Below, piece by piece: positions 1 to 64,000 of a stretch of 64,000 nucleotides of DNA. A program made the position numbers and the translations under genes. The notes under the pieces are model-generated. The model made no database searches and was not told the origin of the DNA. It saw only the letters and a program-made list of their open reading frames with translations. The number at the start of each line of letters is the position of its first letter. Position 1 is the stretch's first letter. Origin of the DNA: Deefgea piscis (GTDB lineage: Bacteria; Pseudomonadota; Gammaproteobacteria; Burkholderiales; Chitinibacteraceae); the NCBI RefSeq assembly GCF_019665785.1, contig NZ_CP081149.1, forward strand, positions 1,736,001 to 1,800,000, written 5' to 3'.

Positions 1-124
1 AAAAGGCGCAAAAGAAAAAGCCAGTGAGCTCAAAGCTTCGGCGTTGGCCGCATTAGCTCCCTTTGGGGAAAGAGCCAATATATTAAGTGCCCTTGCTGGG
101 TATATTGTTGATAGAAAATACTAA
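1..124 (+). CDS. ispA: Polyprenyl (farnesyl/geranyl) diphosphate synthase, C-terminal end only
   Basis: The last 40 codons of an open frame that enters from the left edge and stops at TAA 122-124. The peptide contains [20 protein letters not shown] and ends in YIVDRKY, which is the usual C-terminus of IspA-type polyprenyl synthetases. The following gene is dxs, and ispA-dxs is a common isoprenoid gene pair in proteobacteria, which supports the call. The catalytic aspartate-rich motifs lie outside the window, so chain-length specificity cannot be judged. Confidence 0.75.
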
Positions 125-164
125 CAGGGCTTGTAGGGGGATACCCCTGCAAAGCAAGGTACAC

Positions 165-2042
165 ATGAATTATCCTTTGCTTGATACCATAGAAATACCC
201 GCAGACTTACGCCAACTTGATCGCAAAGAGTTGCCTGCGCTCGCTCAGCAATTGCGCAGCTATTTACTCGATTCGGTTAGCCATACCGGTGGGCATTTTG
301 CATCCAATTTAGGCGCGGTGGAGTTAACTGTTGCGCTGCATTATGTGTTTGATACGCCGCATGATCGTTTGGTGTGGGATGTTGGCCACCAAAGCTATCC
401 GCATAAAATCCTGACTGGACGTAAAAACCGCATGCTCACCATGCGGCAAAAAGGCGGCTTGGCTGGGTTTCCTAAGCGCGAAGAAAGCGAATACGACACA
501 TTTGGGGTTGGGCATTCTTCAACCTCGATTGGTGCTGCGCTGGGCATGGCCGAAGCGGCATTGATTAAAGGCGAAAAACGCAAAGCGATTGCAGTCATTG
601 GTGATGGTTCGATGACCGCAGGGCAGGCGATTGAAGCCTTGTTTAATGCGGGCCATCGCGACGACGTCGATTTATTGGTGATTTTAAATGACAACGAAAT
701 GTCGATTTCACCGAATGTTGGCGCGTTTAATAATTATTTAGCCAAATTGCTATCGGGTAAGTTTTATAACGGCATTCGTAATGCGTCTGGCAAAGTGCTC
801 GATGCGGTGCCGCCGCTGAAAGAATTTGCCAAAAAAGGCGAAGAAAGCGTCAAAGGCTTTTTAACGCCCGGTACTTTGTTTGAGGAAATCGGCTTTAACT
901 ATATCGGCCCGATTGATGGCCATGATATGGAAACGCTGGTCGCTACCTTGTCCAATATTAAGCAGTTAAAAGGGCCACAGTTTTTGCACGTGGTGACCAA
1001 AAAAGGCAATGGCTACAAATTGGCCGTGGCCGATCCGGTGAAATATCACGCTGTGGCGCCGTTTAATCAGCAAGATGGCGTCTGTAGTAGCAAGGTGAGT
1101 AAACCCACATTTACTCAAGTGTTTGGTGATTGGCTGTGCGATATGGCCGCGCAAGACGAGCAATTGGTTGGGATTACACCGGCGATGCGTGAAGGCTCGG
1201 GCATGGTTCGATTTCATGCCCAATATCCAACGCGCTATTTTGACGTGGGGATTGCTGAGCAACACGCCGTTACTTTTGCCGCTGGCTTAGCCTGTGAGGG
1301 CTTAAAGCCGGTGGTGGCGATTTATTCGACCTTTTTACAGCGCGCTTATGATCAATTGATTCATGATGTGGCCTTGCAAAATCTAGATGTTACTTTTGCG
1401 ATTGATCGCGCGGGTTTGGTTGGGGCCGATGGCCCAACGCATGCCGGTAGTTTTGATTTGTCGTTTATGCGCTGCATTCCAAATCTGGCGATTTTAGCGC
1501 CCGGTGACGAAAACGAATGCCGGCAAATGCTCTATACCGCGTATCAATACGCTGGCCCCGCAGCTGTGCGCTATCCGCGCGGCAGTGGTTTGGGGGCGGC
1601 AGTCGCCGCTGAAATGAGCTTGTTGCCTTGGGGTAAAGGCGAAATTCGCCGCGCAGCGCATGAATCAAGCGTGGCAACGGGCCGTCGCGTGGCGATTCTA
1701 GCGTTTGGTGCGGTACTAGAGCCTGCGCTTGTTGCAGGTGAAATACTCGGTGCAACCGTAGCCAATATGCGTTTTATTAAACCGCTGGATACGGAGCTGG
1801 TCTTGGCGCTGGCCGCTTCGCACGATTTGCTGGTGACGGTTGAAGATAATGCCATCATGGGCGGCGCAGGTAGTGCGGTCTTAGAGTGTTTGGCCGCGCA
1901 AGGTGTTTCACGTGCCGTATTGCAATTGGGTTTGCCCGATAGTTATGTCGAGCATGGCGAGCAAAAGCAAATCTTGGCGGACTGTGGTTTGGATGGCGCG
2001 GGTATTCTTGCCAGTATTGAGCAGCGACTGGCTACGCTTTAA
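165..2042 (+). CDS. dxs: 1-deoxy-D-xylulose-5-phosphate synthase
   Basis: Thiamine-diphosphate enzyme that condenses pyruvate and glyceraldehyde 3-phosphate, the first step of the non-mevalonate isoprenoid pathway and a branch to thiamine and pyridoxal. The 625-residue product is full length for DXS. Visible are [13 protein letters not shown] near the N-terminus, the ThDP motif [14 protein letters not shown] followed by [13 protein letters not shown], and the transketolase pyrimidine-binding region [17 protein letters not shown] with [15 protein letters not shown]. An in-frame ATG exists at 87, but it lies inside ispA. ATG 165 follows an AAGG at 156-159 and gives the normal N-terminus [12 protein letters not shown]. 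It begins 40 bp after ispA and is probably cotranscribed with it. Confidence 0.95.
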
Positions 2043-2069
2043 ATTGGTCATTGAACATGATTTAAAATC

Positions 2070-2096
2070 CGCTCGGCATTGCCGGGCGTTTTTTTT
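2070..2096 (+). terminator. Rho-independent terminator after dxs
   Basis: A 9-bp GC-rich stem (2070-2078 with 2080-2088, one G-T pair) is followed by eight T residues. It lies 28 bp after the dxs stop codon. Confidence 0.8.
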
Positions 2097-2231
2097 GGGC
2101 GGCTTGAGCTTGGTCGCGTAAGCGCTGTAAAGCAGGTGCTTTTTGGCGATATCATTCCGGTGGATTTGAGGGGCGGTGGGGCTGATGCCAGCGATGGGTA
2201 AAAAGTACTTGGCAGTTGGATTTATTTTGAT

Positions 2232-2250
2232 GATAATGAGAATAGTTATT
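2232..2250 (+). promoter_or_regulatory. Fur box upstream of bfd
   Basis: GATAATGAGAATAGTTATT matches the 19-bp Fur consensus GATAATGATAATCATTATC at 15 positions. It ends 15 bp before the bfd start codon, where a bound repressor would block transcription. Iron repression of bfd is established in other proteobacteria; here it is inferred from the site. Confidence 0.7.
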
Positions 2251-2265
2251 GATAAGGTTCTTATT

Positions 2266-2481
2266 ATGATTGTTTGTGTTTGCAATAATGTGAGCGAAAG
2301 AGCGATTGAGCGTGCTGTAGCGCAGCAGGGCGTTCGCACGTTTATCCAATTGCGGCAGGTGACTGGCGTCGCCACGTGCTGCGGCAAATGTGCGCGCTGC
2401 GCCAAGCAAGTTTTAAAAGAAGCCCTTGTCGAGCAAGCCGAGCAGCAACATGTGCCGCTGTCGGGTTTAGGGTTTGCATAA
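2266..2481 (+). CDS. bfd: Bacterioferritin-associated ferredoxin
   Basis: A 71-residue protein of the BFD-like [2Fe-2S] family. The cysteine pattern is C4-x-C6 and C39-x2-C42, preceded by another Cys at 38, which matches the cluster ligands of Bfd. In characterised bacteria Bfd reduces the ferric core of bacterioferritin to release iron during starvation. The frame is open from 2176, but MIVCVCNN at 2266 is the family N-terminus and places the start just after the Fur box. No bacterioferritin gene is in the window. A terminator follows directly, so it appears to be a single-gene unit. Confidence 0.85.
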   Translation: MIVCVCNNVSERAIERAVAQQGVRTFIQLRQVTGVATCCGKCARCAKQVLKEALVEQAEQQHVPLSGLGFA

Positions 2482-2514
2482 AGCGATTCCCGTTCAGCAA
2501 AAAATAGTCATTAA

Positions 2515-2538
2515 ACCGAGCAAAAAGCTCGGTTTTTT
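2515..2538 (+). terminator. Rho-independent terminator after bfd
   Basis: ACCGAGC (2515-2521) pairs with GCTCGGT (2527-2533) over a five-A loop and is followed by a T run. It lies 34 bp after the bfd stop codon. Confidence 0.85.
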
Positions 2539-2998
2539 ATTATCCACGGCGATGATTGTGGTTTTCCCCATGCGGCTGGGCTAAGTCTGTGTGCTGGCTG
2601 TGAGTAAGTGGCTTAGGTGCTTGAAACCATAGGGAAAATACAGCCTGATTAAATTTTAATCAGCGAGCGATGCTCATTCACAGGCTAGATGGATAGTCAT
2701 GTGTACAGGCTGTGGATAGCTGGGCTAAGTGACTGTTTTGTTACTGATTTTGTTGGCCGATTAAAAAATAGGCAAAAATTTTTAAAACCAAGCTTGAATC
2801 TGCCCAATTTTGCTGTATTTAGCACTTATCCCGCGTTTTGCCAGTTTATCCCCGTAAAAAAAGCATGGTGTGTGAGTTAGCTGTGGGTAATGTCGGCAAG
2901 CCACTGATTTGCTTGATTTATTTAATATTGCCTGTTTTTTGTGCAGCGTATTTGCGGTATAATGCCCGCCTTTCTTAGTTTGAACACACGCACCCACC
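2539..2998. other. 460-bp intergenic region before trhP, with DnaA-box-like sites
   Basis: No gene is supported here; the short open frames have no ribosome site or recognisable product. The stretch is AT-rich. It holds three 8-of-9 matches to the DnaA box TTATCCACA: TTATCCACG at 2540-2548 (+), TGTGGATAG at 2711-2719 (-) and TGTGGGTAA at 2882-2890 (-). It ends in a TATAAT box for trhP. A role in DnaA binding is only a possibility. Confidence 0.4.
2958..2963 (+). promoter_or_regulatory. TATAAT -10 box for trhP
   Basis: A perfect TATAAT lies 35 bp before the trhP ATG. The region 17 bp upstream is a T run and not a clear TTGACA, so the -35 element is weak or missing. Confidence 0.5.
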
Positions 2999-4360
2999 AT
3001 GACCTTAAAAGCTCCTGAACTCTTATTGCCCGCCGGTACGCTCGAAAAAATGAGTGCCGCTTATGACTTTGGCGCCGACGCGGTCTACGCCGGTCAACCG
3101 CGCTACAGCCTGCGCGCGCGCAATAATGATTTTAAATTAGAGCAAATTGGTCAAGGGATTGAAGAAGCTCACGCCCGTGACAAAAAATTCTTTGTCGCCA
3201 GCAACATCTTGCCGCACAACGCCAAAGTAAAAACCTATTTGGCCGACATGGAGCCGGTGATTGCGATGAAGCCGGATGCGCTGATCATGGCCGATCCAGG
3301 CTTGATTATGATGGTGCGTGAAAAATGGCCAGAGCAAGTGATTCATTTGTCGGTGCAAGCCAATACGGTGAATTACGCCGGCGTGAAATTTTGGAAATCA
3401 ATGGGGCTAGAGCGCGTGATTTTGTCGCGTGAATTGTCCTTGGATGAAATCGAAGAAATTCGCCAGCTATGCCCGGACATGGAAATCGAAGTGTTCGTGC
3501 ACGGCGCGCTGTGCATTGCCTACTCAGGCCGTTGCCTATTGTCGGGGTATTTCAACCACCGCGACCCAAATCAAGGCACCTGTACCAATGCCTGCCGTTG
3601 GGACTACAAAACGCACGACACCAATCCAGATGACGCCGGTGATGTTCAGCTGAAAGAACAAGTCATTCAGTTTGATTTTAATAAAGCGATGAATGACGCC
3701 AATCAAGTGTTCTCCGCCTGCGGTGGCCAAGAGCGCCATCCATTGGCCGACAAAACCTATTTGATCGAAGAAGCCAATCGTCCGGGCGAGCTAATGCCGA
3801 TTGTCGAAGACGAGCACGGCACGTACATCATGAACAGTAAAGACTTGCGCGCAGTGCAGCATATCGAGCGTTTGGTCAAAATGGGGATCGATTCGCTGAA
3901 AATCGAAGGTCGTACCAAGTCGCTGTATTACGTTGCGCGCACCGCCCAAGTGTATCGTCAAGCGATTGACGACGCGGTTGCGGGTCGTCCATTTAACCCA
4001 ACCTTATTGGCCGACCTTGATGGCCTTGCCAATCGTGGTTATACCGACGGCTTTTATCAGCGCCACACCACGCACGAAGCGCAAAACTACCTCGACGGCC
4101 ACTCTAAAGCGCACCGCAGCCAATACGTTGGCGAAGTGCTCAATATCCAAGACGGCTGGGCTGAAATTGAAGTTAAAAACAAATTCTCAGTCGGCGACTC
4201 GCTGGAAATCATCCATCCAAGCGGTAATATCATCGTTAAACTTGAGCAAATCCGCGGTAAAAACGGCGCTCTGGTTGAATCCGCACTCGGCAGCGGCGCC
4301 AAAGCCGCCATCCCGCTCGATGCCAAATACGCCAATGCTTTGATTGCCCGCTTGTTTTAA
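2999..4360 (+). CDS. trhP: tRNA 5-hydroxyuridine modification protein (peptidase U32 family)
   Basis: The 453-residue product belongs to the U32 family formerly called YegQ. In E. coli TrhP makes 5-hydroxyuridine at wobble position 34 of several tRNAs through a prephenate-dependent route. The U32 signature is visible: EVFVHGALCIAYSGRCLLSG, then FNHRDPNQGTCTNACRW. These give four cysteines typical of the family. It starts at ATG 2999, just downstream of a TATAAT box. A terminator follows, so it is monocistronic. The alternative oxygen-dependent enzyme trhO is encoded about 5 kb downstream. Confidence 0.92.
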   Translation: MTLKAPELLLPAGTLEKMSAAYDFGADAVYAGQPRYSLRARNNDFKLEQIGQGIEEAHARDKKFFVASNILPHNAKVKTYLADMEPVIAMKPDALIMADPGLIMMVREKWPEQVIHLSVQANTVNYAGVKFWKSMGLERVILSRELSLDEIEEIRQLCPDMEIEVFVHGALCIAYSGRCLLSGYFNHRDPNQGTCTNACRWDYKTHDTNPDDAGDVQLKEQVIQFDFNKAMNDANQVFSACGGQERHPLADKTYLIEEANRPGELMPIVEDEHGTYIMNSKDLRAVQHIERLVKMGIDSLKIEGRTKSLYYVARTAQVYRQAIDDAVAGRPFNPTLLADLDGLANRGYTDGFYQRHTTHEAQNYLDGHSKAHRSQYVGEVLNIQDGWAEIEVKNKFSVGDSLEIIHPSGNIIVKLEQIRGKNGALVESALGSGAKAAIPLDAKYANALIARLF

Positions 4361-4380
4361 TTGTTGAGATTTTGATTGTT

Positions 4381-4408
4381 AAAAAGCCGCTGAAAAGCGG
4401 CTTTTTTG
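4381..4408 (+). terminator. Rho-independent terminator after trhP
   Basis: AAAGCCGCT (4383-4391) pairs with AGCGGCTTT (4396-4404), followed by a T run. It lies 20 bp after the trhP stop codon. Confidence 0.85.
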
Positions 4409-4438
4409 TCAGTTTTGATTGGCGGGCGGCTTTCGACC

Positions 4439-6033
4439 GATTCTGTTGAAAAACCCACCTTTAAAAAGCCTTGATCAGTACTTAAAGCCTAACGAGGCTG
4501 AAAAATGACATTTTGGAGGCTTAATTTGGGCTTTTTTGCCCATTTACTGAGCTAATTTTGTTGTTTTTTCATGTTGCGGGCGCACCAAGCCCCTTGCTCG
4601 GCGTACCGAGCACGCTCAACTTGGCCAATCGACGCAGATTTTGTGCAATCGCGGTTAATGTGAATTCATCGGTTGCTCCGGTCAATCCACGAAGCCGCAG
4701 TCGATCAAGCTTTAAAATCGTTTTCATATGGGCAAACAACATTTCTACTTTTTTGCGTTCACAGCGTGATATTTCATATTCTGGTGTGGTCGCAATTTTA
4801 CGTGCAACATCACGCGCGTCTTCATGAATGCTGCGAGCGATTTTGCGAAACGTTGTGTTTGGACAGCACTTTTCTTTCATCGAGCAAGTGGCGCAATCGC
4901 TGGCACGTGAGCGATAAATAATGGTGTCCGCACTCGTCACATGTGAACGTGGTGTTTTGTAATCGCGCCACTGAATGCGCAATAGATTGCCCGCAGGGCA
5001 ACGATATTCATCTGCTGCTTCATTCCACTCAAAATCATCCCGTGACAATGTCCCATCTTTGCGAGCAGTTTTATCCATGACGGGGATGTGTGGTTCAATT
5101 TGTTTTTCTTTGACTAGCCAGCCTAGCATCGGTGCCGAGCCATACGCGGTATCGGCAATCAGCCGATCAGGCTTCAAATCAAAGCGTTCTTTGACACGAT
5201 CAACCATTGTTTTCGTTGAATCGACTTCTGCCGTCCGATGAGAGGGTGTCGCTTCAACATCAAGAATAATGCCGTGGGCGGTATCAATTAGATAATTAGT
5301 TGAATATGCAAAATAAGCGATGCCGCCTGTGGCGGCGGTCCAGCGAGATTGAGGATCACTCAATGAGATTTTGCGTTCAACATCGCTAGATTGGTTGTTA
5401 TCAAGGGCGTCGAGATATTCAGTCATTGCACGTGTGCGAATTTCTGGATTGTTCCAATCAAACGCCTCACCTGGAGCAACGCTATGTTGATGACTGGCAT
5501 TGGCTTCAACTAAGCTAGCATCGATGGCAAAACCTTCGCCTTTGATCAATCCTGCCGCCATACAACGACGCACAACCTCATCAAATACCCACCGAAAAAC
5601 ATCACTCTCACGAAATCGACCATGCCGATTTTTGGAAAAAGTTGAATGATTGGGAATGGCATCTTCAAGGCTAAGGCGGCAAAACCAGCGATAAGCCAAG
5701 TTGAGATGCACCTCTTCACAAAGTCGGCGTTCTGAACGGATGCCGTAGCAGTACCCCACAATCAGCATGCGAATCATCAGTTCTGGATCAATTGAGGGGC
5801 GACCAATTGGACTGTAATGCTTGGCGATATGAATGCGCAGTTCGCCTAGGTCGAGGCATTGGTCAATGCTACGCAATAAATGGTTAGCAGGGATATGCTC
5901 GTCAAGATTAAAGGAATAAAACAGCTGGTTTTGGTTGCCAGTATGTTGCCCCATCATCGCTAGCATCTCCGAGAAAAACACATGGTGCTATTTTAGCAAA
6001 TGACCTTCGCTCACGGGGTTTTTCAACAGAATC
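4439..6033 (-). mobile_element. Complete IS1182-family insertion sequence, 1595 bp
   Basis: Perfect 18-bp terminal inverted repeats are present: GATTCTGTTGAAAAACCC at 4439-4456 and its reverse complement at 6016-6033. GACC stands immediately outside both ends (4435-4438 and 6034-6037) and is a likely 4-bp target duplication. Inside is one intact transposase on the minus strand. The insertion is intergenic, just past the trhP terminator, and breaks no recognisable gene. Intact ends and an intact gene suggest recent insertion and possible activity. Confidence 0.88.
4569..5957 (-). CDS. IS1182-family DDE transposase
   Basis: A 462-residue transposase filling the insertion sequence. The N-terminal region is YSFNLDEHIPANHLLR followed by GRPSIDPELMIRMLIVGYCYG, typical of IS1182-like enzymes. 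Candidate catalytic acids are the Asp in GFAIDASLVEANAS, the Asp in RLIADTAYGS, and the Glu in KKVEMLFAHMKTILKLDRLR. A CxxC-type cysteine cluster (ASDCATCSMKEKCCPN) lies between the last two. The frame is open from a GTG at 5981, but ATG 5957 has GGAG upstream and gives the usual start MMGQHTGNQNQLF. There is no frameshift or premature stop. Confidence 0.9.
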   Translation of the reverse strand: MMGQHTGNQNQLFYSFNLDEHIPANHLLRSIDQCLDLGELRIHIAKHYSPIGRPSIDPELMIRMLIVGYCYGIRSERRLCEEVHLNLAYRWFCRLSLEDAIPNHSTFSKNRHGRFRESDVFRWVFDEVVRRCMAAGLIKGEGFAIDASLVEANASHQHSVAPGEAFDWNNPEIRTRAMTEYLDALDNNQSSDVERKISLSDPQSRWTAATGGIAYFAYSTNYLIDTAHGIILDVEATPSHRTAEVDSTKTMVDRVKERFDLKPDRLIADTAYGSAPMLGWLVKEKQIEPHIPVMDKTARKDGTLSRDDFEWNEAADEYRCPAGNLLRIQWRDYKTPRSHVTSADTIIYRSRASDCATCSMKEKCCPNTTFRKIARSIHEDARDVARKIATTPEYEISRCERKKVEMLFAHMKTILKLDRLRLRGLTGATDEFTLTAIAQNLRRLAKLSVLGTPSKGLGAPAT

Positions 6034-6280
6034 GACCCACTGCCGACACTCAGCGAGCGTCATCAGCTCGGCCAAAGTAGATATTTAAAGATTCATTTTT
6101 TGATCAATTTCAACTTAAGACCGTAGTGATGATTTAATGCAACAGAACCGACTTTACTTTCTAAACTATGAGCACTAAGTACGGCCGACTTACTCAGTTT
6201 GAATGATGGCAACGCAAGCCTATGATTTAAAAAGGCTTGTTGTTTTCTACATTCAAACTATCTGGAGCCGACCCACTTAT

Positions 6281-7054
6281 TTATTTAAATAAAAAATTCA
6301 ACACTAAAAGTACAAATATAGCAACCAGAAGTTTAATTGCGATACTAGTTAGTTTGTTATTATTTTCCAGTATAGCCGATATGTTTGATGATACTTCTGC
6401 GTACTTGTTGGTATTATCTTGTAACTGTTTTTGCAAAATACTTTCTACAGCAGGAGTTTCTTCTTTTGCGACAAATGTTTTTTCTTCGAACTTAATAGAT
6501 AGCCAATCAAACACACCAATATTTTCCCCTGTATAACCATTGTAATTATTATAATAATGCTCATTCGGCGAAGTAGGGTTGATAATATGGAGGAATTTCA
6601 TTTCGCTGTCCTCAAAATTGTAAAAACAAACCATGTTTAATAACACAGTAAAACCGCGCAACAACCCGTCATGCATTATATTTTTTGCTACATAGTCAAA
6701 TGTGTCGTGTGGAATGTAAACGCCTATAATCAACCCTATATTTTCAGTTTCGTAAAAAGATACGCCGTTAAGTACATCAGTATTTTTATAAAATTCAACC
6801 CTTGCTGTTTTAGTAACAAAATCAGCAGCATTTCCGGATGATCTAAGTATCCGAATTCCCTCTTCAAAATTTGCAGTACAGATAATTCGCTCGTTAACTT
6901 GTCCGGACTGTCCACATGAGCCCACTAGACATGCAGATGTTATATTTAAATATAAATCCATCTTTGTCTCGCGACAATGAATTGCGCTCTCAAATGGACC
7001 CCCATTAGAAAAAAGTACATTATCTCTGCCATCAAAAACCACCTCATACGACAT
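6281..7054 (-). CDS. Unknown protein with a C-terminal membrane anchor
   Basis: I do not recognise the family. The product is 257 residues: a soluble region rich in aromatic residues, then a charged or polar stretch (about 200-233), then one hydrophobic segment IAIKLLVAIFVLLVLNFLFK at the very end, as in tail-anchored proteins. Four Cys occur in the first half (HCRETK, SACLVGSCGQ, IICTAN). The frame is open from GTG 7090, but ATG 7054 has AAGGA nine bases upstream and is preferred. It lies 35 bp after the 155-aa gene on the same strand, so the two probably form an operon. The region is strikingly AT-rich compared with its neighbours and borders an insertion sequence, which suggests transfer. 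Confidence 0.7.
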   Translation of the reverse strand: MSYEVVFDGRDNVLFSNGGPFESAIHCRETKMDLYLNITSACLVGSCGQSGQVNERIICTANFEEGIRILRSSGNAADFVTKTARVEFYKNTDVLNGVSFYETENIGLIIGVYIPHDTFDYVAKNIMHDGLLRGFTVLLNMVCFYNFEDSEMKFLHIINPTSPNEHYYNNYNGYTGENIGVFDWLSIKFEEKTFVAKEETPAVESILQKQLQDNTNKYAEVSSNISAILENNNKLTSIAIKLLVAIFVLLVLNFLFK

Positions 7055-7089
7055 ACAATTTAGTCCTTTTTTAAATTTTTTAACTTGCA

Positions 7090-7557
7090 CTAAATGTTTA
7101 TTATTTCAGGGTATAAACAAACTGTACTGACCTCTCCCATAAACCAGACAAATTTAAACTGATGCTTGAATTCAAAGAGCAATGGCGTGATATTGGCAAT
7201 TATTACATCATCTGGAGTAACAATCTGTCCATTGCTATAAATCAATAATTCTATGTGATTGCATTCTGTTGTGTATTCTTTGCAAAGCTTTTTTTGGACA
7301 ATAGTTATAGATGGATCTTCAGTATAAAAACCCTTCATGGATGGTGTTAAGCTTGCCTGAATTTGGGCAATTTTCCCATCAGTCAAACTGACTAATTCGA
7401 ATGCGATTGGCCCTTCGGTCGCATGAGTAAAAAAAAGATCTGGTTCTGGTGGCTTACGATTTTCTATGTGTGACGATTCGAAGTCTATTTTCCTAATGCT
7501 TAAAAATTGTTGAAACGCATTTTTCTCATTTATTTCTTTGCATAATAAATTGATCAT
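7090..7557 (-). CDS. Unknown 155-aa protein with a possible PD-(D/E)xK-like motif
   Basis: No family is recognised with confidence. Residues 36-56 read PPEPDLFFTHATEGPIAFELV: a PD at 39-40, then a hydrophobic strand ending E54-L-V. This spacing resembles PD-(D/E)xK nuclease-fold proteins, although the usual Lys is replaced by Val. A catalytic role is therefore doubtful without structural comparison. There is no signal peptide or membrane segment. It is the first gene of an AT-rich pair with the tail-anchored protein downstream. Codon use and base composition differ from the flanking core genes. Its job is unknown; a defence or mobile-element cargo function is a guess. Confidence 0.65.
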   Translation of the reverse strand: MINLLCKEINEKNAFQQFLSIRKIDFESSHIENRKPPEPDLFFTHATEGPIAFELVSLTDGKIAQIQASLTPSMKGFYTEDPSITIVQKKLCKEYTTECNHIELLIYSNGQIVTPDDVIIANITPLLFEFKHQFKFVWFMGEVSTVCLYPEIINI

Positions 7558-7770
7558 GTCGCGCTCACGATTTTCGTTAGATGTATGTTGAGGTGTATTG
7601 CTAATTATGGGCTATAGCTTCAAATCCCGCATATTTAGCGCATTAATTTTATTCAAATTATTTTAATTCTCCATTTTTCCATCTTTACGGAAAATTATTC
7701 TATGAAATGGCTATTAAATTGTTTCGTAGTTTCTAGAAATGAATAAGGTGTGATTTTGTGGGTTTTAGTT

Positions 7771-8199
7771 TCAACTTTGACGTTGGAATGCTTGAATTGG
7801 CGTGGTTTTTTCCAAGCGGAATGGATCGGTATTTAGAAAAATCATTTCATTGAGCTCGCCTAATTTTTGTTTTTTCAAGAGTAGGTCGGTTTCACTGTCG
7901 TTTAAACGTTTTTGCAATGAATTCATTGTGGTGAGTAAATCTTGAATGAAATGTGCTTGTTCTGGTAAGCGCGTTTCTTTTGTCAGTTTATCCATTTCAT
8001 AACGCAGGGTATGCGTTGATTGTTGTGCAGATTTTTCTAATTTTGCCGATTTTAATTGCCGCTGGTTATCAAATTGAACATCAATAGAGCTGCTGGCGTG
8101 GTCTTGGATGGTTTTGTACAAATAATTTTGTGATTCTTTCGTTGAGTCTAGCTTTGGCGGCGTATTGGTGTTGAGTGCTTCGTGGTAACTGGCGCTCAA
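7771..8199 (-). CDS. Unknown small coiled-coil-like protein, sigma-28 unit gene 2
   Basis: A 142-residue charged protein with heptad-like helical stretches (DLLTTMNSLQKRLNDSETDLLLKKQKLGELNEM), probably a coiled coil. There is no signal peptide or membrane segment. The start is a TTG at 8199 with AGAGG about six bases upstream; no other start lies near. It begins 9 bp after the stop of the 377-aa gene, so translation is probably coupled. Size and helix content recall flagellar export chaperones such as FliJ or FliT, and the shared promoter is flagellar in type, but no homology is claimed. Confidence 0.7.
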   Translation of the reverse strand: MSASYHEALNTNTPPKLDSTKESQNYLYKTIQDHASSSIDVQFDNQRQLKSAKLEKSAQQSTHTLRYEMDKLTKETRLPEQAHFIQDLLTTMNSLQKRLNDSETDLLLKKQKLGELNEMIFLNTDPFRLEKTTPIQAFQRQS

Positions 8200-8208
8200 C
8201 TGTGCCTC

Positions 8209-9342
8209 TTACTTTTGAGTGATGGATGTCTTGCCAAGGATGCTGGTTTTTTGCTTTAGCTGAAAGCTAAAGTGATCCATTTCTAATGTTTTTCTTGGGT
8301 TCGGCGAGGTTGGCTTCATCGTTAAATCGGCTTGAAAATCACCTAGGCCGGTCAAAACCGCCTGTTCTAAGTCATTTAGCGCCTTGGCTTGAGGTGGTGC
8401 ATTCAATAATGCAATGGCATCGCTGGGGTGATTTTTGTGTAGCCCAGAAAAAACGGTTTTAAATAGCGATAACATTTCGGCGTTTGGTTTGCCGCGCTCA
8501 CCAGCATGATCAAATTGTTTGAGATATTGGCTGATGGCTTTTTCTCTCTGTTGCGCATTACCTAGCGCCGCCGCTTGCTGAAAATTGACATTGACGCTCA
8601 TCTTTCCTTGCGGGGTTTGCAGTTGAATTTCGCGGTGATTTTCATTTGCATGCAGTTCAAATGCCATTGTTTCGCCGTTTTTATTGGCGAAATTGGTGGT
8701 TAAATCTAAGGCCGCCAGTTGTGTGGTGTCAAACTTCATGAGTGCGTCAATTTCAGCGTGAGGCGGCTTAGCCAAAAGGTTTTGAATGGTTGTTTCAAAT
8801 CCTTTTGCCAGTTGGCTCATCGCTGTTTGCTCTGCGGCGGTTAATTCGCCATTCGTTTTGACTTCAGCCGCCAAACGATCACCTTGATTGGATAGTTTAA
8901 GCTCAATGCTGACCCCCGATTGCGTCTTGATGTTTAAATTGATCGTTCCTTTTTCGAGATCAATTGCCGCTTTAGTCGCTTGCGGGCCGATTTCAGTTAC
9001 AGATTGTTTAAAGTCGGCAGGTGGGGATTTAAAGCGCTCGAGCATTGCGCCACCTAAGCCCAAAAATCGATTGGCATTGCTGTGGCCGTTAAAGTTTCTC
9101 GCCATTAGATTGCTAGCGTAATCGCTCAAGGGGAGTTCCCATTTCTGCTGCGCGTTATTGGCGATACGCTGCTCTAGTTGGGAGTAAAAATCCGTGTCGA
9201 TTAAATTCTTGTCTGTTAGTGTTACTGTCGTTGACGGGGTCCTTACTAAGGGCGGCGACTCGATGCTGCTGGGCTCGCGTTTGGCCTCTGCCCAAAGGTC
9301 GTTTTGCTGAGGGGCAATCGTTGCATTAGAGATCGTAGTCAT
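8209..9342 (-). CDS. Unknown 377-aa protein, sigma-28 unit gene 1
   Basis: I do not recognise the family. The product is soluble, without signal peptide or membrane helix. After a polar, Ser/Thr-rich N-terminus (about 1-45) comes a helical part with PLSDYASNLMARNF, then two beta-rich stretches of similar flavour: GTINLNIKTQSGVSIELKLS and TMAFELHANENHREIQLQTP with GKMSVNVNF. ATG 9342 is the only reasonable start, with a weak ribosome site. A well-formed sigma-28 promoter lies 30 bp upstream, so the gene is probably expressed with late flagellar and chemotaxis genes. A hook-length-type (FliK) identity was considered, but the FliK C-terminal pattern is not visible. Confidence 0.72.
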   Translation of the reverse strand: MTTISNATIAPQQNDLWAEAKREPSSIESPPLVRTPSTTVTLTDKNLIDTDFYSQLEQRIANNAQQKWELPLSDYASNLMARNFNGHSNANRFLGLGGAMLERFKSPPADFKQSVTEIGPQATKAAIDLEKGTINLNIKTQSGVSIELKLSNQGDRLAAEVKTNGELTAAEQTAMSQLAKGFETTIQNLLAKPPHAEIDALMKFDTTQLAALDLTTNFANKNGETMAFELHANENHREIQLQTPQGKMSVNVNFQQAAALGNAQQREKAISQYLKQFDHAGERGKPNAEMLSLFKTVFSGLHKNHPSDAIALLNAPPQAKALNDLEQAVLTGLGDFQADLTMKPTSPNPRKTLEMDHFSFQLKQKTSILGKTSITQK

Positions 9343-9371
9343 GGCGATGGTCGAGGTCGGTTATAAACAGA

Positions 9372-9398
9372 CTATCGGCAGAAAACGGCATTTATTTA
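9372..9398 (-). promoter_or_regulatory. Sigma-28 (FliA) type promoter
   Basis: Read on the minus strand: TAAATAAA, an 11-base spacer, then GCCGATAG. The FliA consensus is TAAAGTTT-N11-GCCGATAA, so the -10 matches 7 of 8, the -35 keeps TAAA, and the spacer is exact. A start about seven bases on would leave a leader of some 20 bases before ATG 9342. Confidence 0.7.
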
Positions 9399-9590
9399 CA
9401 ATTTAGATAATTTTAAAGAAAGTTTTTGTTTGCATGTACGGGATTCACTGCAATGTTGTTGGGCGGTAGCTAACTCTCCCCTAAATATGTTTATTCCTCT
9501 GTCGTTTATCCCGCCCCAGCTCAGGTAAAATCCGCTCCCAGAATAAAAAATCCGGTCCGCCCTTTACGCGGGTGACCACTTGGAGAAAAT

Positions 9591-10541
9591 ATGTCGAATC
9601 AAACCGAAGGCGCGATTGTTGTTGCGGCGCTGTATCAATTTGTCACGCTCAGCGATTATGTTCAATTGCGTGAGCCATTATTGCAAACGATGCTCGATTT
9701 AAACGTGCATGGCACGCTGCTGCTGGCTGATGAAGGTATTAACGGCACGGTGGCGGGAACGCGCGCGGGGATTGATGGCTTGCTGGCTTGGTTGCGCTCG
9801 GATCCGCGCTTGGTGGATGTCGATCACAAAGAATCGTTCTGCGATGAGCAGCCTTTTTTGCGTACCAAAGTAAAACTAAAAAAAGAAATCGTCACTTTGG
9901 GCGTGCCGGGCGTTGATCCAAATAAAGCCGTCGGCACCTATATTGAGCCCAAAGATTGGAATGCGATTATTTCCGACCCCGAAGTGCTGGTAATCGATAC
10001 GCGCAATGATTACGAAGTGGCGATTGGTACGTTCGAGCGCGCGATTGACCCGAAAACCGAAACTTTCCGCGAATTTCCGGACTACGTAAAAGAACATTTT
10101 GACCCTGCGGTACACAAGAAAGTCGCCATGTTTTGCACTGGCGGCATCCGCTGCGAGAAAGCGTCGAGCTTCATGCTGGGTGAAGGGTTTGCGGAGGTTT
10201 ACCACTTAAAAGGTGGGATTTTAAAATACCTTGAAGAAGTGCCGCAGGAAGAGACGCTTTGGAAGGGCGATTGCTTTGTGTTCGACAACCGCGTAACGGT
10301 GCGCCACGATTTGAGCGAGGGCGATTATGAATTGTGCCACGCTTGCCGTCAGCCGGTGTCGAAAGAAGAGCGCCTATCGCCGCATTATGTCGCGGGCGTA
10401 AGCTGCCCACATTGCTTTGACAATCTCAGCGAAAAAACCCGCAGCGGCGCGCTCGAGCGGCAAAAGCAAATTGAGCTGGCTAAAAAACGTAATCAACCCA
10501 ATCCATTGGGCCGAATCATTAAAAAGACCCCGTCACGTTAA
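9591..10541 (+). CDS. trhO: tRNA uridine(34) hydroxylase, rhodanese family
   Basis: The 316-residue product is a TrhO (YceA, UPF0176) protein: an N-terminal acylphosphatase-like domain ([15 protein letters not shown]), a central rhodanese domain with the loop [14 protein letters not shown] that carries the catalytic Cys, and a C-terminal Cys-rich segment (CHACRQPVS and CPHCFD). TrhO forms 5-hydroxyuridine at tRNA position 34 using O2, in parallel to TrhP. ATG 9591 follows GGAGAAAAT. It appears monocistronic; the next gene is on the other strand beyond a repeat element. Confidence 0.93.
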
Positions 10542-10612
10542 CTGTAATGCGGCGTAAATCGCTAGGCTGCTGATGAGCGAACTGGCGTAGCAACAGACGG
10601 TTAAGCTTGGTC

Positions 10613-10881
10613 ATGTTCAGATTTGGTGTTGATGCTGTGCCGCGCTCGTCGAGCTGGGGCTTAAAATCCCGTCCAAGCGCACCGAGTGAGGAGAGAGACA
10701 AACGGTTTTATCGTTTGGCTCACGACAATCGAGGGCACAGCGGAGCTGGGCGCGCTCGGGTCGCCTTTCTTTTCCCCTGTTTTCTTTGGCGAGTCAAAGA
10801 AAATAGGGTCCCCGTCGCGGACTGCGACTGTAAAGCAGTGTGCCGTAGGCACTTAAAATCATCAACACGTAATCTGAACAT
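10613..10881. repeat. Dispersed intergenic repeat with 22-bp terminal inverted repeats
   Basis: A 269-bp non-coding element bounded by imperfect inverted repeats at 10613-10634 and 10860-10881 (20 of 22 bases pair). The interior includes GGCACAGCGGAGCTGGGCGC, then GGGTCGCCTTTCTTTTCCCC and a TTTTCTTTGGCGAGTCAAAG hairpin. I recall such text in intergenic repeats of several beta- and gamma-proteobacteria, where it is often mis-annotated as a small hypothetical protein. It carries no transposase. A MITE-like origin is inferred from the ends. A second copy is not evident in this window. Confidence 0.6.
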
Positions 10882-10894
10882 CGCAGAAATTAAT

Positions 10895-10945
10895 AGGGTA
10901 TTGCCGCGCAATCAATGATTTATTTTGATTGCGCGGCAATACCCT
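10895..10945. terminator. Perfect 21-bp stem hairpin between trhO and glnD
   Basis: A 21-bp perfect stem (10895-10915 with 10925-10945, nine-base loop), beginning AGGGTATTGCCGCGCAATCA. The right arm runs into the glnD stop codon. On the plus strand it is followed by TATTTTT, so it best fits a terminator for transcripts from trhO. It may also protect or end the glnD message. Confidence 0.75.
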
Positions 10946-13509
10946 TATTTTTCGCTCAGCGTTTGCAATAATTCACTTTCTAGCTGCAAAACAAATTTAG
11001 CGTCGTTAAGTACGCGGCCGGAGATTAAAAAATTATCTTCGGCGCGCTCGCCCAAAGTCATGATTTTGGCCGATTGAATCTCGATGCGATTGGCCGCCAA
11101 GATGCGGGCAATGGTCGAGAGTAGGCCCGGTCGATCGCCAGCAACCACCGATAGAATCGAATATTTGCCTTTTTCGTCGGGGCGAATTTGCACGTGCGTT
11201 TTAACTGGGAAGTGTTTTTGCTGGCGTGAAATCCGGCCGGTGAGTTTGGCGGGTGCGGGTTTGCGCTGATTGAGTACTTCGCTGAGCTCAAATTCAACGT
11301 AATTAATTAAATCGCGATACGAAATATGCTGACTATCGGGAATGAACACATAGAAAGTATCGAGCGCATAGCCGTGATGCGTGGTGTGGATTTGCGCATC
11401 AAAAATTGAATAACCGGCGCGCTCAAAAAAGCTGCAAATATGCACAAACAAATCCGCTTGATCTGGGCCGTAGACCAATACTTGCAGCCCTTCGCCGGAT
11501 TCGGAGAGTTTGGCGCGCACTTGAATATCATCGCTATGCGTACGCGCAAAAAGCATTCGGGTATGCCAAGCAATATCGCGTGCGTCGTGGCGTAAGAAGT
11601 ACACCGTATCGAGTAAGCGCCAGAATGCATCGTGCGCGTCATTGCGTAAACCATATAGTCGTAACAGTCGTAAGGCCTCTTCTTGGCGCTCGCTGAGCCA
11701 TGAATGGCCACTTTGCTGGTTTAAAAAGCGCTGTGTGCCTTTAAATAAATCTTCAAGCAGTTTGGCTTTCCACGCATTCCAAACTTTGGGGCTGGTGCCG
11801 CGAATGTCGGCCACCGTTAGCAAATACAGCGCATTTAAATGGCGCTCGTCGCCAACTAAAGCGGCAAATTCGGTGATCACGTCAGGGTCATACACGTCTT
11901 GTTTTTGCGCGATCGACGACATCGTTAAGTGATGCCGAACTAGCCACACAATCAAATCGGTGTCGGCGGCGGGCAAGGGATGGCGCTCGCACCATTCGCG
12001 GGTAATAGTCTCGCCCAGTTGTGAATGGTCGCCGCCACGGCCTTTGCCAATATCATGAAATAGCGCGGCTAAATACAGCACTTCAGGGTGAGCAAATTCT
12101 TCGATTAGTCGCGAGCACAGCGGGTATTCGTGGGTGAAAGCCGGGACGGCAAAGCGGCGCATATTACGCAGCACCATCAAAATATGCTCGTCAACGGTAT
12201 ACACATGAAATAAATCATGTTGCATCCGGCCAACAATATCGCCAAATTCCGGAATGTAGCGGCCCAAAACACCGTATTGATTCATCCGCCGCAATACGCG
12301 GGTTAAGCCGCGTGGCTCTCTAAATAGCGCGATAAACAGTTGCTTATTGTGCGGATTGTGCAAAAAGTCGTCGTTAATTAAGTCGCGGGCATGCCACAGT
12401 GCACGCAGGGTTTCTGGCGCAATGTCGCTGGCTTCGCGGCGTTGTTCTAGATGCAAAAACAGCGCCAAAATCGCCGATGGGTTTTTGGTGAATAATTCGG
12501 GGTCATAAATCGCCAGTAAGCCATCGCGAATATAAAAATCAGCATTAATTGGCGTGGTATTACTGAGGTAGGAATAAATCCTTTGCCGTAAAGCATGCAC
12601 CAACACCGGCACTAACTGGGTGATGATGCGGGCGGCTAAATAGTATTCGGCCATAAAGGCTTCGCTGGCGCGCTGCGTGATTCGGCCGGCGGTAGAAATA
12701 TCATCAAAGCCAAAGTCTTTGGCCAGCGCGTGCTGGTAATCAAATAAAATCCGATCTTCGCGGCGTTTGGCGCGCCAGTGCAGTGCAATCCGATAAGTGC
12801 GCAGCACGCGCTCGGCTTCGCATAGTTTACGGTTCTCTTCCGGGGTGAGCATGCTGAGCGCAGCTAGCGCATGCCAGTCGCGGCCAAGGCGTTGGCTGGC
12901 AGCAATCCAGCCAATCAAATGCAAATCACGTAAGCCGCCGGGCGCTTCTTTGATATTGGGTTCAAGTTTGTAAGTAGCGTTTTGAAAGCGGCCGTAGCGC
13001 GCTTGTTGCTCGATCAGTTTGGCTTCAAAAAACTCTTTCGGGTCGATGTGGCGATGTACCGTATCCATAAAATCATGAAAGCGCTGCCTGTCCCCTGTGA
13101 GTGGCCGTGTTTCAAGCAGTGCAGTTTGCACGGTGATGTCCTGCTCGGCTTCATACAGGCAGTCGGTGGTGGTGCGCACGGAATGACCAACCTCTATGCC
13201 AATATCCCATAGCTCGCCGACGAGGATTTCGAGTTTTTCCAGTAAGCCAGCGCTGGGCTGCTCGGGCAGTAAAATCAATAAATCGATGTCTGAATAAGGG
13301 TATAGCTCGCCACGGCCGTAACCACCTACTGCGCAAAGTAATACATCGCTGGAAAATTCATGCCTATCCCACAGCTCGATTAGGGTGGCATCGGTGAGAT
13401 TCGATAGCGAATTGAGTAACGGTGCGGCTTTGGTGGGTTCAGAAAAACGCTCGCGCAACGCGAGTTTAGCAAGGGCATATGATTCACGAATCGCACTGAC
13501 CGAACGCAT
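10945..13509 (-). CDS. glnD: Bifunctional uridylyltransferase/uridylyl-removing enzyme
   Basis: Nitrogen sensor that uridylylates PII protein when glutamine is low and removes the UMP when it is high. The 854-residue product has all domains in order: nucleotidyltransferase (GGYGRGELYPYSDIDLLILL), the PII-UTase helical region, an HD hydrolase domain (LAALFHDIGKGRGGDHSQLG) and two C-terminal ACT domains, the second with VAGDRPGLLSTIARILAANR. The frame is open from 13560, but ATG 13509 has GGAG upstream and gives the usual MRSVSAIRESYALAK. The gene stands alone behind map with its own downstream hairpin. Confidence 0.95.
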   Translation of the reverse strand: MRSVSAIRESYALAKLALRERFSEPTKAAPLLNSLSNLTDATLIELWDRHEFSSDVLLCAVGGYGRGELYPYSDIDLLILLPEQPSAGLLEKLEILVGELWDIGIEVGHSVRTTTDCLYEAEQDITVQTALLETRPLTGDRQRFHDFMDTVHRHIDPKEFFEAKLIEQQARYGRFQNATYKLEPNIKEAPGGLRDLHLIGWIAASQRLGRDWHALAALSMLTPEENRKLCEAERVLRTYRIALHWRAKRREDRILFDYQHALAKDFGFDDISTAGRITQRASEAFMAEYYLAARIITQLVPVLVHALRQRIYSYLSNTTPINADFYIRDGLLAIYDPELFTKNPSAILALFLHLEQRREASDIAPETLRALWHARDLINDDFLHNPHNKQLFIALFREPRGLTRVLRRMNQYGVLGRYIPEFGDIVGRMQHDLFHVYTVDEHILMVLRNMRRFAVPAFTHEYPLCSRLIEEFAHPEVLYLAALFHDIGKGRGGDHSQLGETITREWCERHPLPAADTDLIVWLVRHHLTMSSIAQKQDVYDPDVITEFAALVGDERHLNALYLLTVADIRGTSPKVWNAWKAKLLEDLFKGTQRFLNQQSGHSWLSERQEEALRLLRLYGLRNDAHDAFWRLLDTVYFLRHDARDIAWHTRMLFARTHSDDIQVRAKLSESGEGLQVLVYGPDQADLFVHICSFFERAGYSIFDAQIHTTHHGYALDTFYVFIPDSQHISYRDLINYVEFELSEVLNQRKPAPAKLTGRISRQQKHFPVKTHVQIRPDEKGKYSILSVVAGDRPGLLSTIARILAANRIEIQSAKIMTLGERAEDNFLISGRVLNDAKFVLQLESELLQTLSEK

Positions 13510-13631
13510 GACGATAAACTCCAAACGACAATACTGTGAATGCCTGATATTGCAAGGCACGCTAGCGCCGCATTGTCTTTAATTTGGGGCGGGTGCTGGC
13601 GTGATTAAATCAGGGTGTGGTTTTGATTTAA

Positions 13632-13655
13632 AAACGCCCTCAATTGAGGGCGTTT
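13632..13655 (-). terminator. Terminator after map
   Basis: A perfect 24-bp palindrome, AAACGCCCTCAA joined to its complement, lies four bases past the map stop codon. On the minus strand it ends in a T run. Confidence 0.8.
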
Positions 13656-13659
13656 AGAA

Positions 13660-14469
13660 TTAAGCGAGTAGGTATTTCTCTGGGCGCGGCGGCGTGCCTG
13701 CCGATACGGTTAATACCTCGTAACCGGTTTCGGTGACCAATACGGTGTGTTCCCATTGCGCGGATAAGCTGCGATCTTTCGTCACAATCGTCCAGCCATC
13801 GCTCATTTGTTTGATTTCGCGCTTGCCAGCGTTAATCATTGGCTCAATGGTAAAAATCATACCGGCTTTGAGTTCAACTCCAGTGCCAGCCTTGCCGTAG
13901 TGCAATACTTGTGGCTCTTCATGAAACACCGCGCCAATGCCATGGCCACAAAATTCGCGTACGACCGAATAACCGGCTTTTTCGGCGTATTTTTGAATTG
14001 CCGCGCCAATATCGCCTAAGCGAGCGCCGGGCTTAACTTGATCAATGCCAATCCACATGCAGTCAAAAGTGATTTGTGACAAACGCTTGGCATGCGTAGC
14101 GACATTGTCGCCAACCATATACATGCGGCTATTGTCGCCGTGGTAGCCGTCTTTGATGACGGTAATGTCTAGATTGACCACGTCGCCATTTTTGAGTGGC
14201 TTGCTGTTTGGAATACCGTGGCAGATGACATTATTCACCGAAGTACAAATTGATTTCGGGTAGGGTATATAGCCAGGCGGGCAGTAGTTTAAAGGCGCGG
14301 GGATAGTACCCTGCACATTGACCATGTATTCATAGCATAAACGATCGATTTCTTCGGTGGTGACACCGGGCTGAATAAACGGGGTGATGTAGTCGAGCAC
14401 TTCGCTGCCAAGACGGCCAGCAACGCGCATTTTTTCTATTTCTTCGGCGGTTTTAATGGTAATTGTCAT
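13660..14469 (-). CDS. map: Methionine aminopeptidase, type I
   Basis: Removes the initiator Met from nascent proteins. The 269-residue product has the type I metal-binding set: Asp in NLDITVIKDGYHGDNS, His in FCGHGIGAVFHEEPQVLH, and Glu in FTIEPMINAG and WEHTVLVTE. The frame is open from 14490; ATG 14469 follows AAGG and gives MTITIKTAEEIEKMRVAGR, the normal family start. It is followed by a strong terminator. No rpsB is next to it in this window. Confidence 0.95.
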   Translation of the reverse strand: MTITIKTAEEIEKMRVAGRLGSEVLDYITPFIQPGVTTEEIDRLCYEYMVNVQGTIPAPLNYCPPGYIPYPKSICTSVNNVICHGIPNSKPLKNGDVVNLDITVIKDGYHGDNSRMYMVGDNVATHAKRLSQITFDCMWIGIDQVKPGARLGDIGAAIQKYAEKAGYSVVREFCGHGIGAVFHEEPQVLHYGKAGTGVELKAGMIFTIEPMINAGKREIKQMSDGWTIVTKDRSLSAQWEHTVLVTETGYEVLTVSAGTPPRPEKYLLA

Positions 14470-14610
14470 ACAAGCCTTGAGTTGCTTCACGCCGCTAACG
14501 CCGCGCGAGATGAGTTTGATTTAACGCAAGTATAACATTGCCCGCGCCGCTGCGGATTGAAGTCCAATTGCGCGTCGTTGGTGAACAATACGCATTGGCG
14601 CGGCAAGTAT

Positions 14611-14636
14611 AAAAAAACCCAGCGTAAGCTGGGTTT
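14611..14636 (-). terminator. Terminator after minE
   Basis: AAACCCAGC (14615-14623) pairs with GCTGGGTTT (14628-14636) over a GTAA loop. The A run at 14611-14617 becomes a T run on the minus strand, so this ends the minCDE transcript. Confidence 0.85.
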
Positions 14637-14723
14637 GATGCGGCAATCAGAAAAACACGTTTTGGTTGATACGGGCTGGCAGTGGACTGCTCGCTGCGTG
14701 TCGATCCGCGTCGGCTTTCTGAA

Positions 14724-14987
14724 TTACTTCACTTTGTGTTCAGGTAAGACGATGTTCAATTCAAGTACTTCAAAATCATCTTTGCGTTCAAGTTGAATTT
14801 GAATGTCTTCTGGATTGATTGCCACGTATTTAGAAATCACTTCCAGTAATTCGCGCTGTAATTGTGGCAAATAATCTGGCGTACTGTTGGTGCTGCTGCG
14901 CTCGTGCGCCAGAATAATTTGTAGGCGTTCACGTGCGACGTTGGCGGTTTTTTTCTTTTCGCCAAAAAAATAACTCAAAATAGACAT
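14724..14987 (-). CDS. minE: Cell division topological specificity factor MinE
   Basis: The 87-residue product stimulates MinD ATPase and drives the pole-to-pole oscillation that keeps the division ring at mid-cell. Visible are the N-terminal amphipathic [20 protein letters not shown], the MinD-binding segment [10 protein letters not shown], and the C-terminal dimer domain with [21 protein letters not shown] lies directly before ATG 14987; the ATG is the family start. It starts three bases after the minD stop codon, so the genes are coupled. Confidence 0.95.
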
Positions 14988-14990
14988 CAA

Positions 14991-15800
14991 TTAACCCCCA
15001 AACAACCGTTTCCAGAACGGTGCCTTTGGTACTTCAACAAAACGCATTGGCTTGGTCTCACCAAGAAAGCGTGCAACAACGTCTTTATACGCTTCTGATA
15101 CATCGGTGCCGGCATTATGGATCGCTGGCGTACCCGAGTTTGAAGCTTGTAATACTGCTTCTGATTCTGGCACGATGCCGATCAATGGAATGCGCAATAA
15201 ATGTTGTACATCGTCCAGCGACAGCATTTCGCCGCTTTCTACGCGTGCTGGGCTGTAGCGGGTAATCAGTAAATGCGTTTTGACTGAACCGCCGTCTTCG
15301 GCACGTTTTGATTTGGCATCCAAAATGCCAATAATCCGATCCGAGTCACGCACGGAAGAGACTTCTGGATTGGTGACCACAATCGCTTCATCGGCAAAGT
15401 ACAAGGCCAAAAACGCGCCAGTTTCGATGCCAGCTGGGCTGTCGCAAATGATGTAATCAAAACCATCATGCTCAAGCTCTTTGAGTACCTTTTCTACGCC
15501 TTCTTTGGAAAGCGCGTCTTTATCGCGCGTTTGAGAAGCAGGCAAAACATAAAGATTGTCGCAGTTTTTGTCTTTAATTAGCGCTTGGCGCAGATTGGCT
15601 TCGCCTTGAATAACGTTGACAAAGTCATACACCACGCGGCGCTCGCAGCCCATGATTAAATCAAGATTACGTAAGCCCACGTCAAAGTCGATGACGGCGG
15701 TTTTAAAACCACGTAAAGCAAGGCCAGAAGCAAAGCTGGCGCTGGTGGTGGTTTTGCCTACGCCGCCTTTACCTGAAGTTACTACAACGATTTTCGCCAC
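14991..15800 (-). CDS. minD: Septum site-determining ATPase MinD
   Basis: The 269-residue ParA/MinD ATPase recruits MinC to the membrane. The deviant Walker A motif is GKGGVGKTT near the N-terminus, switch regions include VIDFDVGLRNLDLIMG and YIICDSPAGIE, and the C-terminal membrane-targeting helix is FWKRLFGG. The start is GTG 15800 with AGGGG seven bases upstream. It is the middle gene of minC-minD-minE. Confidence 0.96.
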   Translation of the reverse strand: MAKIVVVTSGKGGVGKTTTSASFASGLALRGFKTAVIDFDVGLRNLDLIMGCERRVVYDFVNVIQGEANLRQALIKDKNCDNLYVLPASQTRDKDALSKEGVEKVLKELEHDGFDYIICDSPAGIETGAFLALYFADEAIVVTNPEVSSVRDSDRIIGILDAKSKRAEDGGSVKTHLLITRYSPARVESGEMLSLDDVQHLLRIPLIGIVPESEAVLQASNSGTPAIHNAGTDVSEAYKDVVARFLGETKPMRFVEVPKAPFWKRLFGG

Positions 15801-15829
15801 GGAAATCCCCTGGAATAATTTAAATTTAG

Positions 15830-16549
15830 TTAATTGGTTTGGCTGAGTGCTTCGATCACGAGTTTGTCTTGATCGAGGAAAATTTGGCTTGGCTTACCGG
15901 CAATAGAGTCCGGTAGGTTGGCGTCGAGCGAGCGATAAACGCCGGCAATCGACACCAGTTCGGCTTCCATGCAGGTGGTGAAAATTCGCGCTTCGGTATT
16001 GCCGCGAGCGCCCGCCAGCGCGCGACCACGTAGTGGTGCGTAAACATGAATATTGCCGTCGGCAATCACTTCGGCGCCGTGAGAAACCAAGGCGAGAACG
16101 ATTAAATCACCGCCCTTGGCATACACTTGCTGACCGGTTCTAACAGGGCGATCAATAATCATTGCCGATGGCGCCGCAATGGTTTCAACCATCGGCGCGG
16201 CCGCAGGGGTGATGCCGCTGTCTTGTAAGACGACCAGCCCAGCTTCTTGTGCGGCAACTTGCTGATCGATTGAACCGCCTTGGGCGGCAATCGGTTTGAG
16301 CTGAAATTGGCGTAACACATTGACGAGGGCGGCGATTTCTATCGCCGAAGGAATCGATTTGAGTAAGCTAAAATCAATGGCGATTTGCTCGTTCGATAAG
16401 AAATGTTCGCCATCGCCAAGCTGCTCTTGGAGTGCCAAAATTAATTTTTCTGGCTCGAGTGAGCTAGGCACAAAGGCGGTGAGTTTGGTGGTGGTGCTTT
16501 TAAACTCAAATACGGGCGCCGGATCGTCGGCGTAAGCAAAACTGGTCAT
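15830..16549 (-). CDS. minC: Septum site-determining inhibitor MinC
   Basis: The 239-residue FtsZ inhibitor acts where MinD places it. The N-terminal MinC_N domain (about 12-100) is followed by a Pro/Ala linker ([16 protein letters not shown]) and the beta-helical C-domain with [37 protein letters not shown] and [11 protein letters not shown], all typical. It is the first gene of the min operon, starting at ATG 16549. Confidence 0.95.
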
Positions 16550-16637
16550 GGTGCGATGGTCACAACAGCGAAAGATCGCAGTTTACCGCCTCAGTACAAC
16601 ACTAGGAAGCTGAGTTTGCGACTTTCGTAATCAATAC

Positions 16638-16683
16638 AGCGTAAATTCATGACAAAACCACGATTGATTCACGAATTTACGCT
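16638..16683. repeat. 11-bp inverted repeat between minC and ppsR
   Basis: AGCGTAAATTC (16638-16648) and GAATTTACGCT (16673-16683) are perfect complements over 24 bases. There is no T run on the minus strand after it. It could be a weak terminator for ppsR or an operator for minC. Confidence 0.4.
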
Positions 16684-16697
16684 CCATTGATGGCGAT

Positions 16698-17516
16698 TTA
16701 GAACGTACGGCGCTTGATTCCAGTGCGGTGCATGATGGTGGTTGAAAGCTCTTCAATCGACATGCGCGTGGTGTTGAGGTAAGGGACGCCCACGTGGCGC
16801 AATAGTGCTTCGGCTTCAGCCACTTCAAACTGACAGGTTTCAATTGAGCAATAACGACTATCGGGTTTTCTTTCTTCACGAATCTGTTGTAAGCGTTCTG
16901 GCTCAATTGTAAGCCCAAACAATTTGTGTCGATATGGCAACAAAAGACGCGGCAAAGTGTGTTGGCCGAAGTCTTCTGGCGTGAGTGGATAGTTGGCCGC
17001 CTTGATACCAAACTGTAAGGCGAGATAGAGGCAAGTGGGGGTTTTGCCTGAGCGAGAGACACCCACAAGAATCAGGTCAGCTTCAGCCAAGTCACGCGGC
17101 ATGATGCCGTCATCGTGATTGATGGAAAAATTAACCGCGTCAATTCGATTTTTGTATTCTTCAAAATTGCCGATCGAATGCGAGCGGCCAATAGTATGGG
17201 TTGACTCGATGCCTAGTTCTTCTTCGAGTGGGCCGATAAATTGTTCTAAAAAATCAACGGTTAATGCGTCTTCAACGTGAATTTTCTCACGCAAGATGGG
17301 GTCAACAATGGTGCTAAACACTAAGGGTCGACAGCCATCGACCACTGCGTGGCGACGAATGTCCAAGGCCACTTGCTCGGCTTTGGCCATGGTGTCAACA
17401 AATGGCAAAGTGATTCGATTGAAGTCAACATCTTCAAATTGTGATAGCAATGAATGCCCTAAAATCTCGGCAGTAATCCCTGTTCGATCAGAGACAAAAA
17501 AAGCTGTTCGGCGCAT
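16698..17516 (-). CDS. ppsR: PEP synthase regulatory protein (bifunctional kinase/phosphorylase)
   Basis: A 272-residue DUF299 family protein that inactivates PEP synthase by ADP-dependent phosphorylation and reactivates it by phosphorolysis. The P-loop is GVSRSGKTPTCLYLA, and the N-terminus RRTAFFVSDRTGITAE is diagnostic. The frame is open from 17552; ATG 17516 follows AAAGGGGGG. It is divergent from its target ppsA, with 144 bp between them, the standard arrangement. A large open frame on the same strand at 16631-17068 is a shadow of this gene. Confidence 0.95.
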   Translation of the reverse strand: MRRTAFFVSDRTGITAEILGHSLLSQFEDVDFNRITLPFVDTMAKAEQVALDIRRHAVVDGCRPLVFSTIVDPILREKIHVEDALTVDFLEQFIGPLEEELGIESTHTIGRSHSIGNFEEYKNRIDAVNFSINHDDGIMPRDLAEADLILVGVSRSGKTPTCLYLALQFGIKAANYPLTPEDFGQHTLPRLLLPYRHKLFGLTIEPERLQQIREERKPDSRYCSIETCQFEVAEAEALLRHVGVPYLNTTRMSIEELSTTIMHRTGIKRRTF

Positions 17517-17660
17517 ATAACCCCCCTTTGCAGCAGGATAACGTGCAATCATCAGGAAAACCAGTAAAGGTATTTCCTGACTTGGCTTTCGCGACCAAAA
17601 AGCTAAACTTGAGGGGATTTTTGCAATGCAGCATTCTTTAATTGTTAAGGGCCACGCCAG

Positions 17661-20033
17661 ATGACTGAAAAATACGTACTTGATTTTGCCCAGCTACGCA
17701 TGAATGACGTAGAGAAAGTTGGTGGGAAAAATGCCTCATTGGGCGAAATGATTTCGCAGCTAAGCGAGAAAGGCGTACGCGTGCCTGGTGGTTTTGCAAC
17801 CACCGCAGAAGCTTATCGAATTTTTTTGGCGCAAAACGGCTTGGCTGAGCAAATTGATGAAATTCTTAGCACTTTAGATGTGGATGATGTAAAGCAATTG
17901 GCGGTAGTTGGTAAGCAAATCCGCGAGTGGATTATGGCCACGCCTTTGCCTGCGCAGCTTGAGGCCGAAATGGCCGAGCACTATGCGCGTTTGGGTGACA
18001 ATGTCACCGTCGCGGTTCGCTCATCGGCAACGGCAGAAGATTTACCGGATGCGTCTTTTGCGGGGCAGCAAGAAACCTTTTTGAATATCGTCGGCTACCA
18101 AAATGTAGTTGATGCAATGAAGCATGTGTTTGCTTCTTTATATAACGATAGAGCGATTGCTTATCGGGTACATAAAGGTTTTGATCATAAAATTGTGGCA
18201 CTGTCGGCGGGTATTCAGCGCATGGTGCGCTCGGATAAGGGCGCGGCAGGGGTACTCTTTACCATCGATACCGAATCGGGTTTTGATCAGGTGGTGTTTG
18301 TTACCGCTTCCTATGGTTTAGGTGAAACCGTAGTGCAAGGCGCAGTGAATCCTGATGAATTTTTTGTGCATAAACCAACCTTAGCGGCCGGTCGCCCAGC
18401 GATTGTGCGCCGCCATTTGGGTGGTAAAGCGCTGAAAATGGAATTTGATACTGAGTCGGTGGCGGGTAAGTCTGTTCGTACCGTAGCGGTGCCTAAAGAG
18501 CTGCGCCATCAATTTTCGATTACTGATGCTGAAGTGGAAGAGTTGGCACGTTACGCGGTGATTATTGAGCAGCATTACGGCCGTCCAATGGATGTGGAAT
18601 GGGGCCGTGATGGGATTGATGGTCGGTTGTATATCTTGCAAGCGCGTCCAGAAACGGTGAAGTCACAAGAATCAGGTTCAGATAAACTCACTAAGTTCCG
18701 GATGCTAGAAACCAGTCGCATCATGACCGAAGGTCGAGCCATTGGGCAAAAAATCGGCCAAGGCAAGGTACGGATTATTCGCGATGTGTCCGAAATGGAT
18801 CGGGTGCAAGCTGGCGACGTATTGGTGTCAGATATGACCGACCCAGATTGGGAGCCCGTGATGAAGCGGGCGGCGGCGATTGTCACTAATCGTGGTGGCC
18901 GTACTTGCCACGCAGCCATTATCGCGCGTGAATTGGGTATTCCGGCGGTGGTGGGTTGTGGTGACGCCACGCAAATGCTTAGAGAAGGCGATGAAGTGAC
19001 GGTGTCTTGCTCCGAGGGCGATGCCGGCTTTGTGTATGAAGGCTTGCTGAAATTTGAACGACTGGACGTGGCGCTGCAAAGCTTGCCTGAAGCGCCGGTT
19101 AAAATCATGATGAATGTGGGTAATCCTGAGTTGGCATTTGATTTTTGCCAGCTGCCAAATGAGGGTGTGGGTTTAGCGCGTTTGGAATTTATTATTAATC
19201 GTATGATTGGGATTCATCCCAAAGCGCTGCTGGCTTACCCAAATTTGGCCGAGCCGCTGAAATCACAAGTTGAAGAACGCATTGCAGGCTATCGCTCAGC
19301 CATTGATTTTTATATTGATAAAATTGCCGAAGGGATTGCGACTTTAGGTGCGGCGTTTTATCCGAAAAAAGTCATTGTGCGCTTGTCTGACTTTAAATCG
19401 AATGAATATGCCAATCTGCTCGGTGGTACTGAGTATGAGCCGCACGAAGAAAATCCAATGATTGGCTTTCGCGGCGCGGCCCGTTATGTCGATAAATCAT
19501 TCCGTGATTGTTTTGAGTTGGAATGCCGTGCGGTGAAAAAAGTGCGCGATGTGATGGGGCTGACCAATGTTGAAGTGATGATTCCATTCGTGCGCACACT
19601 CAATGAAGCAGAGTGCGTGATTGAGTTACTGGAACGCAATGGCTTAAAACGCGGCGAGAACGGTCTGCGCGTGATCATGATGTGTGAAATTCCTGCCAAT
19701 GCCGTGTTAGCTGAGCAATTTTTGCAGTACTTTGATGGCTTTTCGATTGGCTCGAATGATATGACGCAGTTGACCTTGGGGATTGATCGCGATTCAGGTG
19801 GCCCAGTGTCAACCAGCTTTGACGAGCGCAATGAGGCGGTGAAAGCGATGTTGTCGATGTCGATTAAAGCTTGCCGTAAATTGGGTAAATACGTGGGGAT
19901 TTGTGGCCAAGGCCCATCAGATCATCCTGACTTTGCCCAGTGGTTGGTCGAAGAGGGGATTGAAACGATTTCACTCAATCCGGACACTGTGATTGAAACT
20001 TGGCTGTTTTTGGCTAATGGCGGCAAGGCTTAA
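17661..20033 (+). CDS. ppsA: Phosphoenolpyruvate synthase
   Basis: Makes PEP from pyruvate and ATP (releasing AMP and phosphate) for gluconeogenesis. The 790-residue product has the N-terminal ATP-grasp domain ([32 protein letters not shown]), the swivelling phosphohistidine domain with [15 protein letters not shown], and the C-terminal PEP/pyruvate barrel ending in [23 protein letters not shown] 17661 is the family start ([12 protein letters not shown]). It is divergent from ppsR and followed by a terminator. Confidence 0.97.
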
Positions 20034-20066
20034 TCCTGCGTAGTGATGGCTTTGTTTTTCCCGATA

Positions 20067-20102
20067 AATACCGGCAAGCGTTGCGCTGCCGGTATTTTTT
20101 TT
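20067..20102 (+). terminator. Rho-independent terminator after ppsA
   Basis: AATACCGGCA (20067-20076) pairs with TGCCGGTATT (20087-20096), followed by a long T run. It lies 34 bp after the stop codon. Confidence 0.85.
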
Positions 20103-20200
20103 GCCGCGTGGCGGTGTGAATAATTTTGCTGAAATGAGTACGGATACTTTACTTACTTAAACTAAAATGTATTTATATATTTAATTCAGGTATACATGTA

Positions 20201-21358
20201 ATGAGCTTACGCCAACCAGCAAAACAGCAGAAAAAGAAAGTGCTCTGTGTTTTTGGTACTCGCCCTGAGGCCATTAAGATGGCGCCGCTGGTTTTGGCTT
20301 TGCAAGCCAATACTGAGATTGAATGCCAAGTGTGTGTGACGGCGCAGCATCGAGAAATGCTCGATCAAGTGATGAGTTTATTTGGTCTAGAAGCCGATTT
20401 TGATTTGAATTTAATGCAGCCTGGGCAAAATCTGACTGATCTGACTGCGCGGGCATTGCAAGGCGTGCGCGATGTATTAGTCGACTATCAGCCTGATTTA
20501 GTGTTGGTGCATGGCGATACTACGACCACATTGGCTGCGGGACTCGCTGCGTTTTATCAGCATATTCCCGTTGGGCATGTAGAAGCGGGCTTGAGAACGG
20601 GCAATTTATATGCGCCGTGGCCTGAGGAACTCAATCGCTCAGTGGTGGGTTTATTTGCCGCTTTGCATTTTGCACCGACAGCAACGGCTGCCAATAATTT
20701 ATTGCAGGCAGGCGTTGCTCCGGCCTCGGTGTTTATTACCGGTAATACGGTACTCGATGCTTTGCTGCAAGTGAGTCAGCAGATTGACCGTGATGCTGGT
20801 TTGACTGCATCGCTTGCCGCCGGTTTTCCTTTTTTAGATTCAAGCAAAAAACTGATTTTAGTCACCGGCCATCGGCGAGAAAATTTTGGTGATGGTTTTG
20901 TGCATATTTGTCAGGCGCTACACCAGTTAGCAGAGCGTGATGATGTGCAAATTGTGTATCCAGTGCATTTAAATCCACAGGTGCAAGCGCCGGTGAATGA
21001 AATTTTGCAATCGTGCTCGAACGTGCATTTGATTGATCCACAGACTTATTTGCCCTTTGTGTATTTATTAAAACGCTCGTTTTTGGTGCTCACCGATAGT
21101 GGCGGCATTCAAGAAGAAGCGCCCACTTTAGGTAAACCGGTGTTGGTGATGCGCGAAACCACCGAGCGCCCAGAGGCGGTGGATGCCGGTACGGCTAAGT
21201 TAGTTGGTACCGATGGCGAGCGGATTGTGCAGGCGGTTAGCCAGCTGCTCGATGATCCTAAGGTGTATCAAACGATGGCTCAGGCTAGCAATCCGTATGG
21301 TGATGGTAATGCGGCAGAGCGGATTGTTGATTTAATTTGCGCTTGGGAGGGAGCCTGA
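20201..21358 (+). CDS. wecB: UDP-N-acetylglucosamine 2-epimerase (non-hydrolysing)
   Basis: Interconverts UDP-GlcNAc and UDP-ManNAc. The 385-residue product has the family motifs [48 protein letters not shown] and [10 protein letters not shown]. Its stop codon overlaps the nfrB start (TGATG), so it is the first gene of the nfr cassette. In E. coli the NfrB glycan needs WecB-made UDP-ManNAc; here the enzyme gene sits in the operon itself. No enterobacterial common antigen or capsule genes are nearby, which supports a dedicated role. The leader before ATG 20201 is very AT-rich. Confidence 0.93.
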
Positions 21359-22821
21359 TGAGTTGGCTGGATGTTTTGGCGGCATATTGGTTTTTGATCG
21401 CTTTGCTGTTGCGGCTCGGTATTGTGGTGATCTTTTTGAGCTCGCTCGATGATTTTTTGATCGATTGCTACTACTGGGTATGGCGATTTAAGCATCGAAA
21501 ATCATGGCGTAGAAGTGAATACCTGCCTGAATTTGCCGATGATTTGTATCAAGATGAGCAGCAAGCCATTGCCATTATGATTCCGGCTTGGCATGAGGCT
21601 CCGGTGATTCAACGTATGGCCGATTATGCCGCGAGTACGTTTGATTACGACAATTATCATATTTTTGTTGGCACCTATCCCAACGATTTAGAGACGCAGG
21701 CTGAAGTCGACTTAGTGGCCAAAAAATACCCCAATGTGCATAAGGTAGTAACGCGTGATCCAGGGCCGACGACCAAGGCCGATTGCTTGAACAATATTGT
21801 CGCGTTTATTACTGAGATGGAGGCGCGCGAGCAGATCCACTTTACCTGTGTGGCGTATCACGATGCGGAAGACATCATTCATCCTTTGGAATTACGGGCG
21901 TTTAATCGCTTGGTACCGCAGTTTGATTTAGTGCAGCTGCCGGTGATGCCCTTGGCGCGACCGTGGAAAAATGTCGTGGGTAATCATTACGTCGATGAAT
22001 TTGCTGAGTGGCATGGCAAAGATATTTTGGTGCGGCAATTACTGACCGGCCAAGTGCCCAGTGCGGGCGTTGGAACTGCATTTAGTCGCAAAGCGTTGGG
22101 TTTACTCTCGGAGATCAACGGCGGAGTGGTGTTTGATACCGGTACATTAACCGAAGATTATGAAATCGGCTTTCGACTCCATGAGGTTGGCGCTCGAGAA
22201 ATGATGATGCACTACCATGTGCAGTTTAAAGGCTCACCTCGGGCTTGGTTTGGTCGTCGTGGTGTGCACGATATGATTTGTGTGCAGGAGTATTTTCCAA
22301 ATCATCTTTGGCAAGCTATTCGGCAAAAATCCAGATGGATCGTGGGTATTGTCTTCCAAGGCTATAAAAACCTGGGCTGGAGCGGTAAACCTCTTATGAA
22401 GTATATGTTGGCACGCGATCGAAAAAGTGTGATTGCTTTTCCTTCATTGCTGATGGGTTATGTGATTGTGCTGACGGTTTTTCAGGCGTGGCTGCACCAT
22501 GTGGCCAATCCCGAGTGGTGGACTTTTCCTGAACTGATTGAATCCAACAGTAGTTTGTGGATTTTGGTCGGGATTAATTTTTTCTTTATGCTGAATCGGG
22601 TGGCACAGCGGTTTATCTTTACCCGGCGGTATTTTGGATTTTGGCAAGGCATGCAATCGATTCCACGGATGGTGGTGGGCAATGTCGTCAATATCGCGGC
22701 TTTCTTTCGGGCGTTTTCGCAAGTTCGACATAGCAATAAAACGGGTCGGGCTGTGCAGTGGGATAAAACCAGCCACGATTTTCCTGACTTGCATGCAGGA
22801 GAGCATGATGGGAAAAAATAA
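21358..22821 (+). CDS. nfrB: NfrB-like inner-membrane glycosyltransferase, compact form
   Basis: A 487-residue family 2 glycosyltransferase resembling phage N4 adsorption protein B. An N-terminal membrane segment (YWFLIALLLRLGIVVIFL) precedes the catalytic part: IAIMIPAWHEAPVI, the acidic AYHDAEDII, TLTEDYEIGFRL, and QKSRW, a QxxRW motif of processive enzymes. Two or three membrane segments follow (FPSLLMGYVIVLTVF, SLWILVGINFFFMLNRV). The protein ends soon after. E. coli NfrB is about 745 residues and has an extra C-terminal MshEN domain that binds c-di-GMP; that part is absent here. ATG 21358 overlaps the wecB stop by one base and has GGGAGGGA upstream. Confidence 0.85.
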   Translation: MSWLDVLAAYWFLIALLLRLGIVVIFLSSLDDFLIDCYYWVWRFKHRKSWRRSEYLPEFADDLYQDEQQAIAIMIPAWHEAPVIQRMADYAASTFDYDNYHIFVGTYPNDLETQAEVDLVAKKYPNVHKVVTRDPGPTTKADCLNNIVAFITEMEAREQIHFTCVAYHDAEDIIHPLELRAFNRLVPQFDLVQLPVMPLARPWKNVVGNHYVDEFAEWHGKDILVRQLLTGQVPSAGVGTAFSRKALGLLSEINGGVVFDTGTLTEDYEIGFRLHEVGAREMMMHYHVQFKGSPRAWFGRRGVHDMICVQEYFPNHLWQAIRQKSRWIVGIVFQGYKNLGWSGKPLMKYMLARDRKSVIAFPSLLMGYVIVLTVFQAWLHHVANPEWWTFPELIESNSSLWILVGINFFFMLNRVAQRFIFTRRYFGFWQGMQSIPRMVVGNVVNIAAFFRAFSQVRHSNKTGRAVQWDKTSHDFPDLHAGEHDGKK

Positions 22822-25282
22822 TCGATTTTTTTATTCATCGGCTTGGCTTTTGCTGCTGGGTTTTAGTCCGATGGTCGAGGCCAATTGGTTTGGGGATGAG
22901 TGGCGTGAATTTAGAAGCTACCCTCGGCTGGAAAAAGCCTATCAGCGCTTGGAAAAAGGCGATTACGCTGGTGCGCGTCAGCTACTTGAGGAAGTATATA
23001 AGATCGATCCGAGTCGACGTAAGAGCACATTGTTTTTGGCGGATGTGTGTTCACGGCAAAAAGATACCCAATGCTTGGATCAGTTGTCCAAAGACTGGTT
23101 GCGCCGTGCGCCCAACGATGGCATGGGGTATTTGTTGCAGGCATGGTCCGCCTATTTAAAACACGATGATGAGGCGGTGATGAATGCCGCTGCTGAGGCG
23201 TTAAAGCGTTCAGAGCTATCGGCGGCGTCGCGTAAAAAAGCGGCTGAGGCATGGTTAAATGCCGCGCTACGGAAAGGGAATGTCAGTCGTATTCAACAGA
23301 CGTTGGCACAGATCGCGCAGTATAAAATCACCTTGCCACGTGCCTTACTGGTGCAGGCCGAAGCGGTATTACAGTCGGCCAAATCAAACCCTACTTTTTC
23401 TGCGCAGTTAGTGCCCTCGGCCATACCGGCAATGACTGCAACGATGAAACCAAAACAAACGCAGCAAACCGCGCAGCTCAACAAGCCTGAAGTGCAGACG
23501 CCGCCTGCAGCACCGGTAGTGTTTCCATATGCCGCGTTGCCTGCCGTACAGCGTGAGCAAAAAATTGCGGCTGATTTTTCAGCTTTGATTGCCAAGCAAC
23601 AATACAAAACACTGCAACTTCAACTGAGTCAGTTACGACAAGCTAATTTGTTTACTCCGGCCTTGGCTGAGGTAGTCAGTAATTTACTGCAAGAAAAAAA
23701 TTGTCCATTGCTATTAAAGGAAACCCCCGTTTCAGATTTGCCCAGCCAAACGACTGAGCGCGCTCAGATGGCGGCAGCTTACTGTAGTAAAAGCAATTAC
23801 GCGCAAGCGGCGGCTTATTTTGCTGCGGCCAATCAACTGAGTGAGCTAAAAGGTCATGCATCAATCTCCGCAATGCAAGGTGAAGGTGAAGCGTTGTTGG
23901 CCAGTGGTGATGTCGCACAAGGAATGCACCGTTTAGATCAACGCTTGCAGTTGGAAATGAACGAATCGCAGGCGCGTGAATTGGCAAAACTAGCGCTGCA
24001 GCATCTCGATTTGGCAGTGAGTGCAGATATTGCCGCGCATTATCCCGATTATTTTCCACCGGGTGAGTTGGCATTGGCGCACGCAAGACAATCCCGCCAG
24101 CATGCAGATTTTGCGGCAGCAGATGCCGCTTATCAAGATGCTTTAGCCGCCAAGCCCACGGCCTTGTTGTGGTACGAATACGCCGGTTTTTTGCAGCAAT
24201 TACAGCGACATGAACAACAAGGGGCGGCTTTGGCGCAGGCAGCTCAATTGGCGCCGAGCAATCCACAAATTTTGGCTGAATATGGTTTTTGGTTGAAAGG
24301 CCAAGGCAAAGCAGAGCTAGCCTTGGCCTTGTTTCGTGCCGCTTTGGCACACGATGCCAATCGTAAAGAGCTCAGCCCTGAAATTGCGCAGCTAGAGATG
24401 GCCTTGGGGCAAACTGAACAGGCGATTGCGGATTTACGTTTCAGTATTGATCATCAAACCGAGATTCAAACCCGCTGGGGCTTGGATGAGACGGCGATGC
24501 AAACGCAGCTGTTTGGCTGGCAACGCAATGTACAAATTTTGGAAGACCGCTGGAGCTGGTCTTTGGGCGGGCAGGTGCGTTTGAATCAAGGGCCTGATAA
24601 CCAGCTTATTAGTAGCCCGGTGCAATTTGCGCAATATGGTGGTTCATTTAATGCTGAAGTGGCGTATCGACTTGACCCCTTGCTGGATGTCGCACGACCC
24701 ACGACAGTGTTTGCGCGTAGTGATGCCAGTTTGCAAGATCAGTCTGTAAGCTTGTTAAATAATAATGCCAATTTAGGCATTGGGGTTCGGCAGCGCTTAC
24801 TTACCGACTATGTATTGATAGGCTCGGCCGAATGGATTTATCGGCAGGGTGCGCCTTATGAAAATGATCTGATGGTGCGATTGTCTGGCTCGCACTCGAT
24901 CAATACCGATTGGCAGCCAGTCAAATCGCAATGGACTTCGCTGACCGTGTATGGCGATGCGGCAGGGCTGGTCCGTGCTAATAGTTATTATTTAACCGCT
25001 TTGGCCGAAATCGGTGAGCATTATCGTATAAGTGATGCCGGTAAAACGACTTTAATGCCTTACATCAACAGCATGGCGGCGATGAATACTGATAATTCGC
25101 AGCATGCTACGGTGAGTCGATTTGATATTGGGGTTGGGCTGGCTGTGGTGAGTTGGTTTGGGGGCGATCCTTGGCGCGCCCCAGACCTAAAGCAAAGAAT
25201 CGCATTAGAGGTTCGGCAGGCTATTGGCGGCAATAGTGATGATCGGTTTGCTGTTTTATTTAATTGGAGAGTTTCACATTGA
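22808..25282 (+). CDS. nfrA: NfrA-like outer-membrane exopolysaccharide porin with TPR repeats
   Basis: An 824-residue secreted protein. A signal peptide (RFFYSSAWLLLLGFSPMVEA) is followed by a helical TPR region (RLEKGDYAGARQLLEEVYKI and later NPQILAEYGFWLKGQGKAEL), a Pro/Gln/Thr-rich spacer near residues 200-230, and a C-terminal beta-rich part ending LEVRQAIGGNSDDRFAVLFN, like the NfrA C-terminal barrel domain. In E. coli NfrA is the outer-membrane exporter of the N4 receptor glycan. Two adjacent ATGs exist; 22808 has AGGAG at a six-base spacing and is chosen over 22805. It overlaps nfrB by 14 bases. Confidence 0.85.
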   Translation: MGKNNRFFYSSAWLLLLGFSPMVEANWFGDEWREFRSYPRLEKAYQRLEKGDYAGARQLLEEVYKIDPSRRKSTLFLADVCSRQKDTQCLDQLSKDWLRRAPNDGMGYLLQAWSAYLKHDDEAVMNAAAEALKRSELSAASRKKAAEAWLNAALRKGNVSRIQQTLAQIAQYKITLPRALLVQAEAVLQSAKSNPTFSAQLVPSAIPAMTATMKPKQTQQTAQLNKPEVQTPPAAPVVFPYAALPAVQREQKIAADFSALIAKQQYKTLQLQLSQLRQANLFTPALAEVVSNLLQEKNCPLLLKETPVSDLPSQTTERAQMAAAYCSKSNYAQAAAYFAAANQLSELKGHASISAMQGEGEALLASGDVAQGMHRLDQRLQLEMNESQARELAKLALQHLDLAVSADIAAHYPDYFPPGELALAHARQSRQHADFAAADAAYQDALAAKPTALLWYEYAGFLQQLQRHEQQGAALAQAAQLAPSNPQILAEYGFWLKGQGKAELALALFRAALAHDANRKELSPEIAQLEMALGQTEQAIADLRFSIDHQTEIQTRWGLDETAMQTQLFGWQRNVQILEDRWSWSLGGQVRLNQGPDNQLISSPVQFAQYGGSFNAEVAYRLDPLLDVARPTTVFARSDASLQDQSVSLLNNNANLGIGVRQRLLTDYVLIGSAEWIYRQGAPYENDLMVRLSGSHSINTDWQPVKSQWTSLTVYGDAAGLVRANSYYLTALAEIGEHYRISDAGKTTLMPYINSMAAMNTDNSQHATVSRFDIGVGLAVVSWFGGDPWRAPDLKQRIALEVRQAIGGNSDDRFAVLFNWRVSH

Positions 25283-26238
25283 AATGGGTATCGGCGGTTG
25301 CGGCGTGGGGTTTGAGTTCAGCATTATGGGCAAATCCTTGCCAAGAAGCTGCGCTTAAAACGGTGATCTTGCAACCTTGGCAGAGTCAATCTGAGGTGAC
25401 GGTTGATAATGCCCGTCGAATTAATCGACAGTTGGATGCCTTGGGTTTTAATGTGGTATTGCTGCAATGGAGTCGCAATGGCCAAACTGAATTTTGGCCC
25501 AGTGATGGTACTGGCTGGTTGCAAAAACGACTACTCAGCCCAGCGCGGCGCAGTTACATCATGGGTTTATATTCAGACCCCGGTTTTTTTAATGCCTTAA
25601 ATTTACCTGATGATGAGTTAGATGCTTATTTGTCAGTTTTGCGCGACTTTAGTCTTGCTGAAGCTAAAAAAATTATTGCGCAATCCAAAGTGAAAATTGT
25701 TGGCTGGTATTTGCCTGAAGAAATAGATGATTTGAATTGGCGAACGCCTGCTAGGCAAGCGATGTTAGTGCGGCATTATCAAGCCATTTCGCGTGATTTA
25801 AAGGCGTTGTGGCCTGATTTACCGGTGTATGCGAGCTCTTTTTTTGGCGGGTTTAGTCCGCCCACAGAATACGCCGCCATGCTGCGCTCATTACAGCAGC
25901 AAACTGGTATTCAATGGATGGTGCAAGGCGGGCAAGGCGTATTGCGTAAGCCACAGCCGGCGACGGCTTCTTATCTCAGCGCGGTTAATGCCGCTTTGCC
26001 GCGTCAGCAATGGAGTGGCATTTTAGAGGTGTTTACCGAGAAAAACAGTCTTAAGGCGCAGCGTTTTTGTCCTGCCAATTTACCTGAAATTCAGCGAAGA
26101 AAAGCGGTTTGGTGTGCTGCTACAGGATCTTCGCCAACGGTGTATTTTTCGCTCAATCAACTGAGTGAATCATTGTTTGGTATCCCGAATACAGGGTGCA
26201 AAAGTGAACCATTGCATGGCCCTTACCATAGTGAATAA
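25279..26238 (+). CDS. DUF4434-like periplasmic protein, putative glycoside hydrolase
   Basis: A 319-residue protein with a signal peptide (KWVSAVAAWGLSSALWA then NPCQ). The mature part looks like a TIM-barrel hydrolase of the DUF4434 type: ARRINRQLDALGFNVVLLQW, then KIVGWYLPEEIDDLNW, whose acidic pair is a candidate catalytic site, and PVYASSFFGGFSPP. The start is TTG 25279, which overlaps the nfrA stop (TTGA) and has GGAGAG seven bases upstream. I recall a similar gene, ybcH, next to nfrA in E. coli. A role in trimming or releasing the Nfr glycan is inference. No clear terminator follows. Confidence 0.72.
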   Translation: MKWVSAVAAWGLSSALWANPCQEAALKTVILQPWQSQSEVTVDNARRINRQLDALGFNVVLLQWSRNGQTEFWPSDGTGWLQKRLLSPARRSYIMGLYSDPGFFNALNLPDDELDAYLSVLRDFSLAEAKKIIAQSKVKIVGWYLPEEIDDLNWRTPARQAMLVRHYQAISRDLKALWPDLPVYASSFFGGFSPPTEYAAMLRSLQQQTGIQWMVQGGQGVLRKPQPATASYLSAVNAALPRQQWSGILEVFTEKNSLKAQRFCPANLPEIQRRKAVWCAATGSSPTVYFSLNQLSESLFGIPNTGCKSEPLHGPYHSE

Positions 26239-26379
26239 AGCGCAGGTGATTTCTTAGTCTGTCGCTCGGTTTGATTGTGCTCAGATAAAAACACAGTATT
26301 TATGATTAAGTGTTTACCCCGAATAGGCTGCTATCACTGTCTTGGTTTATCATCGAGCCATCGTTGATTTGATTTTTAA

Positions 26380-27594
<1,215 letters not shown>

Positions 27595-27618
27595 AACGGC
27601 ATTACTGATTTGATACTC

Positions 27619-27643
27619 AACCGCCCGATGGGCGGTTTTTTTA
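27619..27643 (+). terminator. Rho-independent terminator after astC
   Basis: AACCGCCC (27619-27626) pairs with GGGCGGTT (27630-27637) over a GAT loop, followed by a T run. Confidence 0.87.
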
Positions 27644-27973
27644 TGTGGATTCTTTGTGATTGTGGATTTAAATTTTTTAGGTGTATGTCGTAATTGGCTA
27701 TATAAATATTGGCTTGCATATGAATACCCCAAAGAATCGATAGTTTGCGGATAAATAAATATGATGACGTAATTAATAACAAACGCGTAATAATTTGTAA
27801 GAACGCCTAGCTAGGGAAAACCGCAGTATTCCGCGTCACCACAAACAGGTAATTTTCACATTTATAAACTGTTACGGTAAGATTTGAGGGTTACTGATAC
27901 GTAGCAGTGGATCAATAAAACGGCGAAACACGCGTTTCGTTGTACGAATAGTCTTTTTAGGGACGGGCCTGCA
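27644..27973. other. Intergenic region before livH
   Basis: 330 bp without a supported gene. It is AT-rich and presumably holds the liv promoter. A 10-bp palindrome CCTAGCTAGG occurs near 27807, and a GGGACGGG stretch just before the livH GTG may serve as ribosome site. I see no convincing riboswitch or tRNA. Confidence 0.35.
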
Positions 27974-28903
27974 GTGGATATTTTTCTCCAACAAATTATT
28001 AATGGGTTGGTAATCGGTAGCATTTATGCGCTGATTGCTTTGGGGTACACCATGGTGTACGGCATCATGCAATTGATTAATTTCGCGCATGGTGAAGTGG
28101 TGATGATTGGTGCAATGGTGACGATCACCTGCATCAATTTCTTATTAGGACATCATTTTAATTTATCGGGGCCTGCGCTTTTAATGGTTGGCTTACTGAT
28201 GGCGATTCCGGTGTCGATGGTGCTTGGATACACCATTGAAAAAGTAGCCTACCGGCCTTTACGCCGTGCACCTCGTTTGGCACCGTTGATTACTGCGATT
28301 GGTGTGTCGATTGTGTTACAACAATTGGCGATGCTGATTTGGGGCCGTAATTATCGTCCGTTCCCAGCGATTTTGCCGACCGAGGTGTATAGCATTGGTG
28401 GCGCTTCGATTACGCAAGTTCAAGTGGCGATTGTGGTTTTGACTTTGCTATTGATGGCGGGCATGTATTTTCTGATTGAAAAAACCAAAATGGGCCGTGC
28501 GATGCGCGCAACGGCACAAAACCCAGAAGTAGCAAAATTAATGGGTGTGAATGTCAATCATATTATTTCAATGACGTTTGTGATCGGTTCCGCTTTGGGG
28601 GCGATGGCTGGCGTGATGGTCGCAGCCAATTATGATCAAGCGCATGCGTATATGGGCTTTATGATCGGCTTGAAGGCCTTTACTGCAGCAGTGCTAGGTG
28701 GGATTGGTAATTTAGGTGGCGCAGTACTGGGCGGCTTATTACTGGGTGTGATTGAAAGCTTGGGCGCTGGTTATCTGGGTGATTTAACGGGCGGCGTGCT
28801 CGGCAGTAATTACAAAGATATTTTAGCTTTTGTTGTGTTGATTCTAGTCTTGGTGTTCCGTCCTTCAGGTTTGATGGGTGAACGCGTTGCAGAACGTGCT
28901 TAA
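27974..28903 (+). CDS. livH: Branched-chain amino acid ABC transporter permease LivH
   Basis: A 309-residue inner-membrane permease of the LivH family with about eight hydrophobic segments. The start MDIFLQQIINGLVIGSIYAL and the motif GYTMVYGIMQLINFAHGEVVMIGA are diagnostic. The EAA-like cytoplasmic loop is AQNPEVAKLMGVNVN. The start is GTG 27974. It is the first gene of livHMGF. No periplasmic binding protein gene is found beside it, so the substrate is assigned by family only. Confidence 0.92.
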   Translation: MDIFLQQIINGLVIGSIYALIALGYTMVYGIMQLINFAHGEVVMIGAMVTITCINFLLGHHFNLSGPALLMVGLLMAIPVSMVLGYTIEKVAYRPLRRAPRLAPLITAIGVSIVLQQLAMLIWGRNYRPFPAILPTEVYSIGGASITQVQVAIVVLTLLLMAGMYFLIEKTKMGRAMRATAQNPEVAKLMGVNVNHIISMTFVIGSALGAMAGVMVAANYDQAHAYMGFMIGLKAFTAAVLGGIGNLGGAVLGGLLLGVIESLGAGYLGDLTGGVLGSNYKDILAFVVLILVLVFRPSGLMGERVAERA

Positions 28904-28915
28904 GCCGAGGTGAAT

Positions 28916-30085
28916 ATGACAAATACAATCAATAGCGCCGAATTTCGTGCCAATAATTTAAAAACGACGCTGGTGCTGGGTGGGATCGCAGTCGTATTAG
29001 CGATTTTACCTTGGGTACTTGGGCATTTTTTTGAAAGTGGTAATTCATGGCTTAGGGCCGTTGACTTTGCTTTGCTCTACATTATGTTGGCTTTAGGGCT
29101 CAATATTGTGGTGGGTTACGCTGGCTTACTGGATCTGGGTTATATCGCGTTTTATGCCGTAGGCGCTTATACCTTTGCCTTACTCAATTCACCGCATTTG
29201 CAGGCGGTGATTCCAGAGTGGTTATTCCAACCTAATTTCTTTGTCATGATGTTGATCGCTGCAGCTGTTGCGGGGATATTTGGCGTATTGCTGGGCTCGC
29301 CAACATTGAAATTACGCGGTGATTATTTAGCCATTGTGACCTTGGGTTTTGGTGAAATTATTCGAATTTTCATGAATAACTTAGATCGTCCGATCAATAT
29401 TACCAATGGTCCACAAGGGATTAACAATATTCCTGCTGTGCAATTTGCTGGTTACGATTTGGGTCGTCCAATTGAATTTTTTGGGCTTAGTTTCGAAAAA
29501 ATTCATTTGTATTACTACCTGATCCTGGCGATGTGTTTCCTCATTATTTTTGTGTCTAAGCGTTTGCAACGCTCACGTATTGGCCGTGCATGGGTGGCAA
29601 TTCGTGAAGATGAAATCGCCGCGAATGCGATGGGGATTAATACTCGGAACGTTAAATTATTGGCGTTTGCCATGGGCGCTAGCTTTGGTGGTGTGGCCGG
29701 TGCTTTATTTGCCAGCTTCCAAGGCTTTGTATCACCCGAGTCGTTTACCCTGATGGAATCGATCATGGTGTTGGCAATGGTGGTGCTGGGTGGGATGGGC
29801 AATATTCCTGGGGTGATTTTAGGTGCGGTGATTGTTTCGATTACGCCAGAAATTTTGCGTGATGTGATTAATCCATTGCAGCAAGCACTGGTGGGTCGCA
29901 AGGTCGTTGATCCAGAAAACTTACGTATGTTGATTTTTGGTTTGGCAATGATTGTGATTATGCTCGTTAGACCCGCCGGACTATGGCCTTCTAAACAGCG
30001 TCGAGCCGAGTTGGCCCCAAAAACGAAAACCATTTCGCAACAAGAAAAAGACAGTTTGCAAGACGCGGAGCGCAATCATGACTGA
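28916..30085 (+). CDS. livM: Branched-chain amino acid ABC transporter permease LivM
   Basis: A 389-residue second permease subunit. Typical segments are YIMLALGLNIVVGYAGLLDL, GSPTLKLRGDYLAIVTLGFG and GRAWVAIREDEIAANAMGIN, followed by MVVLGGMGNIPGVILGA. An in-frame GTG lies at 28910, but ATG 28916 is five bases after GAGG and is preferred. A Lys/Glu-rich tail of about 30 residues follows the last membrane helix. It overlaps livG by 8 bp. Confidence 0.92.
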   Translation: MTNTINSAEFRANNLKTTLVLGGIAVVLAILPWVLGHFFESGNSWLRAVDFALLYIMLALGLNIVVGYAGLLDLGYIAFYAVGAYTFALLNSPHLQAVIPEWLFQPNFFVMMLIAAAVAGIFGVLLGSPTLKLRGDYLAIVTLGFGEIIRIFMNNLDRPINITNGPQGINNIPAVQFAGYDLGRPIEFFGLSFEKIHLYYYLILAMCFLIIFVSKRLQRSRIGRAWVAIREDEIAANAMGINTRNVKLLAFAMGASFGGVAGALFASFQGFVSPESFTLMESIMVLAMVVLGGMGNIPGVILGAVIVSITPEILRDVINPLQQALVGRKVVDPENLRMLIFGLAMIVIMLVRPAGLWPSKQRRAELAPKTKTISQQEKDSLQDAERNHD

Positions 30086-30848
30086 GGTTTTATTAAGTAT
30101 CAGTGGCATCAATAAGCGCTTTGGTGGTTTGCATGCATTATCTGGTGTGGCTTTGTCGATTAATAAAGGTGAGATTTATGGTTTGATTGGCCCTAATGGG
30201 GCGGGTAAAACCACGCTGTTTAATGTGCTGACAGGTTTGTATCAGCCAGATGAAGGGCAATTCACTTTTAACGGTAAAGATTTATTTCGCAAAAAACCCA
30301 ATGTCGTGGTCGAGGCAGGTATTGCTCGAACATTCCAGAATATCCGCTTGTTTGCCAATATGACCGCCTTAGAAAACGTCATGGTCGGCCAACATGTTCG
30401 AACCCACACTGGCGTGATTGGTGCAGTATTTCGCCCACCGAAAGCGCGTGCTGAAGAGGCGGCGATTACGCTTAAAGCAGAAACCTTACTTGCTTATGTC
30501 GGCATTGCCGATAGAGCCGATGAGTTAGCGCGTAATTTATCGTATGGTGATCAACGCCGATTGGAAATTGCACGCGCCTTGGCGACCAATCCGCAGTTGT
30601 TGGCGCTGGATGAGCCGGCGGCGGGGATGAATCCGAAAGAGACCGATGATTTAAAAAAACTCATGGAAAAAATCCGTGATGATGGCGTCACCATTTTATT
30701 GATTGAACATGATGTGAAATTAATGATGGGATTGTGCGACCGGATTGCGGTGCTCGATTACGGCAAAAAAATTGCTGAGGGGATTCCTGAGCTCGTTAAA
30801 AACGATCCAAAAGTGATCGAAGCGTATTTAGGGGTGGCACCAGAATGA
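30078..30848 (+). CDS. livG: Branched-chain amino acid ABC transporter ATPase LivG
   Basis: A 256-residue ABC ATPase with Walker A GPNGAGKTTLFN, signature LSYGDQRRLEIARAL, and Walker B LLALDEPAAGMNPKE, followed by the switch His in IEHDVKLMMGLCDR. The extended loop AGIARTFQNIRLFANMTALE is typical of LivG. It overlaps livF at ATGA. Confidence 0.94.
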   Translation: MTEVLLSISGINKRFGGLHALSGVALSINKGEIYGLIGPNGAGKTTLFNVLTGLYQPDEGQFTFNGKDLFRKKPNVVVEAGIARTFQNIRLFANMTALENVMVGQHVRTHTGVIGAVFRPPKARAEEAAITLKAETLLAYVGIADRADELARNLSYGDQRRLEIARALATNPQLLALDEPAAGMNPKETDDLKKLMEKIRDDGVTILLIEHDVKLMMGLCDRIAVLDYGKKIAEGIPELVKNDPKVIEAYLGVAPE

Positions 30849-31570
30849 CAGCGTCAGCGAACACATTATTAGAAGTTAAAGATTTAAAGGTCGCTTATGG
30901 TGGGATTCATGCGGTAAAAGGCATTAATCTTGAAGTTAAAGAAGGCGAATTGGTGGCTTTGATTGGCGCCAATGGTGCGGGTAAAACCACCACCTTAAAA
31001 ACTTTAATGGGCATGGTCAAACCTGCTGGTGGCGAGATTTTATTTAAAAATCAATCGACAGCCAAAATCGAAGCGCATGATTATGTTCGTCATGGTTTAG
31101 TGATGGTGCCAGAAGGGCGAGGTATTTTTGGCCGCTTAACGGTGGAAGAAAACCTGCTGATGGGTGCCTATTGGCGCGATGATAAGGCGCAAATGGCCAA
31201 TGACCTAGAGCGGGTTTATCAATTGTTTCCACGCGTGAAAGAGCGTTATAAGCAATTAGCAGGCACGCTGTCTGGTGGTGAGCAGCAAATGGTGGCGATG
31301 GGCCGCGCATTAATGAGCCGACCTAAGTTGTTGTTGCTTGATGAGCCGTCAATGGGCTTGGCACCGATTATTGTGCAAAAAATCTTTGAGATTATTCGCA
31401 TGGTGGCGGCTGAAGGCGTGACCATGTTGCTGGTGGAACAAAATGCCAAGTTAGCCTTGCAAACCGCGAATCGTGGGTATGTAATGGAATCGGGCAAAGT
31501 GACATTTAGCGATGATGCGGCCGCTTTACTCGCCAATGAAAAAGTTCAGCAAGCGTATTTGGGTGAATAA
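30845..31570 (+). CDS. livF: Branched-chain amino acid ABC transporter ATPase LivF
   Basis: A 241-residue ABC ATPase with Walker A GANGAGKTTTLKTL, the LivF-type segment MVPEGRGIFGRLTVEENL, signature LSGGEQQMVAMGRAL, and Walker B LLLLDEPSMGLAP. It is the last gene of the liv operon and is followed by a terminator. Confidence 0.94.
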   Translation: MTASANTLLEVKDLKVAYGGIHAVKGINLEVKEGELVALIGANGAGKTTTLKTLMGMVKPAGGEILFKNQSTAKIEAHDYVRHGLVMVPEGRGIFGRLTVEENLLMGAYWRDDKAQMANDLERVYQLFPRVKERYKQLAGTLSGGEQQMVAMGRALMSRPKLLLLDEPSMGLAPIIVQKIFEIIRMVAAEGVTMLLVEQNAKLALQTANRGYVMESGKVTFSDDAAALLANEKVQQAYLGE

Positions 31571-31592
31571 TGCGTTGAAGGTGTTTTGAATC

Positions 31593-31620
31593 AATCCCAG
31601 CTGCGGCTGGGATTTTTTAT
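31593..31620 (+). terminator. Rho-independent terminator after livF
   Basis: AATCCCAGC (31593-31601) pairs with GCTGGGATT (31606-31614) over a TGCG loop, with a T run after it. Confidence 0.88.
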
Positions 31621-31847
31621 TGCCAATAGGTATTGCTCGGTAAGTCTTGATTTAAATGTGCTATCGATCAATACCTATGCTTTCAATCAAAGATCTGCGG
31701 TGGACTACGGTTTGCAATATGGCTGCGGGCTTGGGTAATGAGCGTAAATATTGTGCTCGGCTAAAACGGCATATCGCGGTAATGGTAAGCTGGCAGAGTG
31801 AGTCGATAATCTAGCGATCTGTTCGCGCAGCAGAAAAAGGGAATGAG

Positions 31848-33053
31848 ATGAGAATTGGTACGGCATTAACGCCTAGCGCCAGCAAGGTCATGTTATTGGG
31901 TGCAGGTGAATTGGGTAAGGAAGTGATTATCGCTTTTCAGCGCTTAGGGGTGGAAGTGATTGCGGTGGATCGCTATGCCAATGCGCCTGGCATGCAAGTG
32001 GCCCATCGTAGTCATGTCATCGATATGACCGATGGCCAAGCGCTGCGTGCCGTGGTTGAGTTAGAGCGCCCACACTGGATTGTGCCTGAAATCGAGGCGA
32101 TAGCGACCGATGCTTTGTTGGCGATTGAAGCGGACGGCTTGGCGATGGTGATTCCAACGGCGCGTGCAACGCATTTAACGATGAATCGCGAAGGCATTCG
32201 CCGCTTAGCGGCAGAAGATTTAGGCTTGGCTACGTCGTCATACCGATTTGCCGACAGCTTGGCGCAATTGCAAACGGCGGTGGCTGAAATCGGCTTTCCG
32301 TGCTTGGTCAAGCCCGTCATGTCGTCCAGTGGCAAAGGGCAATCATTGCTCAAAACGCCAACAGATATCGTGACAGCTTGGGATTATGCCGCCAGTGGTG
32401 GTCGAGTCAAAAATGGCCGCGTGATTGTCGAAGGTTTTGTGGATTTTGATTATGAAATTACGCTGCTGACGGTGCGCGCGATTGCCGTTGATGGCGAGAT
32501 TGAAACACAGTTTTGCCAACCGATTGGCCATGTGCAAGTGAGTGGCGATTATGTTGAGAGCTGGCAGCCACAAGCGATGTCGGCGTTGGCGCTATCTCGG
32601 GCGCAAGACATTGCTGAGAAGGTAACTACCGCCTTGGGTGGTCGTGGTTTGTTTGGCGTTGAGCTCTTTGTGAAGGGCGATGCGGTGTGGTTTAGTGAAG
32701 TCAGCCCGCGACCGCATGATACCGGTTTGGTCACACTGCAAAGTCAGCAATATTCAGAATTTGAATTGCACGCGAGGGCGATTTTAGGCTTGCCAGTGGA
32801 TGTGAGTTTGCGCTCGCCAGCCGCGAGTGCGGTGATTTATGGCGGCGTAGATGCGGTTGGCGTTGCGTTTGATGGTGTGGCGCAGGCCATGGCGGTGCCG
32901 ACGGCCGATGTACGTTTGTTTGGCAAACCAGAAGCCTTTGTTCGCCGCCGAATGGGGGTGGCGCTCGCCAGTGGCGTGGATGTTGAGCAAGCGCGGCAGC
33001 GCGCCAAATTAGCCGCCAGCTGTGTGCAGCCGGTTGAGGTGAATCATGACTGA
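31848..33053 (+). CDS. purT: Formate-dependent phosphoribosylglycinamide formyltransferase
   Basis: The 401-residue ATP-grasp enzyme formylates GAR with formate and ATP in purine synthesis, independent of folate. Visible are [20 protein letters not shown], the ATP-grasp strand [33 protein letters not shown], and [20 protein letters not shown] with the metal-binding [13 protein letters not shown] 31848 follows AGGGAATGAG. PurU, which makes formate from formyl-THF, is encoded 3.7 kb downstream; in E. coli PurU supplies PurT. It overlaps the globin gene by 8 bp. Confidence 0.96.
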
Positions 33054-33444
33054 AAGCGCAGCAGTGCAGGCGATGACGCCGTATGAATTACTGGGTGGTC
33101 CGGCGATTTTACGGCAACTGGTTGATCGCTTTTACGACATTATGGCGAGTGATCCACGTGCGGCGGGAGTGCATGCGATGCATCATGCTGATACCACGCA
33201 GATTCGTGAACGATTCTATGAATTTTTGTCGGGCTGGCTCGGTGGACCGCAATTATTTATTGAAAAGTATGGCCACCCACGTTTGCGCGGGCGGCATATG
33301 CCGTTTGCCATTGGTGAGGCAGAGCGTGATCAATGGATGTTGTGTATGTTGCAGGCTTTGGCTGAGGTGCCGATGAGTAGCGATTTGCGTGAACACTTGG
33401 AAGAGTCGTTTATGAAAACGGCTGATTTTATGCGCAATCAGTAA
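33046..33444 (+). CDS. Truncated haemoglobin, group II (TrHbO-like)
   Basis: A 132-residue globin. The pattern [13 protein letters not shown], then [38 protein letters not shown], is that of group II truncated haemoglobins. The proximal haem His is probably the one in RGRHMPF, and the Tyr in FYDIM is at the B10-like position. Such proteins bind O2 or handle NO and peroxide; the specific role here is unknown. Overlap with purT means the two are cotranscribed, without an obvious functional link. Confidence 0.9.
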
Positions 33445-33450
33445 ATTTAT

Positions 33451-33499
33451 GGGTATTTAACTGTAGGCTTTATTTCATAATGTCTGCAGTTAAATACCC
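33451..33499. terminator. Bidirectional hairpin between the globin gene and fbp
   Basis: A 16-bp stem (33451-33466 with 33484-33499, one G-T pair) begins GGGTATTTAACTG. It sits between two convergent genes and is followed by TTGTGTTTTATT on the plus strand. Confidence 0.65.
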
Positions 33500-33506
33500 T
33501 TGTGTT

Positions 33507-34460
33507 TTATTCGTGATAACGAATTAAACGGGCGATTTCATTTTTAGAGCCAAGCATGACCGGAACGCGTTGATGTAGCTGGCTCGGTTGCACGTCTAAG
33601 GTCAGTTGCTGTCCGGTGCTGCTGGCACCACCGGCTTGCTCAACAATCATCGCCATTGGATTGGCTTCGTAAAGTAGTCGTAGTTTTCCATTCTGTTTGG
33701 CGCTGTCTTTCGGGTATAAAAAAACCCCGCCACGAATCAAAATGCGATGCACTTCGGCGACCATTGAAGCCACCCAGCGCATATTGAAGTTTTCGCCACG
33801 CGGGCCTGATTTGCCGGCGACACATTCATCAATATAACGCGCGACCGGTGCTTCCCAAAAACGAGAGTTTGAGGCGTTAATGGCAAATTCTCGGGTGTCG
33901 CTCGGGATGGTTAGTTCGGGGTGCGTTAAGATAAATTCACCAATTTCACGGTCTAAAGTAAAACCTTGTACGCCCGTGCCGGTGGTGATGACCAGCATGG
34001 TCGATGAGCCATATAAGGCATAGCCTGCGGCGATTTGCTGACGGCCAGCTTGTAAAAAATCTGCCTCGGTTGGGGTTTGCTCGGGCGCGCGCAAAATAGA
34101 GAAAATACTGCCCACTGAGATATTCACGTCGACATTGGATGAGCCGTCCAGCGGATCAAATACCAGCAAATATCGGCCTTGTGGATTGCATTGCACGATG
34201 GTGTCGAGCTCTTCGGAGGCCATGGCGGAAAAATGCCCGCAAGCACCTGCCCAATTGAGCATGATGTCGTTGCTGATGATGTCGAGTTTTTTTTGTTCTT
34301 CCCCTTGGATATTGCCACTGCCCGCATCGCCTTGTGCGCCAGATAAAGCCGCGCGCGCGACCGCATTGCTAATCACTTTACAAGCACTAGCTATATTGCC
34401 GAGCATTTGGCGCATGTCGCTAGGTTGGGTTTGCAAGCAAGTGGAGAGTGTCACGGTCAT
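33507..34460 (-). CDS. fbp: Fructose-1,6-bisphosphatase, class I
   Basis: A 317-residue gluconeogenic phosphatase. The metal site is shown by [22 protein letters not shown], the substrate site by [25 protein letters not shown], and the C-terminal strand by [23 protein letters not shown] 34460 lies 12 bp after the tpiA stop on the same strand, so the genes form a unit that works with ppsA in gluconeogenesis. Confidence 0.96.
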
Positions 34461-34472
34461 GGTGCTTCCTTA

Positions 34473-35288
34473 TCAAGTCAGTTGTGCTGCGGCACGGCTG
34501 GTGAAGCTGGCCGCTTGATAAATGCGGACTAAAGAATGAACTTCTAATGAGGCGCTGCCAATTAAGCCGCCATCAATATCGGGCATGGCAAATAATGCGG
34601 TGGCATTGTCGGCTTTGACGCTGCCTCCGTACAGTAACATCATTTCATCTGCGGCATCGGCATCGGTTTTGGCGAGATATTCACGGATAAATTGATGCGC
34701 GGCTTGAGCAATCGCTGGGGTGGCCACTTTGCCGGTGCCAATCGCCCAAACCGGTTCGTAAGCAATAATGGCTTCTCGCCAGCCAGAAGTGGCAAGTAGT
34801 GCGTCCAGCTGCTGGCCGAGTATATGTTCGAGCTGTCCAGCGTTGCGCTCGTCCAAGGTTTCGCCAATACAGACAATCGGTGTAATGCCCGCATCAACAC
34901 ACGCCTGAGCTTTTGCCGCAATCAGTATGTTGTCTTCTCGGTGATGTTGGCGACGCTCGGAGTGACCGACAATCGCGTGATGGCAGCCTAGTTCCGCCAG
35001 CATTGTGGCAGACCATTCTCCGGTGCGCGCGCCATTTTGCTGTGCTGCAACGTCTTGCCCGCAGCAATGAATGCCGGTTTGTTGCGCCAGTCGTCCCAGC
35101 TCACTTAAATAAGGCGCAGGGGGGCTGATAATCAGGTCTGCACCAGGCTGAACGATGTGATTGAGTTGATTGATGGTTTCTCGACAAAGGGCAAGACTGC
35201 CATGCATTTTCCAGTTGGCCACGACCAATTTATTACGTCGCGCTATGGCTAGTTTTTGGCGGTTGTGTGGTGCAGTATTCCAAAGCAT
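34473..35288 (-). CDS. tpiA: Triose-phosphate isomerase
   Basis: A 271-residue TIM barrel. Catalytic residues lie in VANWKMHGS (Lys), AIVGHSERRQHH (His region) and AYEPVWAIGTGKVAT (Glu plus the phosphate loop); LLYGGSVKADNA completes the phosphate site. ATG 35288 has AAGGAG six bases upstream and is preferred over the frame opening at 35312. This leaves about 17 residues before KLVVANWKM that many TPIs lack. TPI is commonly followed by secG; here fbp follows instead. Confidence 0.95.
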   Translation of the reverse strand: MLWNTAPHNRQKLAIARRNKLVVANWKMHGSLALCRETINQLNHIVQPGADLIISPPAPYLSELGRLAQQTGIHCCGQDVAAQQNGARTGEWSATMLAELGCHHAIVGHSERRQHHREDNILIAAKAQACVDAGITPIVCIGETLDERNAGQLEHILGQQLDALLATSGWREAIIAYEPVWAIGTGKVATPAIAQAAHQFIREYLAKTDADAADEMMLLYGGSVKADNATALFAMPDIDGGLIGSASLEVHSLVRIYQAASFTSRAAAQLT

Positions 35289-35773
35289 GTTGGACTCCTT
35301 CGCGGGCATCAATCAGTGGTATGGGCTCGTAATCAATCGATTGTTTCTGTTTAAGTTACAAATTCGATGCCAGAGGCGTTCAACTGAATGCACCTAAACG
35401 ATTAAGCAAATATAGCTAGTCGATGTAGGGTCCTGAATGTCGAGTTTATCCTTCGGCAATGCAAGAATAGACCCGCAACCCTATTGAAGAAAGCTGGGGA
35501 AATCCGTATTGGGTACAACAGCACTAGGTAAATCCCCTTAGGGCTTAAGGCATATTCAGAGCGAGTGGTATTAGTTTTTTGAAGGGGTCGGCTGTTTTAG
35601 GTGGTCACTGAAATGCTGTGTTTGAGTTGGCTGATTGGTGTTTTTGGACTGATTTAAAAAGAAATATTGATTTTAATGTGGCAAATCAGAGCTTGCTCTC
35701 GGCGTTGCTGGTTGGTCATTTTCGATCTCGAACAAGCCTGATTTATTCATTATTCTTTTAAATTGGTATTACT
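35289..35773. other. 485-bp intergenic region between tpiA and trmL
   Basis: I see no supported gene, RNA or repeat. The part next to tpiA should hold its promoter on the minus strand. Both flanking genes are on the minus strand, and no clear terminator for trmL is visible. Confidence 0.3.
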
Positions 35774-36238
35774 TTATGCGCCACCAATAAAGCCGTTTTG
35801 ACGCCATGCTTCATAAATGGTGATCGCCACCGAATTGGATAAATTCAGGCTGCGATTGTCTGGCTGCATTGGGACGCGAATACGCCGATCGGCAGCAAAA
35901 GTTTGTAATAAATCGGCTGGTAAGCCACGTGTTTCAGGGCCAAAGACAAATACATCGCCTGGCTCATATTGCAGTAAGTCAAAACGCTGCGAGCCTTTAG
36001 TGGTTGCCGCAAAAAAGCGCTGACCGGCTAAGTGCGCGACACAAGCATCCCAGTCTTCATGCACCAGCATATTGGCGTACTCATGATAATCCAGCCCCGC
36101 TCGCTTCATTTTGGTGTCATCCAAAGGAAAACCCAGTGGTTTAACCAGATGCAAAATGCAGCCCGTATTGGCGGCTAAACGAATGACGTTGCCCGTATTG
36201 GGGGGGATTTCAGGTTGAAACAAAACAATATTAAACAT
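35774..36238 (-). CDS. trmL: tRNA (cytidine/uridine-2'-O-)-methyltransferase TrmL
   Basis: A 154-residue SPOUT methyltransferase. In E. coli TrmL methylates the ribose of wobble nucleotide 34 in two leucine tRNAs. The start MFNIVLFQPEIPPNTGNVIRL and the knot motifs FGPETRGLP and RSLNLSNSVAITIYEA are diagnostic. It is a single gene on the minus strand, divergent from the 118-aa gene. Confidence 0.95.
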   Translation of the reverse strand: MFNIVLFQPEIPPNTGNVIRLAANTGCILHLVKPLGFPLDDTKMKRAGLDYHEYANMLVHEDWDACVAHLAGQRFFAATTKGSQRFDLLQYEPGDVFVFGPETRGLPADLLQTFAADRRIRVPMQPDNRSLNLSNSVAITIYEAWRQNGFIGGA

Positions 36239-36327
36239 GATGTCAGCTGATGAATGGAAGAGTAAAAGAAAAGGTGAACCGAATCGTTCCAGCTAAGCTG
36301 AAACAGTGTAGCTGCTAAGGAATACCA

Positions 36328-36684
36328 ATGGATATCGTACCGCAAGAGTTACTCTGTGCAGTAGCTAAAGTTGCCAAAGAAGCAAGTTTATCACCGGAAC
36401 AGACGATGGCTTTGGCGTTTCGTGTTTTAGATCATCCAATCTTAGCGCCAAGCGGTATATTTTATAGCCCCGCTCGGTGCGCTGGCTTTGGGCGGGCGAT
36501 TTATGCTGCATTATTTGCCCATTCATTGGCCTTGGTGGCCGATTTGAAAAGCCCAACGGGGTTTCGCTGGTCGACGGCTTTGCCGTCGTATGGCTTTAGT
36601 CCGCCATTTGAACAGTTTTTTCTTGATGGAATCTTATTGGCAAAGGCGCAGCGTACAACGGTGAAAAATACGCTTCACGGCTGA
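36328..36684 (+). CDS. Unknown 118-aa protein
   Basis: The family is not recognised. The start ATG 36328 has AAGGA six bases upstream, and codon use matches the neighbours, so it is probably real. The sequence has a helical N-terminus (LLCAVAKVAKEASLSPEQTMALAF), a central hydrophobic patch (FGRAIYAALFAHSLALVADL) and a Phe-rich end (YGFSPPFEQFFLDGILLAKA). There is no signal peptide. It lies between trmL (divergent) and purU (same strand, 88 bp on). Confidence 0.6.
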   Translation: MDIVPQELLCAVAKVAKEASLSPEQTMALAFRVLDHPILAPSGIFYSPARCAGFGRAIYAALFAHSLALVADLKSPTGFRWSTALPSYGFSPPFEQFFLDGILLAKAQRTTVKNTLHG

Positions 36685-36772
36685 TTAAAGGCAATACTTG
36701 GACTGGCGCGACTGTTTTCTGGGGGTGGGTGCTGTTAGAATAAGGCTACAACTTTATTCAAGATGATGCCGA

Positions 36773-37627
36773 ATGACACATACCGCGACACTACTGATCA
36801 GCTGCCCAGATCGAAAAGGTCTGTCTGCCGCGATCGCTAATTTTTTGTATACTTATAACGCCAATATTGTGCATTCAGATCAACATCAAGACAATACCGA
36901 TGGCTTGTTTTTGATGCGTATCGAGTGGGATTTGGCTGACTTTACTTTAGATATGAAAGCATTTGCTGCGGCTTTTCAGCCGATTGCCGATCGTTTTCAA
37001 ATGACGTGGAAAGTTTCTTTATCGAATCGTCCACAAAAAGTCGCTATTTTTGTTTCGAAATATGATCATTGCTTGGTCGATTTATTGCACCGACATAAAA
37101 GTGGCGAATTTAATTGTGAAATTCCACTGATTATTTCTAATCATGAAGATTGCCGCGCTTTGGCCGATTTTTATGGTATTGAATACCACGTAATTGCTGT
37201 CGGTAAAGACAATAAAGCGGCAGCAGAGGCGGCACAAACTGCATTGCTGCATGAAAAAGAAATTGATTTGATTGTGCTGGCGCGATATATGCAAGTGCTA
37301 AGTCACGAATTTACTGCGCAATTTCCGCAGCGCATTATCAATATTCATCATAGTTTCTTGCCGGCTTTTGATGGCGCAAAGCCTTACCATCGTGCGTTTG
37401 CACGTGGGGTTAAGTTAATTGGTGCGACCAGCCATTATGTGACTGAAGTGCTCGATGATGGTCCAATTATTGAGCAAGATGTGAATCGTATTTCGCATCG
37501 AGACGATGTTGAAGCATTGATCCAGCAAGGCCGTGATTTAGAGCGCGTGGTCTTGTCACGTGCGGTGCGTTGGCATTTGCAGCATCGTGTTTTGGTGTAT
37601 TCAAATAAAACGGTTATTTTTGATTAA
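36773..37627 (+). CDS. purU: Formyltetrahydrofolate deformylase
   Basis: A 284-residue enzyme that hydrolyses 10-formyl-THF to formate and THF. An N-terminal ACT domain (TATLLISCPDRKGLSAAIAN) precedes the formyltransferase-fold catalytic domain with LIVLARYMQVLS, INIHHSFLPAFDGAKPYHRA, and GATSHYVTEVLDDGPIIEQD. It feeds formate to PurT and balances one-carbon pools. A strong shared hairpin follows. Confidence 0.95.
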   Translation: MTHTATLLISCPDRKGLSAAIANFLYTYNANIVHSDQHQDNTDGLFLMRIEWDLADFTLDMKAFAAAFQPIADRFQMTWKVSLSNRPQKVAIFVSKYDHCLVDLLHRHKSGEFNCEIPLIISNHEDCRALADFYGIEYHVIAVGKDNKAAAEAAQTALLHEKEIDLIVLARYMQVLSHEFTAQFPQRIINIHHSFLPAFDGAKPYHRAFARGVKLIGATSHYVTEVLDDGPIIEQDVNRISHRDDVEALIQQGRDLERVVLSRAVRWHLQHRVLVYSNKTVIFD

Positions 37628-37648
37628 TCACGCCGTGTTGATTTGTGT

Positions 37649-37698
37649 ACGGCAATAAAAAAGTCCCGCTCTTAGATGCGGGACTTTTTTATTGCCGT
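37649..37698. terminator. Bidirectional terminator between purU and the sensor kinase
   Basis: A 21-bp perfect stem (37649-37669 with 37678-37698) with an A run on one arm and a T run on the other. It can stop transcription from both sides of this convergent gene pair. Confidence 0.88.
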
Positions 37699-37742
37699 TG
37701 ACTTACATAATTTAAAAAATTATAGGGGTATAGCGTACAGCA

Positions 37743-39113
37743 TTAGGTATTTAGCTCTGTTTTTGGCAATACCACATGTACAATTAAACCATGCGGGTCG
37801 GCATCGAGTAATTGCACACTACCGGCGTGACGCTCTGCAATTTCTCGCACAATCGCCATGCCAAGTCCACAGCCATTGCCTGTTTGCTCGCGGCGATAAA
37901 AACGTTCAAACACCCGATCTTTGTCGCTATCAGGAATACCGGGGCCATTGTCTTCGACATCAACGATGTAGTTCTTTTCGTCTTCTGTGAGTCGAACGGT
38001 CACGCTGCCGTCGCGTGGAATGTATTTAATGGCGTTTTCAACCAAGTTAATAAACATTTCTCTCAGTAGTGCCGAGTTGCCATGCAGTGGCGCGTCTTGC
38101 ACAAAGCAATCGCAACCTAGATCAATCCGCGCGGCTAAAGCGCGTGGCACCAGCTCGGCAGTTAAGTCGCGAATGATTTTGGCCAAATCCATATGCACTT
38201 TAGGGATGCTGGTTTGGCTACCGGGCTCTGAGCGAGCTAAGGTCAATAGTTGATTAACTAAGTGAATGCTTCGCGTGGCACTGGTATGCACCATGTTGAG
38301 TCGTTCGCGCAGACCTTCAGGCGAATTTTCACGCATGGCCAATTCAGTTTGTGATTTTAAACCCGCTAATGGGGTACGCAATTGGTGCGCCGCATCGGCA
38401 ATAAATCGACGTTGCCGGTCAATACTGGCTTCGGTGGTTGCCAATAAATGATTGAGTGCCGCCGAAAGGGCGTTGAGCTCTCTTGGGGCATCTTGTAAGG
38501 CCAATGGCGATAAATCTTGTGGTTTACGTAATTCCATCATCGATTGCAACTGCGCTAATGGTCGTAAGCCTAGGCCGATACCCCACCAGACAAAGAAAAT
38601 CGTGATGATAATCAGTAAGAGTAAAGGGATTGCAGTAGATAGGAAAATATTTCGGGTATATACATCACGTTCATGTAGATTAAACGCGATTTGTATTGTT
38701 CTATCCGATTGATTCGCACTTTTTTGCAGAAGTACGCGATATTCCTGACCGTTGATTGTTTGGTAATAAAAGAACGGATCGTTTTGCGCTTGATGCGTTT
38801 GGGGTAAGACTATTTCTGCTCGACCGGCAATTAAGCGCTGATTGCTGTCATGGATAGAAAAAATTTCCAAATCATCCAGTGAATCAATAGTTGCGATAAT
38901 TTTGTTGCTGAGTTCCGGGCTAATCTGCGCTTGGGATTGGATGAGTTTAGCTACGGCATTGGCCGATTTGATTAAACGTTTATCAATTGCATTGTCGGCA
39001 TAGTGCAAAGTAATTGATAAAAAAAGTGCTGCCCCAGCAAGGCAAAATACCAGCTGGGGCAGTAAAAGCCACAACAATAATTGTTGTCGTAGCGAAGTTT
39101 TAGTTAGTCGCAT
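37743..39113 (-). CDS. Two-component sensor histidine kinase (TctE/QseC type)
   Basis: A 456-residue membrane kinase. Two membrane segments, near 10-35 and near 165-190 (IPLLLLIIITIFFVWWGIGL), enclose a periplasmic sensor region of about 130 residues. HAMP follows, then the dimerisation and phosphoacceptor helix FIADAAHQLRTPLAGLKSQ, with the ATP-binding boxes NLVENAIKYIP, VEDNGPGIPD and GCGLGMAIVREIAERH. The frame is open from 39158, but ATG 39113 gives MRLTKTSLRQQLLLWLL. It overlaps its regulator by 14 bp. The signal is unknown; tricarboxylate sensing is one family possibility, but no transporter gene is adjacent. Confidence 0.9.
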   Translation of the reverse strand: MRLTKTSLRQQLLLWLLLPQLVFCLAGAALFLSITLHYADNAIDKRLIKSANAVAKLIQSQAQISPELSNKIIATIDSLDDLEIFSIHDSNQRLIAGRAEIVLPQTHQAQNDPFFYYQTINGQEYRVLLQKSANQSDRTIQIAFNLHERDVYTRNIFLSTAIPLLLLIIITIFFVWWGIGLGLRPLAQLQSMMELRKPQDLSPLALQDAPRELNALSAALNHLLATTEASIDRQRRFIADAAHQLRTPLAGLKSQTELAMRENSPEGLRERLNMVHTSATRSIHLVNQLLTLARSEPGSQTSIPKVHMDLAKIIRDLTAELVPRALAARIDLGCDCFVQDAPLHGNSALLREMFINLVENAIKYIPRDGSVTVRLTEDEKNYIVDVEDNGPGIPDSDKDRVFERFYRREQTGNGCGLGMAIVREIAERHAGSVQLLDADPHGLIVHVVLPKTELNT

Positions 39114-39798
39114 CAGTAGGAATGACTTGCTGCTTTTCAAGTAAATAACCCAAACCACGGATGGTACGAATTACCACGCCAGCTGGGTCTAATTTTTTAC
39201 GTAAACGATGCACGTAAACTTCAATCGCATTCAGGCCAACTTCAGCGTTTTCATTGCCTAATTCACTAACGATTTGCTCTTTAGTGACTACGCGGTCGAT
39301 GTTTGACATCAAGATTTCGAGTACGGTTAATTCACGAGCTGACAAATCAAGCGGAGTGTCGTTGCACCATGCACGTTGACCGGCACGGTCAAGACGCAAA
39401 TTGCCAAGCTGTTGTACTGATTGTGGCAAGATTTGGCTGCGGCGTAATAGTGCACGCAAACGCGCTTCGAGTTCAGAGAATTCAAATGGTTTTGCCAAAT
39501 AATCATCAGCACCTGCATCCAAACCTGCAACGCGTTCATCTAAACCGTCAAGCGCGGTTAGAATCAAAATAGGTAAAGAAGGCTTATGCTGACGAACATT
39601 ACGCAATACAGTCAGGCCGTCCATGTTTGGCAGGCCGATATCCAAAACAACGGCATCGTAGTCGTTGTGCAGTAAAATTTGTAATGCTAATGCGCCATCA
39701 TTAACGCAGTCGCATTGAAAGTCTGCTTGCGAAAGACTTGATTTTAGCGCATCGGCTAAGATCAGGTCGTCTTCAGCTAAGAATAGTTTAATGGCCAT
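39100..39798 (-). CDS. OmpR-family response regulator
   Basis: A 232-residue regulator: a receiver domain with the acidic pair in FLAEDDLILAD, phospho-Asp in YDAVVLDIGLPNMDG and Lys in DDYLAKPFEF, then a winged-helix DNA-binding domain with LSARELTVLEILM and EVYVHRLRKKLDPAGVVIRTIRGLGYLL. It precedes and overlaps its cognate kinase. It starts about 70 bp after the hemH stop on the same strand, so read-through from hemH is possible. Confidence 0.93.
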   Translation of the reverse strand: MAIKLFLAEDDLILADALKSSLSQADFQCDCVNDGALALQILLHNDYDAVVLDIGLPNMDGLTVLRNVRQHKPSLPILILTALDGLDERVAGLDAGADDYLAKPFEFSELEARLRALLRRSQILPQSVQQLGNLRLDRAGQRAWCNDTPLDLSARELTVLEILMSNIDRVVTKEQIVSELGNENAEVGLNAIEVYVHRLRKKLDPAGVVIRTIRGLGYLLEKQQVIPTDATN

Positions 39799-39867
39799 TG
39801 GGTATATCCCCTTTTGTAAGATTAAGCTTACCGCAGAGTGTAGCGTTAATTTCTAAAATCCCCAAGT

Positions 39868-40974
39868 TCAATTTGTTGTATTTATGGTCTTGTATCGATT
39901 AAGTGATTGATTTAATTCATTTATATTTCTTTTTTCTGCTTTACCGTTTGTCAGCCAGCCTGTCAGCTCGGTGCGAACCAATTCTTCGAGCGTAGAAATC
40001 CACTTGGCATGATCATTCAGGCAAGGAATAAACTGATAGCTTTTTCCGCCCGCTTGTAGGTAGTCATGCCGACCTTCAATGGCAATTTCTTCCAATGTTT
40101 CTAAGCAGTCGGCAACAAATCCGGGGCAGATCACATCCAGCTGTGATAGTTGCTGTTGGCCAAGTTGTTGGAGTACCTGACTGGTATAGGGTTTCAGCCA
40201 TTCAGCTTTGCCAAAGCGAGATTGAAATGAGACGGTATATTGTTCCGGACTTAGATCAAGTGCTTCGGCTAATAGTCGGCCGGTTTTGAGTGCGTGGCAG
40301 TGATAGGGGTCGCCTTTTTCGAGCGTGTAGCGTGGCACGCCGTGAAAACTCATTAATAAGTGCTCGCCTTTGCCATTGGCTTGCCAGTGCTGGCGAACTT
40401 GCGCGGCCAAGGCGGCGATATAGTGAGGATGGTCGTAATAAGGTGCCACGGTGCGGATGGCCGGTTGAAAGCGTGTTTTTTGTAATACCCGATAAACTTC
40501 ATCATTCACGCTGGCAGTAGTGCTGGCAGCATATTGTGGATACATCGGAACGATAATGATTTTATTGCAATTGAGTGCTTTCAATTTGCTGATTTGGCTT
40601 TCGATTGAAGGCGAGCCGTAGCGCATTGCATAGTCAACAACCAGTTGTTCTGGAAACGCTTCACCCAGTTGCCCTTTGAGGAGTTTGGCTTGTTTGATGG
40701 TCCAAACTTTAAGTGGTGAGCCTTCTTTAGTCCAAATACTGGCGTATTTTGCAGCACTTTTTTTCGGGCGTACGGTCAAAATAATGCCGTTGAGAATGCA
40801 CCACCAAATGGCTTTAGGAATTTCAACCACGCGTGGGTCGGAAAGAAACTGTCTTAAGTAGGGGCGTACAGCTTGGGCGGTTGGTGCCTCTGGTGTGCCT
40901 AGGTTGATTAAAAGCACGCCAATTTTGGCTGGATTTTGATGTGCGAATTGCGGTTCAGTTAAAAAGCGAGCCAT
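39868..40974 (-). CDS. hemH: Ferrochelatase
   Basis: Inserts Fe2+ into protoporphyrin IX, the last step of haem synthesis. The 368-residue product has KIGVLLINLGTPEAPTAQAVRPYL, MYPQYAASTTASV, the catalytic His in MSFHGVPRYTLEKGDPYHCH, and Glu in CPGFVADCLETLEEIAIEG. The frame is open from 41040, where it would overlap the transglutaminase gene. ATG 40974 gives MARFLTEPQFAHQNPAKIG, matching related HemH N-termini, though its ribosome site is weak. About 30 polar residues extend past the usual end (GKAEKRNINELNQSLNRYK). Confidence 0.93.
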   Translation of the reverse strand: MARFLTEPQFAHQNPAKIGVLLINLGTPEAPTAQAVRPYLRQFLSDPRVVEIPKAIWWCILNGIILTVRPKKSAAKYASIWTKEGSPLKVWTIKQAKLLKGQLGEAFPEQLVVDYAMRYGSPSIESQISKLKALNCNKIIIVPMYPQYAASTTASVNDEVYRVLQKTRFQPAIRTVAPYYDHPHYIAALAAQVRQHWQANGKGEHLLMSFHGVPRYTLEKGDPYHCHALKTGRLLAEALDLSPEQYTVSFQSRFGKAEWLKPYTSQVLQQLGQQQLSQLDVICPGFVADCLETLEEIAIEGRHDYLQAGGKSYQFIPCLNDHAKWISTLEELVRTELTGWLTNGKAEKRNINELNQSLNRYKTINTTN

Positions 40975-41032
40975 AGTTTTAAATGAGAATGAGTGAATGA
41001 GGGTGCGGCCATCATAAATCGATCTGTTTGAA

Positions 41033-42964
41033 TTAAGCAAAACGTTTAATGGCGATTTTTAATTGCGCTAATGCGCTGCTGTCTTGGGCATAACGTGCCG
41101 CCAAATAGAGATCGGTGATCTCAATGATGCTGGCCGCTAATTCGGGCTGTGCTATTTGGCAGCGTGCAGCAAACTGGCTGGCTGTTTCATGCGGTGCTTT
41201 ATAAAGTTGATAGCGATGTAATTTTTTGCAATAGCGTGCAAATAATTGATTGGCAATGTCGGTCGGTTGCGCCGGGTTGCGATGTAAAAAATAAATTAAA
41301 AACCCACCAAGAATAAGTAGTAATCCACCGCATAAATAGAGTAAAAATCGCCAAGAGAGAAAGTCATTAATGCCTAGCCGCTGAAGTAAATTCAATTGGC
41401 GTTGACTGTCATAAGCAATCACCCATTGATTCCAATGATTCACCCACGCATCAAGATGCAATCGCATGGCTTTGATGAATGTCGCGTTGCGACTCAATAG
41501 GCTGGGCAGTGCATCATTTTGCCAGCGAGACGCAAAGCTGTTTTCGAAGCCATTTTCGATGCGTGTGGGCGAAACCATAAAGGTAGGATCGACGCGCTGC
41601 CAACCTTGCTCTGGCAACCAAACCTCAACCCAAGCGTGGGCATCGGCTTGTCGAATGATGTAGTAATTACCATTGGGATTGAACTGGCCGCCTTGGTAAC
41701 CGGTAACAATACGTGCCGGCACGTTGGCGGCCCGCATCAGCACCGCGAACGCACTGGCGTAATGCTCGCAATAACCCTGTTTTGATTCAAATAAAAACTC
41801 ATCAATTCGGTCTTTTTTTTCTAGCAATGGAGGAGTCAGCGTGTAGCTGAAATGCTGGGTTTTTAGCCATTGCAAGCCCGATTGCACGCGTTGCGCAGGT
41901 GTTTGTTGTTGCCAGCTTTGCGCGAGGGATGTTGTTTTTGGGTTGAGCGCAGGTGGTAGTTGCAGTGCCGCTGCAGTGTCAGCGTCGCCCAAGGTTTGCC
42001 AGTGTAGGGTGCTACTGGCGGTGTAGCGCAATCTTTGATTGATCGGGCTGCGCTGGATTAATTGCAATTGTGTGTTCAATATCGCCGATTGCGGGAATTC
42101 GGTTGGTAAATCCAGTGCCAGTAACCAGTTTTGTTGATGTGGCTCTAAGGTAATGCTGTAGTTGACTTGCGGACCGCGTGCGATGATTGGCGGTGGGTTG
42201 CTCGAGTTTGCAGTGGCGGGTAACCAGTATTGGCCATCGAATTGATTGAACACTGGGCCACGCCAATACAGTTGATCTTGCCGTGGTGCTATGCCATTAA
42301 ATTGCGCACGAAAAGCGATGCGATCGTCTTGGATTAATTGATTTAAGCTGCCTGGCGACATCTTTTCCCCAGATAGACCGGTGCGAGCGGCTTTCTCGTT
42401 GGGCAAACTCCAGAGTGGTGCAGGTAGGCGAGGGAATAAAACAAACAATAGAATGGCAAGGGGTATTGCCTGAAAGCAGATTTTTATCGCTGCCTTAATG
42501 GATATACCTAGGGTTAGTATATTGTTTTCTAAACGTAGTGCAATACTCACCGTTGCGACTAAGGCTAACCCTGCCAACGCCGCTTGCCAAGGCGCTTGCC
42601 CATGTAAAAAACTGATCCCTGTCGCAAAAAATGCCAGCAATAACATAGCATGTGCATCGCGGATGGTGCGTGTTTCATACAGTTTGCTAATACACAGCGC
42701 AATGAATACGGCAATCCCACCTTCGCGGCCGATGAGGCTTTGATGGGCTTGATAAACGAGGAGCAAGCTTAAGATCGCCAGTAATAAGCTCAAGTGTCGC
42801 GGTATTTGCATCCGCCATTGGGGGCTCAGTCCACAAAAAGCTAGCAGTGCCAATCCGAGCAAACCGGATAGCCAAGGGGCTTGCATGATGAGATGCGGCA
42901 GGCAAACCAAGAGCATCAGCACGCCAAGTTGCTGTTGTTCTGGCGGAGTCAGTTGGCGGCTCAT
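41033..42964 (-). CDS. tgpA: TgpA-like membrane transglutaminase-fold protein (DUF3488)
   Basis: A 643-residue protein. Six or so N-terminal membrane helices (residues 1-190) are followed by a periplasmic transglutaminase-like domain with the Cys-His-Asp set in SKQGYCEHYASAFAVLMRAA (near 395), QADAHAWVEVWLPEQGW and RVDPTF. One late membrane helix (FLLYLCGGLLLILGGFLIYF) precedes a cytoplasmic tail. In Pseudomonas TgpA is essential; its substrate is not settled. ATG 42964 overlaps the DUF58 stop (ATGA). It is the third gene of moxR-DUF58-tgpA. Confidence 0.88.
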   Translation of the reverse strand: MSRQLTPPEQQQLGVLMLLVCLPHLIMQAPWLSGLLGLALLAFCGLSPQWRMQIPRHLSLLLAILSLLLVYQAHQSLIGREGGIAVFIALCISKLYETRTIRDAHAMLLLAFFATGISFLHGQAPWQAALAGLALVATVSIALRLENNILTLGISIKAAIKICFQAIPLAILLFVLFPRLPAPLWSLPNEKAARTGLSGEKMSPGSLNQLIQDDRIAFRAQFNGIAPRQDQLYWRGPVFNQFDGQYWLPATANSSNPPPIIARGPQVNYSITLEPHQQNWLLALDLPTEFPQSAILNTQLQLIQRSPINQRLRYTASSTLHWQTLGDADTAAALQLPPALNPKTTSLAQSWQQQTPAQRVQSGLQWLKTQHFSYTLTPPLLEKKDRIDEFLFESKQGYCEHYASAFAVLMRAANVPARIVTGYQGGQFNPNGNYYIIRQADAHAWVEVWLPEQGWQRVDPTFMVSPTRIENGFENSFASRWQNDALPSLLSRNATFIKAMRLHLDAWVNHWNQWVIAYDSQRQLNLLQRLGINDFLSWRFLLYLCGGLLLILGGFLIYFLHRNPAQPTDIANQLFARYCKKLHRYQLYKAPHETASQFAARCQIAQPELAASIIEITDLYLAARYAQDSSALAQLKIAIKRFA

Positions 42965-43923
42965 CGTGGGGGTGAAAATTGCGCGAGTGCCATTAAGCAG
43001 CGTTGCAGATGCATGGCGTCTGATGCTGGGGCAAAGTGAATATTGGGTAGCTCTAGCCCATAGTCTTGGCCGCGTTCGTGGGCGGCTAAAATCCAAGCAC
43101 AAAGCCGACTTAAAGCCTGCTCAAGTTCTAAATCTTGCACATCATCCCAGTGAAAATAGCGGCTTTCTGCTGCGGGAGATTGAAAGTGCTTTACCAGCAA
43201 CTGCTCGCCATGTGCGCTTTGTTTCCACGCAATGGCATGCTTGGCGTCGCCGCGTTGAAATAAACGCAAACCATTAAATTCATCGTGGCCATTGGTGTTG
43301 GATGAAGTTTGTCCGCTCGATTGATCTTGTCCGAGTGGTGGCTGCGGTGGGTTTTGTTCTGGCGCAGGATAGACCCACAATGATTGCGGGCTGTTTAGGT
43401 AGCTCCAACAGCGAAACAAGGCCATGGGTTGAGTTGACTCTAGGCGTAAGCGCGGCAGAGTGACTGCACCACGTTGTGGGCATGACACTCGTAAAGTGAC
43501 GTCTTGTGTCTCCCACGGGGGCAGGTTTGCTAGCCAAGCAATAGGGCTGAGGCGGCAAGAGACTTGCAGTTGGCTGCGGGAGATGTTTTTTTTATTTTCG
43601 ATGCGAATTAACACTGCGGCTTGTTCGCCCGCAAAAACTGCCGATGCCGGTTGTGCCTCCAACCGCAGGCCGAGTAAATTGGCATACGATTTGAGCATGA
43701 TGGTTTGGCCAATCCCAATTAGTAAAAATGCAAAAAGCAAACCAAGATTGAGTTGATAGTTTAAAGCGCCAACGAGCAGTGTGAGCACCATAAAGCTGTA
43801 AGCGAAACCATAGCGTGTCGGCAAAATATAGAGTTGCTGATGATGGATTTTTTGTGGGCCGCTGCGCGCTGGATGACGGCGATTGATCCAGCGCTGCCAT
43901 GATTTATTGAAAGCGGACTTCAT
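42961..43923 (-). CDS. DUF58 family protein
   Basis: A 320-residue protein with two membrane segments near the N-terminus (YGFAYSFMVLTLLVGALNYQ and LGLLFAFLLIGIGQTIMLKS) and the DUF58 core motif FNGLRLFQRGDAKHAIAWKQ, followed by LLVKHF. Family members sit next to MoxR ATPases and are thought to act as their partners, often with a von Willebrand-like fold. It is coupled to both neighbours by overlapping start and stop codons. Confidence 0.88.
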   Translation of the reverse strand: MKSAFNKSWQRWINRRHPARSGPQKIHHQQLYILPTRYGFAYSFMVLTLLVGALNYQLNLGLLFAFLLIGIGQTIMLKSYANLLGLRLEAQPASAVFAGEQAAVLIRIENKKNISRSQLQVSCRLSPIAWLANLPPWETQDVTLRVSCPQRGAVTLPRLRLESTQPMALFRCWSYLNSPQSLWVYPAPEQNPPQPPLGQDQSSGQTSSNTNGHDEFNGLRLFQRGDAKHAIAWKQSAHGEQLLVKHFQSPAAESRYFHWDDVQDLELEQALSRLCAWILAAHERGQDYGLELPNIHFAPASDAMHLQRCLMALAQFSPPR

Positions 43924-44858
43924 TAAGGAATTGCGACCTGCGTCAAGATTTGCTGAGCCGCGGCAAAGTCATTGCGATGGCTTTGTTTTGAGATTAACCG
44001 ATGGCCAGCAACGGCGACAAAAACCTGTTGCACATCATCGGGCAGCACCATATTGCGTCCATTGAGCCATGCCCAAGCTTTGCTGGCGTTAACCAAGCCT
44101 AATGCCGCTCGCGGCGATAGGCCATACACAAATTGCGTGTCGCGGCGCGTGTGTGCAATCAGCGCCTGAATATAATCGAGCAGTGCGGGTGAGGTGGTGA
44201 TTTGTAGTGTCGCGGCTTGCGCGGCGATAAGTTGCTCTGCGTTGAGTAAGGCAGCTGTTTGTTGGAGTAAAACTTGTCGATCTAGTCCCTCGAGTAAGGC
44301 GCGCTCGGCGGCGGGACTAGGGTAACCCAGCTCAATGCGCAATAAAAATCGATCCAGTTGCGATTCGGGTAAAGGGAAAGTACCAATTTGCTGCTGTGGG
44401 TTTTGTGTTGCAATCACAAAGAAAGGCGCAGGTAATGAATGTGTTTGTCCATCCAGTGTAACTTGGCGCTCGGCCATCGACTCGAGTAAGGCCGATTGCG
44501 TTTTGGCTGTAGCGCGGTTGATTTCATCGGCTAACAAGATTTGCGTGAAAATTGGGCCAGGATGAAAATGAAAGCGTGCTTCATTGCGCTCATATACTGA
44601 AACCCCAAGTAAATCGGCAGGCAGTAAGTCACTGGTAAATTGAATGCGGGCAAACGCCAAACCTAAAACTCGGGCTAAAGCATGGGCTAAGGTGGTTTTA
44701 CCAACGCCGGGGATGTCTTCAATTAATAAATGGCCTTGGGCCAAAATACACGTTAACGCAAGCCGAATGGTGTGAGGCTTACCCAGAATAATTTGATTTA
44801 ATTGCTGCTCGGCGGCGTGGAGTTGCTGCAACAGGCGTGGCGTTGTTGATGGTGTCAT
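43923..44858 (-). CDS. MoxR-family AAA+ ATPase
   Basis: A 311-residue ATPase with Walker A IEDIPGVGKTTLAHALA, Walker B ILLADEINRATAKTQSALLE, the sensor stretch FFVIATQNPQQQIGTFPLPESQLDRFLLR, and the MoxR C-terminal YGLSPRAALGLVNASKAWAWL. MoxR proteins act as chaperones for maturation of partner complexes. ATG 44858 has GAGGGAAAG upstream. It heads the operon with the DUF58 protein and TgpA. Confidence 0.92.
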   Translation of the reverse strand: MTPSTTPRLLQQLHAAEQQLNQIILGKPHTIRLALTCILAQGHLLIEDIPGVGKTTLAHALARVLGLAFARIQFTSDLLPADLLGVSVYERNEARFHFHPGPIFTQILLADEINRATAKTQSALLESMAERQVTLDGQTHSLPAPFFVIATQNPQQQIGTFPLPESQLDRFLLRIELGYPSPAAERALLEGLDRQVLLQQTAALLNAEQLIAAQAATLQITTSPALLDYIQALIAHTRRDTQFVYGLSPRAALGLVNASKAWAWLNGRNMVLPDDVQQVFVAVAGHRLISKQSHRNDFAAAQQILTQVAIP

Positions 44859-44938
44859 TCTTTCCCTCTTGTGCTGTGCAGCGTAAACTTAACAATAAAC
44901 AGGTCTATTGAGCAAGCGCTAAGTCAGGAGGTATCGTA

Positions 44939-45079
44939 TTGGGTGAGCCGAAACGGATTGATCTCAAGACGGTTTTTGAAGCGCGTAAGAGTAATGCAAA
45001 GATTAAGAGCGTCGCAAGTTTTCTTGATTGTGCAGAATCAACGATAAAAAACATGTTGAGCAAGTATAAATCTATGTAA
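44939..45079 (+). CDS. Small 46-aa helix-turn-helix protein, TTG start
   Basis: A short frame with an excellent ribosome site: AGGAGG (44927-44932) six bases before TTG 44939, ending at TAA 45077. The product is very basic. Its second half, KSVASFLDCAESTIKNMLSK, fits a helix-turn-helix (A-x-F-L-x-C-x-x-S-T-I). There is no other domain. It could be a small DNA-binding regulator or the remnant of a larger one. It is divergent from moxR and 59 bp before the deacetylase-like gene. Database support has not been checked. Confidence 0.5.
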   Translation: MGEPKRIDLKTVFEARKSNAKIKSVASFLDCAESTIKNMLSKYKSM

Positions 45080-45138
45080 TCAGCATTTGTTTTTCCTATG
45101 AAAAGCAATATGAATATAGTCAACTAGGGGCAATTTCT

Positions 45139-46077
45139 GTGGTCGGTTCCTGTGGTGCAACGGCATATATTACTCATCCATCGTGTGTGATGCATGAAAT
45201 GGGGCAAGGTCATCCTGAATGTCCTGAGCGTTTGGCGGCGATTCAAGATCGCTTAATCGCGGCGGGAATTTGGGATTATTTATTGCATGTGACTGCGCAA
45301 GCGGCGACGCGTGAGCAATTGCTGCGGGTGCATCCGGCGGCGTATTTAGATCGTTTAGCCGTAGCCAGCCCAGCGCAAGGGCATGTGCATTTAGAACCCG
45401 ATACGGTGTTAAATCCCTATACCTTGAACGCCGCTTATCATGGCGCGGGGGCGGGGATTCAGGCGGTTGATTTGGTGATGCAAGGCAAGGCGCAAAACGC
45501 ATTTTGCGCGATTCGTCCACCGGGGCATCATGCAGAAAAAGAAAAAGCCTTTGGGTTTTGTTTTTTAAGTAATGTCGCGATTGCCGCCAAGCATGCAATG
45601 GCCGTGTATGGCTTAGAGCGGGTGGCGATTGTGGATTTTGATGTGCACCACGGCAATGGGACTGAAGACTGCTTATGGGATGAACCTCGCGCTTTGATGG
45701 TGAGTATTTTTCAGCATCCGTTTTTTCCTTATTCAGGGGATGTGCCGATGGCGGAGAATATGCACAATATTGCGATGCCGAGGGCGACTAAAAGCGCGGA
45801 GTTTCGTGAAGTGGTCACCCAACAATGGTTACCCTTGCTCAACGAATTTAAGCCGCAACTGATTTTGATTTCAGCCGGTTTTGATGCGCATCTTGAAGAT
45901 GAAATGGGATCGATGGGCTTAGTTGAAGCCGATTATGCGTGGGTGACGCAGCAGTTAATGAAAGTGGCGGCGCGCTACAGTGAACATCGCATCGTGTCGA
46001 TGTTAGAAGGTGGTTACGATTTATCTGCGCTGGCGCGTAGCGTGACTGAACATGTGCGAGCGTTGGTAGATGATTAA
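45139..46077 (+). CDS. Histone deacetylase superfamily (acetoin-utilisation/polyamine-type) amidohydrolase
   Basis: A 312-residue zinc-dependent deacetylase-fold protein. The active-site motifs are present: GHPECPERLAAI, IRPPGHHAEKEKAFGFCFLSN, VAIVDFDVHHGNGTEDCLW with metal-binding Asp and His, ISAGFDAHLEDEMGSM with the third metal Asp, and LEGGYDLSALARS. The start is GTG 45139 with AGGGG eight bases upstream. Its bacterial substrate (acetylpolyamine or other acyl-amide) cannot be told. It overlaps the NlpC/P60 lipoprotein gene by 8 bp. Confidence 0.9.
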   Translation: MVGSCGATAYITHPSCVMHEMGQGHPECPERLAAIQDRLIAAGIWDYLLHVTAQAATREQLLRVHPAAYLDRLAVASPAQGHVHLEPDTVLNPYTLNAAYHGAGAGIQAVDLVMQGKAQNAFCAIRPPGHHAEKEKAFGFCFLSNVAIAAKHAMAVYGLERVAIVDFDVHHGNGTEDCLWDEPRALMVSIFQHPFFPYSGDVPMAENMHNIAMPRATKSAEFREVVTQQWLPLLNEFKPQLILISAGFDAHLEDEMGSMGLVEADYAWVTQQLMKVAARYSEHRIVSMLEGGYDLSALARSVTEHVRALVDD

Positions 46078-46567
46078 ATTTGCGATCACTTTGCTGTGTG
46101 GGTTTTTTATACTCACTGGGTGTACTTCAACCAAACCTATAAAAAATAAGCCTGCCAAGCCAATACCCTCACTGGCCAACATTAAAGTCGATGGAGCTGG
46201 CCGCGAAGTGGTGATGTATGCGCTGGGTTTACTGGAGACGCAATACCAGTTTGGTGGCACCAATCCAGAAGCAGGGCTCGACTGCAGTGGATTGGTCTTA
46301 CTGGTGTATAAAAACGCCTTAGGCGTTACCTTGCCACGCACTGCCGCGGCAATGGCAGCCGCCGCAAGGCCGGTGAGTCAGTCTGAAATGCGGGCGGGTG
46401 ATTTGGTGTTTTTTAAAACCACCGATCGCTCGTTTTCACATGTTGGTATCTATCTTGGCGATGAAAAATTTATTCATGCGCCGTCAAGTAATGGTCGAGT
46501 TCGGATTGAATCACTAAAAAATGTTTACTTTGCGCCGCGCTTTGAAGGGGCGCGCACCTTGATGTAG
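46070..46567 (+). CDS. NlpC/P60 family lipoprotein, peptidoglycan endopeptidase
   Basis: A 165-residue lipoprotein. The signal MIKFAITLLCGFFILTGC has the lipobox LTGC. The NlpC/P60 domain shows the catalytic Cys in AGLDCSGLVLLVYKNALG and His in FSHVGIYLGDEKFIHAPS. It should cut stem peptides in the periplasm. A second protein with a very similar domain is encoded 5 kb on, beyond the ast operon. It begins inside the end of the deacetylase-like gene. Confidence 0.9.
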   Translation: MIKFAITLLCGFFILTGCTSTKPIKNKPAKPIPSLANIKVDGAGREVVMYALGLLETQYQFGGTNPEAGLDCSGLVLLVYKNALGVTLPRTAAAMAAAARPVSQSEMRAGDLVFFKTTDRSFSHVGIYLGDEKFIHAPSSNGRVRIESLKNVYFAPRFEGARTLM

Positions 46568-46627
46568 GCCAATCAGTAAATAGCACAGTGCATCACGCTT
46601 CAATGGGGATAGTACCGATACGCGGTT

Positions 46628-46656
46628 TTTCAACACTTTGCTACATTGGTTATATT
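46628..46656 (+). promoter_or_regulatory. Possible sigma-70 promoter of the ast operon
   Basis: TTTCAA (46628-46633), a 17-base spacer and TATATT (46651-46656) give a moderate sigma-70 match that ends 19 bases before the astA ATG. No operator could be assigned. Confidence 0.35.
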
Positions 46657-46675
46657 CCATTTTTAGTTGAAGACC

Positions 46676-50518
<3,843 letters not shown>

Positions 50519-50590
50519 GAACGCCCGTGTCATGGGCTGATCCTGCTAAAATTAGCTCACCATTATCGATTTCCCTTGGGTTAAGTGCAA

Positions 50591-51595
50591 ATGAGTCGTT
50601 TTTTACAAGAAACATTATCAGGAAATACCGCCATCGCCTTGCCGTACTGCTTGCCGACAGGGGCTGGCGTACAGGTGATGGATGAGGGGGTGATTCGATT
50701 CGAGCCGCAAGACATCGATAATACGGCATTGGATTTGGTGATCTCCTGCGGTATTCATGGGAATGAAACTGCACCCGTTGAATTAGTCGATCAGCTGATT
50801 GAGCAAATCATGCTGGGTGCAATTAAAGTGCGCGCACGGGTGTTGTTTATTTTTGGCAATGTGGCGGCTTTGCGTTTAGGGCACCGTTTTGTTGAAGAAG
50901 ACATGAATCGACTGTTTTCTCGCACGCCAGAGGTGGAAGACGGCATTGAGAAAAGGCGCGCCGCCATGCTAGAAATGCATGTAATGCGGTTTTTTCAAGC
51001 CAATGCACAAGCGAAAAAACCTAGGTTTCATTACGATTTACATACGGCGATTCACGGTTCTTTGATTGAAAAGTTTGCAATTTATCCGCTACCTAAACCG
51101 GGAAATACCTTCTCGACCGTTGAAATCGCGCGTTTGTCATTGGCAGGGGTCGATACGGTGTTATTACAATCGACGGTATCGAGTACCTTTTCGTTTTTTT
51201 CCAGCCGACATTGTAATGCCGCAGCATTTACCATTGAGTTAGGTAGTGCGCGTCCGTTTGGCGAAAATCAGCAAATCGACTTATCAAAAATGGCCGCCTA
51301 TTTGCAGCAATTGATACAAGGGGAGCTGCCAACGCCAGATTTGGTGCCGGAGCAGGTGCAAGTATTCCGTGTTTCGCGTGAAGTGATTAAAAAAACCAAT
51401 GATTTTAAATTTGCCATTGATGGCAAAACAGATAACTTTACGCCCTTGGCGCAAGGTTTAGTTTTGGCGGAAGATCAAGGTGAGCAATTTATTGTTGAAG
51501 AGGCGAACGCACGGATTATTTTCCCTAATCCTGATGTGCCACCCGGTTTGCGCGCGGGCTTGGTGATTGTGCCAGCAAAAGATTTTGATATTTAA
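50591..51595 (+). CDS. astE: Succinylglutamate desuccinylase
   Basis: The last AST step: succinylglutamate to succinate and glutamate. The 334-residue zinc carboxypeptidase-like protein has metal ligands in VISCGIHGNETAPVELVDQL (His, Glu) and YDLHTAIHGS (His), and the catalytic Glu region FTIELGSARPFGEN. ATG 50591 is chosen; a GTG at 50585 is also in frame. It ends the operon with a strong terminator. Confidence 0.95.
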   Translation: MSRFLQETLSGNTAIALPYCLPTGAGVQVMDEGVIRFEPQDIDNTALDLVISCGIHGNETAPVELVDQLIEQIMLGAIKVRARVLFIFGNVAALRLGHRFVEEDMNRLFSRTPEVEDGIEKRRAAMLEMHVMRFFQANAQAKKPRFHYDLHTAIHGSLIEKFAIYPLPKPGNTFSTVEIARLSLAGVDTVLLQSTVSSTFSFFSSRHCNAAAFTIELGSARPFGENQQIDLSKMAAYLQQLIQGELPTPDLVPEQVQVFRVSREVIKKTNDFKFAIDGKTDNFTPLAQGLVLAEDQGEQFIVEEANARIIFPNPDVPPGLRAGLVIVPAKDFDI

Positions 51596-51608
51596 ATCGC
51601 GCATAATG

Positions 51609-51639
51609 TAAAAAAGCCATTCATTGAATGGCTTTTTTA
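51609..51639. terminator. Terminator between astE and the NlpC/P60 gene
   Basis: AAAAAGCCATTCA (51611-51623) pairs with TGAATGGCTTTTT (51625-51637). With A and T runs on both sides it can serve both convergent genes. Confidence 0.88.
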
Positions 51640-51656
51640 TTGGCTAAAATAAGTGA

Positions 51657-52586
51657 TTATTTTTTAGCTTGATTTGTCGCTTTGGGTTTTGCGCTGCTGG
51701 TTTTTGGGGCGACTTTACGCGGGGTTTTATTCGCCGGTTTTTTCGCCACATTTTTGTTAGCAGTTACTTTTTTACTACTTGCTTTGCGACTCGTCGTGGC
51801 GCTTTTTTGCGCTTTTGTCGTTTTACGGGCTTGTACTGTACTTGGCTTACTGGTAACAGTTGAGCATTGCGTCACCGTTTTTTTGTTCTTGCCTTTGCCG
51901 GTGGTTACTTTTTTACAAACTCGTTTGCTGCTACTGCTTGCTGATGAAGTCGCCACTGCGCTGCGTTTGTTTTCATTGCTGCTGGCAGTCAGCATGGCGT
52001 TTACATTTAAGCCTTCAGAGTTGCCTGCGTCGGCCATTCGACGCGCACCAGTAAAGCGCGTTGTCCAATAGTTAATGCCCATATTGGCCACTTCGACGCT
52101 GCGCCCAGCGCGTGGTGAATGAATGAAACGATTGTCACCCAGATAAATGCCAACGTGAGAGAACGTTCTGCCTAAGGTGTTGAAAAAAACCAAGTCGCCT
52201 GGTTTTAATTCTGATTTGTCGATGGTTTTACCTTTTTGCGCCATCTCGAAGGCGGTGCGAGGCAAGGTTAAATTCATCGAATTTTGAAAAACATAGCGAA
52301 TAAAACCGCTGCAATCGAGCCCCGATTCAGGCGTGTCGCCGCCCCAAGTGTATTTCACACCAATTAAGCTCATTGCAGATAAAAGTAAATCCTGAGCCGG
52401 TGTATAGTCAGCTTGTTTTTCAGCAGATTTTTTATTGCGCTTGGCTTTACTGGCGGTATTGCCGCTGGGTTTGTTGGCGCCCCAGCTACTTGGGGTCGCA
52501 ACTTCGCCAACTGGCATCTCCTCGTCGGCATAGACAGGGAGTGCGCTCAGGCTAAATAGTGTGGTGAGAATGATGATCCATTTCAT
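51657..52586 (-). CDS. NlpC/P60 endopeptidase with a long Lys/Ser/Thr-rich basic tail
   Basis: A 309-residue exported protein: signal peptide MKWIIILTTLFSLSALPVYA, a short linker, then an NlpC/P60 domain (about 65-180) with the catalytic Cys in GLDCSGFIRYVFQNSMNL and His in FSHVGIYLGDNRFIHSPRAG. The last 85 or so residues form a highly basic low-complexity tail made of KK, SK, TS and PK pieces. It contains two Cys (RVCKKV, TQCSTV) and resembles histone H1 or AlgP tails. The tail may bind cell-wall polymers or other polyanions. The frame is open from 52661; ATG 52586 starts the signal peptide. Confidence 0.88.
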   Translation of the reverse strand: MKWIIILTTLFSLSALPVYADEEMPVGEVATPSSWGANKPSGNTASKAKRNKKSAEKQADYTPAQDLLLSAMSLIGVKYTWGGDTPESGLDCSGFIRYVFQNSMNLTLPRTAFEMAQKGKTIDKSELKPGDLVFFNTLGRTFSHVGIYLGDNRFIHSPRAGRSVEVANMGINYWTTRFTGARRMADAGNSEGLNVNAMLTASSNENKRSAVATSSASSSSKRVCKKVTTGKGKNKKTVTQCSTVTSKPSTVQARKTTKAQKSATTSRKASSKKVTANKNVAKKPANKTPRKVAPKTSSAKPKATNQAKK

Positions 52587-52679
52587 GGGCAGGAACTGTA
52601 CGGATGTGGAATCGGGCTGTAAAGCATAAAATTGAAAAAATCCGAATTTTATTGGTTTCATTTAAGGAAATAGGACTGA

Positions 52680-54365
52680 ATGCTGAAAGAAACGTTCACA
52701 GTTGTGAGAGATTTACCTCGAGTGAGAGAGATTGTAGCGATTTTGATTCGTTATGGCCTTGGCAATTTGGTGCAAAAATTAGGCTTGAACAAAGGAATAG
52801 AACGCGCTAGCGATGCCTTACATTTGCCCGGTGAGCATGAAATTGAATTGCTTGAGCCGGCAGTACGTGTTCGACAAGCATTAGAGCAATTGGGCCCGAC
52901 ATTTATTAAATTGGGTCAGGTTTTAGCCACTCGGGTGGATATGTTTACCCCCGATTGGATTGCTGAATTTGAGAAATTACAAAGTGAAGTACCACCGCTG
53001 GATTTTGCCATTTTATTGCCCGAATTACAGCAGTTGTTAGGCGATGATCCGCATGCGATTTTTAAAGCTTTAGATCCCATTCCTGTGGGCTCAGCTTCAA
53101 TCGCTCAGGTGCATCGAGCGCAGTTGCAAGACGGTACTGAGGTCGTGTTAAAGATTCGCCGGCCGGGGATTATTCCAAAAATTGAAGCCGATTTACGTAT
53201 TTTGCGGCACATTGCCAGCTTGGCTGAATTTGAGTTTCCAGATTTGCGGCGTTATCAGCCGGTGCGGATTGTGGATGAGTTTGCCAAGTCGCTGCGTCGA
53301 GAGCTGAATTTGTCGACCGAAGCGCGTAATTTAGAGCGCTTTGTACAAAATTTTGCAGCGCATGATGAAATTGAAATTCCACGCATTTGGTGGCAATGGA
53401 CTGGCGAGAGTTTGAATGTACAAAGTTATATCGGCGGGATCGCGGGCAATGATTTAGCGGCAGTCGATGCCGCAGGCATGGACAGAAAAGTATTGGCTGC
53501 CCGTGGCGCGGATGCCGTACTCAAAATGGTGTTAATCGATGGTTATTTTCATGCCGACCCACATCCTGGTAATGTGAAGTATTTGCCGGGCAACCGGATT
53601 GCGTTTCTTGATTTTGGTATGGTTGGCCGTTTGCCACGGCCACGGCGCGATCAAATTGTCGATTTATTGGCCGCTTTATCGCAGCGCGATGAACATGGCA
53701 TTTTAAATGTATTGCTCGAGTGGACCGGCGACACCTTGGTGGATGAGGCTAAATTGGCCAGTGATATTGCTGATTTTATGTTTAATTACGAGAATCTACC
53801 GCTAAAAGACGTTCCGTTTGGGCATATGCTCAACGATGTTGCCGTCATTATGAGGGATCATGAAATTACATTGCCGTCGGACTTAACCTTGTTATTTAAA
53901 GCACTGATCACCTTGGAAGGTTTGGGGCGCCAGCTTGATCCGGAATTTAAAATGGTGCCACATCTGACGCCATTTGTGAAAGAAGTCATTCTTGAGCGCT
54001 TGAGTCCTAAAGCTTGGTTTAAAACCAGTAAAGACAATGTGTTTGAAGCATTTAGTGTGTTGTCCGGTTTGCCAAGTGATATTGGTAAGCTGATCAAACA
54101 AGCTAGACGCGGTAGTTTGAAGGTGGATTTGGACTTAAAACGCTTAGATCGTTTTGGCAGTTTACTGGCAAAAAGTGCCAATCGCTTGACGATGGGAATT
54201 GTGACTGGCGCATTGATTATTGGCTCATCGATTGCCATGACAATTAAGACAGGGCCCACTTTATTGGGGATGCCTTTATTGGGATTTTTGGGATTTGTGG
54301 TCGCCTTGGTCAATGCGATTTGGTTGATGTTTGCGATTTGGGCTTCAGGCAAAGACGAGCGCTAA
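52680..54365 (+). CDS. ubiB: Ubiquinone biosynthesis protein kinase-like UbiB
   Basis: A 561-residue atypical kinase of the ABC1/ADCK family needed for ubiquinone synthesis. Motifs are the KxGQ-type LGPTFIKLGQVLATRVDMF, the A-rich loop GSASIAQVHRAQL, the Lys in TEVVLKIRRPG, and the catalytic DGYFHADPHPGNV with FLDFGMVGRLPR. Two C-terminal hydrophobic helices (MGIVTGALIIGSSIAM, LLGFLGFVVALVNAIWLMFA) anchor it. ATG 52680 follows AAGGAAATAGGA. It stands alone, not next to ubiE or ubiJ, and its end overlaps the convergent glycosylase gene by 4 bp. Confidence 0.94.
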   Translation: MLKETFTVVRDLPRVREIVAILIRYGLGNLVQKLGLNKGIERASDALHLPGEHEIELLEPAVRVRQALEQLGPTFIKLGQVLATRVDMFTPDWIAEFEKLQSEVPPLDFAILLPELQQLLGDDPHAIFKALDPIPVGSASIAQVHRAQLQDGTEVVLKIRRPGIIPKIEADLRILRHIASLAEFEFPDLRRYQPVRIVDEFAKSLRRELNLSTEARNLERFVQNFAAHDEIEIPRIWWQWTGESLNVQSYIGGIAGNDLAAVDAAGMDRKVLAARGADAVLKMVLIDGYFHADPHPGNVKYLPGNRIAFLDFGMVGRLPRPRRDQIVDLLAALSQRDEHGILNVLLEWTGDTLVDEAKLASDIADFMFNYENLPLKDVPFGHMLNDVAVIMRDHEITLPSDLTLLFKALITLEGLGRQLDPEFKMVPHLTPFVKEVILERLSPKAWFKTSKDNVFEAFSVLSGLPSDIGKLIKQARRGSLKVDLDLKRLDRFGSLLAKSANRLTMGIVTGALIIGSSIAMTIKTGPTLLGMPLLGFLGFVVALVNAIWLMFAIWASGKDER

Positions 54366-54859
54366 GTTTTTAAATAAGGGCTTAGCGCAGTGAGCCAAGC
54401 CTTGGTCTTATGACTCTTATTAAGGGTATAGGCAGGGCTACTCGATGGTAAGACGACTTGCTCGATATACCCTGGTATAAGTTTGCTGCCGTATTTGGCT
54501 GCTGCTTGGCCATTAAAAGCCACTAACTGCAGTTGAGCTTGCGCTCTACACCATGCGTCAAGCGGATTGAATTGTGGTGTTTGGATTGCGGCATCAAGGC
54601 TGCCAACGCGGCTAGCTTGTTGCACCACATCCCAAAGCGCAATGCCGTGTTGCTTGATGAGGGTGTAGCGTTCAGCAAATGGACGTTGTGTTAAGTCGAC
54701 GGCAATCAATTGGCTGATGATGTGCCAAAAGGCGTTCCTCGGGTGGGCATAGTAATGCCCAGCATTGAGTGAGGCGTCGCCTGGCAAACTGCCTAAAATT
54801 AAGATGCGGCTATTGGCATCAAACACCGCATTAAAGCTAGATTTTTGTAGCTCAGACAT
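54362..54859 (-). CDS. DNA-deoxyinosine (hypoxanthine) glycosylase, UDG superfamily family 6
   Basis: A 165-residue base-excision repair enzyme. The motif pair ILILGSLPGDASL with YYAHPRNAFWHI and the late LPSSSPAYT are those of family 6 (HDG) glycosylases, which remove deaminated adenine. Mug-type uracil glycosylases are the main alternative. It starts 4 bp after the stop of the chemotaxis receptor gene on the same strand, so it may be cotranscribed. Its stop codon overlaps the end of ubiB. Confidence 0.82.
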   Translation of the reverse strand: MSELQKSSFNAVFDANSRILILGSLPGDASLNAGHYYAHPRNAFWHIISQLIAVDLTQRPFAERYTLIKQHGIALWDVVQQASRVGSLDAAIQTPQFNPLDAWCRAQAQLQLVAFNGQAAAKYGSKLIPGYIEQVVLPSSSPAYTLNKSHKTKAWLTALSPYLKT

Positions 54860-54863
54860 GCAT

Positions 54864-56657
54864 TTAGGCGCTGGCTAAAATCGCATTACCATCAAACCCT
54901 AAGCGCAATCCACCCCAGTGTCGACCATTGACAGTGATAGGGACATCGATTTCCGTCATGATTTCGCCGGTATCGCGAACATAGGTTTGCAATAAAAAGC
55001 GTTCGGTATTGCGTGCGGCACGCAGCCCAGCGGGGTCGTTAAAAATACGTTGGTGACGGCTTTCGATCAAGTCAATGGCGCTTTCTCCGGTTGGCGCTTT
55101 GGCATACCAGCTATTGTGGGTCGGCGCGTAGCCATTGCAGTCAACGGCTAAAACAAAGCGCCCGCCAGGCGCGTTTTTGGCGAGTTCATCGTAAAGTGGT
55201 TGGATGTCCGACACAAAGTGCGCGTTGTATTCGGTTTGATATTTTTGTGGTTGGGTATTGGGTAAGGGGCGATAGCTGTGGTCAAACACATTGATGCCAC
55301 GCTGATGGAGTGCCTCTATTTGGGCGGCAATCCGATCGCGGTATTGGCATACCGAAGAGATACTGGAATCAAGCGCGCCTTGGCCCACGGTAAAACGGCC
55401 AATCATGGCTTGGACTTTTTCTGCCGCTTGCGCCACATCAAAAGAAGATTGCGCTGAACGCCCCATTTTTTCATTCACCCCGAGTGATAGCTGGTGAATC
55501 TCTGACACGTTGGCATTGACCAAATTATTGGCGCTGGTGAAGTTTTCGAGTGTTTGAGCAATGCCTGTTAAGGCTTGAGCGGTCATTTCAAAATCTTGCA
55601 TCAATTGTGCAAACTGCAATGATGCCTTCGCAACAGCATCTCTTGTTAAGTTGGCATCCGTGGTAATCATGGCGGTTTCGGCCAAAGTTTCGGCCACTTG
55701 GCTGAGCATATTGTCGATATCGTTGGATATTTCATCGGTTGCGACGCCGACTTTTTCTGCCAGTTTACGTACTTCATCGGCGACGACGGCAAAACCACGC
55801 CCTTGTTCACCGGCACGTGCAGCTTCAATGGCGGCATTTAGCGCTAATAAATTGGTTTGTCCGGCAATTTCTTTGATCAAATCAACAATGGTTTTGATGC
55901 TGGCTGAACGTTGATTTAATCCGTCAACGGTGTGGTTGAAAGACGCAATTTTATGCGTGATCGCATTGATGCGCGTGGTGACGTCTTGTAGTTCACTTGA
56001 TGATTGTCGCGCCATTTGTAAATTTTGTGCTGTCGTTTGCGCAATTTCGCCAGTGCGGTGCGAGACATGGTTAATGCCTTCGGTTGTTGCATTGCTGGCG
56101 TTGACGACATTTCTGGCTAGCGTATCTTGCTGGGCGGTGGCAGACGCTGAATCTTTGATGTTTTTTTGTGATTTGGCTGCCTCAAGCGCCATGCCAACCG
56201 TCATGGTTTGTACATTGGCAATGATGTCTCGTTGTTTACTTAAAAAACGGTTGCAGGTAAGGGCGAGTTGGCTAATTTCATCGGAGTAGGGGGCTGGAAT
56301 ATCCTTTGAAAGATCCCCTTCGTGACTAGCGGCCTCGTCAAAAACTTGATCGATGCGTTGTACCGGTTTGGTAATCCAAAAATGAAAATAAGTAATTTCA
56401 ATGACACAGAGTAATACAGTAAGGGCGGTGCAGGCGATGGCAAACCATTGCAAATGCTGAATTTCTTGCAGTATCAGTTGGCTGGTAGCCGGAGCTAGTT
56501 GCGCGAGCGTGGGGCTGAGTTTGGATTCAAGTTGGTGGCTGGCGATGAGGAGTAATGTCGGAAAGATTAAAAATAAGCCAATAAAAGCAAATTTTTTAGC
56601 CAACGTTGAGATAAATCTGCGTTCCAGTGCAGTGTGTAATTCGATAACCCAGCTCAT
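54864..56657 (-). CDS. Methyl-accepting chemotaxis protein with C-terminal sensor-like domain
   Basis: A 597-residue receptor. Two N-terminal membrane segments ([17 protein letters not shown] and [19 protein letters not shown]) are separated by only about 30 residues, so there is almost no periplasmic sensor. HAMP follows, then the signalling hairpin [20 protein letters not shown] with [16 protein letters not shown]. About 150 more residues follow the signalling region and include [34 protein letters not shown] and [15 protein letters not shown]. This pattern recurs in other receptors and looks like a cytoplasmic ligand- or redox-sensing domain. The ligand is unknown. Confidence 0.9.
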
Positions 56658-56881
56658 GGCGTACCTGTCTTGGTATTTTATTATTTTAGGGTGCGCGCCA
56701 CGGTGTGGTGCGGGTTGAATTACTCAAGCCGAGCGATGTGTATTTGTACAATGTTTGCTGGCTTGAGCTGGCAATTTTTTGCTGTTGCCAAGGTGTACAT
56801 TGAATATACCGACCTTATTGCCAAGACATAAAGCTTAAGCAATGTGTGTAGTCTTATGTACAGCTTGTGCCATTTGCGGGT

Positions 56882-57295
56882 TTATTCGCCAAAAGCTATC
56901 GCTAAATCGTCGAGTGATAAATGCCATTTTTTGAGCATGCGGCTAAATACTGCTAATTCAGCGTCGCAAATTTCTTGGTCTGATTTGGCGATGTCCAGTG
57001 CTAGTGCCGCCAATTGCAGACGTTTTTGTGGCTCATCAATCGTTTCAAGTAGATCGTCAATTCGTTGCTTATCAATTAAGCGAATTTGGCCGTTTTCATC
57101 GGCTTCATCACTGATATCGGCGCAATAAGCTTGTAATACTTGGATGAAGCCTTTGCGGGTAATGCCAAGAATTTCATAGGCGCGTAAGTGTTCTAGTTCT
57201 TCGATTTCTTCTGGGTCAAAACTACCATCACACATCATTTGCATGACTAAGATACGTGCCATGGCTTCTGGGCTATTGCTAGGGTATTTTTTCAT
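56882..57295 (-). CDS. TerB-like protein
   Basis: A 137-residue acidic, all-helical protein. The pattern MARILVMQMMCDGSFDPEEIEEL, then LQLAALALDIAKSDQEICDAELAVFSRML, is that of the TerB/DjlA-N superfamily, where paired acidic residues are thought to bind metal. TerB belongs to tellurite and stress-response systems, but no other ter genes are near, so the role here is open. It starts two bases after the stop of the thioesterase gene, so the two are coupled. Confidence 0.8.
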   Translation of the reverse strand: MKKYPSNSPEAMARILVMQMMCDGSFDPEEIEELEHLRAYEILGITRKGFIQVLQAYCADISDEADENGQIRLIDKQRIDDLLETIDEPQKRLQLAALALDIAKSDQEICDAELAVFSRMLKKWHLSLDDLAIAFGE

Positions 57296-57297
57296 TT

Positions 57298-57732
57298 CTA
57301 TTGTTGCTCCTGACTTTTTATCGCCTGCCGAAAAGGAATCGGCAAGGACGTGATTTTTCGTTCGGTATAGCTAAAGCAGGCCATGGTTGTTTTTGCTTTA
57401 GCAATTGGATGTGCTTGGGTGCTTACATCATAATAAAGTTCAAACCGAGTTTGACTGATTTCGTCAATCCCAAGGCGAATCTGCAACACGTCACCATAAA
57501 AGGCCTCGTGTAAGAAAATAACGGCAACATCACTTAAAATTAAACCTGCGCCACCGATGTCAACTTCACTGTGATACCCCAGATGAGCGAGCCATTGCAA
57601 CCTTGCTTCATGCAGTAAGCCCAGTAAGGCATCATGCGCTAAATGCTGGCCGTAGTTAATATCGGTAATTCGAACCGTAATATTGCACTGAAATAGATTG
57701 CACTCTGGTAAGTCGAGTTTAATTCGTGGCAT
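57298..57732 (-). CDS. Hot-dog fold acyl-CoA thioesterase family protein
   Basis: A 144-residue single hot-dog domain of the 4HBT type: the strand and helix around VRITDINYGQHLAHDALLGLLHEARLQWLAHLGY (the Asp-Asn region is catalytic in relatives), then LSDVAVIFLHEAFYGDVLQI. The substrate is unknown. The frame is open from 57849, but that would overlap the divergent universal stress gene. ATG 57732 (MPRIKLDLPEC) is chosen. It is the first gene of a pair with the TerB-like gene. Confidence 0.82.
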   Translation of the reverse strand: MPRIKLDLPECNLFQCNITVRITDINYGQHLAHDALLGLLHEARLQWLAHLGYHSEVDIGGAGLILSDVAVIFLHEAFYGDVLQIRLGIDEISQTRFELYYDVSTQAHPIAKAKTTMACFSYTERKITSLPIPFRQAIKSQEQQ

Positions 57733-57840
57733 AGTTGGATTTAAGTATTGATGTAGCTTTGAGTTTAAGCGCGTCAGCACATTGCCGCAATAAGCTTTGT
57801 CCTGTAAGACTAAAGAAGTTATTTTGGAGGAATTTGCCCT

Positions 57841-58296
57841 ATGTATCAACGTATCTTAGTGCCAGTCGATCATAGCGATACCAGTGCTGCGGCACTACAA
57901 GAAGCAAAACGTCTTGCTGGGGAGCAACGGGCGGTACTTCGGCTGATTCATGTGATTGACCTGGCGCAGTTTGCTTGGAGTGCCAATGAATTTTTGGATG
58001 TGCCGCAATTACAGGCCTCGCTTCGCGTTGGCGGGCAGGCATTGCTTGACTCGCGAGCTGAAGAGTTACGTGCGCTAGGTTTAACGGTTGACGTGGCTTT
58101 AGTTGAAATCTGGGGCGGACAAATTGCGCGCACGATTGTCGATGAGGGTGAAAAATGGCATGCCGAGCTGCTGGTCATGGGTACGCATGGTTATGGCGGT
58201 TTGACTCACCTCTTGCTTGGGAGTGTGGCTGAAGGCGTGCTTCGCTACGCTAAAACCCCGGTTTTATTGGTGAGAGCGCCTGAGCATGCCGCTTAA
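57841..58296 (+). CDS. Universal stress protein (UspA family)
   Basis: A 151-residue UspA-fold protein. The ATP-binding pattern G-x2-G-x9-G-S is exact in GTHGYGGLTHLLLGSVAEGV, and the start MYQRILVPVDHSDTSAAAL is typical. ATG 57841 has GGAGG upstream. It is divergent from the thioesterase gene and overlaps the radical SAM gene by 11 bp, suggesting translational coupling. Confidence 0.93.
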   Translation: MYQRILVPVDHSDTSAAALQEAKRLAGEQRAVLRLIHVIDLAQFAWSANEFLDVPQLQASLRVGGQALLDSRAEELRALGLTVDVALVEIWGGQIARTIVDEGEKWHAELLVMGTHGYGGLTHLLLGSVAEGVLRYAKTPVLLVRAPEHAA

Positions 58297-59155
58297 AACA
58301 CAATGGATTGCACCGCTACAGGTGAATGATCATCGGCGAGATATTGCAGGTTTGACGTATGTTTACCCAGTGGTGTCCCGTCGTGCTGGCGGGGTTTCGG
58401 TTGGTATCAACTTAAACCCAAACAACGCCTGTAATTGGCGCTGCGTGTATTGCCAAGTGCCTGACCTGCAAAGAGGGTCCGCGCCAGAAATCGCCTTGCC
58501 ACAGTTGGATCTTGAGTTGGATTTGATGCTGGGAGACATTGTAAACGGCGATTTTATGGCTCGAGCTGTTCCCGATGGCTTGCGCCGATTTAATGATATT
58601 GCATTTTCAGGCAATGGCGAGCCAACGACTTCGGGGCAGTTTGCTGAATGTGTGGCCATTGTTGAGCGGGCGTTAGATCGCTTTGCGCTTCGCGGGCAAA
58701 TCAAAGTGGTACTGATCACCAATGGTAGTCAGCTCGATAAAGCCAGTGTGCAGCTGGCTCTTAAAACCATGGCCTCGTTGCGTGGAGAGGTTTGGTTTAA
58801 GGTCGATCGTGCGCCACAGGATGATTTTGAATGGGTTAATCAAATTCGATTGAATCGGCAGCAAGTAACGCGCCGCTTGGCGCTAGCTGCTGCTTTGTGC
58901 CCAACATGGATACAGACGTGCATGTTTGCTGTGGATGGGCAGTTGCCCTCAGAGGCCGAGTTGCAGGCTTATTTAACGTTTTTGGCGCAACAAATTGAGG
59001 CGGGTGTGAAGCTAGAAGGGGTGTTGCTGTATGGGATTGCTCGTGCTTCGATGCAAGCAGAGGCATCGCAGCTCAGCGCCGCGCCCACGGAGTGGATGCA
59101 GCGCTTAGCTGAGCGAATTACTGCTTTGGGTTTGTCAGTTAAGCTGGCGGCTTAG
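58286..59155 (+). CDS. Radical SAM protein of unknown substrate
   Basis: A 289-residue radical SAM enzyme. The iron-sulfur motif CxxxCxxC is in NPNNACNWRCVYCQVPDL, followed by the SAM-binding stretch IAFSGNGEPTTSGQF and VLITNGSQLDKASV. The layout resembles short radical SAM proteins of the TYW1/MoaA-like group, but no specific reaction can be given. It overlaps the universal stress gene, and its stop overlaps that of the convergent XRE gene by 4 bp. Confidence 0.85.
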   Translation: MPLKTQWIAPLQVNDHRRDIAGLTYVYPVVSRRAGGVSVGINLNPNNACNWRCVYCQVPDLQRGSAPEIALPQLDLELDLMLGDIVNGDFMARAVPDGLRRFNDIAFSGNGEPTTSGQFAECVAIVERALDRFALRGQIKVVLITNGSQLDKASVQLALKTMASLRGEVWFKVDRAPQDDFEWVNQIRLNRQQVTRRLALAAALCPTWIQTCMFAVDGQLPSEAELQAYLTFLAQQIEAGVKLEGVLLYGIARASMQAEASQLSAAPTEWMQRLAERITALGLSVKLAA

Positions 59156-59442
59156 TGACTTGCTGCTTCGTTTTGCTGTGCTTTTTGTAGTAATTCATCC
59201 ATAAGTTCTGGACGTTCGCTGCGCAAAAGCTCGAGTACTTGAATTTCTTCTTTACGTAGCTTGGCTAGATCAATGCCTTCGATGTGAACAACGCGTAATA
59301 ATTCGGCTACTGGTTTAGGCATGTTGCGACCACTTTCGTAGCGCGAGCCGCCACTTTGCGTTACGCCAATTTGACTCCAGAAGTCTTGCTGGTTCATGCC
59401 CAATTGTTTACGGATATCGCGCGGGCTGAATTTCTTGGTCAT
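59152..59442 (-). CDS. XRE-family transcriptional regulator
   Basis: A 96-residue DNA-binding protein. The helix-turn-helix is in IRKQLGMNQQDFWSQIGVTQ with the recognition part SGGSRYESGRNMPKPVAELL. A short acidic helical tail follows. The frame is open from 59511, but ATG 59442 has AAAGGA six bases upstream. No toxin partner is adjacent. Its target is unknown. Confidence 0.85.
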   Translation of the reverse strand: MTKKFSPRDIRKQLGMNQQDFWSQIGVTQSGGSRYESGRNMPKPVAELLRVVHIEGIDLAKLRKEEIQVLELLRSERPELMDELLQKAQQNEAASH

Positions 59443-60059
59443 GTTGGGTCCTTTGTATTGCATGATGATTAGATTTTCTTTCATCATATAAGTCATCAAA
59501 GTGAGAAACACGGCACTATTCCATATGACTAATGGTGTCTTATTTACTCGCGCAAAATGAATAATTTTGTTAGGCAGGCTATTTCAGTTAGAAAGTAGTG
59601 AGGCATTTTGTCAATTGTGTGATGTATTGCCCTCTTTGTTTGGTGGGGCGTGCTCTTGTGGGCAATACGGTATGGTTTGAACGATTTGCGTGCAACAAGC
59701 AATCTAAATGATTGGCGTGCTCAACGCAGGGCGGTGTCGTGTTTTCGTTTTGCTGCGGTGTTTGATGTTGCGCGAATCCTACAAAATCGGTCGTTCAACG
59801 GCTGTTGTGCGATTTTTTTTGAAGACTTAGTTGTGGGGGGGTGAGGCGTAATTCATGCGTGCGTGTTCCGATTGATCTTTATGTGGATTGTTCTTTCGAT
59901 ATGCTGTCAATTTGATATGAGTTGATTGCTGTTAAATGACGTAATCTTGCCCTTAAAGCAAGGCTGGGTGTTGGGTAAATAGGGTATTGCGGCTTGTCGC
60001 AATATGCCTTCTGTGCTAACTTCGGGAGTTCCCCGATAGTCTCTTTTGCGATGATTGTT
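59443..60059. other. 617-bp intergenic region before leuC, with small hairpins
   Basis: No gene is supported; a 64-codon frame at 59650-59844 lacks a ribosome site and family features. It holds GTATTGCCC and GGGCAATAC (59624-59632, 59660-59668) and three short stem-loops just before leuC: 59946-59962, 59985-60004 (TATTGCG with CGCAATA) and 60022-60036 (TCGGG with CCCGA, then TAGTCTCTTTT). The last could be an attenuator. I found no leucine-rich leader peptide. Confidence 0.4.
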
Positions 60060-61472
60060 ATGGCTCAAACGCTCTACGACAAACTTTGGCAGTCCCACGT
60101 TGTGCATGAAGAAGCCGACGGTACTTGCTTAATCTATATTGACCGTCATTTGGTGCATGAAGTGACGAGCCCACAAGCTTTTGAAGGCTTGAAATTGGCC
60201 AATCGCCAGCCATGGCGTAATTCTTCTGTCGTTGCGACGGCGGATCACAATACGCCAACCAATGAATGGGAAAAAGGCATTCAAGATCCGATTTCTCGCT
60301 TACAGGTCGAAACGCTGGACGCCAATATTAAAGAATATGGCGCTTTAGCTTATTTCCCGTTTAAAGATTTGCGTCAAGGCATTGTGCACGTTGTTGGTCC
60401 AGAAAATGGTGCGACGCTGCCGGGCATGACCGTGGTTTGTGGTGATAGCCATACGTCAACACATGGTGCATTTGCTGCGTTGGCGCACGGCATTGGCACT
60501 TCAGAAGTTGAGCATGTACTCGCTACGCAAACCCTAGTCGCAAAAAAATCTAAAGCGATGCTGGTTCGTGTCGACGGCCAAGTTGGGCGCGGTGTAACCG
60601 CCAAAGACATTGCTTTGGCGATTATTGGCAAAATTGGCACTGCCGGTGGTACGGGCTTTGCGATTGAGTTTGGCGGTGAGGCGATTCGTGCCTTGTCGAT
60701 TGAAGGCCGTATGACACTGTGCAATATGGCGATTGAAGCCGGTGCCCGTGCTGGTATGGTCGCCGCAGATCAGAAAACCTTTGATTACTTAAAGGGTCGT
60801 CCTTTTGCGCCGACAGATGCACAATGGGATGCTGCCGTTGAAAATTGGAAAAACCTCGTTTCTGACGAAGGTGCGGTATTTGACGCGACGGTGGTATTGC
60901 AGGCGGCTGATATTGAGCCGCAAATCACTTGGGGTACATCGCCTGAGCAAGTGTTGGGCGTGTCGGGAAAGGTGCCTGATCCTGCGCAAGAGTCTGATCC
61001 AACTAAGCAGGGTAGCTATACGCGTGCCTTGCAATATATGGGCTTGGAAGCCAATACCCCACTGACTGATATTAAAGTTGATAAAGTATTCATCGGTTCC
61101 TGTACCAATAGCCGGATTGAAGACTTACGTGCGGCAGCCAGTGTTGTTGCCGGTAAAAAGAAAGCCGATGGCGTGAAGTTGGTGCTGATTGTGCCAGGTT
61201 CTGGCTTGGTCAAAGCGCAAGCTGAAGCTGAAGGGCTGGATAAAATCTTTATCGCCGCCGGTTTCGAGTGGCGTGAGCCAGGTTGCTCGATGTGTTTGGC
61301 GATGAATGCTGACCGTTTAGAGTCGGGTGAACGTTGTGCGTCAACGTCAAATCGCAACTTTGAAGGGCGCCAAGGGCAGGGTGGCCGTACGCATTTGGTC
61401 AGTCCTGAGATGGCTGCGGCGGCTGCGATTGCCGGTCATTTTGTTGATATCCGCACCTTCTCTTTGCAATAA
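60060..61472 (+). CDS. leuC: 3-isopropylmalate dehydratase large subunit
   Basis: A 470-residue aconitase-family subunit that holds the [4Fe-4S] cluster for leucine synthesis. Motifs are [38 protein letters not shown], and [15 protein letters not shown] (the cluster Cys are in SCTN and CSMC), ending [20 protein letters not shown]. The frame is open from 59994; ATG 60060 gives [15 protein letters not shown], the family start, though its ribosome site is weak. It leads leuC-entericidin-leuD. Confidence 0.96.
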
Positions 61473-61485
61473 GGGGCTGCGCGTG

Positions 61486-61608
61486 ATGAAACTATTCGCA
61501 AGCTTGTTGTTGGTATTGTTCACGCTAACGGCATGCAATACGGTGTCGGGCTTTGGCAAAGACTTGAAAAAAGTCGGTAATGAAATTGATAAGGCGGCAA
61601 CAAAATGA
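61486..61608 (+). CDS. Entericidin A/B family small lipoprotein
   Basis: A 40-residue lipoprotein: signal [17 protein letters not shown] with lipobox LTAC, then [20 protein letters not shown], the entericidin pattern. AAGGGG lies upstream. It sits between leuC (13 bp before) and leuD (4-bp overlap). I recall this gene order in other Neisseriales, so it looks like a stable passenger of the leucine operon. Entericidins are membrane-active in E. coli; the role here is unknown. Confidence 0.88.
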
Positions 61609-62243
61609 AGCCATTTACTAAATTAGATGGTTTGGTCTGCGCGATGGATCGCGCTAACGTCGATACCGATGCGATCATTCCAAAACAATTTTTAAAATCC
61701 ATTAAACGTTCGGGCTTTGGTCCAAACTTGTTTGATGAGTGGCGCTATCTTGATCACGGTGAGCCGGGGATGGATAACAGTCAGCGTAAACTCAATCCTG
61801 AGTTTGAGTTGAATTTGCCGCGCAACCAAGGTGCACAAGTCCTCTTGGCGCGCGACAATTTTGGCTGTGGTTCATCACGTGAGCACGCACCTTGGGCGAT
61901 TGAAGATTTCGGTTTTTGTGCGCTGATTGCGCCAAGTTTTGCCGATATTTTCTTTAATAATTGTTTTAAAAATGGTTTGTTGCCGATTGTGCAGCCTGCG
62001 GCCGTGATTGATCAGTTATTTGCTGAAGCCAAAACTGAAGGTTATCGCTTAAAAATTGATTTGCTTGAACAAACCATTACGACCTCTAGTGGCGAGGTGT
62101 TTGCGTTTGATGTGACCGAGCATCGTAAGCATTGTTTGCTCAATGGTTTGGACGAAATTGGCCTGACCTTGGCCCATAGCGACAAAATTAAAGCGTTTGA
62201 AGCCCAGCATGAAGCGGCGCAGCCGTGGCTGTTTGTTAAATAA
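61605..62243 (+). CDS. leuD: 3-isopropylmalate dehydratase small subunit
   Basis: A 212-residue swivel subunit that partners LeuC. Motifs are [40 protein letters not shown] and [20 protein letters not shown] 61605 overlaps the entericidin stop (ATGA). No clear terminator follows; 240 bp separate it from nagB. Confidence 0.96.
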
Positions 62244-62483
62244 ATATTGAGCGCTGGCACGCTAATAAAATGGCGCGCATCAACGTATGGCTAATGGATT
62301 TTTGATGGTGGTGTCGATATAAAATCGATCAGGTACGTGGCGAGCCACATCATGATGAGTCAGTCGTAAACGCAATATTTAATTCGGACTTGTTGATCGG
62401 TATTTATTTAGACTGAATCAATATTGTTATTCGAATTTTATCGTATCCTTTTAAAGTCAAAATTAATTTTGGAAAGAAAATCA

Positions 62484-63215
62484 ATGATCTTGCATAAATT
62501 TAAAAATCAAAGCGACTTAGATCGTGCAGCAGCAGATCTAATTATTGCCATGGTGCGTGCAAAGCCAAATGCAGTATTGGGTATGGCAACAGGTGGTACG
62601 CCTGTGGGTTTGTATCAAGAAATCGTTAAGACCTACCAAGCAGGATTGGTGAGTTTTGCGCAAGCCAAAACATTTAATTTGGATGAGTATGTTGGCTTGC
62701 CAGTAACGCATCAAGAAAGCTACCGCAATTTCATGCAACGTAATTTGTTTGATCACATTGATATTCAAGTCGCGAACACGCATGTGCCAAATGGCAATGC
62801 GGCTGATATTGATGCTGAATGCCGTCTGTATGACAAAATGATGTTCGAGCAAGGTCCGGTTGATCTGCAATTATTGGGTATTGGCGGTAATGGCCATATT
62901 GGTTTTAATGAGCCAGATAGCCAATTGTCACGTGGTACTTATCAAGTCACATTAAAAGAAGAAACGCGTGAAGCCAATAAGCGTTTCTTTAATCATATCG
63001 ATGAAGTACCAACTCAAGCAGTAACGATGGGTATGGGCTCGATTATGCAAGCTAAAGTGATTTTGTTGGTCGTTAAAGGTCAAGAGAAGGCTGAGATCTT
63101 AGATCGCACACTCAATGGCCCTATCACCACGCAAGTGCCTGCGTCATTGTTGCAAACGCACCCACGCGTAATTGTAATGACCGATTGCGATGTGAACTAC
63201 AAAGTATCGTATTAA
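62484..63215 (+). CDS. nagB: Glucosamine-6-phosphate deaminase (short form)
   Basis: Converts glucosamine 6-phosphate to fructose 6-phosphate and ammonia, feeding amino sugars (from chitin or cell wall) into glycolysis. The 243-residue product is of the short, Bacillus-like type. It shows VLGMATGGTPVGLYQEIV, FNLDEYVGLPVTHQESYRNF, and LLGIGGNGHIGFNEPDS. The allosteric C-terminal tail of E. coli NagB (266 aa) is absent. ATG 62484 follows GGAAAG. It lies between leuD and leuB, outside any nag cluster, with its own AT-rich upstream region and terminator. Confidence 0.93.
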   Translation: MILHKFKNQSDLDRAAADLIIAMVRAKPNAVLGMATGGTPVGLYQEIVKTYQAGLVSFAQAKTFNLDEYVGLPVTHQESYRNFMQRNLFDHIDIQVANTHVPNGNAADIDAECRLYDKMMFEQGPVDLQLLGIGGNGHIGFNEPDSQLSRGTYQVTLKEETREANKRFFNHIDEVPTQAVTMGMGSIMQAKVILLVVKGQEKAEILDRTLNGPITTQVPASLLQTHPRVIVMTDCDVNYKVSY

Positions 63216-63231
63216 TTGTTTCGAGTGAATT

Positions 63232-63258
63232 AAAAAGAGGGGCTAGCCCCTCTTTTTC
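63232..63258 (+). terminator. Rho-independent terminator after nagB
   Basis: A perfect 26-bp palindrome: AAAAAGAGGGGCT (63232-63244) with its complement (63245-63257), ending in a T run. It separates nagB from leuB. Confidence 0.87.
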
Positions 63259-63297
63259 TACGTTTAAAAATTAAAAACAAAATACCGCGAGAACAGC

Positions 63298-64000
63298 ATG
63301 AAAGTATTGATCCTACCCGGCGATGGCATTGGTCCTGAAATCGTAGCGCAAGCTAAAAAAGTACTCACTGTTTTAAAAAATGATGGCTTAGATTTAGAGT
63401 TGCAAGAAGCGCCCCTTGGCGGCGCCGCTTATGATCAATACGGTTCACCTTATCCTGAGTTCACGCAAAAGTTAGCGCGTGAAGCAGATGCGATTTTGCT
63501 AGGCGCTGTTGGCGGCCCACAATACGACACACTCGATCGTCCATTGCGTCCTGAGCGCGGTTTACTCGCTATTCGTAAAGATTTGAATCTGTTTGCCAAT
63601 CTGCGCCCAGCCATTTTGTATCCAGAGCTCGCCAATGCGTCGACCTTAAAGCCTGAGGTCGTTTCAGGCTTAGATATTTTGATTGTGCGTGAATTGACTG
63701 GCGATATTTATTTCGGTCAGCCACGCGGTATTCGGGTGAATGAAGCGGGTGAGCGCGAAGGCTTTAACACCATGCTGTACGCCGAAAGCGAAATTCGCCG
63801 TATCGGCCACGTGGCTTTCCAAGCGGCGCAAAAACGCGGCAAGAAATTGTGCTCAGTGGATAAAGCCAATGTGCTGGAAACAACTGAATTCTGGAAAGAA
63901 ATCATGACCGATATGGCCAAAGAATATCCAGACGTTGAACTCAGCCATATGTTGGTGGACAACGCGGCGATGCAATTGGTTAAGGCGCCCAAGCAATTTG
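63298..64000 (+). CDS. leuB: 3-isopropylmalate dehydrogenase, N-terminal part
   Basis: The first 234 codons of leuB, cut by the right edge. The NAD-dependent enzyme oxidises 3-isopropylmalate in leucine synthesis. Visible are [70 protein letters not shown] and [16 protein letters not shown] 63298 is the family start. It lies 40 bp after the nagB terminator, so it needs a promoter in that gap or read-through from nagB. Confidence 0.94.

Follow-up and report, generated by a model that had tools for sequence, protein, structure and literature searches.

A wecB-nfrB-nfrA-ybcH operon in Deefgea piscis: a likely Nfr-type exopolysaccharide system with an MshEN-free NfrB

The four genes and their chromosomal sites

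The window, a 64-kb stretch of a complete 3.58-Mb chromosome, carries wecB, nfrB, nfrA and ybcH as four genes that overlap end to start between positions 20201 and 26238 (Table 1). They were assigned using the list of open reading frames and family models. wecB and nfrB share the motif TGATG (21356-21360), and the putative TTG start codon of ybcH lies within the TTGA at 25279-25282 that ends nfrA. Between nfrB and nfrA, the sequence ATGATG (22805-22810) results in an overlap of 14 bp if the second ATG is used and of 17 bp if the first one is used. A first-pass annotation of the same DNA had described the TGATG, 14-bp and TTGA overlaps, and all of them were found. The gene identities it had assigned are borne out by TIGR00236, GT2, PF13283 and PF14488 with scores far beyond chance. 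Gene overlaps of such size are ordinary for operons. In E. coli, nfrB and nfrA overlap by 14 nt, too, according to a published survey (PMC8669469).

Table 1. Features of the wecB-nfrB-nfrA-ybcH locus (positions in the window)
Feature	Position	Strand	Description
intrinsic-terminator-like hairpin with T-run, 3' of ppsA	20066..20097	+	fold, shuffles, alignment of four genomes
cassette leader/promoter region	20098..20200	+	AT-rich stretch near 20152-20168
wecB	20201..21358	+	ATG start, 385 aa; non-hydrolysing UDP-GlcNAc 2-epimerase (UDP-ManNAc supply)
nfrB, MshEN-free type	21358..22821	+	ATG start, 487 aa; inner-membrane family-2 processive glycosyltransferase
nfrA	22808..25282	+	824 aa; exported TPR protein, C-terminal outer-membrane NfrA_C domain
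ybcH (DUF4434)	25279..26238	+	319 aa; exported TIM-barrel protein, predicted glycosidase

On one side of the cassette lie ppsR and ppsA, and on the other an acetylornithine/succinylornithine-type transaminase gene. On the ppsA side, the segment 20055-20110 folds at -19.6 kcal/mol (z -2.71; 1 of 200 shuffles equally low). This hairpin separates ppsA from the cassette and has a counterpart in each of the four aligned genomes where the cassette occupies this site, which suggests that the cassette is a transcription unit of its own. The AT-rich stretch of the leader is partially conserved across these four genomes. No sigma-70-type promoter match was listed in the leader, and the promoter scan yielded 7 matches compared to a shuffle mean of 8.1, i.e. 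no excess. The GC content of the cassette genes (47.0-49.9%) is close to that of the window (47.8%), so that composition gives no sign of a recent import. A search for direct and inverted repeats revealed none resembling the ends of an element. Neither Rfam matches nor tRNAs were found in the 64-kb window. At 4569-5981 on the minus strand, the window contains an ORF with DUF772 and DDE transposase domains, apparently a full insertion-sequence transposase.

The site between ppsA and the transaminase gene holds the cassette in the window and in the genomes G019, G021 and G022. In G018 and G020, it adjoins an RNase R gene (in G020 identified by a like protein start), and G006 and G010 carry it at two further places. 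The four genes are kept together in 8 of 8 genomes from two genera at four chromosomal sites, which supports one functional unit. The empty ppsA site, with ppsA and the transaminase gene 194-284 bases apart, was found in three genomes of the Deefgea group, G018, G020 and G023, the last of which has no NfrB.

E. coli K-12 has nfrB, nfrA and ybcH in the same order, as the NGR (N4 glycan receptor) locus. The GT motifs are conserved and WecB is the precursor supplier there as well; the difference is that wecB lies inside the operon in the window. That wecB is linked to nfrB was reported in 2021 by Junkermeier and Hengge, in whose survey all organisms that have NfrB and no wecB from another pathway carry a wecB beside nfrB (PMC8669469). 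Since the E. coli nfrBA-ybcH operon is known and the wecB linkage published and common, the cassette is not distinctive. A cassette unique to the Neisseriales was ruled out by the same gene order in several orders of the Pseudomonadota. The system is thus of a known kind, in a less studied form, and its type is not new.

NfrA contains the PF13283 (NfrA_C) domain (78.9 bits, cut-off 25), whose absence the first-pass annotation had named as a reason to give up its reading, and a TPR_19 match (29.6 bits). It aligns with E. coli NfrA only over the N-terminal 74 (31% identity) and the C-terminal approximately 196 residues (24% identity).

NfrB without an MshEN domain

GT2 domains were matched twice in NfrB (122.2 and 106.7 bits, cut-offs 27). 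The residues D169, TED and QxxRW are present, and the predicted model shows long hydrophobic helices. The alignment with E. coli NfrB extends to about residue 478 (46% identity), contrary to a grouping with unrelated GT2 enzymes, the second outcome that would have spoken against the earlier reading. Six NCBIfam models matched, and a cut-off was passed only for NF011305 (427 versus 409), which describes a glycosyl transferase but names no function. With NF008411, the model of the c-di-GMP-activated NfrB, the score was 579, below the cut-off of 1170.

The E. coli protein comprises 745 aa and matches MshEN (52.9 bits) and DUF4388 in a domain search, whereas neither domain was found by Pfam search in the window NfrB with its 487 aa. 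The latter stops just past the conserved WDKTxHDFP motif and lacks the C-terminal MshEN region, about 265 residues long in E. coli. A truncation or frameshift was ruled out: nfrA begins at once, and NfrB ends 11-16 residues past WDKT in all 13 members of its subclade. The lack of MshEN had gone unnoticed in the first-pass annotation. Without this domain, control by c-di-GMP as in E. coli is not to be assumed here.

Searches of solved structures by sequence yielded no match for the window NfrB, only MshEN domains for E. coli NfrB, and weak matches to unrelated proteins for DUF4434 (best E 0.0043; 0.59 in the other search). Folds were therefore compared instead. The best Foldseek matches of the NfrB model (mean pLDDT 85.9) include cellulose synthases of bacteria and plants as well as hyaluronan synthase (TM-scores 0.43-0.58; 5ej1, E 2.3e-13). 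BcsA and hyaluronan synthase were the nearest folds, as would be expected for a processive synthase.

For a phylogenetic comparison, 100 loci were collected: the best 80 of at least 590 confirmed contig matches, 18 regions from the bacterial family of the window, E. coli K-12 and the window itself. They are the nearest matches to the window NfrB and not a random draw. Three were dropped (L084 with a broken nfrB ORF, L107 from the same genome as L024, and L114, a near-copy of L064). The tree of the remaining 97 glycosyltransferase parts comprised 67 rows with MshEN, 25 without and 5 with a weak match. The MshEN rows fell on one side (support 92), the MshEN-free rows required two changes, and the deepest split had a support of only 73. 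Removal of 34 rows, near-duplicates and the long branches L071, L056 and L097, yielded a 63-row tree with an MshEN group (100/95) and an MshEN-free group (100/97). Three of the removed rows (L071, L039, L066) were MshEN-free. In this reduced tree, the MshEN-free NfrBs appear as a deep branch of their own. Since no root was inferred, the tree is compatible with either gain or loss of MshEN.

The window NfrB belongs to a subclade of 13 rows: its own genus, two Chitinibacter-like bacteria, Sapientia, Glaciimonas, two Variovorax and one MAG. Deefgea supplied the nearest named relatives among the matches listed (86% and 90% identity). The MshEN-free loci from Sapientia, Glaciimonas, Variovorax and Chitinibacter-like bacteria are the closest relatives (NfrB 66% to 97% identical) and share the gene order of the window where the contig is long enough. 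Their chromosomal neighbours differ from those in the window, except for the four ppsA-site genomes. Within the bacterial family of the window, NfrB was found in 19 of 43 genomes (8 of the short type, 8 with MshEN, 3 weak). The best 120 of 4,617 NfrB homologues fall into 54 proteins below 560 aa, 18 of 600-703 aa and 48 of at least 704 aa. In the published survey, 1,705 of 1,841 NfrB homologues had MshEN (PMC8669469). This means that MshEN-free homologues had already been met; no discussion of them was found in the sections consulted. Among the 94 loci for which 1.5 kb or more of downstream sequence was covered, nfrA was found at 90.

Two side observations concern outlying NfrBs. In Halopseudomonas laoshanensis (L071), the MshEN-free NfrB (541 aa) sits on a long branch and the NfrA-like protein is very long (1376 aa); MshEN may have been lost independently here. 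Three divergent NfrB-like proteins of 714-742 aa (L120, L121 and L122 from G012, G002 and G011) show weak similarity in the MshEN region, have neither nfrA nor ybcH found nearby and are possibly a different synthase.

The genome has 38 GGDEF matches, so that c-di-GMP signalling as such is present, and a separate c-di-GMP-binding or GGDEF protein might dock on the short NfrB. In this search for GGDEF domains alone, none of the 38 matches lies in the 64-kb window, and Pfam detected no such domain in the four cassette proteins. We regard the docking of such a protein as quite unlikely. Instead, it is proposed from the position of NfrB in the MshEN-free branch that it is not gated by c-di-GMP via an MshEN domain. 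The output would more likely depend on operon transcription and on how much precursor is supplied.

wecB and the supply of UDP-ManNAc

The cassette WecB scores 521.9 bits with the TIGR00236 equivalog (cut-off 210.15), and its best match among solved structures is 1f6d (E 2.6e-156). The genome encodes a second WecB above the cut-off (G000:C1:1093598-1094704). Its gene adjoins wecC, the gene for a UDP-ManNAc dehydrogenase (NF008286, 701.7 bits, cut-off 459), and a WecG/TagA-type transferase is encoded close by (TIGR00696, 165.3 bits, cut-off 69). Consequently, UDP-ManNAc is probably made outside the cassette as well. The system had been called self-contained in the earlier annotation: the precursor gene is indeed located inside the operon, but self-containment was overstated. 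A dedicated wecB copy is kept in the cassette despite the second one. The region around the latter (G000:C1:1086000-1102000) is a second polysaccharide cluster. It comprises wecB, wecC, the transferase gene and two long ORFs, presumably heparinase-like, and is followed by two small proteins with what we take to be PEP-CTERM-like tails.

The upstream side was compared at those 94 loci where 1.3 kb or more of upstream DNA was covered. At 65 of them, wecB is located immediately upstream of nfrB on the same strand: at 16 of 25 MshEN-free loci, 49 of 66 loci with MshEN and none of the three weak ones. An adjacent wecB is thus no commoner with MshEN-free than with MshEN-containing NfrBs, which speaks against the epimerase as a stand-in for the switch. 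In the 13-row subclade of the window, wecB is immediately upstream in all cases. A quick WecB tree of 77 rows (no mixture model, long branches flagged) groups the wecB genes of this subclade with one outsider, L120 (support 86). Across lineages, the nfrB-adjacent wecB genes stem from separate branches. The second wecB falls elsewhere in this tree with its flagged long branches, and its role as parent of the cassette wecB is unsupported. The order wecB-nfrB-nfrA-ybcH is shared with the wecB-linked nfr operons of Pseudomonas, Silvimonas, Dyella and others (PMC8669469); their NfrBs have MshEN, unlike that of the window, and their WecBs lie on other branches.

These data bear on the sugar used by NfrB. 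The epimerase might be accessory and NfrB use another UDP-sugar, so that the product would not be a ManNAc polymer. This would agree with five of the 25 MshEN-free loci with at least 1.3 kb upstream, where no wecB was seen within the DNA covered. However, wecB genes from separate branches have come to lie directly upstream of nfrB at the 65 loci. Phage N4 requires wecB alone of the ECA genes in E. coli (PMC8669472). Use of another UDP-sugar is therefore considered very unlikely. The two 2021 papers (PMC8669469, PMC8669472) do not identify the NfrB polymer.

YbcH and the proposed export pathway

YbcH matches PF14488 (DUF4434; 58.7 bits, cut-off 30) and PRK09936 (154.2 bits, below the cut-off of 344) and is 32% identical to E. 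coli YbcH. Its predicted model (mean pLDDT 89.8) is a (beta/alpha)8 TIM barrel. PgaB and PslG are hydrolases at a similar place in other exopolysaccharide systems, where they trim or release the chain. Their glycosidase domains, in the poly-GlcNAc and Psl systems, respectively, resemble the predicted YbcH fold at a sequence identity of 7-9% (PgaB) and 17% (PslG), and a glycosidase role is predicted for YbcH.

Just eight columns are identical in all 84 aligned YbcH sequences. Glu148 is conserved in 84 of 84 and Glu250 in 83 of 84. In the model, taken by itself, Glu148 lies within strand 139-150 and Glu250 is the last residue of strand 245-250, so that the two are found at, or close to, the ends of strands 4 and 7. 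Such a Glu pair is typical of many retaining glycosidases, and both residues are candidate catalytic residues. In clan GH-A, an Asn usually, not universally, precedes the acid/base Glu. In the YbcH alignment, different residues occupy this position (E, Q, A, L, M, D, F), and YbcH is therefore not filed in this clan and is only said to work like its members. By model and conservation, YbcH looks like a glycosidase that would cut a sugar chain. The first-pass annotation had mentioned possible trimming by this protein, and the predicted fold and the Glu pair are in favour of it.

The barrel might instead serve carbohydrate binding, with YbcH as a non-catalytic periplasmic scaffold or chain binder in the same exopolysaccharide system. 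Some chitinase-like proteins are non-catalytic, and they have this fold, too. YbcH was proposed as a putative scaffold, and the phenotype of a ybcH deletion is partial, as stated in PMC8669469. The near-invariant Glu pair and its location in the barrel argue against a scaffold, which we consider unlikely. In the literature searched, no paper was found on DUF4434 and none that joins YbcH with a glycoside hydrolase.

With YbcH as a predicted glycosidase, the four genes likely constitute one Nfr-type synthase-dependent exopolysaccharide operon with a ManNAc-type chain, trimming by YbcH and no gating by MshEN, a reading held with fair confidence. WecB would convert UDP-GlcNAc to UDP-ManNAc. NfrB in the inner membrane would polymerise ManNAc or a ManNAc-containing unit and thread the chain outward. 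NfrA would conduct it via its periplasmic TPRs and outer-membrane barrel to the surface, and YbcH may trim or release it in transit, as PgaB and PslG do. The likely logic of precursor supply, polymerisation and outer-membrane export put forward in the first-pass annotation is supported. It is probable that the operon produces and exports a surface glycan resembling the one to which phage N4 attaches in E. coli. This glycan may serve as a phage receptor, as the first-pass annotation supposed.

A broader reading is offered tentatively, as a possibility that we hold with less than even confidence: there may be two deep kinds of Nfr machines, the c-di-GMP-switched E. coli type and the switch-free type of the window, a complete four-gene block at varied sites in close relatives. 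In both, YbcH would be a retaining glycosidase not recognised so far; by trimming the ManNAc glycan prior to its export or in the course of it, it would shape the phage receptor. In E. coli, c-di-GMP gating and competition with ECA for UDP-ManNAc may limit polymer output. The polymer could be easier to obtain from an operon whose NfrB has no switch and is accompanied by its own precursor enzyme. If YbcH is a glycosidase, it would be a tool to cut and identify this polymer, and the picture of the system and of its role as a phage receptor would have to change.

ybcH was found at 83 of 91 loci, a proportion that leans high since misses were counted only with at least 5 kb of downstream DNA covered. 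Two loci, from Francisellaceae and a gammaproteobacterial MAG (L035 and L037), have a rearranged Nfr locus in which ybcH precedes nfrB and wecB is encoded on the other strand.
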